The position numbers were made by a program, and so were the translations under genes. DNA of 64,000 bases from Bolinopsis microptera. Its lineage: Eukaryota > Ctenophora > Tentaculata > Lobata > Bolinopsidae. The stretch covers positions 2,022,312 through 2,086,311 of the forward strand of contig NC_087084.1 in the NCBI RefSeq assembly GCF_026151205.1, read 5' to 3'. This document shows positions 1 through 64,000 of this stretch, in pieces. Each line of letters starts with the position of its first letter. Position 1 is the stretch's first letter. The notes below the pieces were generated by a model. It saw only the letters and a program-made list of their open reading frames with translations. It searched no databases and was not told the origin of the DNA.

Positions 1-90
1 CGATATAAAAAACAGCTGTTGTAGTAAAGAAGTAGAAAGTTACGCTTTACAAATCCTCTGAATCACTAACTAAAACGTTAGATTTTACAG

Positions 91-3000
91 ATTGTGACAC
101 GTGTGACATGAGGGAGGTAACACAAGGGTTTGTTACGTGTAACAGGCCGGAGGATGCTAAACCGATGGGAAATCTAGAGACTGCTTCTCAAGCCTTACTT
201 CTCGCTGCTCTCAAAGGTAAACTTAAAATTGTTAAGATTTATTCAATTGAAAGAGAGGCTGCGTGATAAAAAGTCATAGTAGGCAATTTATTTCTGAAAT
301 GACGAATTGAAAAAAGGTAAAAACGACTCATTTAACAACATCTAATCTTGTGACTTCATGGTAGAAGATAGGCACACTGAATTATTTCTGAAATAAAAAT
401 CCGAATAAATGTATAAAACGACTACTTTACTAACAGGTGATAACGCAGCTACAGTCTACTTACTTCAACACACATGTGTAAGACCTGACGTCGCTGATTT
501 CAACGGACTTACCCCTCTGATCGCTGCAAGCGTGAGTATAACATAACACTTAAAACTGAAATGAAAGTAAACATTCTCGGTGTACCCCTAAAGCCCTAAC
601 GTGACGTCACAATTAATCACTGACGTCACACTTTATCACGTGACGTCACACTTAATCACGTTACGTCACACTTAATCACGTGACGTCACACTTAATCACG
701 TGACGTCACACTTTATCACGCTCCGGCACCCCGCAGGTATTCTGCAAAACAAAGATAGTGAACATCCTGTTAGATAACGGAGCAAACGTGAACCAGTTGA
801 CAGATAGTGGGGTGTCAGCTCTGGTGGCGTGTCATCTTCACCTCTACTTCAACTCCCAGTGTGGGTATAGTCTCAGACACAGGAAAGGTAGGTGTTTATT
901 GTAACATATTATTATGTTTGTTTATTATAACATATTATTATATTTGTTTATTGTAACTAAATATTATTATTATGTTTGTTTATTGTAACATATTGTTATG
1001 TTTGTTTATTGTAAAATATTATTGTGTTTGTTTATTGTAACATATTGTTATGTTTGTTTATTATAACATATTATTATGTTTGTTTATTGTAACTAAATAT
1101 TATTATTATGTTTGTTTATTGTAACATATTGTTATGTTTGTTTATTGTAACATATTATTATGTTTGTTTATTGTAACATATTACTTTGTTTGTTTATTGT
1201 AACATATTATTATGTTTGTTTATTGTAACATATTACTTTGTTTGTTTATTGTAACATATTATTATGTTTGTTTATTGTAACATATTACTTTGTTTGTTTA
1301 TTGTAACATATTATTATGTTTGTTTATTGTAACATATTATTATGTTTGTTTATTGTAACATATTACTTTGTTTGTTTATTGTAACATATTATTATGTTTG
1401 TTTATTGTAACATATTATTATGTTTGTTTATTATAACATATTATTATGTTTGTTTATTGTAACATATTATTATGTTTGTTTATTGTAACATATTATTATG
1501 TTTGTTTATTGTAACATATTATTATGTTTGTTTATTATAACATATTGTTATGTTTGTTTATTATAACATATTATTATGTTTGTTTATTATAACATATTAT
1601 TATGTTTGTTTATTGTAACATATTATTATGTTTGTTTATTATAACATATTATGTTGTTTGTTTATTATAACATATTATTATGTTTGTTTATTATAACATA
1701 TTATGTTGTTTGTTTATTATAACATACGTACTATAACATACGTATTATAACATACGTATTTAATAATAATAATATTTAATTATTATGTTTGTTTCCTGTG
1801 TATTATTATTATGTTGATTTTAACTTTTTTCTGTTTGACGGATTTAAATAATAAAAGCAAGGTTAACCACTGAACATGCACCAATCTAACAGTTTTACAC
1901 GTTTTCAGAGCCTTTACACAAATCTGGAGCTAATGAAACATTAGACGGGCCAATAGAAATGTTCGCTCAGCTCGCTCTTTCCTCTAAAATAGCTAACGAA
2001 TCCGACGACGAGGATCAGGAGGAGGTACTTTCACTTTCACTTTCACTTTCAAAAGTTTCACTTTCATTTCCACATCTATTCTCACCAGTTCGATTTTATT
2101 TTTGAAACGATCTATTAATTGACTTATGATGTTGCTTCGACAGTAGGTCATTTACTACAAAATATATTAGATCGGGATTAAAGATGAGGAAGAAAAAGAA
2201 GTAGAGAAAGAGGTACCACTACAGGGAGAAGTGTCACGGGTTACCTCATCCCTCAGCGGTTATTAATTATCTTTATTTATTGGTATTTATATTATATGCA
2301 ATCATTATTGATCGCGTTAGTCGATACAACAAGTTGTATTTTGATACCTTTGATATGAACTTGTCGTATGAGAACTGATAAGGTTATAATTAGATTCTTC
2401 TTCACTAAATTAAATCACATCCAACAAGCCCCTTTATGAATTGCCATAATATCAATATTATGATAATATATTATTTTATTACCCTAACTTGCTCCTTTAT
2501 AAAATAATCCATTTCCCCTTACAGAACCCACTGACGGGTCTGAATACACCACAGTAGTGGTTTATGGTAAAAGATACTTTGTACGGGGAGCCGACGTTTT
2601 GAAGGATCTTCAGGTACTTTCACTTTTTCAGTTTTTCTGTAATCTTAAATTTACCGTCATATATATATTAAAATGTTATTAACTTCTATTTATCTGTTTT
2701 TGTTTCTGAATTCCTCCTGACCTACAGGTACCGCAATGTTCTACACTCCCCACACCAGAACAACTAAGAGAAACCATCAAACTCTTATTAAGACGAGGTG
2801 CCGACCCAAAAATAGGCTATGTCCCTGTCCCTGCACTGATCCTAGCTATACTAGCACCTGACGTGGAGGCAGTGGAGCTGCTACTGAAGTCAGGTGCTGA
2901 CCCGACTGCGCGGCTCGGGGAGAAGTACGGACATAAGTCTCCCCTGCACGTGGCGGCTGGACTTCACGGTCCTGGTACGTGACTTATTGTTTCATGTTAA

Positions 3001-6000
3001 CTTCAGCTCTGGACTTCAGCTCTGTCTTTTTTGGATACCTTTTGTACTCTTGTAATGTTTGATCAACTTACCGTCTCTTATTGTTATTATTATATTGCCC
3101 ACTAAGTTATGATTTTACACTATAGTTTAACTTCTAAAGATAACTTTTTACTTGGTTACTGAGTCCTGTATTTTCAGATATAATTATATCTATGTATAGT
3201 TTGTATGTAGTGTACACTGTACATAATCTCCTATTCGGATTCCACTCACTTTCTACTTAGTACTGATTCACTTTCCATTTTACTTACCACCTGGCAGCAC
3301 ACGCCACATGTAAGAATAAAGCGGCCACCTACATTAAGTGTTGAGTGTACACTACTAGCAAACATCAGGTTTTGTGTGTAAGTTTCCTTTGTCCTCTACA
3401 GCTTGAAATCTTGCGATGAAGACTTTAGTGTCGGCTCCCTACAATCATCATCTCATTAGTGTAACGTTTTAACGTGCAATCTAATTTAGGGAGAGCTATC
3501 TGTCTTGTTTAGTACATTCCAGGCATATATTCTGGTGAGGCAATATTAGGTATAGGTAATAATAATAGGTAGATTAATATATTATAGACGTTTACTTTCG
3601 CTTTCGCTTTATATGTTTACCACACTTTCTCTTTATAACTCTGTTGTTTTGCAGGCGGACCAGCTATAGTGAAACTCCTGCTACAGGGAGGAGCAGATCC
3701 GAACGTTCAGGACTCTCTCTCATTCTCTAGAAGTGGAGCTCTGCAGTGGAAAACTGTGGATGAAATTGACAGGTTAGTGAAACACAAGGAAATATTTTAT
3801 ACCAGGTCTACTGAGTCTGTTTAAAGTCTGATGAGGACTACGAATGTAGTTTAGATGAGACCGGGTGACGTAGTGAATGATTACACTCGTGCCACCAGTC
3901 ACTGCATTGTAAACTAATGTAATTGTAAACTAATGTAATTGTAAACTAATGTAATTGTAAACTAAAAATATGAAAGACGCCACAACAGGTCTCAACATAG
4001 ATGGGATGTAATAAAGCACATTTCACACACTGACCTTATTTCCACCAGCAAATTTAAAGACGGGTTGTGATGAATTAAAGACGTCGAAGCCTTTAAAATG
4101 ATCAAAATTAAAGCCTTCGCCAAAGTTAACCGTCTTTATATAACGAACTGAGTGTATGTTAATTGTAAAGCTGTACCTGGTCCTGGTTAATGGTTATCAG
4201 AAACAGGGTAGCTTCTGAAACTTGTTAAAGGTCCGTTCCTGGTATTTTTAAAATATGAAGTTGAGTAGATAATATGCGTCTTGAAATAAGTAATGTAATG
4301 AGCAACTATAATAGCACATGCATTCTGAACGTGCGCTCAGTTAGTCATTCAGTCAGTCATCTCCGTTATTACTCACCAATTACAATTCTACAAATCTATT
4401 TATTGAGGACGTTACAGATAAGAAGGAATATATTTAATGTAGTTCGAGGAGTCCCCACTCTCCTCGTATCCTAAGATAGCGTTTCTCTTGTCGCAAATAT
4501 GGAAGGTCGTGAACTGATGAAGAAGAGAGAAAATTTAAGTGCAGTACTCTAAATCTGTTATATTTGTTATATCAGATAGCAACAATTCTTGTTTCTTGAG
4601 ACGTCGTTCTCTGCATTTACATGTGTAACAGATTGATGCAGTGTAATAATGGTATTTATAACTTATGATATTGTTATTGTGGTCTGATGTTGATTAAGTT
4701 TGTGTAATAACTTGAAGTGGTGAAACAGCCACGGTTTGTTGACCCCCCTCCGTAATCAATTTTACACATAGATTTTGTGTAATAATTGCACTAGCGTAAT
4801 CATTTGGAACCCCCCCCCCCCCCCCCCTCGGCTGATTACGTAATATGTGAGCGACCCCTTATTGCCCCATGAAAACTGCGGTTCTCTCTTGACAATGTAT
4901 ACACTCATTCGCTAAGTAAGTAGTGCACCAGAACCGGGCATTGAAGTCTGTATACACATTGTTGTACAATGTACATGATGTAATATGATACTATGTCAGA
5001 TCTGAGATCGGGTTATCTTAAGAACCGATGTATAAAATAATGTGCCCCACTCATGCTCTGCGATCACCTCACTCATCAAGTTTATAAGGTACATATTAAA
5101 AAACGTGTAAAAGCTGTTAAGAAATGTTTTGGTATCGATAATGAAATTCAATAAGGATTAAGTGCACGGTGCATCTCTGTGTAGGAATTCGAAACATATC
5201 TAAATAAACAAATTAAGGTCGAATTATACCTTATTCGGAAGTGAGAGAACTTGGCACAAGCTCTTTGTCCTGTCCCCTAAACACTGTAATTGGGTTCAAA
5301 TTGCTTTAATGAGGATGAGTGTGTATGATGTTTTCTGAATCCAGTCTATTTGTAATTCATAACCGTGCTAAAGTCATTAGTCTCCTGAATCATCTTTTGC
5401 ATGTCTAAACTGTAAGACGCCATGTTAATATGCATGGATAATTTCTTACACTCGACTAATCGCGCATCAGAGTACTAATCTTTCACAGTTTTCGGATCCC
5501 GCACTGAGGTCTAGGGTCTAGCATGTAAACTTGGCACCAAGTTAGCAAGTTATTTATACCTTAGCTTATAGCACTATGTCAACAGCATATTTCTCTGGCA
5601 CTCTGGCAGATCTTCCATCGATACTGACACTTCAGATGGTGTAAAGCTTAGTCTAACACAGTAAACCTAGCTTTCCCTCAAGTTTGTATTCACTCAGTTA
5701 AATCAGGCAGTAGTATGTAATTAAACAACTGAATTGGACGCTGGCTAATGGCTTGTGTTGGCTCTTCTTCAAATTGTTAAGATTACGTAGTCACTCTTTC
5801 AACACGCTGTCAAAAGCGCGCAAGTTATTTTGTAGCCATGGAAACACCGCTAAGTATGAAGAAAGGGTGGTATCGTCATTCTTTTTTTGAGCCGCGCAAA
5901 GGAAAATTTGCATGTTTACCGCATGGTTAAGTTATTAATTTTCAACACAGGTAGTTTTGTTGTTTTGATCGATGTGACAATTCCTGGCCTATCTTATTCG

Positions 6001-9000
6001 TGAAGATAATGAATTCGAGATTAAAACTTATTTTTCAGTGAAGGGAACATGCTCGGCTCAACACCTCTCCAAGTGGCATGCTCCATGGACCAAGACTACG
6101 AAAACAGCACAGAAGTGATAAAACTCCTACTGGAACACGGAGCCAATACTAATGTTGTGTGTAGTGGTCACTCTCCACTTACACTGGCAATATACAGTGG
6201 AAATGATAAGGGTAAATTTAGAATTTTAAATTATAGACTCGGTGCCAATAAAGTAATAAGGACAGGTGTGATTTGTGATCCGAACTCATCAAAAGCTCAA
6301 TTCCATGTGCAGCAAATCACAAAATACATATGGATTTCCACGATATTTAATATTCCGAACACGGCATCTGGTCGCGACTCGGTCATTTTCTTTTTGGCTA
6401 ATCCTTAAATTCGAACACTCCAGCCGTGGAGTTACTGCTACAGAAAGGTGCTAACCCATCTCTGGACCTTGGTTCACCAATTGGATCAGCTTTGTGTGCT
6501 GCAGTGGACACTACTTGTGAACACCGGAGAAGTAACGAACAGAGATTAGGTTTGTTTAATGTACCATTCTTCAAGTTTAACGTTTCTATGAAATATCTTC
6601 AGCATGAATAGATTAGGGATTTTACAATCTATCACCGACTTGTTAATAGTACATCTGTAGGTCTACAATCTACATGGATATTATTTTGTATAATGTTCCA
6701 CCAATGAAGTATGATGGCATTTGTTGAACTGTTATTCCACTAACTAAACCCAATTGTGTCCCCGTGTCTCCACTAACTAAACCCAATTGTGTCCCCGTGT
6801 CTCCACTAACTAAACCCAATTGTGTCCCCGTGTCTCCACTAACTAAACCCAATTGTGTCCCCGTGTCTCCACTAACTAAACCCAATTGTGTCCCCGTGTC
6901 TCCACTAACTAAACCCAATTGTGTCCCCGTGTCTCCACTAACTAAACCCAATTGTGTCCCCGTGTCTCCACTAACTAAACCCAATTGTGTCCCCGTGTCT
7001 CCACTAACTAAACCCAATTGTGTCGTCGTGTCTCCACTAACTAAACCTCCCCACAGCAATAATAAACCAGCTGATGACAGTGGGAGGGGACATAATGTCC
7101 TTGGTTCCCGTGGGAAAGAGTGGGAAACACATGGGAACTGCTGTAGACTACGCTATGCATGTGTTCTATCAGGTTAGTGCTGAATAAGCTTCAGTTCCTT
7201 TTAAAAGCAGAGTGTGAGCTAGCTTTGTTGAAACTTATGATAATGAAATAAACTTTAAATATATATATCCAGGCTTTTATCTGATACAATCACTCACTAA
7301 ATAATTGCGGATCCCTGATAACCCGATCCCACTACACAGGACAAACGAATAGCGCACACTCCATTCCACGCCCTGACCCCGGCCGAGAGGGAGATATACA
7401 TCGCCAGAACCAACCTCCTCAACCACATGTCTACACTTCTCAGGGACGAGGTCCAGAAACGGGAACAGACCATGAGAGAAGAAGCAGGTACTTGATAAAA
7501 TCAATCAGTCCATTAATTAGTTCACTAATTAGTTCACTAATTAGTTCACTAATTTGTTCACTAGTCGATATATATTTCCTTGAGAAGGGTGGTGTTCAAG
7601 CCAAATTTTAAGAATTAATCTTAATAGTATCCTTTAATATTTAATCCTTTAATAATGTTAACACACCATAAGAGTGGAAACCTGCTAAGGTTGAATAGCG
7701 AAGACGAGAAGTATTATTTGTTTGTTGCTATCCATGTTATTTATTTTGCTTAACCCTAATAATATAATTGATGTTGTAGATACTGGCACTCTTGCCAATC
7801 ATCTTTAAAACTGGGGAGAGGGGGGTGCAAACTGTTGCCTGGTGTCGTTAGTAATCAGATGCCCCCACTTCAGGGCCCCATTCTTGGTCCGTTCAATTTA
7901 CCATTATCAATGATGTTCTACATGGCTTATCTGATGTTTCGAATGCTCTGAGATTTATCCATCAATACCTTAAAAGTTAAAATATCTCAAAATTATTTTT
8001 CTCCGTACCCATTTACTAAAAAATCTCTGGAAGTCTGGACAGTCGTTTTACACTAAGAGTTAACGCAGGTCCAGAACAAGATGAAAGTGCTGGAGCAACA
8101 CCCTCAAAGTCCAACAGACGCGCTAGTCGTGCAAAAATTGGCGCTAATGGTGAAAAAGTGGGTGCTAATGGTGAAAAAGTGGGCGCTGATGGTGAAAAAC
8201 TGCGCTCTAGTGGTGAAAAATTGGGCGCTAATGGTGTAAAAATGGGCGCTAATGGTGAAAAATTGGGCGCTGATGGTGTAAAAATGGGCGCTAATGGTGA
8301 AAAAGTGGGCGCTGATGGTGTAAAAATGGGCGCTAATGGTGAAAAAGTGGGCGCTGATGGTGTAAAAATGGGTGCTGATGGTGAAAAACAGGGTAAGAGA
8401 GCTTGTACCGATGGTCCAACAAGGAAAGACGATGAGCTTCACGCTAGTTTCAGCGAAGCCTAATCTCCATCTTCCTTCTATTGATCTGTGCTTTCTTTGT
8501 GCTATCATCATCTTTTCGCACGAAGCATGTTTATCACGTACCATATCCTGAAATACATCTAATAGAAATATCTACATCTAAAGTGTCCACAGTTTTTAAC
8601 CATTCGTGTGTATGTGTGTGTAATTCTTTATTATACTCTGCATACATTTTCCATTCACCTTTAATTTACAAGTAGTCGCAAGCAGAGTTTGCTATTTGTT
8701 TACCGTGTTCGAGATTCCATCATAACCTGGCGGCAATATTTCATGACCGATTTAAAACTTTTCCATGCAAAATAATCCTACAATCTGTCACCTCTCAGAG
8801 TTGATGGAAGCTGAGGGAAAGAAAGGACACAAACCAAAGATGCTGTTCAAGTATTGCTATGAGTGTGGTCGCAGCACTGGTTAGCCGATATTTTCATTGA
8901 TCAGTTGATATTAATTAGTTATTTGGTTGATACAAAATCATTAATAATTGATATATGCCTAGCGAAATTAGGATTTTACAACTTTCTACCTGCTACCTTG

Positions 9001-9606
9001 ATAAGTTGATAGTACCCCAAAAAGTCAATATCCATCCTAATGGTGATATATTTCAGGCGTAAAACTTTCACCCTGTACGAGATGTTTCACTGTTTCCTTC
9101 TGTTCTCAACGGTGTAAACTAAAAGCCTGGACCAGCCGCCACAGGAAGGAATGTACTAAATTAGAGAACAAACAGAAGGAAAAGAAGGAGAGGGGACCTT
9201 CTGTTTCTGTTTCTCCACCCCCTGTTAAAGTAGTGAAAAAGGAGGAGTCTGCCTCAAAATCAGGTCAGTTTATTTAGATTTATTAACTTTAACTTTAACT
9301 TTTTTAAAGCTTCAATTATGGTAGGCGCTAATTTAGGATGTTTCAGCAAACTTTCTCCGGATACAATAATATTGGGTACAATAACAGTTACCTGTTTATC
9401 TATTTCATCATGAGTCTCTACTTTATTTTCAAGCACTCCTTTCTATTTCAGACACGGGCAAAAAAGGCAAAACACGCTCAGTCTCCAAAGATATATTCGG
9501 AAAGAAGAACAAACGGGACAACAGACGAGGCAAGGACGACGACCAGCCGGAGATGATAACCCACGCTCTTCCTAGGATCGTTAACCTGCAGCACAGTAAC
9601 ATCTAG
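91..9606 (+). CDS. ANKMY1: Ankyrin-repeat and MYND zinc-finger protein, ANKMY1-like (5' partial, spliced)
   Basis: Exons traced by frame and GT..AG sites: 91-216, 437-531, 737-887, 1909-2024, 2171-2258 (weak GTTATT donor, needed for phase), 2525-2613, 2728-2974, 3655-3772, 6039-6211, 6424-6549, 7057-7172, 7340-7487, 8069-8392, 8799-8879, 9057-9263, 9452-9606 (stop TAG). About 785 residues visible. Order: ankyrin repeats (motifs such as IVNILLDNGANVN, TIKLLLRRGADP, IVKLLLQGGADPN, VIKLLLEHGANTN, AVELLLQKGANP), a conserved-looking stretch with HTPFHALTPAER, a 12-unit heptapeptide linker, then a MYND finger split over two exons (YCYEC, PCTRC, FCSQRC, HRKEC: all eight Cys/His ligands present), and a basic Lys-rich tail. 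MYND fingers are known as protein-protein modules binding proline-rich peptides; ANKMY proteins are linked to cilia. An acceptor TTTTACAG precedes base 91, so earlier exons (vertebrate ANKMY1 has MORN repeats there) probably lie outside. ANKMY2 is less likely because that protein is short. Confidence 0.85.
599..720. repeat. 20-bp tandem repeat with CRE palindromes (TGACGTCA) in an ANKMY1-like intron
   Basis: Six units of about 20 bp, each carrying TGACGTCA or a one-base variant (one unit has TTACGTCA). They lie just upstream of the acceptor at 736. TGACGTCA is the consensus site for CREB/ATF bZIP factors; whether the array binds anything is unknown. Confidence 0.8.
889..1735. repeat. AT-rich minisatellite, about 26-bp units
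   Basis: About 30 copies of a unit containing ATGTTTGTTTATTGTAACAT with small variants (ACTTTG, GTTATG) fill most of the 1-kb intron between the exons at 737-887 and 1909-2024. Confidence 0.9.
3773..6038 (+). other. Large intron of the ANKMY1-like gene
   Basis: This 2.27-kb intron joins codon halves AG|T across the exons 3655-3772 and 6039-6211. It holds a 16-bp repeat (about four units of TAATGTAATTGTAAAC, 3910-3962) and a run of about 19 C at 4809-4828 beside TCGGCTGATTACG. No further coding sequence is convincing. Confidence 0.6.
6737..7047. repeat. 33-bp intronic minisatellite, 9 units, running into the 3' splice site
   Basis: Nine units of 33 bp beginning CCACTAACTAAACCCAATTG, then a partial unit that becomes the actual polypyrimidine/acceptor region (CTAACTAAACCTCCCCACAG, splice at 7056/7057). 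The CTAAC core resembles an intron branch point. Long open frames on both strands here are repeat artefacts. Confidence 0.92.
8069..8392 (+). repeat. Exon encoding a heptapeptide array GA(N/D)G(E/V)K(V/M/L)
   Basis: After about 22 unique residues this exon of the ANKMY1-like gene is a perfect-frame 21-bp repeat giving 12 heptads, mostly alternating GADGVKM and GANGEKV, so the higher-order unit is 14 residues. One heptad is degenerate (RSSGEKL). The array ends at a consensus donor GTAAGA. It lies between the last ankyrin region and the MYND finger, so it is probably a flexible or low-complexity linker. Confidence 0.85.
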
Positions 9607-11362
9607 GAATTTCAAGAATTACCGCCTCCAGAGATCTCAGATCTTCCACTGACTATTATGAGGGCTGATGTGTAGCGCGGACTGCAGCTGCTTTTATGCG
9701 AAGTTCATACCGCGGCGCGGAGCTCTGATTGAGATCGGAATTCTTGCGATCAATTCTTTTAGTAATCATATCAGACGGATGGATTTTGAAACATGCTCAT
9801 ATTAACAAATGAAGTCAAGGGTTATTTAGTTGAATATATTTATTAACAAGAAATGATGATCGTAATAAAATTAGTAATTCGCACAATTATTGAAGAATTA
9901 TGGAATTGAGGTGAATTGATTAATATATCCGCCGGGCCGACCGTTACCCTTTCCGGCCTTACACACAATTTTGATTAAAAATTATGATGATCATAACGGT
10001 ATTTTTTACTTCATTGAGGAATGAGGATCAATCTCTTTTGTAATATTTTTCCAGAATTTACAAGTGTCATTACAGCATTACGATTTTAAAGGCACCAAAA
10101 GAGACTTCACGGGCCTAATGTAAATTATTATCCACTTAAATGTATTTATATATGTTTAAACTTTAAAACTAATCATGAGCACACTCACTCACAAATATTT
10201 GATGTATGATGTAAATTTTGTATATATGTTCAGAATCAGATGTGAATTATACCACTTCCTCAGAAAAACTTTTATCCCGCTATGTAACGCCTTTTTCTTG
10301 TTATAATTATATTATACTAAGTTGAGAAATGTTCTTGATTTTGGAGTCATGAAGTATCTAAGTATTAATTGAATCATCAAGTACATCGGTCACTGTAATA
10401 AAACGAAATGCTCAAGAGCTCAAGTAGTTTAAGTAGTCATGTCCAGAGCCATGGCCTTACAGCTAGTTATCGCTTCAGTCAATTTATTAAACGAATATCT
10501 TTGCTTGGAAAAAGATTAACTGTCACTGACAAAATATGTGGTAATAATTTTCATTATCCTGATCCTATTGACCATCCTTGGCTGATTCAACCGGGCCGTC
10601 ACCCATGTAAGGTGTCACATTAATTGTCAGACGCTGCCCGCCACATCATTTCATTGATTCCGGGTCGCGAATCTAATCTGGGGGGGGGGGGGGGGTGCAG
10701 GGGATACTGCACGCGCACGTGCAGTATCTTCCACATCACCACTAAATGTTATTGTTAGAGTTTTGCGTTACACGTTAGTTTTTGTTGTATACTATCTGCA
10801 TATAGTTATCGTACTAAACTCGCTACCTGTTCATTAGTATAGATTGTTAGCAATCCTCTTCCATTTATTAAATATCTTCCGGCTAGGAGCTGCATCTCTC
10901 ATCCATGGTTTGTGGTTCCATGCTACATTGCTACTGCTGCTGCTACTACTAATACGATCATGTTGTATTCAAATTGAAGATATAAAGGAATAGTACACCC
11001 TGTGATTGAGCTTTTCATTTAGAAGTGAAACAAATTCTTCGCATTAATATTGTGGAGCCAGGGTACACCTGGTTATTGGTTAAAACGCTTCCACCCGATA
11101 TATTTTACCCGATAAATGTATTTAATTGCAGTTGTGAAATAAATTTAAACTGTGACTTTGAACTCTGAACCAGTTTAACGATATTTTGCCGGTAAGTTCA
11201 TGTGAAAGAACCTTTATGACTATAGTAACTATAGCTAACGTCAGAACTAATCGGCCGCGCAAATAATGATTTTTGCAATCCACAAATTCGGCGTAAGATC
11301 GGCGAGATGCTATTGCTAACCTGCCGGGTTCTCATGCTATTAGTATTATTTATTTATATTTC

Positions 11363-11462
11363 TGTTCATAATCATATGAATAGATATTAGGCGGAATGAC
11401 AGGTTACTGGGCGGCGCTCAGCCTGTCATTCCGCCAAATCTTTAATATTATGTTTATGAACA
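11363..11462. repeat. Long hairpin (foldback, MITE-like)
   Basis: TGTTCATAA..TTAGGCGGAATGACAGG is mirrored by CCTGTCATTCCGCCAAA..TTATGAACA. The core arms GGCGGAATGACAGG (11390-11403) and CCTGTCATTCCGCC (11421-11434) are perfect over 14 bp. A further palindrome CCTGGGGTCCCCAGG and a diverged arm follow. It is also present in copy 2 but lies beyond the truncation of copy 3. Confidence 0.75.
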
Positions 11463-11569
11463 TAATAGCCTGGGGTCCCCAGGTAATATGACAGGCTGAG
11501 CACGGCCCAGTAACGAAATTCACCACTGGGCCACGCCGCGCCGAGCTGCGAAAGATTGACATCGTGAAT

Positions 11570-12020
11570 CATAGTTGGTCAGTTCGTACAAAATTTGTAA
11601 AAAATTCGTACAGTTTGGCACCTTTTAAAAGTTCGGGATTAGTTCGGGAAAAATTTGCCTCATAAATTTTCGAAAAGCTAACTACAAGAATTTTATAATT
11701 TGAAATATGAGGGGTTTAAGTTTTGTGTTTTGACCAATAATACAAATTGTATAACTGAAGTATTAGTACGCATGAAAATCACTTTTCAACTTTATCAAGG
11801 AAATCAATGCAATAAATCACATCAACTTTGCTATCATTATCACCTAAACTTGTAGTGTCCGACTCAGAAATCTGATTTAACAGTTTGAGGTTTCAATTTT
11901 TCGGACTGAAGTAATCAAAAAACAAAACTTTTTTTCTTAAAATTCGGTAAAAATTCCTCGACAGCTTTTTAAAATTCGTACAGTTCGGCACCTTTTAAAA
12001 GTTCGTACAGGCCAACTATG
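11570..12020. mobile_element. Non-autonomous DNA transposon (MITE), hAT-like, 451 bp
   Basis: Terminal inverted repeats CATAGTTGGTC and GGCCAACTATG bound the element, and the flanks are a perfect 8-bp direct repeat TCGTGAAT (11562-11569 and 12021-12028). Internal sub-repeats TTCGTACAG..TTGGCACCTTTTAAAAG occur near both ends. It has no coding capacity. 8-bp target duplications fit hAT, but also P or Merlin. Confidence 0.75.
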
Positions 12021-12464
12021 TCGTGAATATAAAAAATCAACAGGGAGAATATCAATAAACATGCACCCGTACCTGTCATGTCCTGCCATATAAACTAGCT
12101 CTTTCACTCTCCACCAGGTTCACCAGTTCTTCCAGTTCTAAAGCGTAAAGGAAATTAGAAATCTAGATCTAAGAAATTTGATGATATTACTACAACATAC
12201 AAATATGCCTATTTTGTCGCTAAAAATGTTACCTTTAGTTTTACCTCGAAAATTAGAAATTTTCAGAAAATGTGTTATTGGTCTGGTTTGGGGAGCGGCC
12301 TAGGGCGCTTTAATTATTCTTGCCCATCATCAGCCGCTTCCCCGGTCCCCGAGACTTCATCTTTACTTTCGTCTGGTTTTCCACTCTCTGTTCAATCACC
12401 AAGTTACTAGCTAGGTAACATGATAATCGAGCTGAGTTACAGTTTTCAACGTAACAACGATTTC

Positions 12465-12540
12465 GAGGATGGTTCAGACAAATCCTCGCTCTCACCCATC
12501 TGAGCAACAAACCAGTGCACTGCCAACTATGCTACCTCAC
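12465..12540 (-). repeat. Possible degraded tRNA-derived SINE head
   Basis: On the minus strand TAGCATAGTTGG (12534-12523) matches the RNA polymerase III A-box consensus TRGCNNAGYNGG exactly. A B-box-like GAGCGAGGATTTG follows at roughly tRNA spacing but is poor. There is no good cloverleaf, so a SINE relic is likelier than a tRNA gene. The sequence is repeated in copy 2. Confidence 0.35.
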
Positions 12541-13424
12541 ACTTGCATGTTTATATCCAAGCAAAAGTTAACTTTATACTAACATTGTTTACAAAATATT
12601 TACTTGCACGCACGCAATTATATATTGATTATACCGTATATGGCGCGTAATTGGCTGTGCAAATATCACGTGCTATATGCCGCCACTAAGCGCGCTCAAT
12701 CCCTACCTCGTGACTCTCGGGCGACCCTCACGTGACCGATTACACACCGATCTCGGTGTGTGACGGAAACTAGGAAAAAGCTAGTTTGAGCATCAAATAG
12801 GCACCTCTCACTCAGCAGCTGCAGAGTTTAATATCTTACACCTGTCACTCGCTTTCCGGACCCCGGACCGGATTGTGGGAAAACTCTTCAGTCTGATAAT
12901 GTTAGTCGGACTGACTGGAAACGGCTTTGCGTTCCTTTTCGAAAAAAGAAAGTTTTGAAGATGCAGAAATCAACAAATTTATCATTATCACGCAACCAGC
13001 TCGGTATAGCTAAACATCTCTAAATTTCAACTATATACCTACATTTACAATTTCATCCTCAAAGATTTGAACTGTGGATTAGTAAATATCTGTCTTAAGC
13101 TGTCATAACATCCAAGCGAACATTCTAGAAGACACAGTACTAGCTGTTTCATATTTGGCGGGAAATCATTATATCAGCTCATGGTTATTTATTACCACTA
13201 GTGCCCGTCGGAGCCGCGCACACGTGCACACTCGTACATTGAGCTACCTATACTTTACACCCTTCTTACTTTCTTACACCCGCTCGGAATCACTTCTTGT
13301 ATTTTCTCTGTCAGCTGTTTCGTCTGCTCGATCGTCTGCTTGGTGACGGAGCCCCTGTGTCATGTATATATCATGTGCAATTCTGTAAAGTGTAAACCGG
13401 CTGCTATTCATTTTCTGTAACTCA

Positions 13425-13514
13425 ATACATTGTTTTGACGATGTAACTGCTATCATCTTCATCATCGCTCTCAGCGAGTATAACCTCAGTCTTGCAGCAG
13501 AGGACAATAAGACA
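13425..13514 (+). pseudogene. G-protein alpha subunit exon fragment (copy 1 unit)
   Basis: Thirty in-frame codons read IHCFDDVTAIIF then IIALSEYNLSL and end EDNKT just before a consensus GTAAGT donor. This is the G-alpha region after switch II (family pattern W-I-H-C-F-E-D-V-T-A-I-I-F-C-V-A-L-S), ending at a known exon boundary before NRM. Upstream the frame does not continue into the expected GGQRSERKKW motif and no suitable acceptor is seen; downstream no NRMHES or FLNKKD exon is found. It is therefore a broken or isolated exon. An ORF at 13637-13831 (LAEITLFATNFLDL..) has an incompatible splice phase. Confidence 0.6.
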
Positions 13515-14245
13515 GTAAGTTTATAACATCTCAAATTTTATATATAGCGTTGTTTGATGGAGGCATGGTTTTGGGACTGTATAGTCAGTATATAGTGTTA
13601 GCTGTGCGGGGTACCTTGTGTTCTGGTGTTTTGTAGGACTAGCTGAGATCACACTGTTTGCTACTAACTTTCTGGATCTCAGCGAGATAGACCCTTATAT
13701 TAGTTTTGGTAGAGTTGGTGGGAACTTGTGTCAGAATATATTAGGAGGGTGCGATGTAGCGGGGACTCACTGTACCCAGGGAATAGCTTGTACTTTTATC
13801 CTGACCCTACTGATACCCCTCATGGTCCACTAACTAAACCCAATTGTGTCCCCGTGTCTCCACTAACTAAACCCAATTGTGTCCCCGTGTCTCCACTAAC
13901 TAAACCCAATTGTGTTTCCGTGTCTCCACTAACTAAACCCAATTGTGTCCCCGTGTCACCACTAGCTAAACCCAATTGTGTCCCCGTGTCTCCAATAACT
14001 AAACCCAATTGTGTCCCCGTGTCTCCACTAACTAAACCCAATTGTGTCCCCGTGTCTCCACTAACTAAACCCAATTGTGTCCCCGTGTCTCCACTAACTA
14101 AACCCAATTGTGTCCCCGTGTCTCCACTAACTAAACCCAATTGTGTCCCCGTGTCTCCACTAACTAAACCCAATTGTGTCCCCGTGTCTCCACTAACTAA
14201 ACCCAATTGTGTCCCCGTGTCTCCACTAACTAAACCTCCCCACAG

Positions 14246-16917
14246 CAATAATAAACCAGCTGATGACAGTGGGAGGGGACATAATGTCCTTGGTTCCTGT
14301 GGGAAAGAGTGGGAAACACATGGGAACTGCTGTAGACTACGCTATGCATGTGTTCTATCAGGTTAGTGCTGAATAAGCTTCAGTTCCTTTTAAAAGCTGA
14401 GTGTGAGCTAGCTTTGTTGAAACTTATGATAATGAAATAAACTTTAAATATACATATATATCCAGGCTTTTATCTGATACAATCACTCACTAAATAATTG
14501 CGGATCCCTGATAACCCGATCCCACTACACAGGACAAACGAATAGCGCACACTCCATTCCACGCCCTGACCCCGGCCGAGAGGGAGATATACATCGCCAG
14601 AACCAACCTCCTCAACCACATGTCTACACTTCTCAGGGACGAGGTCCAGAAACGGGAACAGACCATGAGAGAAGAAGCAGGTACTTGATAAAATCAATCA
14701 GTCCATTAATTAGTTCACTAATTAGTTCACTAATTAGTTCACTAATTTGTTCACTAGTCGATATATATTTCCTTGAGAAGGGTGGTGTTCAAGCCAAATT
14801 TTAAGAATTAATCTGTTGGATGAGAAATAGTATCCTTTAATAATGTTAACACACCATAAGAGTGGAAACCTGCTAAGGTTGAATAGCGAAGACGAGAAGT
14901 ATTATTTGTTTGTTGCTATCCATGTTATTTATTTTGCTTAACCCTAATAATATAATTGATGTTGTAGATACTGGCACTCTTGCCAATCATCTTTAAAACT
15001 GGGGAGAGGGGGGTGCAAACTGTTGCCTGGTGTCGTTAGTAATCAGATGCCCCCACTTCAGGGCCCCATTCTTGGTCCGTTCAATTTACCATTATCAATG
15101 ATGTTCTACATGGCTTATCTGATGTTTCGAATGCTCTGAGATTTATCCATCAATACCTTAAAAGTTAAAATATCTCAAAATTATTTTTCTCCGTACCCAT
15201 TTACTAAAAAATCTCTGGAAGTCTGGACAGTCGTTTTACACTAAGAGTTAACGCAGGTCCAGAACAAGATGAAAGTGCTGGAGCAGTGGCGTAACGTTGC
15301 CTGTTGGCGCCCCCCTGCCGAAAAAGGCGCCCCCCTGTTGGCGCCCCCTCCCCTTTTGGTGCCCCTCCCTAAAATTGAACAAATTAGGTGATTTAAAGAA
15401 AACACCCTCAAAGTCCAACAGACGCGCTAGTCGTGCAAAAATTGGCGCTAATGGTGAAAAAGTGGGTGCTAATGGTGAAAAAGTGGGCGCTGATGGTGAA
15501 AAACTGCGCTCTAGTGGTGAAAAATTGGGCGCTAATGGTGTAAAAATGGGTGCTAGTGGTGAAAAAGTGGGCGCTGATGGTGTAAAAATGGGCGCTAATG
15601 GTGAAAAAATGGGCGCTGATGGTGTAAAAATGGGCGCTAATGGTGAAAAAGTGGGCGCTGATGCTGTAAAAATGGGCGCTAATGGTGTAAAAATGGGTGC
15701 TGATGGTGAAAAACAGGGTAAGAGAGCTTGTACCGATGGTCCAACAAGGAAAGACGATGAGCTTCACGCTAGCGAAGCCTAATCTCCATCTTCCTTCTAT
15801 TGATCTGTGCTTTCTTTGTGCTATCATCATCTTTTCACACGAAGCATGTTTATCACATACCATATCCTGAAATACATCTAATAGAAATATCTACATCTAA
15901 AGTGTCCACAGTTTTTAACCATTCGTGTGTATGTGTGTGTAATTCTTTATTATACTCTGCATACATTTTTCATTCACCTTTAATTTATATGTTAGGCGCC
16001 CAAGTAGTCGCGAGCAGGGTTTGCTATTTGTTTACCGTGTTCGAGATTCCATCATAACCTGGCGGCAATATTTCATGACCGATTTAAAACTTTTCCATGC
16101 AAAATAATCCTACAATCTGTCACTTCTCAGAGTTGATGGAAGCTGAGGGAAAGAAAGGACACAAACCAAAGATGCTGTTCAAGTATTGTTACGAGTGTGG
16201 TCGCAGCACTGGTTAGCCGATATTTTCATTGATCAGTTGATATTAATTAGTTATTTGGTTGATACAAAATCATTAATAATTGATATATACCTAGCGAAAT
16301 TAGGATTTTACAACTTTCTACCTGCTACCTTGATAAGTTGATAGTACCCCAAAAATTCAATATCCATCCTAATGGTGATATATTTCAGGCGTAAAACTCT
16401 CTCCCTGTACGAGATGTTTCACTGTTTCCTTCTGTTCTCAACGGTGTAAACTAAAAGCCTGGACCAGCCGCCACAGGAAGGAATGTACTAAATTAGAGAA
16501 CAAACAGAAGGAAAAGAAGGAGAGGGGACCTTCTGTTTCTGTTTCTCCACCCCCTGTTAAAGTAGTGAAAAAGGAGGAGTCTGCCTCAAAATCAGGTCAG
16601 TTTTTTAGATTTATTAACTTTAACTTTAACTTTAGGCGCTAATTTAGGATGTTTCAGCAAACTTTCTCCGGATACAATAATATTGGGTACAATAACAGTT
16701 ACCTGTTTATCTATTTCATCATGAGTCTCTACTTTATTTTCAAGCACTCCTTTCTATTTCAGACACGGGCAAAAAAGGCAAAACACGCTCAGTCTCCAAA
16801 GATATATTCGGAAAGAAGAACAAACGGGACAACAGACGAGGCAAGGACGACGACCAGCCGGAGATGATAACCCACGCTCTTCCTAGGATCGTTAACCTGC
16901 AGCACAGTAACATCTAG
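14246..16917 (+). pseudogene. ANKMY1-like 3' exons, copy 2 (headless, interrupted)
   Basis: Exons homologous to the last six of the full gene: 14246-14361, 14533-14680, 15257-15717, 16131-16211, 16389-16595, 16763-16917. The ankyrin exons are absent upstream; the preceding DNA is the G-alpha fragment. The linker exon carries a 116-bp insertion at 15286-15401 that gives GTG GCG TAA soon after the acceptor and shifts the frame. Beyond it the heptad array (13 units) and all eight MYND ligands remain, and differences from copy 1 in the exons flanking the array look synonymous. The duplication is either too recent to have decayed or kept alike by gene conversion. Transcription is unknown. Confidence 0.8.
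15286..15401. mobile_element. 116-bp insertion disrupting the linker exon (copy 2)
   Basis: Absent from copy 1, where GGAGCA joins ACACCCTC directly. The insert opens GTGGCGTAACG (CAGTGGCGTAAC with the preceding bases, resembling hAT-type ends) and contains four GGCGCCCC-like blocks, but no matching right end or target duplication is visible. Probably a fragment of a transposon. Confidence 0.6.
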
Positions 16918-18868
16918 GAATTTCAAGAATTACCGCCTCCAGAGATCTCAGATCTTCCACTGACTATTATGAGGGCTGATGTGTAGCGCGGACTGCAGCT
17001 GCTTTTATGCGAAGTTCATACCGCGGCGCGGAGCTCTGATTGAGATCGGAATTCTTGCGATCAATTCTTTTAGTAATCATATCAGACGGATGGATTTTGA
17101 AACATGCTCATATTAACAAATGAAGTCAAGGGTTATTTAGTTGAATATATTTATTAACAAGAAATGATGATCGTAATAAAATTAGTAATTCGCACAATTA
17201 TTGAAGAATTATTGAATTGAGGTGAATTGATTAATATATCCGCCGGGCCGACCGTTACCCTTTCCGGCCTTACACACAATTTTGATTAAAAATTATGATG
17301 ATCATAACGGTATTTTTTACTTCATTGAGGAATGAGAATCAATCTCTTTTGTAATATTTTCCCAGAATTTACAAGTGTCATTACGATTTTAAAGGCACCA
17401 AAAGAGACTTCACGGGCCTGCTGTAAGTGTAAATTATTATCCACTTCAATGTATTTATATATGTTTAAACTTTAAAACTAATCATGAGCACACTCACTCA
17501 CAAATATTTGATGTATGATGTAAATTTTGTATATATGTTCAGAATCAGATGTGAATTATACCACTTCCTCAGAAAAACTTTTATCCCGCTATGTAACGCC
17601 TTTTTCTTGTTATAATTATATTATACTAAGTTGAGAAATTTTCTTGATTTTGGAGTCATGAAGTATCTAAGTATTAATTGAATCATCAAGTACATCGTTC
17701 ACTATAAAACGAAATGCTCAAGAGCTCGAGTAGTTTTAAGTAGTCATGTCCAGAGCCATGGCCTTACAGCTAGTTATCGCTTCAGTCAATTTATTAAACA
17801 AATATCTTTGCTTGGAAAATGATTAACTGTCACAGACAAAATATGTGGTAATAATTTTCATTATCCTGATCCTATTGACCATCCTTGGCTGATTCAACCG
17901 GGCCGTCTCCCATGTCAAGTGTCACATTAATTGTCAGACGCTGCCAGCCACATCATCTCATTGATTCCGGGTCGCGAATCTAATCTGGGGGGGGGGGGGG
18001 GTGCAGGGGATACTGCACGCGCACGTGCAGTATCTTCCACATCACCACTAAATGTTATTGTTAGAGTTTTGCGTTACACGTTAGTTTTTGTTGTATACTA
18101 TCTGCATATAGTTATCGTACCAAACTCGCTACCTGTTCATTAGTATAGATTGTTAGCAATCCTCTTCCATTTATTAAATATCTTCCGGCTAGGAGCTGCA
18201 TCTCTCATCCATGGTTTGTGGTTCCATGCTACATTGCTACTGCTGCTGCTACTACTAATACGATCATGTTGTATTCAAATTGAAGATATAAAGGAATAGT
18301 ACACCCTGTGATTGAGCTTTTCATTTAGAAGTGAAACAAATTCTTCGCATTAATATTGTGGAGCCAGGGTACACTTGGTTATTGGTTAAAACGCTTCCAC
18401 CCCGATATATTTTACCCGATAAATGTATTTAATTGCAGTTGTGAAATAAATTTAAACTGTGACTTTGAACTCTGAACCAGTTTAACGATATTTTGCCGGT
18501 AAGTTCATGTGAAAGAACCTTTATGACTATAGTAACTATAGCTAACGTCAGAACTAATCGGCCGCGCAAATAATGTTTTTTGCAATCCACAATTTCGGCG
18601 TAAGATCGGCGAGATGCTATTGCTAACCTGCCGGGTTCTCATGCTATTAGTATTATATTTCTGTTCATAATCATATGAATAGATATTAGGCGGAATGACA
18701 GGTTACTGGGCGGCGCTCAGCCTGTCATTCCGCCAAATCTTTAATATTATGTTTATGAACATAATAGCCTGGGGTCCCCAGGTAATATGACAGGCTGAGC
18801 ACGGCCCAGTAACGAAATTCACCACTGGGCCACGCCGCGCCGAGCTGCGAAAGATTGACATCGTGAAT

Positions 18869-19319
18869 CATAGTTGGTCAGTTCGTACAAAATTTGTAAA
18901 AAATTCGTACAGTTTGGCACCTTTTAAAAGTTCGGGATTAGTTCGGGAAAAATTTGCCTCATAAATTTTCGAAAAGCTAACTACAAGAATTTTATAATTT
19001 GAAATATGAGGGGTTTAAGTTTTGTGTTTTGACCAATAATACAAATTGTATAACTGAAGTATTAGTACGCATGAAAATCACTTTTCAACTTTATCAAGGA
19101 AATCAATGCAATAAATCACATCAACTTTGCTATCATTATCACCTAAACTTGTAGTGTCCGACTCAGAAATCTGATTTAACAGTTTGAGGTTTCAATTTTT
19201 CGGACTGAAGTAATCAAAAAACAAAACTTTTTTTCTTAAAATTCGGTAAAAATTCCTCGACAGCTTTTTAAAATTCGTACAGTTCGGCACCTTTTAAAAG
19301 TTCGTACAGGCCAACTATG
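18869..19319. mobile_element. hAT-like MITE, copy in duplication unit 2
   Basis: Same 451-bp element as in copy 1, with the same TCGTGAAT flanks (18861-18868, 19320-19327). It was present before the segment duplicated. Confidence 0.75.
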
Positions 19320-20725
19320 TCGTGAATATAAAAAATCAACAGGGAGAATATCAATAAACATGCACCCGTACCTGTCATGTCCTGCCATATAAACTAGCTC
19401 TTTCACTCTCCACCAGGTTCACCAGTTCTTCCAGTTCTAAAGCGTAAAGGAAATTAGAAATCTAGATCTAAGAAATTTGATGATATTACTACAACATACA
19501 AATATGCCTATATTGTCGCTAAAAATGTTACCTTTAGTTTTACCTCGAAAATTAGAAATTTTCAGAAAATGTGTTATTGGTCTGGTTTGGGGAGCGGCCT
19601 AGGGCGCTTTAATTATTCTTGCCCATCATCAGCCGCTTCCCCGGTCCCCGAGACTTCATCTTTACTTTCGTCTGGTTTTCCACTCTCTGTTCTCTCACCA
19701 AGTTACTAGCTAGGTAACATGATAATCGAGCTGAGTTACAGTTTTCAACGTAACAACGATTTCGAGGATGGTTCAGACAAATCCTCGCTCTCACCCATCT
19801 GAGCAACAAACCAGTGCACTGCCAACTATGCTACCTCACACTTGCATGTTTATATCCAAGCAAAAGTTAACTTTATACTAACATTGTTTACAAAATATTT
19901 ACTTGCACGCACGCAATTATATATTGATTATACCGTATATGGCGCGTAATTGGCTGTGCAAATATCACGTGCTATATGCCGCCACTAAGCGCGCTCAATC
20001 CCTACCTCGTGACTCTCGGGCGACCCTCACGTGACCGATTACACACCGATCTCGGTGTGTGACGGAAACTAGGAAAAAGCTAGTTTGAGCATCAAATAGG
20101 CACCTCTCACTCAGCAGCTGCAGAGTTTAATATCTTACACCTGTCACTCGCTTTCCGGACCCCGGACCGGATTGTGGGAAAACTCTTCAGTCTGATAATG
20201 TTAGTCGGACTGACAGGAAACGGCTTTGCGTTCCTTTTCGAAAAATTAACGTTTCGGAAGTGCAGAAATCAACAAATTTCTCAACATCACGCAACCAGCT
20301 CGGTAGCTAAACATCTATAAATTTCAACTATTATAATACCTACATTTACAATTTCATCGTCAAAGATTTGAACTGTGGATTAGTAAATATCTGTCTTAAG
20401 CTGTCATAACATCCAAGCGAACATTCTAGAAGACACAGTACTAGCTGTTTCATATTTGGCGGGAAATCATTATATCAGCTCATGGTTATTTATTACCACT
20501 AGTGCCCGTCGGAGCCGCGCACACGTGCACACTCGTACATTGAGCTACCTATACTTTACACCCTTCTTACTTTCTTACACCCGCTCGGAATCACTTCTTG
20601 TATTTTCTCTGTCAGCTGTTTCGTCTGCTCGATCGTCTGCTTGGTGACGGAGCCCCTGTGTCATGTATATATCATGTGCAATTCTGTAAAGTGTAAACCG
20701 GCTGCTATTCATTTTCTGTAACTCA

Positions 20726-20815
20726 ATACATTGTTTTGACGATGTAACTGCTATCATCTTCATCATCGCTCTCAGCGAGTATAACCTCAGTCTTGCAGCA
20801 GAGGACAATAAGACA
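20726..20815 (+). pseudogene. G-alpha exon fragment (copy 2 unit)
   Basis: Identical 30-codon G-alpha segment ending at a GTAAGT donor, 7301 bp after the first one. It lies directly upstream of duplication copy 3, so a read-through transcript could join it to ANKMY1-like exons, but phases disagree. Confidence 0.6.
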
Positions 20816-21127
20816 GTAAGTTTATAACATCTCAAATTTTATATATAGCGTTGTTTGATGGAGGCATGGTTTTGGGACTGTATAGTCAGTATATAGTGTT
20901 AGCTGTGCGGGGTACCTTGTGTTCTGGTGTTTTGTAGGACTAGCTGAGATCACACTGTTTGCTACTAACTTTCTGGATCTCAGCGAGATAGACCCTTATA
21001 TTAGTTTTGGTAGAGTTGGTGGGAACTTGTGTCAGAATATATTAGGAGGGTGCGATGTAGCGGGGACTCACTGTACCCAGGGAATAGCTTGTACTTTTAT
21101 CCTGACCCTACTGATACCCCTCATGGT

Positions 21128-24100
21128 CCACTAACTAAACCCAATTGTGTCCCCGTGTCTCCACTAACTAAACCCAATTGTGTCCCCGTGTCTCCACTAA
21201 CTAAACCCAATTGTGTTTCCGTGTCTCCACTAACTAAACCCAATTGTGTCCCCGTGTCACCACTAGCTAAACCCAATTGTGTCCCCGTGTCTCCAATAAC
21301 TAAACCCAATTGTGTCCCCGTGTCTCCACTAACTAAACCCAATTGTGTCCCCGTGTCTCCACTAACTAAACCCAATTGTGTCCCCGTGTCTCCACTAACT
21401 AAACCCAATTGTGTCCCCGTGTCTCCACTAACTAAACCCAATTGTGTCCCCGTGTCTCCACTAACTAAACCCAATTGTGTCCCCGTGTCTCCACTAACTA
21501 AACCCAATTGTGTCCCCGTGTCTCCACTAACTAAACCTCCCCACAGCAATAATAAACCAGCTGATGACAGTGGGAGGGGACATAATGTCCTTGGTTCCTG
21601 TGGGAAAGAGTGGGAAACACATGGGAACTGCTGTAGACTACGCTATGCATGTGTTCTATCAGGTTAGTGCTGAATAAGCTTCAGTTCCTTTTAAAAGCTG
21701 AGTGTGAGCTAGCTTTGTTGAAACTTATGATAATGAAATAAACTTTAAATATACATATATATCCAGGCTTTTATCTGATACAATCACTCACTAAATAATT
21801 GCGGATCCCTGATAACCCGATCCCACTACACAGGACAAACGAATAGCGCACACTCCATTCCACGCCCTGACCCCGGCCGAGAGGGAGATATACATCGCCA
21901 GAACCAACCTCCTCAACCACATGTCTACACTTCTCAGGGACGAGGTCCAGAAACGGGAACAGACCATGAGAGAAGAAGCAGGTACTTGATAAAATCAATC
22001 AGTCCATTAATTAGTTCACTAATTAGTTCACTAATTAGTTCACTAATTTGTTCACTAGTCGATATATATTTCCTTGAGAAGGGTGGTGTTCAAGCCAAAT
22101 TTTAAGAATTAATCTGTTGGATGAGAAATAGTATCCTTTAATAATGTTAACACACCATAAGAGTGGAAACCTGCTAAGGTTGAATAGCGAAGACGAGAAG
22201 TATTATTTGTTTGTTGCTATCCATGTTATTTATTTTGCTTAACCCTAATAATATAATTGATGTTGTAGATACTGGCACTCTTGCCAATCATCTTTAAAAC
22301 TGGGGAGAGGGGGGTGCAAACTGTTGCCTGGTGTCGTTAGTAATCAGATGCCCCCACTTCAGGGCCCCATTCTTGGTCCGTTCAATTTACCATTATCAAT
22401 GATGTTCTACATGGCTTATCTGATGTTTCGAATGCTCTGAGATTTATCCATCAATACCTTAAAAGTTAAAATATCTCAAAATTATTTTTCTCCGTACCCA
22501 TTTACTAAAAAATCTCTGGAAGTCTGGACAGTCGTTTTACACTAAGAGTTAACGCAGGTCCAGAACAAGATGAAAGTGCTGGAGCAGTGGCGTAACGTTG
22601 CCTGTTGGCGCCCCCCTGCCGAAAAAGGCGCCCCCCTGTTGGCGCCCCCTCCCCTTTTGGTGCCCCTCCCTAAAATTGAACAAATTAGGTGATTTAAAGA
22701 AAACACCCTCAAAGTCCAACAGACGCGCTAGTCGTGCAAAAATTGGCGCTAATGGTGAAAAAGTGGGTGCTAATGGTGAAAAAGTGGGCGCTGATGGTGA
22801 AAAACTGCGCTCTAGTGGTGAAAAATTGGGCGCTAATGGTGTAAAAATGGGTGCTAGTGGTGAAAAAGTGGGCGCTGATGGTGTAAAAATGGGCGCTAAT
22901 GGTGAAAAAATGGGCGCTGATGGTGTAAAAATGGGCGCTAATGGTGAAAAAGTGGGCGCTGATGCTGTAAAAATGGGCGCTAATGGTGTAAAAATGGGTG
23001 CTGATGGTGAAAAACAGGGTAAGAGAGCTTGTACCGATGGTCCAACAAGGAAAGACGATGAGCTTCACGCTAGCGAAGCCTAATCTCCATCTTCCTTCTA
23101 TTGATCTGTGCTTTCTTTGTGCTATCATCATCTTTTCACACGAAGCATGTTTATCACATACCATATCCTGAAATACATCTAATAGAAATATCTACATCTA
23201 AAGTGTCCACAGTTTTTAACCATTCGTGTGTATGTGTGTGTAATTCTTTATTATACTCTGCATACATTTTTCATTCACCTTTAATTTATATGTTAGGCGC
23301 CCAAGTAGTCGCGAGCAGGGTTTGCTATTTGTTTACCGTGTTCGAGATTCCATCATAACCTGGCGGCAATATTTCATGACCGATTTAAAACTTTTCCATG
23401 CAAAATAATCCTACAATCTGTCACTTCTCAGAGTTGATGGAAGCTGAGGGAAAGAAAGGACACAAACCAAAGATGCTGTTCAAGTATTGTTACGAGTGTG
23501 GTCGCAGCACTGGTTAGCCGATATTTTCATTGATCAGTTGATATTAATTAGTTATTTGGTTGATACAAAATCATTAATAATTGATATATACCTAGCGAAA
23601 TTAGGATTTTACAACTTTCTACCTGCTACCTTGATAAGTTGATAGTACCCCAAAAATTCAATATCCATCCTAATGGTGATATATTTCAGGCGTAAAACTT
23701 TCTCCCTGTACGAGATGTTTCACTGTTTCCTTCTGTTCTCAACGGTGTAAACTAAAAGCCTGGACCAGCCGCCACAGGAAGGAATGTACTAAATTAGAGA
23801 ACAAACAGAAGGAAAAGAAGGAGAGGGGACCTTCTGTTTCTGTTTCTCCACCCCCTGTTAAAGTAGTGAAAAAGGAGGAGTCTGCCTCAAAATCAGGTCA
23901 GTTTTTTAGATTTATTAACTTTAACTTTAACTTTAGGCGCTAATTTAGGATGTTTCAGCAAACTTTCTCCGGATACAATAATATTGGGTACAATAACAGT
24001 TACCTGTTTATCTATTTCATCATGAGTCTCTACTTTATTTTCAAGCACTCCTTTCTATTTCAGACACGGGCAAAAAAGGCAAAACACGCTCAGTCTCCAA

Positions 24101-25811
24101 AGATATATTCGGAAAGAAGAACAAACGGGACAACAGACGAGGCAAGGACGACGACCAGCCGGAGATGATAACCCACGCTCTTCCTAGGATCGTTAACCTG
24201 CAGCACAGTAACATCTAGGAATTTCAAGAATTACCGCCTCCAGAGATCTCAGATCTTCCACTGACTATTATGAGGGCTGATGTGTAGCGCGGACTGCAGC
24301 TGCTTTTATGCGAAGTTCATACCGCGGCGCGGAGCTCTGATTGAGATCGGAATTCTTGCGATCAATTCTTTTAGTAATCATATCAGACGGATGGATTTTG
24401 AAACATGCTCATATTAACAAATGAAGTCAAGGGTTATTTAGTTGAATATATTTATTAACAAGAAATGATGATCGTAATAAAATTAGTAATTCGCACAATT
24501 ATTGAAGAATTATTGAATTGAGGTGAATTGATTAATATATCCGCCGGGCCGACCGTTACCCTTTCCGGCCTTACACACAATTTTGATTAAAAATTATGAT
24601 GATCATAACGGTATTTTTTACTTCATTGAGGAATGAGAATCAATCTCTTTTGTAATATTTTCCCAGAATTTACAAGTGTCATTACGATTTTAAAGGCACC
24701 AAAAGAGACTTCACGGGCCTGCTGTAAGTGTAAATTATTATCCACTTCAATGTATTTATATATGTTTAAACTTTAAAACTAATCATGAGCACACTCACTC
24801 ACAAATATTTGATGTATGATGTAAATTTTGTATATATGTTCAGAATCAGATGTGAATTATACCACTTCCTCAGAAAAACTTTTATCCCGCTATGTAACGC
24901 CTTTTTCTTGTTATAATTATATTATACTAAGTTGAGAAATTTTCTTGATTTTGGAGTCATGAAGTATCTAAGTATTAATTGAATCATCAAGTACATCGTT
25001 CACTATAAAACGAAATGCTCAAGAGCTCGAGTAGTTTTAAGTAGTCATGTCCAGAGCCATGGCCTTACAGCTAGTTATCGCTTCAGTCAATTTATTAAAC
25101 AAATATCTTTGCTTGGAAAATGATTAACTGTCACAGACAAAATATGTGGTAATAATTTTCATTATCCTGATCCTATTGACCATCCTTGGCTGATTCAACC
25201 GGGCCGTCTCCCATGTCAAGTGTCACATTAATTGTCAGACGCTGCCAGCCACATCATCTCATTGATTCCGGGTCGCGAATCTAATCTGGGGGGGGGGGGG
25301 GGGGGGGTGCAGGGGATACTGCACGCGCACGTGCAGTATCTTCCACATCACCACTAAATGTTATTGTTAGAGTTTTGCGTTACACGTTAGTTTTTGTTGT
25401 ATACTATCTGCATATAGTTATCGTACCAAACTCGCTACCTGTTCATTAGTATAGATTGTTAGCAATCCTCTTCCATTTATTAAATATCTTCCGGCTAGGA
25501 GCTGCATCTCTCATCCATGGTTTGTGGTTCCATGCTACATTGCTACTGCTGCTGCTACTACTAATACGATCATGTTGTATTCAAATTGAAGATATAAAGG
25601 AATAGTACACCCTGTGATTGAGCTTTTCATTATGAAGTGAAACAAATTCTTCGCATTAATATTGTGGAGCCAGGGTACACCTGGTTATTGGTTAAAACGC
25701 TTCCACCCCGATATATTTTACCCGATAAATGTATTTAATTGCAGTTGTGAAATAAATTTAAACTGTGACTTTGAACTCTGAACCAGTTTAACGATATTTT
25801 GCCGGTAAGTT
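21128..25811 (+). repeat. Tandem segmental duplication, copy 3 (truncated, 4.7 kb)
   Basis: Starts with 12 units of the 33-bp array and follows copy 2 almost base for base until GCCGGTAAGTT at 25811, equivalent to 11198 in copy 1 and 18506 in copy 2. After that the sequence is unique, so the hairpin, MITE and G-alpha fragment are missing. Confidence 0.92.
21547..24218 (+). pseudogene. ANKMY1-like 3' exons, copy 3 (headless, interrupted)
   Basis: Exons 21547-21662, 21834-21981, 22558-23018, 23432-23512, 23690-23896, 24064-24218. The 116-bp insertion with its stop (22587-22702) is shared with copy 2, showing that copies 2 and 3 derive from one another. MYND ligands and the terminal TAG are intact. 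With no upstream ankyrin exons it cannot give the full protein from its own promoter. Confidence 0.8.
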
Positions 25812-26490
25812 AAGTTGGTAATGTTTGCAATGATAAACGATCAATCATAATTTCATGTCAGTACTTGATTCGCCCTGTCGCTCAACGTGAAATTTAGAAA
25901 TACTTGGTTCTAATCAGATCCAGGCTCGAACTATAGCTGCATGGTCAGGATCCAGGAGGTAGGCATCGGTAACACAATAGAATTATAAGTGGTCGCTGTC
26001 AAACTGTAACATCGCAGGGGTAGTTTTAATTAGCTCTACAGTATAAAAGTTTCATATAATATGATATCTATGAACATGATCCTGTACTGCAGTGAGTTTA
26101 TAGCTTTTAATTACTGCTCGATTGATATGAACGCATACTTACTTATTACTTCTCCGCGTTCCATGCACTCAGCTCTCGGTAAGCATTACGTAATCACCAC
26201 GTGACTATAAACCACGTGCAAATCTTCAAGCGTGCAAAACGACCCTCATTTTTTTATACGCTTTAATATAATTAATAAACCAAATCAACGTTTTTGACAA
26301 TACAAGGGGACGAACTTTTGCTACATCTCCAAACCGATGACCACAAGGAACTGAAACCGAGGGGTTCCGTTCAGGCCCTTCACACTTTGTTTCTGTCTAG
26401 TTCTAATGTACCGTCACAATAGTGACATTAATATAGAAAGTCCCGCTGGCGATCATTCACTGTAAACAGAATATAATATGTTTGATGTCG
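25812..26490. other. Unique sequence after the duplication; no gene seen
   Basis: AT-rich DNA without convincing ORFs or exons. Two CACGTG sites lie close together at about 26199-26216, shortly before the E-box array. Confidence 0.5.
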
Positions 26491-26607
26491 GTCATGTGAC
26501 TTATACAGCACGTGACCCAGTGTATAGTCACGTGACTTATACAGCACGTGACCCAGTGTATAGTCACGTGACTTATACAGCACGTGACCCAGTGTATAGT
26601 CACGTGG
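26491..26607. repeat. 36-bp tandem repeat with E-boxes (CACGTG)
   Basis: About three and a quarter units of GTCACGTGACTTATACAGCA followed by CGTGACCCAGTGTATA. Each unit has two CACGTG cores, one within the palindrome GTCACGTGAC, the known bHLH-Zip (USF/MITF/TFEB) type site. An ORF on the minus strand here is only the repeat read in frame. Confidence 0.8.
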
Positions 26608-27690
26608 TATACACATAGAGCTCTACATTGTGTTGTACATGATGATAATTACCAGATCTGCTGTATTAGTTGTACTGGTGGAATGTAGTTGTAAATGCTT
26701 AAATGTATAACTCAATAAGTTGTACTTTCGCGGATGGTTATATATTTATATTATCTGTTTAGCTGCATTTACCATATACCTTCAGTCTCTGATATAGATG
26801 TATTCTGTGTAAAATTATCTTTATCCCGGTTGTTGCGACAAGTGAAAATGCTCTTATTAGGGAAAGGAGTTTACTCTGAAATATAGACTTTGCTTATAAA
26901 TAGGTCAGTTTTGATACAAGCCTTTGTTTACGCTTCTTTTTTATTTGCTGCACAATTATATAATATGATATTCTCCAGCCCAAACTTGATAAATGCGTTT
27001 AATGAAAATAAATCTTAATCACCCGAAACAATCACATTTGCATGTGCACAATAATTATACTTACTATACTTACTATCCGTGGAGTTTAAATTCCCAATTA
27101 GTCAGACTGAGCAGGTTGAGCTGTAGTAATACACAGTACTGAGGTGTTAAAATATTTTCATTACTATCTTCAGTAACATCCTGAATCAGAAACTCGGTTA
27201 ATATCAGTTACTATCCGTATAATATACTTGCTGGTAAACATTATTAGTTGAGAAGCACTGAACTGTTGACTTGTCCTCAAAGTAATGAACACTGTACAGT
27301 ATAATATATATTATATTATACACAGTATATATTTATTGTCCTCAAAGTAATGAACACTGTAGGTACAGTATATAATATATACACAGTATATAATATATAT
27401 TATACAGCACACTGTGTGTACTGACAATACTGGACGCTAAGCTATAATAACACACATAAACGATGTAATAGTAGTATATATCATCTCACTACAGTGTACA
27501 TTATATAGCTGTACATTCTCCTTGTATAGCCAGCTGCTGCCTGTACCTCCGTGTGGTATGTGTATAGTAGTTGTAGCTTTGTTTACTTGCTCATGTGTTG
27601 TGCTGTTTTAGTATATGTTATAACTTATAGCTGGGTTTATCTCGGTTCCCGCCCCAATATAACCTGTATTCCCGCCTCAATAATATGCTA
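26608..27690. other. Intergenic AT-rich sequence; no gene seen
   Basis: Contains a duplicated segment TGTCCTCAAAGTAATGAACA (27272 and 27338 areas) with flanking TATATAATATA tracts. No supported exon or RNA gene. Confidence 0.5.
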
Positions 27691-28660
27691 GTAATATGTG
27701 TAATCTGCTGTTGTGCTGTTTTAGCTCTGTTCCCACCCCAATATGTGTAATCTGCTGCTGTGCTGTTTTAGCTCTGTTCCCACCCCAATATGTGTAATCT
27801 GCTGTTGTGCTGTTTTAGCTCTGTTCCCACCCCAATATGTGTAATCTGCTGTTGTGCTGTTTTAGCTCTGTTCCCACCCCAATATAATGTGTAATCTGCT
27901 GTTGTGCTGTTTTAGCTCTGTTCCCACCCCAATATGTGTAATCTGCTGTTGTGCTGTTTTAGCTCTGTTCCCACCCCAATATGTGTAATCTGCTGTTGTG
28001 CTGTTTTAGCTCTGTTCCCACCCCAATATGTGTAATCTGCTGTTGTGCTGTTTTAGCTCTGTTCCCACCCCAATATGTGTAATCTGCTGTTGTGCTGTTT
28101 TAGCTCTGTTCCCACCCCAATATGTGTAATCTGCTGTTGTGCTGTTTTAGCTCTGTTCCCACCCCAATATGTGTAATCTGCTGCTGTGCTGTTTTAGCTC
28201 TGTTCCCACCCCAATATGTGTAATCTGCTGTTGTGCTGTTTTAGCTCTGTTCCCACCCCAATATGTGTAATCTGCTGTTGTGCTGTTTTAGCTCTGTTCC
28301 CACCCCAATAAGTGTAATCTGCTGTTGTGCTGTTTTAGCTCTGTTCCCACCCCAATATGTGTAATCTGCTGTTGTGCTGTTTTAGCTCTGTTCCCACCCC
28401 AATATAATGTGTAACCTGCTGTTGTGCTGTTTTAGCTCTGTTCCCACCCCAATATAATGTGTAATCTGCTGTTGTGCTGTTTTAGCTCTGTTCCCACCCC
28501 AATATGTGTAATCTGCTGCTGTGCTGTTTTAGCTCTGTTCCCACCCCAATATGTGTAATCTGCTGTTGTGCTGTTTTAACTCTGTTCCCACCCCAATATG
28601 TGTAATCTGCTGTTGTGTTGTTTTAGCTCTGTTCCCACCCCAATATGTGTAATCTGCTGT
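27691..28660. repeat. 47-bp minisatellite, about 20 units
   Basis: Unit ATGTGTAATCTGCTGTTGTG followed by CTGTTTTAGCTCTGTTCCCACCCCAAT, highly homogeneous with rare changes (TTG/CTG, and ATAATGTG length variants). There are no unique spacers, so it is not a CRISPR array. Confidence 0.92.
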
Positions 28661-28713
28661 AACCCCACTAGTCACTTAAATCAGCATCAGGATAGTTGAA
28701 TCTTTCCCGACCT

Positions 28714-29904
28714 GGCAACTTGGTCGTTTAGCTCCGGACAGTCTATGCAACGTCTATGCAACGTCCATGCAACAACAAAAGAACCGTCTATGCAACGTCT
28801 ATGCAACGTCCCTGCACAATGAACACTCTATGCACACTCCCTGCACGGTCAGTCTATGCAACGTCTATGCAACGTCTATGCAACGTCTATGCAACGTCCC
28901 TGCACAGTACCATATGAACACCGGCTACTAGCCGGCTACTAGCCGGCTACTAGCCGGCTACTAGCCGGCTAGTAGCCACTTTTGTAATAACAGCTCCTCA
29001 ACTTCACATTACCAACCGGCTACTAACCGGCACTTGAAAAGTGGTCACTAGCCGGCTACTAACCGGCTACTAGCCGGCTAGTGACCACAAAGTGGCTACT
29101 AACCGGCTACTAAGCGGTCACTAGCCGGCTATTAGCCGAGCTCTAAAGCAGACCTACTAGTAGCCGGTTCCAAACCGGCTACTAGCCGGCACTTAGAAAG
29201 CGGTCACTAGCCGGCTACTAACCGGCTACTAACCGGCTAGTAACCACCAAGTGGCTACTAACCGGCTACTAACCGGTCACTAGCCGGCTCTTAAGCGGAC
29301 CTACTAGCCGGCACTCGAAAAGCGGTCGCTAGCCGGCTACTAACCGGCTACTAACCGGCTAGTAACCACCAAGTGGCTACTAACCGGTCACTAGCCGGCT
29401 CTAAAGCGGACCTTCTAGTTCCAAACCGGCTACTAGCCGACACTTGAAAAGCGGTCACTAGCCGGCTACTAACCGGCTACTAACCGGCTAGTAATAGGTC
29501 TGCTTTAGAGCTCGGCTAATAGCCGGCTAGTGACCGCTTAGTAGCCGGTTAGTAGCCACTTTGTGGTCACTAGCCGGCTAGTAGCCGGTTAGTAGCCGGC
29601 TAGTGACCACTTTTCAAGTGCCGGTTAGTAGCCGGTTGTTAATGTAAAGTTGAGGAGCTTATATTACAAAAGTGGCTACTAGCCGGCTAGTAGCCGGCTA
29701 GTAGCCGGTGTTCATATGGTACTGTGCAGGGACGTTGCATAGACGTTGCATAGACGTTGCATAGACTGACCGTGCAGGGAGTGTGCATAGAGTGTTCATT
29801 GTGCAGGGACGTTGCATAGACGTTGCATAGACGGTTCTTTTGTTGTTGCACGGACGTTGCATAGACGTTGCATAGACTGTCCGGAGCTAAACGACCAACT
29901 TCCC
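28714..29904. mobile_element. Foldback DNA transposon, 1191 bp, 8-bp target duplication
   Basis: Ends GGCAACTTGGTCGTTTAGC and its near-inverse CTAAACGACCAACTTCCC, flanked by CCCGACCT at 28706-28713 and 29905-29912. The whole element folds back on itself. The outer parts of each arm are 11-bp iterations of GTCTATGCAAC, then a stretch of GTCCCTGCAC-type units; the inner parts are iterations of CGGCTACTAGC and CGGCTACTAAC. No ORF for a transposase. A second copy lies at 59773. 8-bp duplications with GG termini could suit Merlin, hAT or P types; the superfamily is open. Confidence 0.85.
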
Positions 29905-29912
29905 CCCGACCT

Positions 29913-30394
29913 TGAATAAATCTCTTCTTCGTGGTTTTATTGTGTCGTTGGTTTTCTGTTTTGGATTTAGATTAATTCGATGTAATGGGTTACTGCGGAC
30001 ATAGTTCACTATGTGTTTACCGTGTTTGGGTGCCCATTATATTTTACAGATGGGGGCGATATTTTGAACGATTCTATTTTATATTCATCTATTGCTGTAC
30101 TCTGTAAAATTTGAAAAGTATTTAATTTTTTTAAAATGTTTTAGTGTCCTCTGTACGACTGTGCCTGTTATAGTTAATCTCAGATCCTTGTACCTTTTAC
30201 TGTGTCCATGATGGTCTATACTACTAGACTACTATACTGTAGGTTTACTTTTAGATACCTTGATTATACACTTCCTTGTCGTCGAGAAAAACTAACACTA
30301 AGTCCCTTAAGTATATGTAGTATGTGTGTAAACTTTACTAGCCTATATACTCAGTATGTAGGAGAGTGAGTGGGTTTCTCAGCTGTACACGGTA
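29913..30394. other. Unique intergenic sequence; no gene seen
   Basis: Separates the foldback element from the 19-bp satellite. No supported feature. Confidence 0.5.
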
Positions 30395-31885
30395 CACAGC
30401 TTTTGCTATAGCTGTACATTATTGCTATAGCTGTACACTATTGCTATAGCTGTACACTATTGCTATAGCTGTACACTATTGCTATAGCTGTACACTATTG
30501 ATATAGCTGTACACTATTGCTATAGCTGTACACTATAGCTATAGCTGTACACTATTGCTATAGCTGTACACTATTGCTATAGCTGTACACTATTGCTATA
30601 GCTGTACACTATTGCTATAGATGTACACTATTGCTATAGATGTACACTATTGCTAAAGCTGTACACTATTGCTAAAGCTGTACACTATTGCTATATCTGT
30701 ACACTATTGCTAAAGCTGTACACTATTGCTATAGCTGTACACTATTGATATAGCTGTACACTATTGCTATAGCTGTACACTATAGCTATAGCTGTACACT
30801 ATTGCTATAGCTGTACACTATTGCTATAGCTGTACACTATTGCTATAGCTGTACACTATTGCTATAGATGTACACTATTGCTATAGATGTACACTATTGC
30901 TAAAGCTGTACACTATTGCTAAAGCTGTACACTATTGCTATATCTGTACACTATTGCTAAAGCTGTACACTATTGCTATAGCTGTTTACTATTGCTATAG
31001 CTGTACACTATTGCTATAGCTGTTTACTATTGCTATAGCTGTACACTATTGCTATAGCTGTACACTATATTGCTATAGCTGTACATTATTGCTATAGCTG
31101 TACACTATTGCTATAGCTGTACACTATTGCTATAGCTGTACACTATTGCTATAGCTGTACACTATTGATATAGCTGTACACTATTGCTATAGCTGTACAC
31201 TATAGCTATAGCTGTACACTATTGCTATAGCTGTACACTATTGCTATAGCTGTACACTATTGCTATAGCTGTACACTATTGCTATAGATGTACACTATTG
31301 CTATAGATGTACACTATTGCTAAAGCTGTACACTATTGCTAAAGCTGTACACTATTGCTATATCTGTACACTATTGCTAAAGCTGTACACTATTGCTATA
31401 GCTGTTTACTATTGCTATAGCTGTACACTATTGCTATAGCTGTTTACTATTGCTATAGCTGTACACTATTGCTATAGCTGTACATTATTGCTATAGCTGT
31501 ACACTATTGCTATAGCTGTACACTATTGCTATAGCTGTACACTATTGCTATAGCTGTACACTATTGCTATAGCTGTACACTATTGCTATAGCTGTACACT
31601 ATTGCTATAGCTGTACACTATTGGTATAGCTGTTTACTATTGCTATAGCTATACACTATTGCTATAGCTGTACATTATTGCTATAGCTGTACACTATTGC
31701 TATAGCTGTACACTATTGCTATAGCTGTACACTATTGCTATAGCTGTACACTATTGCTATAGCTGTACACTATTGCTATAGCTGTACACTATTGCTATAG
31801 CTGTACACTATTGCTATATTCATACACTATTGCTATATTCGTACACTATTCACTATTGCTATAATTATATTCATACACTATTGCT
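30395..31885. repeat. 19-bp minisatellite, about 75 units, with higher-order structure
   Basis: Unit GCTATAGCTGTACACTATT over about 1.5 kb. Variant units (GATATAG, TATAGCTATAG, TAGATG, TAAAGC, TATATC, GTTTAC) recur in the same order in three blocks beginning near 30499, 30748 and 31167, so multi-unit blocks were duplicated after the simple array formed. Confidence 0.9.
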
Positions 31886-34276
31886 ATAGTTGTTAAAAAT
31901 ATAATGTGTTGTACTGCATTGGATATGTATATTGTGTTGTGCATGTTTTTGTCTGCTAACTTTGCAACCGATAGAATATGCTTATGAGTTTCTTATCTTA
32001 AACGTAGTAAATTGTTGTACGGAACTTGCCGTATAGAGTATGTGGTATCTTGCGTTGTATTCTCGTAGTTTGACGTATACAAATATTTGTTAACCAATAT
32101 TACAACAATAACAAAAGACATGTAAAACACCGAACGAACGGATATATTTCGAATAACACCTGATCACAGTTCAAAGTCTCAGCAGACCACGAAACTCGAG
32201 TGCTGACACGTGCATTTTAATTCCTATTAAGAAGAAGATGCTTCAATTTCAACAGAGCATCAAAATACAGTTTCTTGGAAATACCAATCATGTTCCCGGA
32301 AACTAACTAAGTGTCTATTAGAGTATTTATAGTCTAATGTCTATTGGTTAACTGGTATTAATATTCTGGTTTTCGTTCAGTATTCTCAATCAGTTATAAC
32401 CCGGACCCCTGGAATCTTTAATTTAACAATGTAATATGAGGCTGTTAATTAATCCCAAAAAATAGTTCTCACTAAGCTTTAATTACCTTACTTGGGAATA
32501 TTATAGCGGGTTAATTTTAATAATCTGACTCGGCGGGTTTTATTATGACTGGTAAAATTTTTGACCGGGAAAAATATGGCGGAATTTTCCAAAACCCACC
32601 ACTTTATCCCAGTCATAATATTCCCGAGTAAGGTAGACTTTATTCGTTACTTAATTAAAGCTAAGCGAGATTTTTCGTCTCAGATTGAAAAAACAAGACC
32701 GTCTACGATGTGACGAAATTAAACCTTGTCCTCGACCCAAGACCTGTTCTTACTCAATCTCGATCACAGACTAGTGTAGTCCTATTTGATAGTTAAAAAA
32801 TAGAATTCAAAGTTCGAACAACACACACACACATATAATGTCAGTAATGTTTACTAACCAGCGTCCAGCTATAATGTTTAAATAAAATAATTAATTTACA
32901 AACTTAAACTGGCCCTAATATCATTTCCACAAGGCCTCCCCCCAGTAAGCGCCGTTACAACCTCCTAGCAACATCACCAGGTTGCTAGGCAGCAGTATTG
33001 ACTTCCGTCACAACTTAGCCACAGAGTGGAGAACTACTTCCTAAAAACGTATCAAAAGACAAAATGCTCTTCCTAAATATACTACAACCTACCTCACAGC
33101 GAACTCTGTGTATAACAACCCTTTGCCGTTAGCCTTGTCAGTACACCTCGTCCGTCGAGCTGACCACATTTTTAGTCGAAAAGATTGAATTTTATTTTGT
33201 CGTTTTCGCGTTGGATAGATACATGGTCACGTGATACGAGGATGGTCTTGGTAAGTGTGACAGCTCAATACTGGCTTCTCTATGACGCTCATGGCACTAA
33301 CAACAAATATTTTGCATAGTATAATACGTGTTCACAACATAACATATCGTAAAGTGACTAGAGTCTAGAGTTTTTAGTTGGCTGCTGCAAGCTTAGTTTT
33401 TTTAAAAGATTGTCATGTGAAATAATAATTCAGCTTCATGTCCACATTCCGCAGCCGTAGTCAACTTGTCTAGCTATTCGATCTAGAGATTTAGTAGTAG
33501 GTTTTTTTAGGTAGTAAAATTCAAATCTGTTCATCTCTGATCTCTCGTCATGTATTATGTAATGTTTCAAAATGTTACTGATAATTTAGTTTACTTTTTC
33601 GTAATATAATGACCCGGCAAGCATTATGTGGCCATATTCATCATCACTAATGATATATATTAATAAAATATCACAGCTTCGTCGTTCACAAATATTGCGC
33701 ACGATGACTGATGAGTGATGGACGGTTCTCGAATTACAAATTGAGGCTTCGAGTCTCGAAAGTAAAAGCTTATCGGGTTATTCTCACAACTTAATCTTTT
33801 TTATTTGTGTTATCAGTAAAATTTGAAGGTTTATCTCACCATGTTAATAATGGTCGTGTCTTTGTTTTTTCAAATCTCTTTCTTTTCTTTATTAAACACT
33901 TCTTTTTTTCGTTCCCTTTGTAGTTGTAACCTAAGTGTCATTTATCTGTTAAAGTTGATACTTATACTACTACTACTATTGTATTAACGTTAATAGGTTA
34001 ATAATGTGTAGGTCTTTTGTCGCAACATATATTCCGATAATGTATAATCCCTTACGTTGTAAATGCAATTTTGTCAGTACCGAAAAGTTCATTATTTCCA
34101 TATTTCAGCATAATAAGACTGATTTGTCGCTCGTTTCAAATAACAATTACTTTATCAAATCATTAGTTAACTATTGCATTATTTATTATGATAGTCATCA
34201 TTGTTCAGTATCTTCACCAAGATGTACGTTATGGTGCAATTACCGCTTTAGCCTGTCATTTGTTGATTTAACCAGT
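31886..34276. other. Intergenic AT-rich sequence; no gene supported
   Basis: Contains the inverted repeat at 32474-32662 and a small inverted repeat CCTAGCAAC (32964-32972)/GTTGCTAGG (32981-32989), which resembles an RFX X-box (GTTGCY..RGCAAC-like). A short ORF at 34004-34282 has no recognisable features. Confidence 0.5.
32474..32662. repeat. MITE-like inverted repeat, about 190 bp
   Basis: AGCTTTAATTA and TACCTTACTTGGGAATATTAT on the left are mirrored by ATAATATTCCCGAGTAAGGTA and TAATTAAAGCT on the right, with about 15-20 extra bases in the right arm. A CGGGTT..AACCC block is also mirrored inside. No target duplication was resolved. Confidence 0.6.
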
Positions 34277-34530
34277 TTCTAGAATCTAGATAATGCTAGA
34301 ATCTAGATAATGCTAGAATCTAGATAATGCTGTAGGGAATTGAGCTAGCAAACTAGATAATGCTAGAATCTAGATAATGCTAGAATCTAGATAATGCTGT
34401 AGGGAATTGAGCTAGCAATCTAGATAATGCTGTAGGGAATTGAGCTAGCAATCTAGATAATGCTGTAGGGAATTGAGCTAGCAATCTAGATAATGCTGTA
34501 GGGAATTGAGCTAGCAAACTAGATAAGCTA
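34277..34530. repeat. Tandem repeat, 17-bp and 33-bp units (TCTAGATAATGCT)
   Basis: Short units AGAATCTAGATAATGCT pass into 33-bp units that add GTAGGGAATTGAGCTAGCA. About five short and five long units; the 33-bp unit is an extension of the 17-bp unit. Confidence 0.85.
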
Positions 34531-34689
34531 GATGGACCAGGAACACTAACTAAGTAACTAGTAACTAGGAACTCATTTGCATTGAACACTAACTAAATAA
34601 CTAGTAACTAGTAGGAACTCATTTGCATTGAATACAAGTTTTCTATACTTGATTTGAACAGCTGACGAGTGATCCTATTCGTGATATTG

Positions 34690-35467
34690 TTTTGCAGTTT
34701 AGCTGCAGTTAAGCTGCAGTTAAGCTGCAGTTAAGCTGCAGTTAAGCTGCAGTTAAGCTGCAGTTAAGCTGCAGTTAAGCTGCAGTTAAGCTGCAGTTAA
34801 GCTGCAGTTAAGCTGCAGTTAAGATGCAGTTAAGCTGCAGTTAAGCTGCAGTTAAGCTGCAGTTAAGATGCAGTTAAGCTGCAGTTAAGCTGCAGTTAAG
34901 CTGCAGTTAAGCTGCAGTTAAGATGCAGTTAAGCTGCAGTTAAGCTGCAGTTAAGCTGCAGTTAAGATGCAGTTAAGCTGCAGTTAAGATGCAGTTAACC
35001 TGGAGTGAAGCTGCAGTTAAGCTGCAGTTAAGCTGCAGTAAAGCTGCAGTTAAGCTGCAGTTAAGCTGCAGTTAAGCTGCAGTTAAGCTGCTTCAGCTCA
35101 CGAGATCAGCTAACCTCATATATTCACTGCTTTTAACTTTAACATGCAAAAGCTGCAGTTAAGCTGCAGTAAAGCTGCAGTTAAGCTGCAGTTAAGCTGC
35201 AGTTAAGCTGCAGTTAAGCTGTAGTTAAGATGCAGTTAAGCTGCAGTTAAGCTGCAGTTAAGCTGCAGTTAAGCTGCAGTTAAGATGCAGTTAAGCTGCA
35301 GTTAAGATGCAGTTAACCTGGAGTGAAGCTGCAGTTAAGCTGCAGTTAAGCTGCAGTAAAGCTGCAGTTAAGCTGCAGTTAAGCTGCAGTTAAGCTGCAG
35401 TTAAGCTGCTTCAGCTCACGAGATCAGCTAACCTCATATATTCACTGCTTTTAACTTTAACATGCAA
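34690..35467. repeat. 11-bp satellite TTAAGCTGCAG, about 60 units
   Basis: Two blocks of the 11-bp unit separated by a 64-bp non-repeat segment (35088-35152) that recurs at 35404-35467. The block plus segment was thus duplicated as a unit of about 316 bp. Unit variants (GATGCAG, CCTGGAGTG, GCAGTAAAG) occur in the same order in both. Confidence 0.9.
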
Positions 35468-35470
35468 AAT

Positions 35471-36009
35471 TAGACTCACTTCAGATTCAATCTATGATCT
35501 GCTGATAATTTCATAGATCCACTTTAAGAGGTGAAATTTGACTACGATTTTTAAGCTCCTTATTTTATATTATAAACGGTTTGCATTCAATTATTTCATT
35601 TTTCTCCCTAACATACTCCTTTAACCACCTGGTGAGAATGCATTATAACTGTTCAAACGTGTACATAACAATTTACACAGATAAATACCTTAACTTTTAC
35701 TATTTAGCCTCTCCTCAGTAACCTTTACAACTGAACATTCTCCCTCAAACGAACAAAAACATGACCTGTTTTTAAAAAAACCTTTCTCTATGCCTGCGAT
35801 ACTGTGGATATGTAAGTGCCCTAAGCCGGTACTCTAGACTCTAGTTCGAAAACTTAAGTTCGCCAGAATTGAAATCACCTCTGTCGAACTTCGGTACGTG
35901 TCGAACTAGAGTACTTGAATCCCCTAGACACTCCTGGCGATACCCTAGAAATTTAATAACCTGCCTAATTTAATTGAGTGCCCAACATATTCCAGTCGGG
36001 TAACACTAC
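35471..36009. other. Intergenic sequence with a small inverted repeat
   Basis: ACTCTAGTTCGA (35838-35849) and TCGAACTAGAGT (35901-35912) are perfect inverse 12-mers around a 51-bp spacer. No gene seen. Confidence 0.5.
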
Positions 36010-36387
36010 TCTAACAGCAGCATATAGGCCCTGAAACAGGCATTTCGCCCAGCATATTCCAGCAGCATATAGGCCCTGAGACAGGAATTTCGCCCAGCAT
36101 ATTCCAGCAGCATATAGGCCCTGAAACAGGAATTTCGCCCAGCATATTCCAGCAGCATATAGGCCCTGAAACAGGAATTTCGCCCAGCATATTCCAGCAG
36201 CATATAGGCCCTGAAACAGGCATTTCGCCCAGCATATTCCAGCAGCATATAGGCCCTGAAACAGGCAATTCGCCCAGCATATTCCAGCAGCATACATGCC
36301 CTGAAACAGGAATTTCGCCCAGCATATTCAAGCAGCATATATGCCCTGAAACAGGAATTTCGCCCAGCATATTCCAGCAGGGTAACA
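36010..36387. repeat. 45-bp minisatellite, about 8 units
   Basis: Unit CAGCAGCATATAGGCCCTGA followed by AACAGGAATTTCGCCCAGCATATTC. As 45 is divisible by three, three overlapping minus-strand ORFs of 110-139 codons stay open; they are repeat artefacts without recognisable domains. Confidence 0.9.
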
Positions 36388-36981
36388 CTACTCTAGCGTG
36401 AAACACAATACTGGCCGAGTAACTTGACACTACTTGCTAACTGTATATAGTGTAACGGTGTTCTCTCCCCGCGGCGGACTGTTTTTAGCTTTGTTGACAA
36501 GTCAGTGGGCTGTAATATCAGATTAGTGAGGGCTTTGTGTGCTGTGTACTCGCGACTAAGTGTGTACTTATTCAATCCTTTATTTGTTAATTGGTTTCAC
36601 GGTTTGTTGCTTTGGTGATTGTAAAACGGGTGCATTCTCGCTATTGGAAACAGGCTGCAGTAAGAAACTACATGATTGTAACACGAAAGGCCTGCGCCCT
36701 GTAACAGTATTAATTTTCTAATGGAACAGTTCTTCAACTATAGAAAATTAAGCTTTATTTATTGACGCGAGCGGCTGGATTTTTGATATTCTAGTTATTC
36801 GATATTTGACGCCAGACACGATGCAGGTTATAATAAAATTGTAAGGTATTGGCGAGCTTCTGTCGGCACTTCTAAAATCCATGACAATTATTAGCTGAAT
36901 TATAAGCTAATGAATCTAGTGAATAAGTACGTGCCTGTAAAGCTCCGTCTGGCGACTCTACTTGTAAAATGTATAGTATAA
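36388..36981. other. Intergenic sequence; no gene seen
   Basis: Between the 45-bp array and the promoter-like cluster; no supported exon. Confidence 0.45.
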
Positions 36982-37063
36982 GACACGTGACAGTGATTAT
37001 TGGGTTTGATTGGTTAATAGTGGATCCTGATTGGCTAACTGCTGTCACGTGTCGATATATACC
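36982..37063 (+). promoter_or_regulatory. Promoter-like cluster upstream of the BTB-Kelch gene
   Basis: A perfect 12-bp inverted pair GACACGTGACAG (36982-36993) and CTGTCACGTGTC (37042-37053), each with an E-box CACGTG, brackets three ATTGG (inverse CCAAT) motifs. GATATATA follows at 37054, TATA-box-like. It is about 700 bp before the BTB-Kelch start codon, so a transcript start near 37085 with a long 5'UTR or an unseen leader exon is inferred. Confidence 0.4.
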
Positions 37064-37761
37064 TCACTTCCCCCAAGAGAACCCACATCTATAATCTCCA
37101 GAACTTATTTGTGAGAAAATATATCAGGAGGCCTTCTTTTAAACAGTTATTATGAGAGTGTATATCTTTTGAAGGTTTCCAATTGTTTCAGCGTGGTTTC
37201 CCGAGGGAATAGTTGATGGTTTACATGGTTTCCCTTGCAATGTTTCAAGTTTGTCGATTCGATATTAGTCCATATTTGCCTATGCAGTTTTGAACTATAT
37301 TACATTTTATATAATATGTATGTTTTCCGAAGTTACGCAATAGTCAGTGTTTCTCATAGCAGCAGTACTAAGTGAGGTAGTGTTAAGGGCATTATTATTG
37401 ATTATCATGGTAGATCTAATTGAATAAATAGAAAGCAGTACTACCAACACGTTTCCGTGCTTACGCATGAGTTGGGATGGCTAGAGATCCACTGGAGCTC
37501 CGCTCTCAAATGTTCCGATTTATTGTAAACCCTTTTATTTTTCGTTATCTCTTTTTGGTAGTGCTATGTAATGTGATTTACTTATTTAACCAGGCTGCAT
37601 ATCCCAGAGCACTTGATTTGATAAACTTTGAAATGACTTGAGCCATCACTCGAGTGAGTGTATGTAGGATTTTTTGGAAGGACCAACTAGTTGTAGTTAG
37701 AAATACCATACTCACCAATTAATTAATGATAACTTAAAATATCGCTCTGTTTAGCGGCAAA

Positions 37762-40700
37762 ATGCCTATACAAATGGAAGGTAAAAAAGTAAAGAAGACT
37801 CTACCCCTACAGAGAAGCTCCAAACCTCCCACTATTGATCTGTCACGTGATAAAGTGTTAGATGATCCTTTCCCTCTCGTCTTCGAGAAATCGGTGGGTG
37901 GTGTTTTGCTCGCTATAAAACTGACAAATTTGTATCGAAACTTTCAAGCTGATGATGGTTAGCTAGTTGCTAATTTACGCTTTATTTGAAAGCCAAGTGA
38001 CACAACAAAATCCTTTAATTTATACATCACGTGAAAAAAACGAAACTGTATAATTCACACGTCACGTAATAATTACACAGGTCCTGAAATCAGAGCCACC
38101 AGGGCTGACAGAACCGCGGGGGGCACCCAACAACGATATATCGTACATGGCCCAGGACTACGCCAAACAGATACTTGAGATTATGAACGATTTGAGGAAG
38201 ATAAAGAAGTTTTGCAATGTGGTGCTTATTGTTAATGATGCTGTGAGTGCGGATATTTTATATTAAATTTATAATCACATTTTTTAAACATTTTTGCCCC
38301 AGGAATTACAATTGTGTGTCCCAGCTGGTGTGCCCCAAGTGTGCCTAGCTAGATTAGCAACTGGCGGAGCTTTACTATTTACAATTACAGGAGATACTGG
38401 CCCACAAGTCAGTGCTAGCTGCTAGCTCCACCTTCTTTCGTGCTATGTTCGAGAGTAAACAAGCGGAGAATCAGAGTGCATCTGTTACTATATCCGTGAG
38501 TAAAATATTAAATTAATTTATTAATTTATTTTAATATTTTATTATTAAAATATTAAATATTTTATAATTTTAAAATGAGGCAACGGGTTGTGCTATTTTA
38601 TTTTGTGCGAATCGTAGAAAACAGTGAACTTAAGCGATCAGAGTACTGCAAGTTACAACTATCGATTTCATTAAATAACCTAAATTAAATTAAATAAACT
38701 TAAATTGAATAAACTTAAATTAAATAAACTTAAATTAAATAAACTAAATTAAGAATTGAGTTTATTTTAAACCAAGTGATTCATACCTATACACGTTGTT
38801 TGTATACTTACGTGGTTTGTATACTTACACTTTACAATTTACAGATCGAATGGTGCACAATGAGCGCATTGTCCATATCTATCGTTTTTAGTTAGGACCT
38901 GCTAAACCGTGTGGTTTATATACTTACACTTTACAATTTACAGAGCGAATGGTGCACAATGAGCGCATTGTCCATATCTATCGTTTTTAGTTAGGACCTG
39001 CTAAACCATGTGGTTTATATACTTACACTTTACAATTTACAGATCGAATGGTGCACAATGAGCGCATTGTCCATATCTATCGTTTTTAGTTAGGACCTGC
39101 TAAACCGTGTGGTTTATATACTTACACTTTACAATTTACAGATCGAATGGTGCACAATGAGCGCATTGTCCATATCTATCGTTTTTAGTTAGGACCTGCT
39201 AAACCATGTGGTTTATATACTTATTACTTACACTTTACAATTTTGGTGCCCTGATAGTTTTCTTTAACTACTTTGGGTTTGTTTTAAAGTTCGATAATAA
39301 TTACAATTTACAGGGTATATCCGAGACAATAGTGGTGCAGCTGATAGAGTTTGCATACACTGGTAATATTGCAGTGGGTAAAGAAAACGTGAAGGACCTT
39401 CTGAGCGCAGCCAGTAAGTGTACAATAAAACTGTTTTTTTAAATCATAGCACGCATACCTACCAAATTTAAGGTATCCTCTTATTATTGTTAAACTTTCC
39501 TCAAATATTTCCACCAGTACAGATTCTGATTAGCTGTCCCTTTGACATATTATAGTATTATATGAGACAGGAAAAATGCCATCTTACTAGGAAGCTTACT
39601 AGGACGTGAGGAGAGTTAGAACTCCTCGGACTACATTAAATCAATTCCTTCTGTAACGTACTGAAGAAATGTAATTACGAATTAATAAATCATAAAATAT
39701 GTTATCTGAACATGTTATCCACTCCCAGGTTCACTAAAGTTTCTTCCTGTCCGGGATGCTTGCTGTGATTTCCTTCACCGTCACTTTAGTGCCAGCAACA
39801 CTGTGGGGATACGCTACTTTGCGTTGCTGGAGGTAATTGGAACAGTTTGTTAAGAGTGATTTTAGTTTGAATATTCGGTATCATGATATTATCTGGTTGT
39901 AATATAACATCTCAATCGTGAATACTGTTTTCATAGTAACCACAGTAACCACAGTAACCACAGTAACCACAGTAACCCCAGTAACTACAATAGCCATAGT
40001 AACAACAGTAACCATAGTAACCATAGTAACCACAGTAACTACAGTAACTGCAGTAACCACAATAACCACGGTAACCACGGTAACCACAATAACCACAATA
40101 ACAACAATAACAACAATAACAACAATAACAACAATAACAACAATAACAACAATAACAACAATAACAACAATAACAACAATAACAACAATAACAACAATAA
40201 CAACAATAACAACAATAACAACAGCAATAATCACAATAACCACAGTAACCACAGTAACCACAGTAACCACAGTAACCCCAGTAACTACAATAGCCATAGT
40301 AACAACAATAACCACAATAACAACAGTAACCACAGTAACCACGGTAACCACAATAACAACAATAACCACAGTAACCACGGTAACCACAATAACAACAATA
40401 ACAACAATAACAACAATAACAACAATAACAGCAATAACCACAGTAACCACTAATCCTCCTCCGCAGGACTGTTCAGACTTGGTCCAGAAATCGGAGGACT
40501 TTATTGCCCGTAACTTTACAGACGTAGCGAAAAGTGAGGAGTTCTTCATGTTGTCGTACAACCAAGTGTGTGAGATAATAAACCTTCAGAAGTACCCTTT
40601 CAGAAACGAACAAGTCAGTGAACTACATAATATTATATATAATATATTATATATATATATATATTAATATATTATATAATATATTATATAGTAATCGCAA

Positions 40701-40843
40701 GGTTGCTGGATCGATACCCGCCATCGGTAAAACCAACCCTGATAATTTGAGCCATACTGATGAGTCCTAATAGGACGAAACACTGTGTCTATGGATAATA
40801 TGTTATATATAATATATTATATTATATATACATACTTTATTAT

Positions 40844-40878
<35 letters not shown>

Positions 40879-43800
40879 GAGGCTGGGCCTGGTTGGCCCA
40901 CGAGAGGATAGCATATGAATGCTTTGCCTACCTCTGGGGTATGGCAGTCCTGTGGGAGGATGCCAGTGGAATCAAGATGTGTAATCAAGGATGATGGTAA
41001 GTGTTGTGGGGTGTGTCATAGATAAACGCTTAAGTGGTGGTTGAGTGTGGAAGAGAGAGGCGAAATAAGACGGCGTTAAAGTAGTCGCTATGTTACACCT
41101 GTCTGGTCCAACTCCTCTGGCACCACTAAGCGTTTAGTGTGGTTTGTAAAGTTGACAATGGTGGAGATGTGTTGGTTGTCGAATATGTCATTGACAGAGA
41201 GGTAGTAGTCCCGGAAATATTGACCTCTTATTTGGGCAATAGCCGGGCACTGTCCGAGAAAGTGTGAGACAGTCTCCTCTTCGTCGCCGCATTTAGGACA
41301 AGCACTTGTGTCTGATTTGCGAATGGTGTGTAGATGTTTGTTGAGGCCACAATGTCCCGTGATGAGGTGCACTGCAGTTCTATAATTTTGTCTGTTGTTA
41401 CTGAGTGTAGTGTTGAGATTTTTGATGATGTTGATGTTTTTATGTCCAAGTGTCAGTTTAGTGTGTCTGGGACCATCAGTAATCCATGATTCTTGATTAA
41501 GTTTTGTGACTTTGTCGTTGATCAGGCGTTTGATGTAAGATTGTGGAATTGGGCAATTCAAAGTGGATTCACTGGTTGTACCATTTTTGGCCAGCTCGTC
41601 TGCTTTTTCATTACCCCACAATCCAATGTGTGCAGCTATCCATCTGATCTCTAAGGTGTTAGTGGATCCGAGTGTATTGAGGGTGTCGTAACAGTCTCTA
41701 GTAGTCCTACTCCTCGTTGAAGGTGAGGATATGGCTTGAATAGAGGAGAGACTGTCTGACCATATGATGATGTGTGTGTTTGTATAAGTTGATAGATATT
41801 TACAAGCTTCGATGATGGCAGTGAGTTCTGTTTGATAAACGGTGCAATAATCGGGAAGCTTGAATGATCTTTCATCTAGTGTAGTGTTGTTGTTGTCTGT
41901 GGTGATAATATAACCAGCCCCGCTACCTGAGTCTGTGCGTGACCCGTCTGTGTAGCAGGTGATGGTTTCACTGGGGATGTTGTCGATGGTGTTTTGGAGT
42001 GAGCCTCTATATCCAATGTTGTCAGCTCCAGGAGTGGTGACCGTGAAGCGTCGTTCAAGCATCATGGTTGGTATAGATAGGTCTCTCTCTGCTTTGGGTG
42101 GTATGTTGAGATCTACCATGAATTGTTTGTTGATAGTGGTGTGAGTTGTGATGGTACCTTTTCTGGGGGCGATAGTTTCGAGGGTTAGGCTTCCATAAGC
42201 TTGAAGCCTGGCTGTGCCCTTTGCTTCACCTCTCAGGAAAAGTATGATATCTGGAGTGTTAGTGAGGTGGTTCAGTGCGATGAAGGGAGTACTAGGCATG
42301 GCACCAGACATCATTCTCAATGCCAATGCCTGAACTCGTTTGAACTTCCTCGCGTTGGTGTCTGTTTGGGTTGCTCTAATCCATATACTACAGCAGTATG
42401 ATAGAATAGGTCTGATGACAGCGGTGTACATCCATTTGCATGTTTTAGGGCTCATACCCCAAGTGGGGCCGACAGCTCTTCTACATTGCATAAGGGATGC
42501 CGTAGCTTTTTTGGTGGTATTGGTGATATGTTCATTGAAATTGAGCTTGCTGTCGAGGGTCACTCCTAGGAATTTGGCAGATTTGGATAGACCTATAGTG
42601 GTGTTACCCACCACCACAGGTCTTAGTGTCCATTTCTTATTCCAGGTAAACATGACTATTTGTGTTTTGAGTGCGCTTATGGATAGATCTTTGGTTTGGC
42701 ACCATTTTTCTATTGTGTTGATGGTTTTGCGTGTTCTGTTCCAGATGATGTCTAAATCATTCCCCTCCGCTAGAGAGAGCAGATCGTCTGCAAAAGCTTG
42801 CAGATAACCTGGTATGTCTCTTGCGGTGTAGGCCAGGAGATCATCGACTACCAGGTTCCAGAGGAAAGGGGAAAGGATGCCACCTTGAGGGCACCCTCTC
42901 CGGATCCGAACCCTTGTCGACTTATCCTTATGATTTAATGTGATGAATCTGTTAGTTACCATGTTGATAATCCATTGTGCTGTGGCCAGATCCACTTTCG
43001 TGGTCTTGATAGCGTCAGAAATAGCCTTGAAAGAGACATTATCAAAAGCTCCCTCTATATCTAGAAAGACGCCTAGGACATATCCCTTCTTAGCTATCCT
43101 GCGCTCGATGGTGTGAGTAACTTTATGAAGGGCTGCTTCGGTTGAACATCCTTTCTTAAAGCCAAATTGTCGTTTGTTGATGTCTTTAGCGATATTAAGG
43201 TCGTGTTGCATATGCCACAGTATCACCTTCTCCTGTAGTTTTAACATCACTGGAGAAAGGGTGATAGTGCGAAATGACTTTGGTTGGTTGTAGTCAGTTT
43301 TTCCAGGCTTTGGGAGAAAGATTCCAAGGGATTCTTTCCACAAAGTTGGAATGTGTTGGGTTTCATGATTTTTTGTCATAATGGTTCTGGTGATGTCTTT
43401 GATGTGTGTCCAAGCTTTCTGTATGATGATAGGTTTGAGGGTGTCGGGTCCAGCAGCTTTCAACGGATCGAAGGATTTAAGAGCCTCCTCGATTCTGTCT
43501 GGGCTGTAGATGGTATTGAGTAAGGTGGTGGTGATTGGTAGAGGACCAGGTGGAGGCACTGGCGGATCAGTGACACTATCCTTGAAGTGGGTTCGTGTCA
43601 TGACCTCCAATGTCTCCTCTGCATTTTTGGTGATGTCTCCGTTTGGTTTGTAAACGGCTTCTAGTGTATGTTTGTTGTCGTTACAGGATTTCAGAATCTT
43701 ATTCATCCTTCCGGATTCCTTAACAGACTCTGTTTCCTGACAAAAAGTTCTCCAGGCATTACGCTGGGAGTTGGTTATAAGTCTGTTGTATTGTTTGTTG

Positions 43801-46800
43801 CTCTCTCTAAGAGCGAGCCACAGGGCATCAGTCTTCTTTTTGCGGGCAGTAATCAGTTTTTGTCTTATTCCCCTCTGTGCTTCCTCTACTTCTTGAGTTA
43901 GCCAGGGGGGTTTGCGGACGGAACTTGAGATGTAAGTAATGGGGCATGCCTCCTCGAAGGCTTCCTTTAGTGCAGTATTGATTATGTCTATTTTGTGATC
44001 AATTTCAGTCGTAGTGTTGATTTGTGTGTTGTTAAGGTTGGGGTTATTCGATAGGATCTCATCAAATCTGTCCAGTCAGTGTTTTTGACTAGTCGGATCT
44101 GTTTGGGTTCCTTCTTTGGCCCTGTAGTTATATCGAACATAATATAGCGATGGTCAGAGTTGGAGTAAAGGTCACTAACATGCCAGTTACTAATGAGACC
44201 TCCTCCCAACTGGTTTGTTATTGTGAGATCGATAATTGAGTTGTGGCCTCGAGAGTTGAGGAAGGTTGGGGATGATCCTTTGTTGGCACATGACAGCCCT
44301 AGGGAGGAGAGAAAGTCAAGAAGCTCCTCTCCCCTTTTATTGCATGCCTTGTTCCCCCAAAGGGTGTGGTGGGAATTGGTGTCCGACCCTATAATGAGCG
44401 GGATGTTGTTATCATTTGCGTATTTTGCTAGAGGTGATGTTTCTTGTGGCGGTACCGGCCCATTTATATCCATGTATGAAGCTGCCAGAATGAGTTCTGT
44501 CGAGCTGAGTTGGATTTTAATGGCCACTTGATCGGGTGTTGTGAATTGTGTAAGTTCCCAACATTTTACTGTCAGGTTTTTGTGCAGTACAATAGCGGCA
44601 CGGGGTCTTTTATCCCCGACCTTGTAGTAATATTGGGTGAGATCCTTATTGATGGGTGGTATTAGGTTTTTGTTATTAGAGTACGGTTCTGTTGCAAGAA
44701 TGATTGGATTTCTCCGGCCGTGAGTGTTGATAAGGAGGGTTTTCCATGCATTGAACTTGCGTTTGAGATTAATTTGGGTGACAGAGTAAGTTTCAGACTG
44801 CTTATTGCGTGCTGCAATAGTAGTTTTTAACTTTTTTTGGCGTCTCTTCTTTTTTGTGCTAGTTTGAGCGTCATTGAGCGGAGTGGAAGCCGTCCCTCCC
44901 CCTAGACAGGTATTATGACCTATCATTGCCGGTGGGGCGCTGAGGAGTTGGACAGGGTCGGGTAGCAGCAGCTGGCCCTCCAGAAGGTACGCATGGTCCC
45001 TTCCAGACAAACAGCCCCCGCCAGACCTTCCCTGAACATGGCTCCCACAGTCCGCTCAATAGACGTTTGTGTGTGAAATTGTGTTTGTTGTTATCTTTTG
45101 TTTGTGACCATATGTTCTCACGTGGGTGCGCGCACCCGCGCGAAGATATGATTTTTTTAGCTTTTAACACAATAATGTCGTATGTCGGTTGGACCATTGA
45201 GACTTGCCGAGAGTCAAAAGTGTCGGTTGAAAGTAGTTGTTGGTCTGATCGCAATGCCAACTGTCGATTCAAAGTCCCCATCCGGCCCGACTGCAAACAA
45301 CTTTACTTGCTTTAGCTGGTCGTTATGGATAGTGACCGTCCCTCCAGTTGGCACCACTGTTGGTAGTAAAGGTTGGTTTTTGTGTTGTTACAGTATATTA
45401 CTTTATAGGGTTCGTGGACGGTGCACAAAGTGCATGAGTCAGACCCAAGAGTCCGTGCACATACATTCGTGTTTGCCGAAGCACACTCTATCCCACGATC
45501 TATAAAGCAAATGGTTGATCAGTGAGGGTGTATCGTGAGTTTTAACACTTTCTGCGAATCGTAGAAAGATGCTGAGAAATACTACGACGACAGTGTTGAA
45601 ATGCCGCCCAATAAAACAGGGAAAATGGGTGCTAATGATCGCATTAAGGCCCGACCTGAAGCGCACACCTAAACTTCAAAAACCCTATAGCTCAATGTGA
45701 ATGAAAGCTGTGAGTGCTCAGGGAGGAAGGATCAGGTGAGTTAAATAGCCAAAAGAAGTGCACGTGCGACTTATGTCCAGTGATGCCCAGCTGGACAGTA
45801 CGGCTTAGTTTCGGCAGGTCGAGTGAAGCCGAGTAAGCCCCCTTACCACGTCAAGGTCACTTAACCGACTCCAGGCTGCAGTTCCAATCAATCCAAGAAT
45901 GAAAGACACGAACAAGAAGTGGGTTGAAAGGAATTACAGTCAGATAAATCAGAGTAAGTGGGCGGAGTCTTCACGAATGCTATGGTGCTCAGGACTGACT
46001 CCGCCGCCGTACTTATAATCCCAGCAATTCTAAAGCGTCCAGGAGGCCCCAGACGAGAGGCGGGAGCCCAAACTCCCCGTGCTAGCCCCGAGAAACGGGT
46101 CCAAGGCCCGAGAGTTTGACAAGAGCCAGGATCGCAATGCTAACTGTCGATTCAAAGTTCCCATCCGTCCCGACTGCAAACAACTTTACTTGCTTAAGCT
46201 GGTCGGTATGAATAGTAACCGTCCCTCCAGCCAGCACCACTCACCCATCCCCGCCGCACCCCCGTGCCAACCCCCAGATCTCAGACCATACCACGAGGAG
46301 CACGAACCCACACCAATCCCGCCCAGGACCCACCCAGCCGCTCGAATTACCGGGAAGCTGCCTGGCTAATGCTCTGGACCAGAACAAAAGGGGGATGTTG
46401 GCTCACGTGCACAAGAATTCAATATATAGATAAGATATACCATATCACGTGTTCAATGTTAATGTAGCACACGGAAATGAGTGGTTGGAATACATTTCAC
46501 AAAACTAACTGTTTCCTTATGGGCTAAATCCCTATTATATTTCTATTTCGTAAATTTTATGACTTTTCGTTAGGGAATCGTTCCGCAATACCAGAGTTAA
46601 GAAGTGGAAACTAGATTTTGAAATCGTTAGTTCTTGAAAGTTTCGGTCTTATTAGTGATATAATGAAAAAGATCCATCAGAAACATGGACCTGGCTTCCA
46701 GTAAATAGTTGATTATTTGTCCAGCATGTCTTAACATGACAATAGGAAACGTGAGTTGTCTACCAAACATACGTGGTTTCCTCCAGGCGAACGTGATTCC

Positions 46801-49800
46801 CTGATCATCAATCAAGCATCTAGAATTAGAACTTACAATTAGCCTTAAATACAAGTAAATTATGAAGCAAAGTATATTGGATTAGTTGGTCTATTGAATT
46901 TAAACCACAATATCATTAAAATTGAAACGTACGGTCATTAAGATAGAATCATAAAAGGTTTTAAATTTGAATAATTAGTGTAGTGCCACGGATAATTCCA
47001 GACGAACCATGCAAATCTTGTGTGGGCAAATGAGCGATTACAGGCTACAGAGGGTTCCGGTAAAGACTATCTCTCCGCTCGTACTCGCAAACTTTATGAA
47101 AGATTGTTTCTTAGAGTTAGGGGGTCTCTTTCTCAACCTATTGAAGACTATCTATTTGATCTTATTCGGGAAATTCATAGAAGATCGTTTCTTGGAATAA
47201 GATTGTCTCGTTCTCAACCATTACCAATTGAAAGACCAGATTTTACCATCCAGAAAACTCAAATGTAATGGATAACACAACTGCTTAGTGCTTAGTTGGG
47301 TATTGTCAGAGTATCCCCCCTGTACATCTCATAATATTGAACTCCTTGATCCTGTGGCTGTGTTATATAACGTGAAAACTCTTCACAGACTCTTCACGAT
47401 CTCTTCACAGACTATTCACAGACTCTTCAAAGACTAGCCTGTTCACAGCCTCTCAAGATGCACCTTACCACTCCGCTCCTTCCCCTGCTGTTAACTGAAC
47501 AGAATTCAATAAAACCTGCCCTTACAGTTAACCGCAATAACACTGCAGATCAGTGCATAGGACTCCTTCTTACAGGAATGCTATTGGTTGCAGTTCTGGG
47601 AAACATGGCTGCTCTCTCCTACTTCTGGCCCATCCGACGCAAATCTATCACTTCAAACTCTACATTCTGATCGTATTCGTGGATATTTCAACTGGACTGT
47701 CAACAATTCCCGTGATAGCATCCCTCCTCAACGACCGAGAACCCATGATGTTTAGTGGCTCCACTCTCTGTGCCATCCACATCTCAGCTGCCAACTTTTT
47801 GATAAAATTCTCCATGTTTCTGGTTGCTTTACTGAGTGTGACCAGAGCTGTTGCCATTGCAAGCCCACACAACCTGCAGGGATTCACCACCTTTGCTGTG
47901 TCTTTAGTGGTTGTTGGTTATGGTTTCCTACTCCTATTCACCGATGTGAGTTACTTGGCTTTTGGGTGGATTCAGCCTAAGTATATAGTGATGATTGCGG
48001 CTTGTGCAGCCACTAAAGGCGACCAAGAAAATTTCTTGGCTCTTACACTTTATCGTGTTGCCATAGAGATTGAGATACTCCTACCAATACTTATTGTCTT
48101 CATCACTTTCACTGTCTCCTTAATTGCGCTAAAAAGGAACAGGAACCGTCTGAACACATCCAACAACAATATTGATCATATACAGAGAAGATTCCGTCAA
48201 GTGTCCATCACCATCACCCTCTTCGCAGCCATATTCCTGCTTTGCAACATTCCTGTATTCCTCTACTACACCCTGCATTTGCTAGCAAGGTATTTTCCTG
48301 ATACTGCAAGCAAACTAGTAGCTATAATCCATGAAAAGCTAGCTTGGTACGGAGATCTGATGCTTGTCTACTTCCCTGTGGTCCTCAATGCTGCTATCAA
48401 CCCATGTCTGTACCTACTCAGGATGCCTGTTTACTATGCTAAATTCATCCATGTTTCTTATGGGGTCTCTAGGAAAGCCAGCACGGTGATTACTTATCTT
48501 GCTGGCTTGCAGGGTGGTAGAGGTTCTCTTTCTGTGACTGGAGACTCTGAGGTCGTTAATCAGGGCTATGACGTCATCAACAGGAGCCATGTTGAGGTGG
48601 ATCCTCCTCTGGAGGTCGGGGGAGAAGAGGCGAATGAAGCTATTTGCTTACAAAGACTGTCTACTAAATTAAAGTATATTGAGGCGAACTCTGTTGAGTC
48701 GAACTCTATTGAGTCGTACTCTGTTGGGTTGAACTCTGTTGAGTCGAACTCTGTTGGGTCGAACTCTGTTGGGTTGAACTCTGTTGAGTCGAACTCTGTT
48801 GGGTTGAACTCTGTTGGGTTGAACTCGTTGAGTCGAACTCTGTTGGGTTGAACTCTGTTGGGTTGAACTTTGTTGGGTTGAACTCTGTTGAGTCTAATTC
48901 TGTTGAGTCGAACTCTGTTGGGTCGAAATCTGTTGGGTTGAACTCTGTTCTTTCAAGATTCAAAGGATTCTGTGAAGGGAAATGTGTGAATTTCTCTTCT
49001 TAAAATCATTTGCTTAAAGTTGAAAACGAGTCAGAATCTGTTAAGTTAAACTCTGATGACTCAAATTCTATCGTGATCAGTATAATTTGCTGGAAACGGA
49101 AAAACATGTTGATCGAAATTTTATGCTACACATATCAACCTCTGCTTGTATTTACATATCATTTATATTTTATTTCTGTGTAAGACGTTCACGGTTCATA
49201 TATCGACTCAGTGCTTTTTGCTCGTCGATTTGATTTTAATATATGTTTTTATGTGTACTAATTGGTTCACAAGTTATCAATATTATGGCAATTTTGCACC
49301 GTTTTCATTGTTTTTCGAGCGCAATAATTGGATTGCAATCGAGGATGAGAAAGTTAAATGTTACCTACCAATGTCATCTATGTTGAGATTCGTTAAGCTT
49401 TAACAGGGCCATCATTTAAAATGCCCTCGGTCGCCGATGCAATTCAGATGGTAAGGCATTGCATTCCACGGGATATGACTGGAAATGAATTATCATACAG
49501 TGACTGGTTTGCTGCTGAGCTGTGTCTGCATACAGATGAAATGACTGCAAGGTTTCAAAAACATTGCCTGGAGACAAACTGCACGTTAATGTCGTTGCTG
49601 GTATGGTGATGGAGAATCGTCCACATATGAAGTAGAATAAACTGATCCCTGCGACGCTGTAGAGACATCAGAGATAGCCGTTGAAGAAGGTCCCAATAAT
49701 GAAGATCACGTATTCCAGTTATCCGCGCGGTGAAAGCTTTCTGTACGCTTTCAAGCTCCTAGATATCACTTATCTTGGAGGGGTGCCAAAGCGGGCAACA

Positions 49801-52800
49801 ATGATCCAGCAGACTACGAACCATCGACTTGTAAAGTGTGATAATCATGACTAGTGATCGCATGATTATTGATTATGTATCCTTGGGCGAAACTGTCGTT
49901 TTGAGAATCTGACATGATGAATCAGATCACGTCACTGATTGGGAACTGTTAATGGCCTGTTAAGGTGTGGAAAATAGGCGCAACTGTCGGTAGGCCGATT
50001 TTGTTCAATAATCCAACTGGAGCAATGAGTTAATTTAATTGATTTAAAGTGAAAATTAAATAAAACTACAACTTAATCGGGCTCGATCTTCATCTTGCTC
50101 AAATTTGCTCCATTGCTCAATTGATAACTTCTTAAGAGTTACTATTGACTACCATATATTGACTTTAATTTTATTAATTTGATTAATTTTCAGGTTGTGG
50201 CTATTGCCTTGTTTTGTTGGATACATCATGATCTAGACGCTAGAAAACACTTCTTCAAAGATCTGTTTAAACTGGTACGTCTGAAATATTCTTCTTTTTA
50301 ATACGTTATTTAATACTGTTCAATTATGTTAACATATTTCTTACATATTTAACATATTTCTTTATGACAAGGATTAATGACCATACTGCCAACTTACTAT
50401 AACTGCGTTTTACTCTGCTACTGAATAGTTTAACAAGAATTCAAATTGTTTACAATTTATCTTTAACGATTCCACTATGTATTTCTACAGATAAAGCTGG
50501 ACATGTTGCCCGCCCCCTTCATAATGACAAGTTTAACCCACAACGTGATGGTTAACGACTGCCCAGAGACGAAGGAAGCGGTTCTTTTAACGGTTGCTAA
50601 ACTCAAACTTCTCTCAGAAGATGTCTCAAAGGTACTTTATATAATTATATAAAGGACTAGCTTCAGAACATTCCCTAAGTTGGATTTTCGTTTTGTTTTT
50701 CAATCCAATCGATTACCCAAGCTAATTAGGAAGGTTGGTTCATATCTCTTATCTCTTATCCCTTATCTCTTATCTCTTATCTCTTATCTCTTATCTCTTA
50801 TCTCTTATCTCTTATCTCTTATCTCTTATCTCTTATCTCTTATCCCTTATCTCTTATCTCTTATCTCTTATCTCTTATCTCTTATCTCTTATCTCTCATC
50901 TCAAAACATAACAGGTAACACTAGACAGCGTACTGGGGACAGAACCCACAATAATCCAGCCAGTAGCTGTTCTACCTAAACGAAGGAACTGCAGTCCGCC
51001 CACTAGGAAGCGGAACAACAGTCACATTTCATCACCCAGAGCTCCCCCAAAAATAACTCTCGATAATGGTAACTACAATGTACATATTATTAGTGAATAA
51101 CTATTGTTTTTGAAGCTTTCTTGGAATTTTTTGGAATCTTTATCACGTTGTGTTTATTATCCATGAATAATGGACATTCCGCATCCTTTCTTTGGTCTGA
51201 GAATGGACTCAATTTTGTACATAATACATTCATTCCGCTACGCACTCGGATTTAACCAAAATTGAACAAATCTCTGTCTAGTGATGGTTGCCGATCTAGT
51301 TGTTTTGATAGATCAAGCAGGTACAAGGTTATCCAATATCCATTATAACTTAACCATATAACAAGTGAAAGGCTTAGTTGAGGTTCACAAACTTCAGATT
51401 GTGCATTGGTGACTTAAACTAGTTTTATAACTAAAGTAACTAACTAAAGTAACATCCACACCGTTTCAGGATCCGCCTTTAAACGGAAAACACCCAGTAA
51501 AATCCCAGTAACAGTTGGTGAAGTAACCAGTGCAGTGCATACCTCCGACTCTCACAGCTCCAGAGATCACCTCAGGTCTTGTTCCTATATCTAGATATTG
51601 AATTGGTGTTAAATTTTATGGAGTTCGTTTTGGAATTTCGAGTTTTTTAAATTTTCACTCATTAACACTTTGCTACCATCCTTGTATAGTCTATACGGTA
51701 ACGTTAGTGCTCCCTCTGACAAATTAATGTTTAATTCCTGTTTAATTCCTATCAGGACACTGCGAGATAACGGGGGGACAAAACGAGATCATCTGTCAGT
51801 AAGGGATCACGTGACCAAGAGGGATCACCTGACGGGGGATGTTGATCAGAAGAGACAGGGAGAGTTTGTTAGGGGTTGTGGTAACGCTATGTTCGTTGTT
51901 GGTAGGTTTTCAGTGAACTTACTTTTCTAATAAACTAATTAATTTTCCTGTGCTATCCCCTCAGATCTAGGATCGTCTTCTAAGATCGTCTTCTAAACTA
52001 TTGTATCCCTCGAAAACACATATTTAATATTTGATCACTAAATTCTCATCTCAACTAAAACCTCACGTATTTGCACAGGGGGCGCGTGTAACGTTAACAT
52101 GACAGATGCTATAAACAAAGTAGAGTACTACAACCCCACGCTGGACAAGTGGTACGAGGCAGGTCCTCTGAAGAAGAGTAGAAGTCTGGTGGGAGTTACT
52201 GTTCTTAGGGGGACACTCTACGCTGTGAGTATATTAAAGTAACTTTGATTGATTTGGACACGAAGGGAAACACACAAATTTGGCTTGGAAACTTCGTTTA
52301 ATACATCGCTAGAGCCTACAAAAAAGAAATAAATTAGTCAGATAAAATCAATCATAATACTCAGTCTACGCTGTGAGTTTTAAACTAATTACAACACTAC
52401 AAATCTATTACATTTATTATAGTATATATATAGTATATTAAAGTAACTTTTTTTTAAATCAAGACACTTATTTTACTTCGGTGTATTCCAACAGCCACAT
52501 TGTTACACAAGTGCAACCAGCCAATTATAACAGGAAGCCGAAGGACTTATTTGGCCAGTGACGGTTAAGGTAGTGTGTACCATACTTTCTTCGCCCGAGA
52601 CTTTGCTGCAATGTGCAGCTCCTCATTTAACCCTTATTTTTAACCAACTGTGCTACCTGGCCGTGATATTAGTATATGATATACGAGTATCTTAGTTGTG
52701 GAACACAACAACAAAATTCAGAATAATCTTAAGGGTAGGGACCCAGATGTCGTTTCTAACCCAAATAAACTTTAAGGAGGCTTTTATTAGTAACTTTGAT

Positions 52801-55800
52801 ATACGAGTAACTTAATTGAATAATTAACTCTCTTAAAGTTAAAACTTTCAAATACGACTTTAACTCTTTTCTATTATAATTAGGGGTCAAGGGTAGTAAC
52901 AAGTGGGAATCTATAGATTCTAGCTTACTTGCTTTTATCGAGCAGTAAAACAATCTTTTTTCGGTGTTTAAGTTGCTTATAAAAATGTAAGCACACATTT
53001 ATTAATTGAAATTATTTGCAACCCATCACCAAAATCATAAATTCAATCCGTAAAAGCTCTCACGAAATGTATATTAATGTACACATGTACTCATTCCGCA
53101 AGGTATGCTGTTTCAAATCTTCCCGCAAAGTTTGGATGCATTATTTATTTATTTAGATAGTTATTAATTAAATGCCAGTTTTTCAATATCGTTTGATGCC
53201 AGTTACAGTTCATCAGAGGCTAATTTGGGTTAGAGCAAGTTATCTTTACTGCCCGGTTTCATGCTTTGCTGCAGACTCAAACCACTTCTTCATGTACTCC
53301 ACAACTTGTGATTTTCCTCCGCATTTTTGTCGCATATGCTCGCATATCCGTCTTTCTCGCCAAATAAACAACCGGATTACATGCAGAGTTCAGTGGAAGT
53401 AACAGGAAGTTGAACAAGAGTTCCAGATGGTATTTATGAGTCTTTATGTAGACATCTTTAAAGAAAATACCTAAACCGTAGACAACAAAAGATCCAATAT
53501 TGCAAAGACAGAAGAGTGTTGAAACCATAATTACAGTCACAGCTTCTCGCCTTGCTATTTCTCCTAAAGCTGACTGTGAATTGGCCTGGCAAATGTTCAT
53601 TATACTCAGTGCGTTAGACATTATCACCATCAGGAATATCCAAGTAAAAATGAGAAATTCATTCGGTAGGACCACATTTTCAGTTGTATAACTATCACAA
53701 GAACACGCGGAAAACTTATAACAAGTCTCAAAAATGAGAACAATCACTCCAAAAACTAAAACTGAGGCATAAATTGCTTTCTGATCCACTATGTAGAGAG
53801 GTGAAGCAACGTTTACAGCTGCAATTACAGCGAGCAATGATGTGATAAAACCTGTGATAAAGACACACACCTTGAAAATATTCAGAATCATCGAGACATC
53901 TACCTTGTGGTCAGAAGGGATATCAACTGCAATGGAGATCCCGACAGCCAAAACGCATACCAGCAGATCAATGATACTTAGCAGAATATAAAGTCGCAGT
54001 TTTGATCCCTCGGAGTTTGCTGAACGAACGTTTGATCTGAGTATTTTTCCGATAAAGTAAGAAATGGAAACTGAGTTGGAGATTGTACCCAAAACCCCTA
54101 TCACTCCACTGGACACTTTAATTGCGGCTAAGATAGTTGCCATTATTCTCTGGATAATGGTAGTTCTGTTGGGTAAGATTACTTCGACCAAAGAGCTTGT
54201 GCTGCCTTTGTGTTCTAGGTCTTCAAGGTATTGATCTTTTCCCTAGATTAATAACTGTTAAGTAAAGTAAATCGTTTGATAATTGATTACAACTTCAATT
54301 TTTTAAATAACCTAATCGTGACTCAGTATAACCTAATTGTGATTCAATTTTTTACCTATTTTTTATCATTAAACTTTTAAAATTGTTACACAAATAAGAA
54401 CATCATCTTATTACATATAAAATTCGCCGAAAGACCTGTACATGCCTTGACAAGTGACCGAGTGTAAACAAAATTAATTAAGGACACCGAAACACCAGAT
54501 GACCAGTAAACTGGTCATAGCAATTACATCGGGCCCTATGTGCACCTTTTAGTGAAGCGATGCTGCAACCAAGGCATGCAAAGTTTGTTCCAATTGACTA
54601 CAAAGGTTACTGCTTAAAATATAGATATCAACAACAAAAATTACCATAAAGACTTAAAGATTTAAATATTTGATTGATCTGATATTTAAATACAATCAAT
54701 TGAAAGATAAAAATATACTCAGAATAAACAAAAATAATGATTTCATTATCTATAACAGGAAATGTAGAGCACTGATTAAGGATTTGTACGAGGTTTTAAT
54801 CTCTTTAAAAAGAAATCAAATCAAAATACTAACTTTTCCGTGAAATTAATAACAGGAATGCGCACAAATCTTTAATCAGTAAAAGACAGTCTTGAAATAC
54901 TGCAAAGAAAAGGAAATAACTATAAAGTAAAGTAAATCGTTTGATTATAACTTTAATTCCCAAAATAACCTAATCGTGATTCGAGGTTCCAGCTATCTTA
55001 GTACTAAAAATAGAACTGATTGATTATTGATTACAAAGAAATTTAATGGTATGCTTTGATATCCGGAGACCGAAGCTAAGTCCAGAGACTTTACAGATTT
55101 AATTAAAATAATGCTAATTAAAATCTATAAGGGTTTACAGAATACCAGGAACATAATTTAGATAATTAATACAACAGACATAATATGTGTAGTAATGAGA
55201 CAGTTATGCATCAATCTTTCATAATTCCTGGAATATATTATAATGTTATCATAAAACCACTTAATATCTATTATTGATGAGTAATTGTCTTGGAATCCAA
55301 GATAATTTACAACATTACTGGGCAGCTGCTTCTAATGAGATTATGTTGTCTCTCAGTTCCAAGTAAAACTTTTGATTTGGAACTGCAACTACCAAAATGA
55401 CTATGAAACATAATATTATTCTCCTTATTAAAATTTAAGGCGGTTTCTTGAGAGTTGAGTCAAACCCCGACTATGGGAATTTGGACAGTTTAATTGGTCA
55501 AATTTTGGGGTTTTTTCATACTAAAATTATAAAAAGGAGAAAGTGAGAATTTCCTGGGAAATAGGGCACGGTAAATCAGGACACTGTAAATCGACTCGCA
55601 TAACAAAATAAAAAGGAATCAATTTAATGTTTAAAAGACGACTCCGTAGAATTACGAAACATTTGCTACCCCACTCCTATGCGGCAAAAATATTGTATAA
55701 GGTATATATAAGTTATATATAAGTTATATATAAGTTATATATAACTGAATAATGTACACAATACGGTGCCCATGTCTAAACAGTGGCTCTCCTTAAAACC

Positions 55801-58526
55801 TCTCTCCTCATCGGAGCAAAAAGTTTAAACCAAACACGGCCACTGGTCTCATAAAATTTATAAAAAAACCAAATAAGGTTAAATTAATTAACACACATTT
55901 GAAAGCAACTCAACTAACAGCCTCAAGAGTCAAGAATCCGCGGTATCACTCATATTCAATTGTCTACTGTGGCTTCCATCGCGCATCTAATAGCGTACTA
56001 TAAATTTAACTTATTTGATATATTTAACATATTTAATATAATATATTATTTAATATAATATAATATATTTAACATATTTATTATTTATTTTGACATATAT
56101 CGTGTTTCAGGTAGGAGGGTTTGACGGTATCTCCCCAATTGACACAGTAGAATGCTACAACCAGTCCACCAACACGTGGAGTAGTATGGGGAGGATGATC
56201 TCAGCTAGAAGGGGAGCTGGGGTTACTAATCTTAACGATAAGATATACGCTGTCGGGGGTTATGATGGTGAGTAGTAGTGAGGGGGGACGAAGTTTAGAG
56301 AGATGAGGTTTAGAGAGATGAGGTTTAGATAGTCGAGGTTTAGAATTGACACAGTAGAATGCTACAACCAGTCCACCAACACGTGGAGTAGTATGGGGAG
56401 GATGATCTCAGCTAGAAGGGGAGCTGGGGTTACTAATCTTAACGATAAGATATACGCTGTCGGGGGTTATGATGGTGAGTAGTAGTGAGGGAGGACGAGG
56501 TTTAGAGAGACGAGGTTTAGAGAGATGAGGTTTAGAGAGATGAGGTTTAGAGAGATGAGGTTTAGAGAGATGAGGTTTAGAGAGATGAGGTTGAGAGTGA
56601 TGAGGTTTAGAGAGACGAGGTTTAGAGAGATGAGGTTTAGAGAGATGAAGTTGAGAGAGTTGAGGTTTAGAGAGATGATGTTGAGAGAGATGAGGTTGAG
56701 AGGGATGAGGTTTAGAGAGATGAGGTTTAGATAGTTAGGTTGAGAGAGATGAGGTTTAGATAGTCGAGGTTGAGAGAGATGAGGTTTAGAGAGATAAGGT
56801 TTAGAGAGATGAGGTTGAGAGAGATGAGGTTGAGAGAGATGAGGTTTAGAGAGATAAGGTTTAGAGAGATGAGGTTGAGAGAGATGAGGTTTAGAGAGAT
56901 GAAGTTTAGATAGATGATGTTTAGAGAGATGATGTTTAGAGAGATGAGGTTTAGAAAGATGAGGTTTAGAGAGATGAGGTTTAGATAGATGATGTTTAGA
57001 GAGATGAGGTTTAGAGAGATGAGGTTTAGAGAGATGAGGTTTAGAGAGATGAGGTTGAGAGATGAGGTTTAGAGAGATGAGGTTTAGAGAGATGATGCTT
57101 AGAGAGATGAGGTTTAGAGAGATGAGGTTGAGAGAGATGAGGTTTAGAGAGATGAGGTTTAGAGAGATGAGGTTGAGAGATGAGGTTTAGAGAGATGAGG
57201 TTTAGAGAGATGATGCTTAGAGAGATGAGGTTTAGAGAGATGAGGTTGAGAGAGATGAGGTTTAGAGAGATGAGGTTTAGAGAGATGAGGTTTAGAGAGA
57301 TGAGGTTGAGAGAGATGAGGTTTAGAGAGATGAGGTTGAAAGAGATGATGCTTAGAGAGATGAGGTTTAGAGAGATGAGGTTTAGAGAGATGAGGTTTAG
57401 AGAGATGAGGTTTAGATAGTCGAGGTTTAGAATTTTAATGTGTGGCTTTAACCTGCGTCTCATGAAATAATTGAGTTAGAGCTTTGAAATTCCGATTGCC
57501 TTTTAGAGTCAACTAGTTGATGACGATGTATCATTCTCTTACCGTAATTATCTGCTGAATATGAATAGCCATTGTACTGTTAGCGTTAAGCTCGAAAACA
57601 TATAAACTAGTTCAGTAAATTTTATGCAATATGAATTTGTGGACTACGTTAGCTGACGTTGAGTATGAATATTGAATTCGACAAGTCAGTAATGACTGAT
57701 GATGCTATTAAGCTGCATTATTTTTCATGTCTTCATGATCATCAGCATTCTTACTGAATATCTCTTCTTATATCTCTACTTATATCTTGTTACTTAAGTT
57801 ATATCCTTTACTCTAACCAATCCCACAGGCACTAAATTATTGAGTCAGTGTGAGGTGTACCACGACAATACCAACAGTTGGGAGCCCATTGCTACACTCC
57901 AAACCTGCAGATTTGCACTCGGAGCTGCATCCCTCGATAAAAAAATCTACGCTGTTGGTATGTGCCCTTTTTTACTCTATCTGATGCAGTAGGCGGGTGG
58001 GGGCAGGCCATTATTATATGCACCGGTTATTTGAAGGCTATTCCCAATCCTAAATCTCGCCCCAATCCTAAATCAACCTTTTAAAAAAATTTTAATTCTA
58101 CTTCTAGCCCTCCATAAATCATAAATAATTTTACTATTGCATTAATAACACAATTGATTAAATTTAATCAAAATATATTAAATCTAAAAATATCAAATTT
58201 ACTGATACAAAGCTTATCAAAAATATAAAGCTAATCAAAAATAATTTAATCAAAGTAGATTAAATCTATAAATATCAAATTTACTGATACAAAGCTAATC
58301 AAAAATATAAAGCTAATCAAAAATAATTTAATCAAAGTTACAATATCAAATTTACTGATACATAGCTAATCAAAAATAATTTGGTTCAATATTTATTAAT
58401 TAACCAATTAATCAACTAATTTTACCTCCCAGGCGGGTTTGACGGGCTATCCCACTTGTCTACAGTTGAGATGTATGACCCTTATTCGAACTCTTGGAAT
58501 AACGTCGCTTCTATGAGCATGAGCAG
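37762..58526 (+). CDS. BTB-BACK-Kelch protein (KLHL-like), 3' partial, 15 exons
   Basis: Exons: 37762-37893, 38081-38242, 38391-38495, 39314-39413, 39729-39832, 40467-40613, 50194-50274, 50491-50631, 50915-51068, 51470-51575, 51756-51901, 52079-52224, 56111-56267, 57829-57957, 58433-58526; phases agree at every junction, giving about 634 residues. Order: N-terminal tail; BTB (CNVVLIVNDAEILAHKSVLA, then FFRAMFES and FAYTGNIAV); BACK (DFIARNFTDV, FMLSYNQVCEII, WIHHDLDAR); a basic Ser/Arg/Lys linker over three exons; Kelch blades (KVEYYNPTLDKWYEAGPL, TVECYNQSTNTW..YAVGGYDG, CEVYHDNTNSW, GGFDGLSHLSTVEMYDPYS). KLHL proteins are known Cullin-3 substrate adaptors: BTB/BACK binds CUL3 and the Kelch propeller holds the substrate. 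Only about 3.5 blades are visible, so exons past 58526, possibly beyond the window, are expected. Introns 6 and 12 carry other genes. Confidence 0.9.
38806..39245. repeat. 99-bp tandem repeat copying a 3' splice-site region (Kelch intron 3)
   Basis: Four full units plus a partial one; each has CTTACACTTTACAATTTACAG, matching the TTACAATTTACAG of the true acceptor at 39313. CAG positions are spaced exactly 99 bp (38844, 38943, 39042, 39141). The sequences after each decoy CAG hit stops quickly, so they are not exons. Confidence 0.85.
39930..40452. repeat. Low-complexity array (AACAACAAT / CAGTAACCA units), Kelch intron 5
   Basis: 9-bp and 6-bp variants of AACAACAAT and ACAGTAACC fill the intron up to the acceptor CCTCCGCAG at 40466. 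The array keeps all frames open for 190-250 codons on both strands (poly-TT, VV or LL readings); these are not genes. Confidence 0.92.
40691..40795 (+). mobile_element. SINE-like fragment: tRNA-like B box plus hammerhead tail
   Basis: Starts TAATCGCAAGGTTGCTGGATCG, where GGATCGATACC resembles the polymerase III B box GGTTCGANTCC, passes through about 40 bp and ends with a complete hammerhead ribozyme. It sits abruptly inside TATATA-rich DNA on both sides, so its A-box half seems lost. Retrozyme-related or hammerhead-tailed SINE families are the nearest known classes. Confidence 0.65.
40752..40794 (+). ncRNA. Type I hammerhead self-cleaving ribozyme
   Basis: Stem I CCATA (40752-40756) pairs with TATGG (40790-40794). 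Core CTGATGA (40757-40763); stem II GTCC/GGAC (40764-40767, 40773-40776) around loop TAATA; core GAAA (40777-40780), whose last A opens stem III ACA/TGT with a CTG loop; cleavage triplet GTC with the predicted cut after C40789. All conserved catalytic positions of the family are present. The 3-bp stem III is typical of metazoan repeat-borne hammerheads, which may cleave best as dimers. Confidence 0.88.
41088..44070 (-). CDS. Retrotransposon ORF2, reverse transcriptase and RNase H part
   Basis: The frame is open from about 44070; its first Met is at 43706 (872 residues from there). Numbered from that Met: reverse transcriptase about 120-370, with catalytic Asp216 (VFLDIEGAFD), GCPQGGILSP at 271-280 and FADD at 305-308; a thumb region; RNase H 583-710 with CYTDGS (Asp587), QTELTAI (Glu627), SDSLSS (Asp651) and HIGLWGNEKADELA; a CCHC knuckle C803-C806-H815-C820. 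The protein copies element RNA at a nicked genomic target. The stretch 43707-44070 is an in-frame continuation linking it to the endonuclease ORF, so the original was one protein. Confidence 0.88.
43988..45010 (-). CDS. Retrotransposon ORF2, AP-like endonuclease part (frameshifted end)
   Basis: 340 codons. After about 75 lysine-rich residues the exonuclease-endonuclease-phosphatase fold begins: QINLKRKFNAW (N site), ATEPYSN (Glu), AASYMDINGPV, IIGSDTNSHHTLWG (Asp/Asn), and the C-terminal SDHRYIMF. This enzyme nicks the target to prime reverse transcription. The last 25 residues or so (after TDWTDL) are in the wrong frame; the real continuation is in the neighbouring frame from about 44070. 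The start ATG at 45010 is the first in frame, but the true N terminus may be earlier. Confidence 0.8.
   Translation of the reverse strand: MSGRDHAYLLEGQLLLPDPVQLLSAPPAMIGHNTCLGGGTASTPLNDAQTSTKKKRRQKKLKTTIAARNKQSETYSVTQINLKRKFNAWKTLLINTHGRRNPIILATEPYSNNKNLIPPINKDLTQYYYKVGDKRPRAAIVLHKNLTVKCWELTQFTTPDQVAIKIQLSSTELILAASYMDINGPVPPQETSPLAKYANDNNIPLIIGSDTNSHHTLWGNKACNKRGEELLDFLSSLGLSCANKGSSPTFLNSRGHNSIIDLTITNQLGGGLISNWHVSDLYSNSDHRYIMFDITTGPKKEPKQIRLVKNTDWTDLMRSYRITPTLTTHKSTLRLKLITK
45248..45358 (-). repeat. About 112-bp segment, copy A (paired with 46131-46243)
   Basis: On the minus strand both copies read through the same frame with TVTIHxDQLKQVKLFAV, DG and FESTV kept despite about 12 base changes. 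Copy A lies in the 5' part of the retrotransposon, so it may be an ORF1 remnant. Confidence 0.5.
45407..47001. other. Kelch intron 6, between retrotransposon and GPCR
   Basis: Includes the second copy (46131-46243) of the 112-bp segment, inside a GC-richer stretch from about 45700 to 46380, perhaps a second fragment of the same element family. No supported gene. Confidence 0.45.
47002..47268 (+). other. Unassigned 88-codon open frame
   Basis: Opens right after an acceptor-like ATAATTCCAG and reads to TAA at 47266. It is Arg/Leu-rich with an internal near-repeat (RLFLRVRGSLSQPIE and RSFLGIRLSRSQPLPIE). I do not recognise the family; it might be a 3' exon or chance. Confidence 0.25.
47458..48851 (+). 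CDS. Rhodopsin-class (class A-like) GPCR, frameshifted, inside Kelch intron 6
   Basis: The ATG at 47458 starts a short N terminus with an NNT glycosylation site, then TM1 (IGLLLTGMLLVAVLGNMAAL). The frame breaks near 47635-47650 and continues from HFKLYILIVFVDIS (TM2) in another frame to TM7. TM3 ends SVTRAVAIASP, so DRY is replaced by TRA; TM6 has FLLCNIPVFLYY; TM7 has NAAINPCLYL, an intact NPxxY. A long C-tail ends in a pentapeptide array NSVES/NSVGL. One indel upstream means a pseudogene, a sequencing error or an allele; the rest is well preserved. It is transcribed in the same direction as the host gene, with its own 5' region of TTCACAGACTC repeats (47385-47450). Confidence 0.8.
48690..48955 (+). 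repeat. 15-bp coding minisatellite in the GPCR C-tail
   Basis: Units AACTCTGTTGAGTCG and AACTCTGTTGGGTTG. A one-base loss (AACTCGTTG) at about 48826 moves the frame to the stop at 48851; in the other frame the array continues to about 48950 and on to a stop near 49000, so slippage seems to have shortened the tail. Confidence 0.8.
48964..50193. other. Kelch intron 6, downstream of the GPCR
   Basis: No supported gene. A 62-codon ORF at 49421-49609 has no recognisable domain. The acceptor for Kelch exon 7 (AATTTTCAG) is at the right edge. Confidence 0.45.
50738..50897. repeat. 7-bp repeat (TCTCTTA)n in Kelch intron 8
   Basis: About 22 copies with two CCCTTA variants, ending 17 bp before the acceptor AACATAACAG at 50914, in the place of the polypyrimidine tract. 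Confidence 0.9.
52225..53276. other. Kelch intron 12, left part
   Basis: AT-rich; no exon or RNA gene supported. Confidence 0.45.
53277..54191 (-). CDS. Rhodopsin-class (class A-like) GPCR, intact, inside Kelch intron 12 (antisense)
   Basis: 304 codons, single exon, no break. The N terminus carries NRTT (glycosylation). Seven hydrophobic segments: about 22-50, 67-90, 103-128, 142-160, 180-200, 220-245 and 260-280. The TM3 end reads AAVNVASPLYI in place of DRY; this ASP motif is shared with the GPCR at 47458 (AIASP). TM6 has FCLCNIGSFVVYG, with no CWxP proline; TM7 has LNSACNPVVYLA, an intact NPxxY. The short cytoplasmic tail is basic and Cys-containing. The ligand is unknown. Motif sharing suggests a lineage-specific family with the intron 6 gene rather than a conserved receptor type. 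Confidence 0.82.
   Translation of the reverse strand: MVEVILPNRTTIIQRIMATILAAIKVSSGVIGVLGTISNSVSISYFIGKILRSNVRSANSEGSKLRLYILLSIIDLLVCVLAVGISIAVDIPSDHKVDVSMILNIFKVCVFITGFITSLLAVIAAVNVASPLYIVDQKAIYASVLVFGVIVLIFETCYKFSACSCDSYTTENVVLPNEFLIFTWIFLMVIMSNALSIMNICQANSQSALGEIARREAVTVIMVSTLFCLCNIGSFVVYGLGIFFKDVYIKTHKYHLELLFNFLLLPLNSACNPVVYLARKTDMRAYATKMRRKITSCGVHEEVV
54192..56110. other. Kelch intron 12, right part
   Basis: AT-rich without a supported gene. Contains a (AAGTTATATAT)n tract at about 55700-55745. It would hold the promoter of the minus-strand GPCR. Confidence 0.45.
56283..57432. repeat. 15-bp minisatellite GAGGTTTAGAGAGAT (Kelch intron 13)
   Basis: About 70 units with GAGGTTGAGAGAGAT and GATGCTTAGAGAGAT variants. 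It is interrupted only by a partial duplicate of the preceding exon (56345-56467). ORFs on both strands (MRFREMRF.. and LNLISLNL..) are repeat readings. Confidence 0.92.
56345..56467 (+). pseudogene. Partial duplicate of Kelch exon 13
   Basis: From AATTGACACAG to the TATGATG|GTGAGT donor it is identical to 56139-56267, including some 16 bp of the following intron. It lacks the first 28 bases and the true acceptor; minisatellite GAGGTTTAG takes their place. If spliced after exon 13 the phase gives CAG TAG, an immediate stop, so it is a pseudo-exon. Confidence 0.8.
57958..58432. other. Kelch intron 14 with AT-rich imperfect repeats
   Basis: Repeated AAAGCTAATCAAAAATA and ATCAAATTTACTGATACA blocks (58190-58380). 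Confidence 0.6.
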
Positions 58527-59764
58527 GTTAGTCCTTACTTCTTTTACCCCTCACGAGGTCACGATATATATTCACGATATTGAAAACTAGTTTTGGTATT
58601 CTAGTTATTATTGGTGTTTGCAGTGGGTGTATGATATCTCCCTATAAGGATATCAATTATCAGGTTAAGTATCAGGTTAACATGCCTTTTACCTTAGCTT
58701 ACATAATAAATTGTCATGTCTTCATGTGAATAATACCTCCGGCGGACTTATCTCTGTGACTGTTAAAATACTCTTACTTTATAAGTACCACATCATTGTG
58801 TTCTTTGTAGATGAGTTTTATGTTTGAGTATTCTCTCAAAGGGTTCAAATTGTTTCCGACATATTCATCATTACATTTATAATTTATCTAACTAGTGACT
58901 AGTACTCTGCTCTACAGGTGTTTCACATATTCCATTCGACATTCATTTTATACATGATGTAGGTATGTGACACTGAGAATGGAAGGAAATTTGATATTCG
59001 GAGAAAATTACCTCCTTTAATTATCGTTTTGAATAAATGCTGAAATTTAATCCTTTACAATTCTCACTGCTTACCTGAGCACGTCTGTGTATTGATAGTT
59101 GGATAATATCCGGTTGGAAGAGATAAGGACAAATAAAACAGGAAGTTAAGAATGTAGGCAAATTTTCGGCGTCAACACCATCTTCAGGCTAAAATTGGTA
59201 TAAATGTTAGTATACAATTATAAATGGTTCTATTCTAGTTAAAATGCTAAATTAATTGGTATTATGTATTACATAAAATGGTGATGTACACACGTTTTAC
59301 ACTCTGTCCAAGTACATAATATCTACCGTAAATAAGGTATACTGTTTGTTGTTTGTTTGTTTATAGAACCCGTCCCAGTCTCGTATCGGAAACTGACGAA
59401 ACTCAATTTTGAGTGTGAATACGGGTGGTACCTGCAAAAGTGTTCATTATGCATTTGGAGTTATGTAAAACTGCAGTTATATTACAATAATTGTGCTAGT
59501 GTATTTTTATTATTTACGATCGATATCAGATCGGTATCCTTGCATATGCTTCCAAAATTGTAAATATTGAACTTTATGCACAATGTACTGGAATGGTTTG
59601 AAAGAGAAAAATATATATATATATTATATAGATTAATAAATTTCTTTCTTTTTTTTTTAAGTCGGGGAAAACATAGTATGTAACGTCGATACCAAACTAA
59701 TTATTGAGCGAATGAGTTGTTGATTTCTGGGTTGCAGAGTCCTCCTGTTTCCTCAGTCTTTGAA
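58527..59764. other. Sequence after the last visible Kelch exon
   Basis: It should be an intron of the BTB-Kelch gene. Two acceptor-like sites (near 58918 and 59366) open frames that end after about a dozen codons without Kelch residues. Confidence 0.4.
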
Positions 59765-60637
59765 TTAGTTGCGGCAACTTGGTCGTTTAGCTCCGGACAG
59801 TCTATGCAACGTCTATGCAACGTCCATGCAACAACAAAAGAACCGTCTATGCAACGTCTATGCAACGTCCCTGCACAATGAACACTCTATGCACACTCCC
59901 TGCACGGTCAGTCTATGCAACGTCTATGCAACGTCTATGCAACGTCTATGCAACGTCCCTGCACAGTACCATATGAACACCGGCTACTAGCCGGCTACTA
60001 GCCGGCTAGTAGCCACTTTTGTAATAACAGCTCCTCAACTTCACATTACCAACCGGCTACTAACCGGCACTTGAAAAGTGGTCACTAGCCGGCTACTAAC
60101 CGGCTACTAGCCGGCTAGTGACCACAAAGTGGCTACTAACCGGCTACTAAGCGGTCACTAGCCGGCTATTAGCCGAGCTCTAAAGCAGACCTACTAGTAG
60201 CCGGTTCCAAACCGGCTACTAGCCGGCACTTAGAAAGCGGTCACTAGCCGGCTACTAACCGGCTACTAACCGGCTAGTAACCACCAAGTGGCTACTAACC
60301 GGTCACTAGCCGGCTCTTAAGCGGACCTACTAGTAGCCGGTTCCAAACCGGCTACTAGCCGGCTAGTGACCGCTTAGTAGCCGGTTAGTAGCCACTTTGT
60401 GGTCACTAGCCGGCTAGTAGCCGGTTAGTAGCCGGCTAGTGACCACTTTTCAAGTGCCGGTTAGTAGCCGGTTGTTAATGTGAAGTTGAGGAGCTGTTAT
60501 TACAAAAGTGGCTACTAGCCGGCTAGTAGCCGGCTAGTAGCCGGTGTTCATATGGTACTGCGCAGGGACGTTGCATAGACGTTGCATAGACGTTGCATAG
60601 ACTGAAGTTGCAGGGAGTGTGCATAGAGTGTTCATTG

Positions 60638-63600
60638 GGATTACACAGGATTTACACAGGATTACACAGGATTAAAATTAAATTATAGATCCATTATCAT
60701 GGACCGTCATAATTGTTTACAGAAGTTAATGAAAACAATCATCTTTGCTTGAAGTCAGGGCCAGGGTTATCCTTGAGTCTTAATTATGACTAATTCGCGA
60801 GGTTCTCACCAAATTGATAGTAAAATTGTTTAAGTTTCGTGCATTTGAATTACGCTGACGCGTATCTTCGGTGAAGCTATTTCGCTCTTCGGAGCAGCGA
60901 AGGAAAAAAGTGCACACACAGTTGACAGCATAGGAGCGCCTTTCTTGAAATTGAGTATACTGTGGGGTGTTTGGTTGAATATCAAGTGAGCGGTGGCAGT
61001 GAATATGGAGGCTCTGGTGATTTTGAGGAATTACAGTTGAGTAAGGAGACAAAATTTCCATGAGATGATCTTTGAGATTTGTTTCATTGATATTGCTGGA
61101 GTCGGTGATTTCATTGCTTATTTCAATGATTGGCATTTGAGAAAGATTTTTGACTAATTTCGACCTCTGTTTTGAATACAAGTCACAAATGTAAAGAACA
61201 TGCGACTCGTCTTCGATGGTCTCAACGCCCATACTTGATTGGCACCAACCACATAGTCTTTGCTCACGGGGTGTGTTGGAGTATCTGCCTCTTTCAATAT
61301 GGAGATCATGTGCGCTGATTCTAAGTTTTGTGGTACTGTAACGACGAGAAAAGCCTTTGCATAAGTATAAGTAGGGCTCTCGGTTGAAGGTGTGTTTGAT
61401 TGAGTGATAGAATGAGAGTTTAGAAGAAGTAGATTTTTGATATTGCCAACATTTTTTGAATTGATTGGTTAGAGCTTCGATGATTTTAGGAATTCTATAC
61501 TTTTTGCTGCATAGTGGTTTGATGGATTGACTAAAATTTGACTGATTTATGAGGGAGTCTTTTAATAATTTGTGATCACTTACAGGGTTGGGCGCGGCTT
61601 TGTTAGCTGCATTTGTATTGAGAATTCGGTGCGCAGTTACGTGATCTAGTTTGTAAATTTCATCTAGTTCAAGGAGTGGTTTTATGTATCGATACCAAGG
61701 TAAGTTTAGTGATTTTTGTTCTTTTACGGCTGCAGTGACAAACGAATTCGACTTTGATTTTGTATTTAGCCTTTTGAAGTAATTTAACGTTAAGCGAATT
61801 GATTGATAAATCAGAGGAACTCTTCCTGTTTCTCCCCAAACACCTACATTTGATGCTTTACGATGGACTCCCAATGCCCATTTTAGGAATGAAATATGCA
61901 CTCTTTCTTGCAGAGAGGCGCTGATTTTTTTAAGTAAGTTAGTAGCGGTTGCTTCTGTCGAGTTAATCGTTTTGCAAAGAGATTTATTGATCGTACTAGT
62001 GGGTGTCCATATCGGAGCACCATATAATAGAATGGGCTTGATGAGAGAGTCGAACAGTGTAAGGAGTGCTTTAAAAGATAACTTTGAACGCATGACAACC
62101 CTTTTCAGGCCAAAAAATGCACGCATTGCTTTGGTTTTAAGGTTTTGTTGAGCGATCTGTACTTGACCCGATTGATGAAGTTCAAATCCAAGGTAACAAT
62201 AACTGTCAACAATTTCAAGATTAGATCCGTTGAGTGTAAATTTGATGTTTTGTATGTCCTGTTTTAACGTTTTCTTACCAAAGATGACTGCTTGAGTTTT
62301 GAGTTCATTGATTTCAATGCCCCACTCCTTACAAAAATTACCGAGAATATTAAGTTGCTTTTGAGTGGTTTCCTGGTCGAGTGAAAGGAGTATAAGGTCA
62401 TCCGCCCACAGTAGGTGGCTAACAGTCAAATTTGAAAGTACGGGGCAATTTGGAAAATCTAGGAGGCAGGACATATCACTGAGAAAAACTTTAAAAAGAT
62501 CAGGTGAGAGTGGGTGACCTTGTTCTGTACCTTTACGTATCTGGAAGCGTTTACTGAGGTGACCAGATAATTTTATGTAAGCGTACGAGTTTGAGTACAT
62601 ATTTTTGAGGACATTGTAGAAGTTTCCAGTTATGCCATTTTTTGCGAGTTTGAGGAAAAGGGCTTGACGGCAGACTGAGTCGAATGCTTTTTTAAAATCA
62701 ACAAATACTGCATATACAGGTTTCCCCAAAAGTTTATATTTTGAAGCTATAGTTTTCATGGTTAGTATGTGATCGTATGTTTGAGCTTTCTTTGTGAAGC
62801 CTAGTTGGTTAGGTGGATCAGGGCAGTTTTCAGAGCGGAAGCGAATGAGTCGTTCTAAGAGAATAGTTGAAAATAGTTTTCCTATGACACTGCTGACAGC
62901 AACTGCACGGTAGTTGTCAGGATCTGATTTATTACCCTTTTTATGAAGTGGAGATATAATGCTGACGTTCCAGGGATAAATTCCTTGTGAGAAGCAGGCG
63001 TTGAAGAGGTTCAACATAATCAATTTATGATTGGTGTCCAGAGATTTTATAATTTCGTTATTAATCATGTCGAGTGAGGAAGCTTTACCATTTTTTAGGG
63101 ATTTTATACTAGAGTCAAGTTCTGTTTTGGTGATTAAGGAGTTGAGTGACTCAGGATGAGTTGCACCTTGATTTATCAAGTCAGCTTGATCAATCATAGA
63201 AACTTTTTTATTTTCATTTATTGTTTTGTGGTTATCGGAATATAGGTTACCAAAAAAAGTCTCGAATCTATTCATATCATGACTGTCAAAATTTAAAGTT
63301 TCCTTTTTCTGATTTTTTAGTTTTTTGAAAGATTGCCAGTTGAGAATTTTCCCCCCCTCTATGTCCTCATTCATACGTGCGAAGAATTCGTTTTTGGCAG
63401 AGTTCTTCAAACGCTTATAGCTACCCTTGACAAGATAATAGTTTTCACGTATAAGGTTGTTTGACGGGAATTTTGAGGTTGCATCTGTAGCTTTACGAAA
63501 TTCTCTTTTACCTAATCTCGTTTTCCAGTTAAACCAAGGTTTGTTTGAGGTGTGAGATTTTTTGGGTGGTTTGGTTTGTTTGAAACACTTCGAGGCCATG

Positions 63601-63824
63601 TCGCGAAGGTGTTCTGAAAGTCGTTTGTTAATGTCTTTGAGTTCAGTTTCATAATTACGGTCATTGTCTGCTAAAATATTTTGATTGGTGAGTAAGTCGA
63701 TGTTCGATTGAAGTTCATGGATTAAGGTCAATGATAGATTTTCTGACTGAGCTTCGAAAAAGTCGTCTTTGTTCTCTTCGTTGATAATGTATCTGGTTGG
63801 CGCTGTCTGATAAGTGACCTGTAA
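60638..63824 (-). mobile_element. 5'-truncated LINE inserted in the foldback element
   Basis: Breaks the foldback sequence GTGTTCATTGTGCAGGG (intact at about 29796) into GTGTTCATTG and TGTGCAGGG, so the duplicated target is only about 2 bp. The 3' end on the minus strand has about 140 bp of UTR and finishes in short TAATCCTGTG-type tandem repeats rather than poly(A), as in CR1/L2/RTE-like lineages. Confidence 0.8.
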
Positions 63825-63887
63825 TGTGCAGGGACGTTGCATAGACGTTGCATAGACGGTTCTTTTGTTGTTGCACGGACGTTGCAT
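60780..63887 (-). CDS. LINE reverse transcriptase (1035 codons, endonuclease missing)
   Basis: The first 21 or so residues (MQRPCNNKRTVYATSMQRPC) are translated foldback repeats, not LINE protein. From about residue 22 a linker leads into reverse transcriptase: LKNGKASSLDMI (about 264-275), ISPLHKKGN, DNYRAVAV, catalytic Asp397 in FVDFKKAFDSV, GTEQGHPLSPDLF (453-465), LLWADDLILLS with Asp496/Asp497, and a CLGF-type YCYLGF motif. A CxxC..H..C knuckle (LCGWC..SHVLYIC) lies near the C terminus. No upstream endonuclease domain remains and no RNase H is seen. The frame has no stop, so insertion is fairly recent. The family is likely L2/CR1/RTE-like, not resolved. Confidence 0.85.
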   Translation of the reverse strand: MQRPCNNKRTVYATSMQRPCTLQVTYQTAPTRYIINEENKDDFFEAQSENLSLTLIHELQSNIDLLTNQNILADNDRNYETELKDINKRLSEHLRDMASKCFKQTKPPKKSHTSNKPWFNWKTRLGKREFRKATDATSKFPSNNLIRENYYLVKGSYKRLKNSAKNEFFARMNEDIEGGKILNWQSFKKLKNQKKETLNFDSHDMNRFETFFGNLYSDNHKTINENKKVSMIDQADLINQGATHPESLNSLITKTELDSSIKSLKNGKASSLDMINNEIIKSLDTNHKLIMLNLFNACFSQGIYPWNVSIISPLHKKGNKSDPDNYRAVAVSSVIGKLFSTILLERLIRFRSENCPDPPNQLGFTKKAQTYDHILTMKTIASKYKLLGKPVYAVFVDFKKAFDSVCRQALFLKLAKNGITGNFYNVLKNMYSNSYAYIKLSGHLSKRFQIRKGTEQGHPLSPDLFKVFLSDMSCLLDFPNCPVLSNLTVSHLLWADDLILLSLDQETTQKQLNILGNFCKEWGIEINELKTQAVIFGKKTLKQDIQNIKFTLNGSNLEIVDSYCYLGFELHQSGQVQIAQQNLKTKAMRAFFGLKRVVMRSKLSFKALLTLFDSLIKPILLYGAPIWTPTSTINKSLCKTINSTEATATNLLKKISASLQERVHISFLKWALGVHRKASNVGVWGETGRVPLIYQSIRLTLNYFKRLNTKSKSNSFVTAAVKEQKSLNLPWYRYIKPLLELDEIYKLDHVTAHRILNTNAANKAAPNPVSDHKLLKDSLINQSNFSQSIKPLCSKKYRIPKIIEALTNQFKKCWQYQKSTSSKLSFYHSIKHTFNREPYLYLCKGFSRRYSTTKLRISAHDLHIERGRYSNTPREQRLCGWCQSSMGVETIEDESHVLYICDLYSKQRSKLVKNLSQMPIIEISNEITDSSNINETNLKDHLMEILSPYSTVIPQNHQSLHIHCHRSLDIQPNTPQYTQFQERRSYAVNCVCTFFLRCSEERNSFTEDTRQRNSNARNLNNFTINLVRTSRISHN

Positions 63888-64000
63888 AGACGTTGCATAG
63901 ACTGTCCGGAGCTAAACGACCAACTTCCCTTAGTTGCTGTTCTCGTTCAGTTCTGTCCATATTTTATGATCAATGGTTTGGAGTGTCATGTTGTCCTCAA

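What the first reader, a model, noticed from the sequence alone, without database searches (positions are those of the whole stretch)
40691..40795. SINE-like element ending in a complete hammerhead ribozyme
The sequence shows every core element (CTGATGA, GAAA, GTC) and three complementary stems, including perfect stem I CCATA/TATGG. Just upstream is a polymerase III B-box-like segment. A tRNA-type head fused to a self-cleaving tail suggests a mobile RNA that trims its own 3' end or circularises, similar to but distinct from known animal retrozymes.
Basis: partly seen in the sequence, partly recalled or inferred. Interest (0 to 1): 0.85.

Follow-up and report, generated by a model that had tools for sequence, protein, structure and literature searches.

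The report
Ribozyme-bearing SINE, truncated copy (retrozyme)
The window holds a shortened copy of a small jumping RNA element of an animal (probably a comb jelly) whose full form joins a tRNA-type promoter to a self-cutting hammerhead ribozyme; such elements are known in other animals, but here the insertions show where copying starts and point to a likely helper element.

Summary
The hammerhead is real: Rfam type I, 35.9 bits, E 2.6e-5, window 40750-40796, cut after C40789. It is a 5'-truncated, 3'-complete copy of a repeat family. The full unit is 277 bp: A and B boxes of a tRNA-type Pol III promoter, the hammerhead, then a spacer; no LTR or long ORF seen. RF00163 matches at least 69 places in this genome, single or in arrays of up to about 6.6 units. 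The window copy keeps the B box, not the A box. After removal of duplicated places, 46 of 51 insertions end at unit 140-149, just past the hammerhead, while 5' ends scatter; a (TA)n-like flank is seen in 26 of 51. This is the mark of target-primed reverse transcription started inside a circular or tandem RNA. Twelve sites lie within 900 bp of GIY-YIG retroelements that I read as Penelope-like, ten within 60 bp; their protein is the likely mobiliser, as others proposed for animal retrozymes. The kind is known (metazoan non-LTR retrozymes; Schistosoma Sm-alpha, a tRNA-derived SINE with a hammerhead). New: the family, its host (inferred ctenophore) and the junction evidence. Cleavage, circles and Pol III transcription are untested.

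The parts
40689..40802 (+). 5'-truncated copy of the 277-bp retrozyme unit (unit about 33/35 to 141/147); edges uncertain by 2-6 bases because both flanks are A/T
40709..40717 (+). Pol III B box (GATCGATAC, fits GWTCRANNC)
   Evidence: sequence; same place in 23 of 31 complete units; consensus recalled
40750..40796 (+). type I hammerhead ribozyme, cleavage after C40789
   Evidence: Rfam RF00163, 35.9 bits, E 2.6e-5
40790..40802 (+). terminal TATGGATA(ATATG): stem I 3' strand and the AT run where most insertions of the family end (unit 134-147)
   Evidence: 46 of 51 insertions end at unit 140-149
40630..40690 (.). left (AT)n microsatellite, insertion target
   Evidence: TRF
40803..40835 (.). 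right A/T-rich part of the target
   Evidence: sequence

Best explanation
A non-autonomous, SINE-like metazoan retrozyme. A 277-nt unit carries an internal tRNA-type Pol III promoter (A and B box), a type I hammerhead and a spacer. Array copies are transcribed into tandem RNA; the hammerheads can cut it into unit RNAs that may be closed into circles. Reverse transcription starts inside this tandem or circular RNA, at the AU run AUAAAUAU directly behind hammerhead stem I, primed by a nicked (TA)n microsatellite, and runs leftwards for a fraction of a unit up to several units. This gives inserts with a fixed 3' end behind the hammerhead and random 5' ends. The enzyme is most likely that of GIY-YIG (Penelope-like, PLE) elements that use the same (TA)n sites. 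The window copy is one such insert that stopped inside the promoter and is probably dead as a source. Shown: unit structure, junction pattern, target, neighbours. Inferred: Pol III transcription, cleavage, circles, PLE enzyme.
For: Hammerhead. Unit of 277 bp, GC 45%, longest stop-free run in a dimer 45 aa, no TTTT; arrays. Junctions: 3' end at unit 140-149 in 52 of 57 inserts, 46 of 51 without duplicated places; 5' ends spread over the unit. Among the 21 loci that the spacer search found without use of the ribozyme, 18 end there (my count). A pure A/T run >=10 touches 29 of 51 inserts, window background 1.6% per position. Seven inserts start inside the spacer (unit 196-260) and four at 136-139 after about one or two turns, so templates held more than one head-to-hammerhead stretch. 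Array units repeat in blocks: L040 0-0.4% apart; L057 reads A A B B A with 0-0.7% inside types, 4.3-4.7% between. A+B boxes in 23 of 31 units, 34 of 2000 shuffles of one unit. In 31 spacer-found units with a complete hammerhead: hammerhead 17/1606 changed, spacer 99/4037, head 161/2007; hammerhead below spacer in 11 of 14 sites, above in 2, one tie. PLE-A/B pieces lie within 900 bp of 12 sites, 10 within 60 bp; 0.14 expected from 425 first-look tails, 1.4 if tails are ten times commoner. Tandem PLE-A also carries an AT run right behind its insertion end (L108). A purified lizard PLE starts reverse transcription inside tandem RNA and cuts AT-rich DNA (PMC11167929, main text read).
Against: No RNA data. 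The five inserts that break the 3'-end rule include all four loci found only by head or spacer (L097-L100), so ribozyme-based finding flatters the 46 of 51. PLE-A has no Rfam hammerhead at E<=1 in the one locus scanned, unlike PLEs in the literature. Pfam finds GIY-YIG (E 4e-7) but no RVT_1 in the PLE-A ORF, and GIY-YIG of PLE-B is below the curated cut-off (E 7e-4); I call PLE-A a reverse transcriptase from motifs recalled from memory. PLE co-location may reflect only a shared taste for (TA)n. The head has no covariance match to tRNA and is the least conserved part (8.0%). In L078 units are 5.7-9.3% apart, not the near-identity that copying one circle would give. Uncut linear array transcripts explain the junctions as well as circles do. 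Units of one array are not independent, so the Fisher p overstates; sign test by site p 0.02.
Confidence: 0.6

Rival explanations
1. An ordinary linear SINE: Pol III read-through transcripts of the last unit end in the flanking (TA)n, and this AU tail primes at other (TA)n sites. The hammerhead is a passenger and no circle or internal start is involved.
For: Most 3' junctions are followed by A/T, as for a SINE with an inherited (TA)n tail; 5' ends at unit 270-273 in 5 of 57 inserts fit a start just before the A box, though that stretch is A/T-rich and matches the flank easily.
Against: Seven inserts start in the spacer upstream of the head and four span about full turns; a solo SINE RNA would stop near the A box. 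3' junctions vary between GGATA and GGATAAAT. The hammerhead is the best kept part.
Confidence: 0.2
2. A true metazoan retrozyme moved by a LINE, not by a PLE.
For: PMC4918200 reports 15-bp target duplications for Nematostella hammerhead repeats, LINE-like (passage); PMC7229834 names LINEs or PLEs; a LINE with poly(A) lies beside the window copy.
Against: No poly(A) seen at the 3' junctions listed; twelve sites lie near PLE-A/B pieces. I did not survey LINEs genome-wide, so this rival is only weakly tested.
Confidence: 0.25
3. Plain satellite DNA spread by recombination, with a decaying ribozyme and no RNA step.
For: Tandem arrays and blockwise identity also arise by unequal crossing-over.
Against: About 50 dispersed insertions, most with a fixed 3' end and scattered 5' ends; hammerhead less changed than spacer.
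Confidence: 0.04

Closest known systems
Metazoan non-LTR retrozymes (Cervera and de la Pena 2020, PMC7229834; abstract, sections 13 and 17 and passages read)
   Same: Type I hammerhead in 150-450 bp tandem repeats, GC below 50%, no LTR/PBS/PPT; PLEs proposed as mobiliser
   Different: 'polymerase III' and 'SINE' occur 0 times in its main text; this family has A/B boxes and a defined 3' insertion end; circles not shown here
Sm-alpha / Sj-alpha SINE-like elements of Schistosoma (passages of PMC2770079, PMC8490949, PMC4918200; the 1998 original not read)
   Same: tRNA-derived SINE with a type I hammerhead
   Different: Other host; Sm-alpha is linked to a tRNA-Gln found by tRNA programs, the head here is not; known copies here are far fewer (at least 69 hammerheads, a lower bound, against >10,000)
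Penelope-like element Poseidon of Anolis (PMC11167929, abstract and main text read)
   Same: Tandem RNA with a hammerhead, reverse transcription begins inside the RNA downstream of it, AT-rich targets
   Different: Autonomous with an ORF; start site about 85-92 nt from the hammerhead cut (111-118 versus 26 in the paper), here 7-16 nt
Plant LTR retrozymes (PMC4918200, passages read)
   Same: Non-autonomous element with hammerhead
   Different: LTRs, PBS/PPT, type III hammerhead, 4-bp target duplication

Membership tests
Hammerhead ribozyme type I (RF00163) | core nucleotides and three stems, gathering score | tested here: met
   35.9 bits against 34; 67 of 69 genome matches over the cut-off
Hammerhead ribozyme type I (RF00163) | self-cleavage | not testable with these tools
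   needs in vitro transcription
Metazoan non-LTR retrozyme | type I hammerhead in 150-450 bp tandem repeats, dimers to multimers | tested here: met
   277-bp unit, arrays to about 6.6 units; the window copy itself is single
Metazoan non-LTR retrozyme | GC below 50%, non-coding, no LTR | tested here: met
   GC 45%, longest stop-free run 45 aa in a dimer; no LTR seen at the insert ends listed
Metazoan non-LTR retrozyme | target-site duplication longer than 4 bp when present | tested here: inconclusive
   many insertions lie in (TA)n, where a duplication cannot be told; not measured
Metazoan non-LTR retrozyme | circular RNA | not testable with these tools
   no RNA data
tRNA-derived SINE | A and B boxes in the 5' part | tested here: met
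   23 of 31 complete units, 34 of 2000 shuffles; the window copy lacks the A box
tRNA-derived SINE | head recognisable as tRNA | tested here: not met
   no RF00005 match at E<=1 or 2; ARAGORN only at a lowered threshold, without a clear anticodon and with hits on the other strand too
tRNA-derived SINE | Pol III transcription | not testable with these tools
   no RNA data
Penelope-like element | RT and GIY-YIG ORF | tested here: not met
   unit has no long ORF
Plant LTR retrozyme | LTRs, type III hammerhead | tested here: not met
   type I hit; no LTR at insert ends

The most novel reading that the evidence does not exclude
The hammerhead fold serves as more than a cutter: with the AU run behind stem I it is the mark at which a Penelope-like reverse transcriptase binds and starts on circular or tandem retrozyme RNA, so that several of the shortest inserts (51-62 bp: L047, L054, L062, L075, L105, L107) are little more than the hammerhead. 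This would explain why PLEs and animal retrozymes both carry type I hammerheads.
Probability: 0.25. Interest if true: 0.75.

Novelty: new member of a known kind. Interest (0 to 1): 0.5.

Why it matters
How animal retrozymes integrate, and by whose enzyme, is left open in the papers read here (PMC7229834, PMC7761336). A family with a fixed 3' end just behind the ribozyme and PLE neighbours at the same (TA)n sites makes that testable. Of the 30 papers listed (34 found), only one held 'ctenophor', and its passages concern another element; so a ctenophore retrozyme, if that is the host, is not among them.

Tried and rejected
Head as a free SINE without hammerhead: all 40 scored head matches (64 candidates) fall in fetched loci with retrozyme units; weaker heads were not scored. 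A second hammerhead family (CTGACGAGAT...GGCGAAAA...GTC, ten places in the listed part): three places read (L101-L103); no stem I seen by eye, so set aside. Host test through one ionotropic glutamate receptor against the PDB: the 60 rows shown of 164 carry kainate, AMPA and delta receptor names, species not shown, not decisive. Hammerhead in PLE-A: none at E<=1 in L093. PLE-A protein against the PDB: nothing at E<=1. Retrozyme-PLE template-switch chimeras: in ten inserts (L041, L052, L055, L057, L058, L064, two in L066, L068, L069; L068 and L069 are duplicates) a 5'-truncated PLE piece follows the retrozyme on the same strand, but the two L066 inserts share 5' flank and break point and are followed by different PLE families, which favours later insertion at the same (TA)n; other orientations also occur (L045, L047, L050, L051, L059, L077). 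The hammerhead conservation first counted on ribozyme-selected units (1.4% against 4.9% in the spacer) was dropped as biased and replaced by the spacer-selected count, for which nine of 40 rows without a complete upstream hammerhead were left out. Compensatory changes: too little variation to test.

Full report
OBSERVATION. A B box (GATCGATAC) sits at 40709-40717. The pair lies between A/T-rich stretches.

FAMILY. The window is part of a 264.65-Mb genome with 13 large contigs. RF00163 finds 69 matches there, 67 over the cut-off; only 74 of 35,380 first-look candidates were scored, so this is a lower bound. An exact core pattern gives 114 matches against 18 for the reversed pattern (some matches are unrelated repeats and the listing was cut). 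I fetched 44 regions at first and smaller sets later. Arrays show a 277-bp unit: A box at unit 9, B box at 53, CTGATGA at 101, cleavage after 133, then a spacer to 277. 23 of 31 complete units keep both boxes; 34 of 2000 shuffles of one unit do. Rfam tRNA does not match in the ten loci scanned, so the head is tRNA-type by its boxes only. The window copy starts at about unit 33-35 and lacks the A box.

INSERTION PATTERN. Of 57 mapped inserts, 52 end at unit 140-149; without six rows that I judged duplicates by shared flanks, 46 of 51. Of the five others, one is an array cut by a DNA transposon (L041, whose second part ends at 146), and four (L097-L100) end elsewhere. Those four are the only loci found by head or spacer alone, so the rule is weaker where the ribozyme did not lead the search: of the 21 loci found by the spacer search, 18 obey it and L097, L099 and L100 do not. 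Five-prime ends lie all around the unit. Lengths run from 39 to 1816 bp; 18 of 57 are 300 bp or more. A pure A/T run of 10 or more touches 29 of 51 inserts, against 1.6% of random window positions; a flank rich in TA/AT steps is seen in 26 of 51, against 0.4%. The junction is usually GGATA followed by TATAT, sometimes GGATAAAT, 7-16 nt behind the cleavage site. Seven inserts begin in the spacer and four near unit 136-139 after about one or two turns, so the RNA template held spacer upstream of a head: tandem or circular RNA. In L040 the units are 0-0.4% apart; L057 reads A A B B A; L042 and L065 units are 1.8% and 1.1% apart, L078 units 5.7-9.3%. The first two fit repeated copying of one template with a change of template, though recombination could do the same; L078 fits an old or mixed array.

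CONSTRAINT. To avoid the bias of having searched with the ribozyme, I used units found through the spacer (40 hits). 31 of 40 have a complete hammerhead upstream, 28 of them with an intact core. Changes: hammerhead 17/1606 (1.1%), spacer 99/4037 (2.5%), head 161/2007 (8.0%); hammerhead below spacer in 11 of 14 sites, above in 2, tie in 1 (sign test 0.02). The ribozyme is the best kept part. The circular RNA folds at -81.2 kcal/mol against -66.8 (sd 4.7) for 100 shuffles, and forcing the hammerhead costs 3 kcal/mol.

WHO MOVES IT. GIY-YIG gives 147 matches from 150 scored of 524 candidates; three lie within 1 kb of a retrozyme (0.06 expected). One element (L093, PLE-A) has a 1002-aa frame with C-terminal GIY-YIG; Pfam sees no RVT_1 there, and I read RT motifs from memory. 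Its 3' end abuts (TA)n. A second family, PLE-B, faces it across the same (TA)n and encodes a weak GIY-YIG match (E 7e-4, below the cut-off). Pieces of PLE-A or PLE-B lie within 900 bp of 12 retrozyme sites, 10 of them within 60 bp; 0.14 are expected from 425 first-look tails, 1.4 if tails are ten times commoner. Two further families, E and F, were defined from retrozyme loci and are left out of that count. In a PLE-A tandem the insertion end is followed inside the element by ATATATATA (L108), parallel to the AT run of the retrozyme. A purified Anolis PLE cuts AT-rich DNA and starts reverse transcription inside tandem RNA, and does not need hammerhead cleavage in vitro (PMC11167929). This makes the PLE enzyme the best candidate, as PMC7229834 proposed in general; it is not proven.

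KNOWN OR NEW. Animal non-LTR retrozymes (PMC7229834) and the tRNA-derived, hammerhead-bearing SINE of Schistosoma (PMC2770079; PMC4918200) cover the concept. New are this family and the 3'-end rule with (TA)n and PLE neighbours. I saw no report of the rule in the listings (30 of 31 papers with 'hammerhead ribozyme' and 'retrozyme', titles and abstract starts; 3 papers) or (7 papers), nor in the parts of PMC7229834 and PMC7761336 that I read; two PLE-hammerhead papers were not held.

HOST. Inferred ctenophore, probably Bolinopsis microptera: a table in PMC11797021 gives that species 265 Mb and 13 chromosomes (passage); the scaffold number differs (346 against 232). No gene test confirmed it.

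Box count corrected to 23 of 31; the spacer-led count of 3' ends, the four exceptions, L078 and the PLE-B test added; confidence of the best explanation lowered from 0.62 to 0.60 because of the exceptions.

Noticed in passing
window 40846-45055 (-): Non-LTR retrotransposon (endonuclease, RT, RNase H in two overlapping frames) whose poly(A) end (T30 at 40846-40875) lies beside the A/T stretch with the hammerhead copy.
   Followed up: partly
L041 (C1:12164500-12171000), about 1707-4673: DNA transposon-like insert with inverted ends, placed at TA inside the hammerhead of a retrozyme array.
   Followed up: partly
L094, L095: Open frames (537 and 473 aa, running off the locus) with GIY-YIG near the start rather than the end; possibly Penelope-like elements with permuted domains.
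   Followed up: no
G000 C8:14321831/14325393, C5:8616480/8620042: PLE-A in tandem with a period of 3562 bp; 40 of 41 listed tail matches are full-length and 100% identical, so it was recently active.
   Followed up: partly
window 6736-7047, 13826-14236, 21127-21537: The same minisatellites recur about every 7.1-7.3 kb, pointing to a triplicated segment.
   Followed up: no
G000 C12:11.78-11.81 Mb, C3:15.86-15.94 Mb: Clusters of glutamate-receptor matches in single open frames of 765-949 aa (four on C12) and 433-445 aa (five on C3).
   Followed up: no
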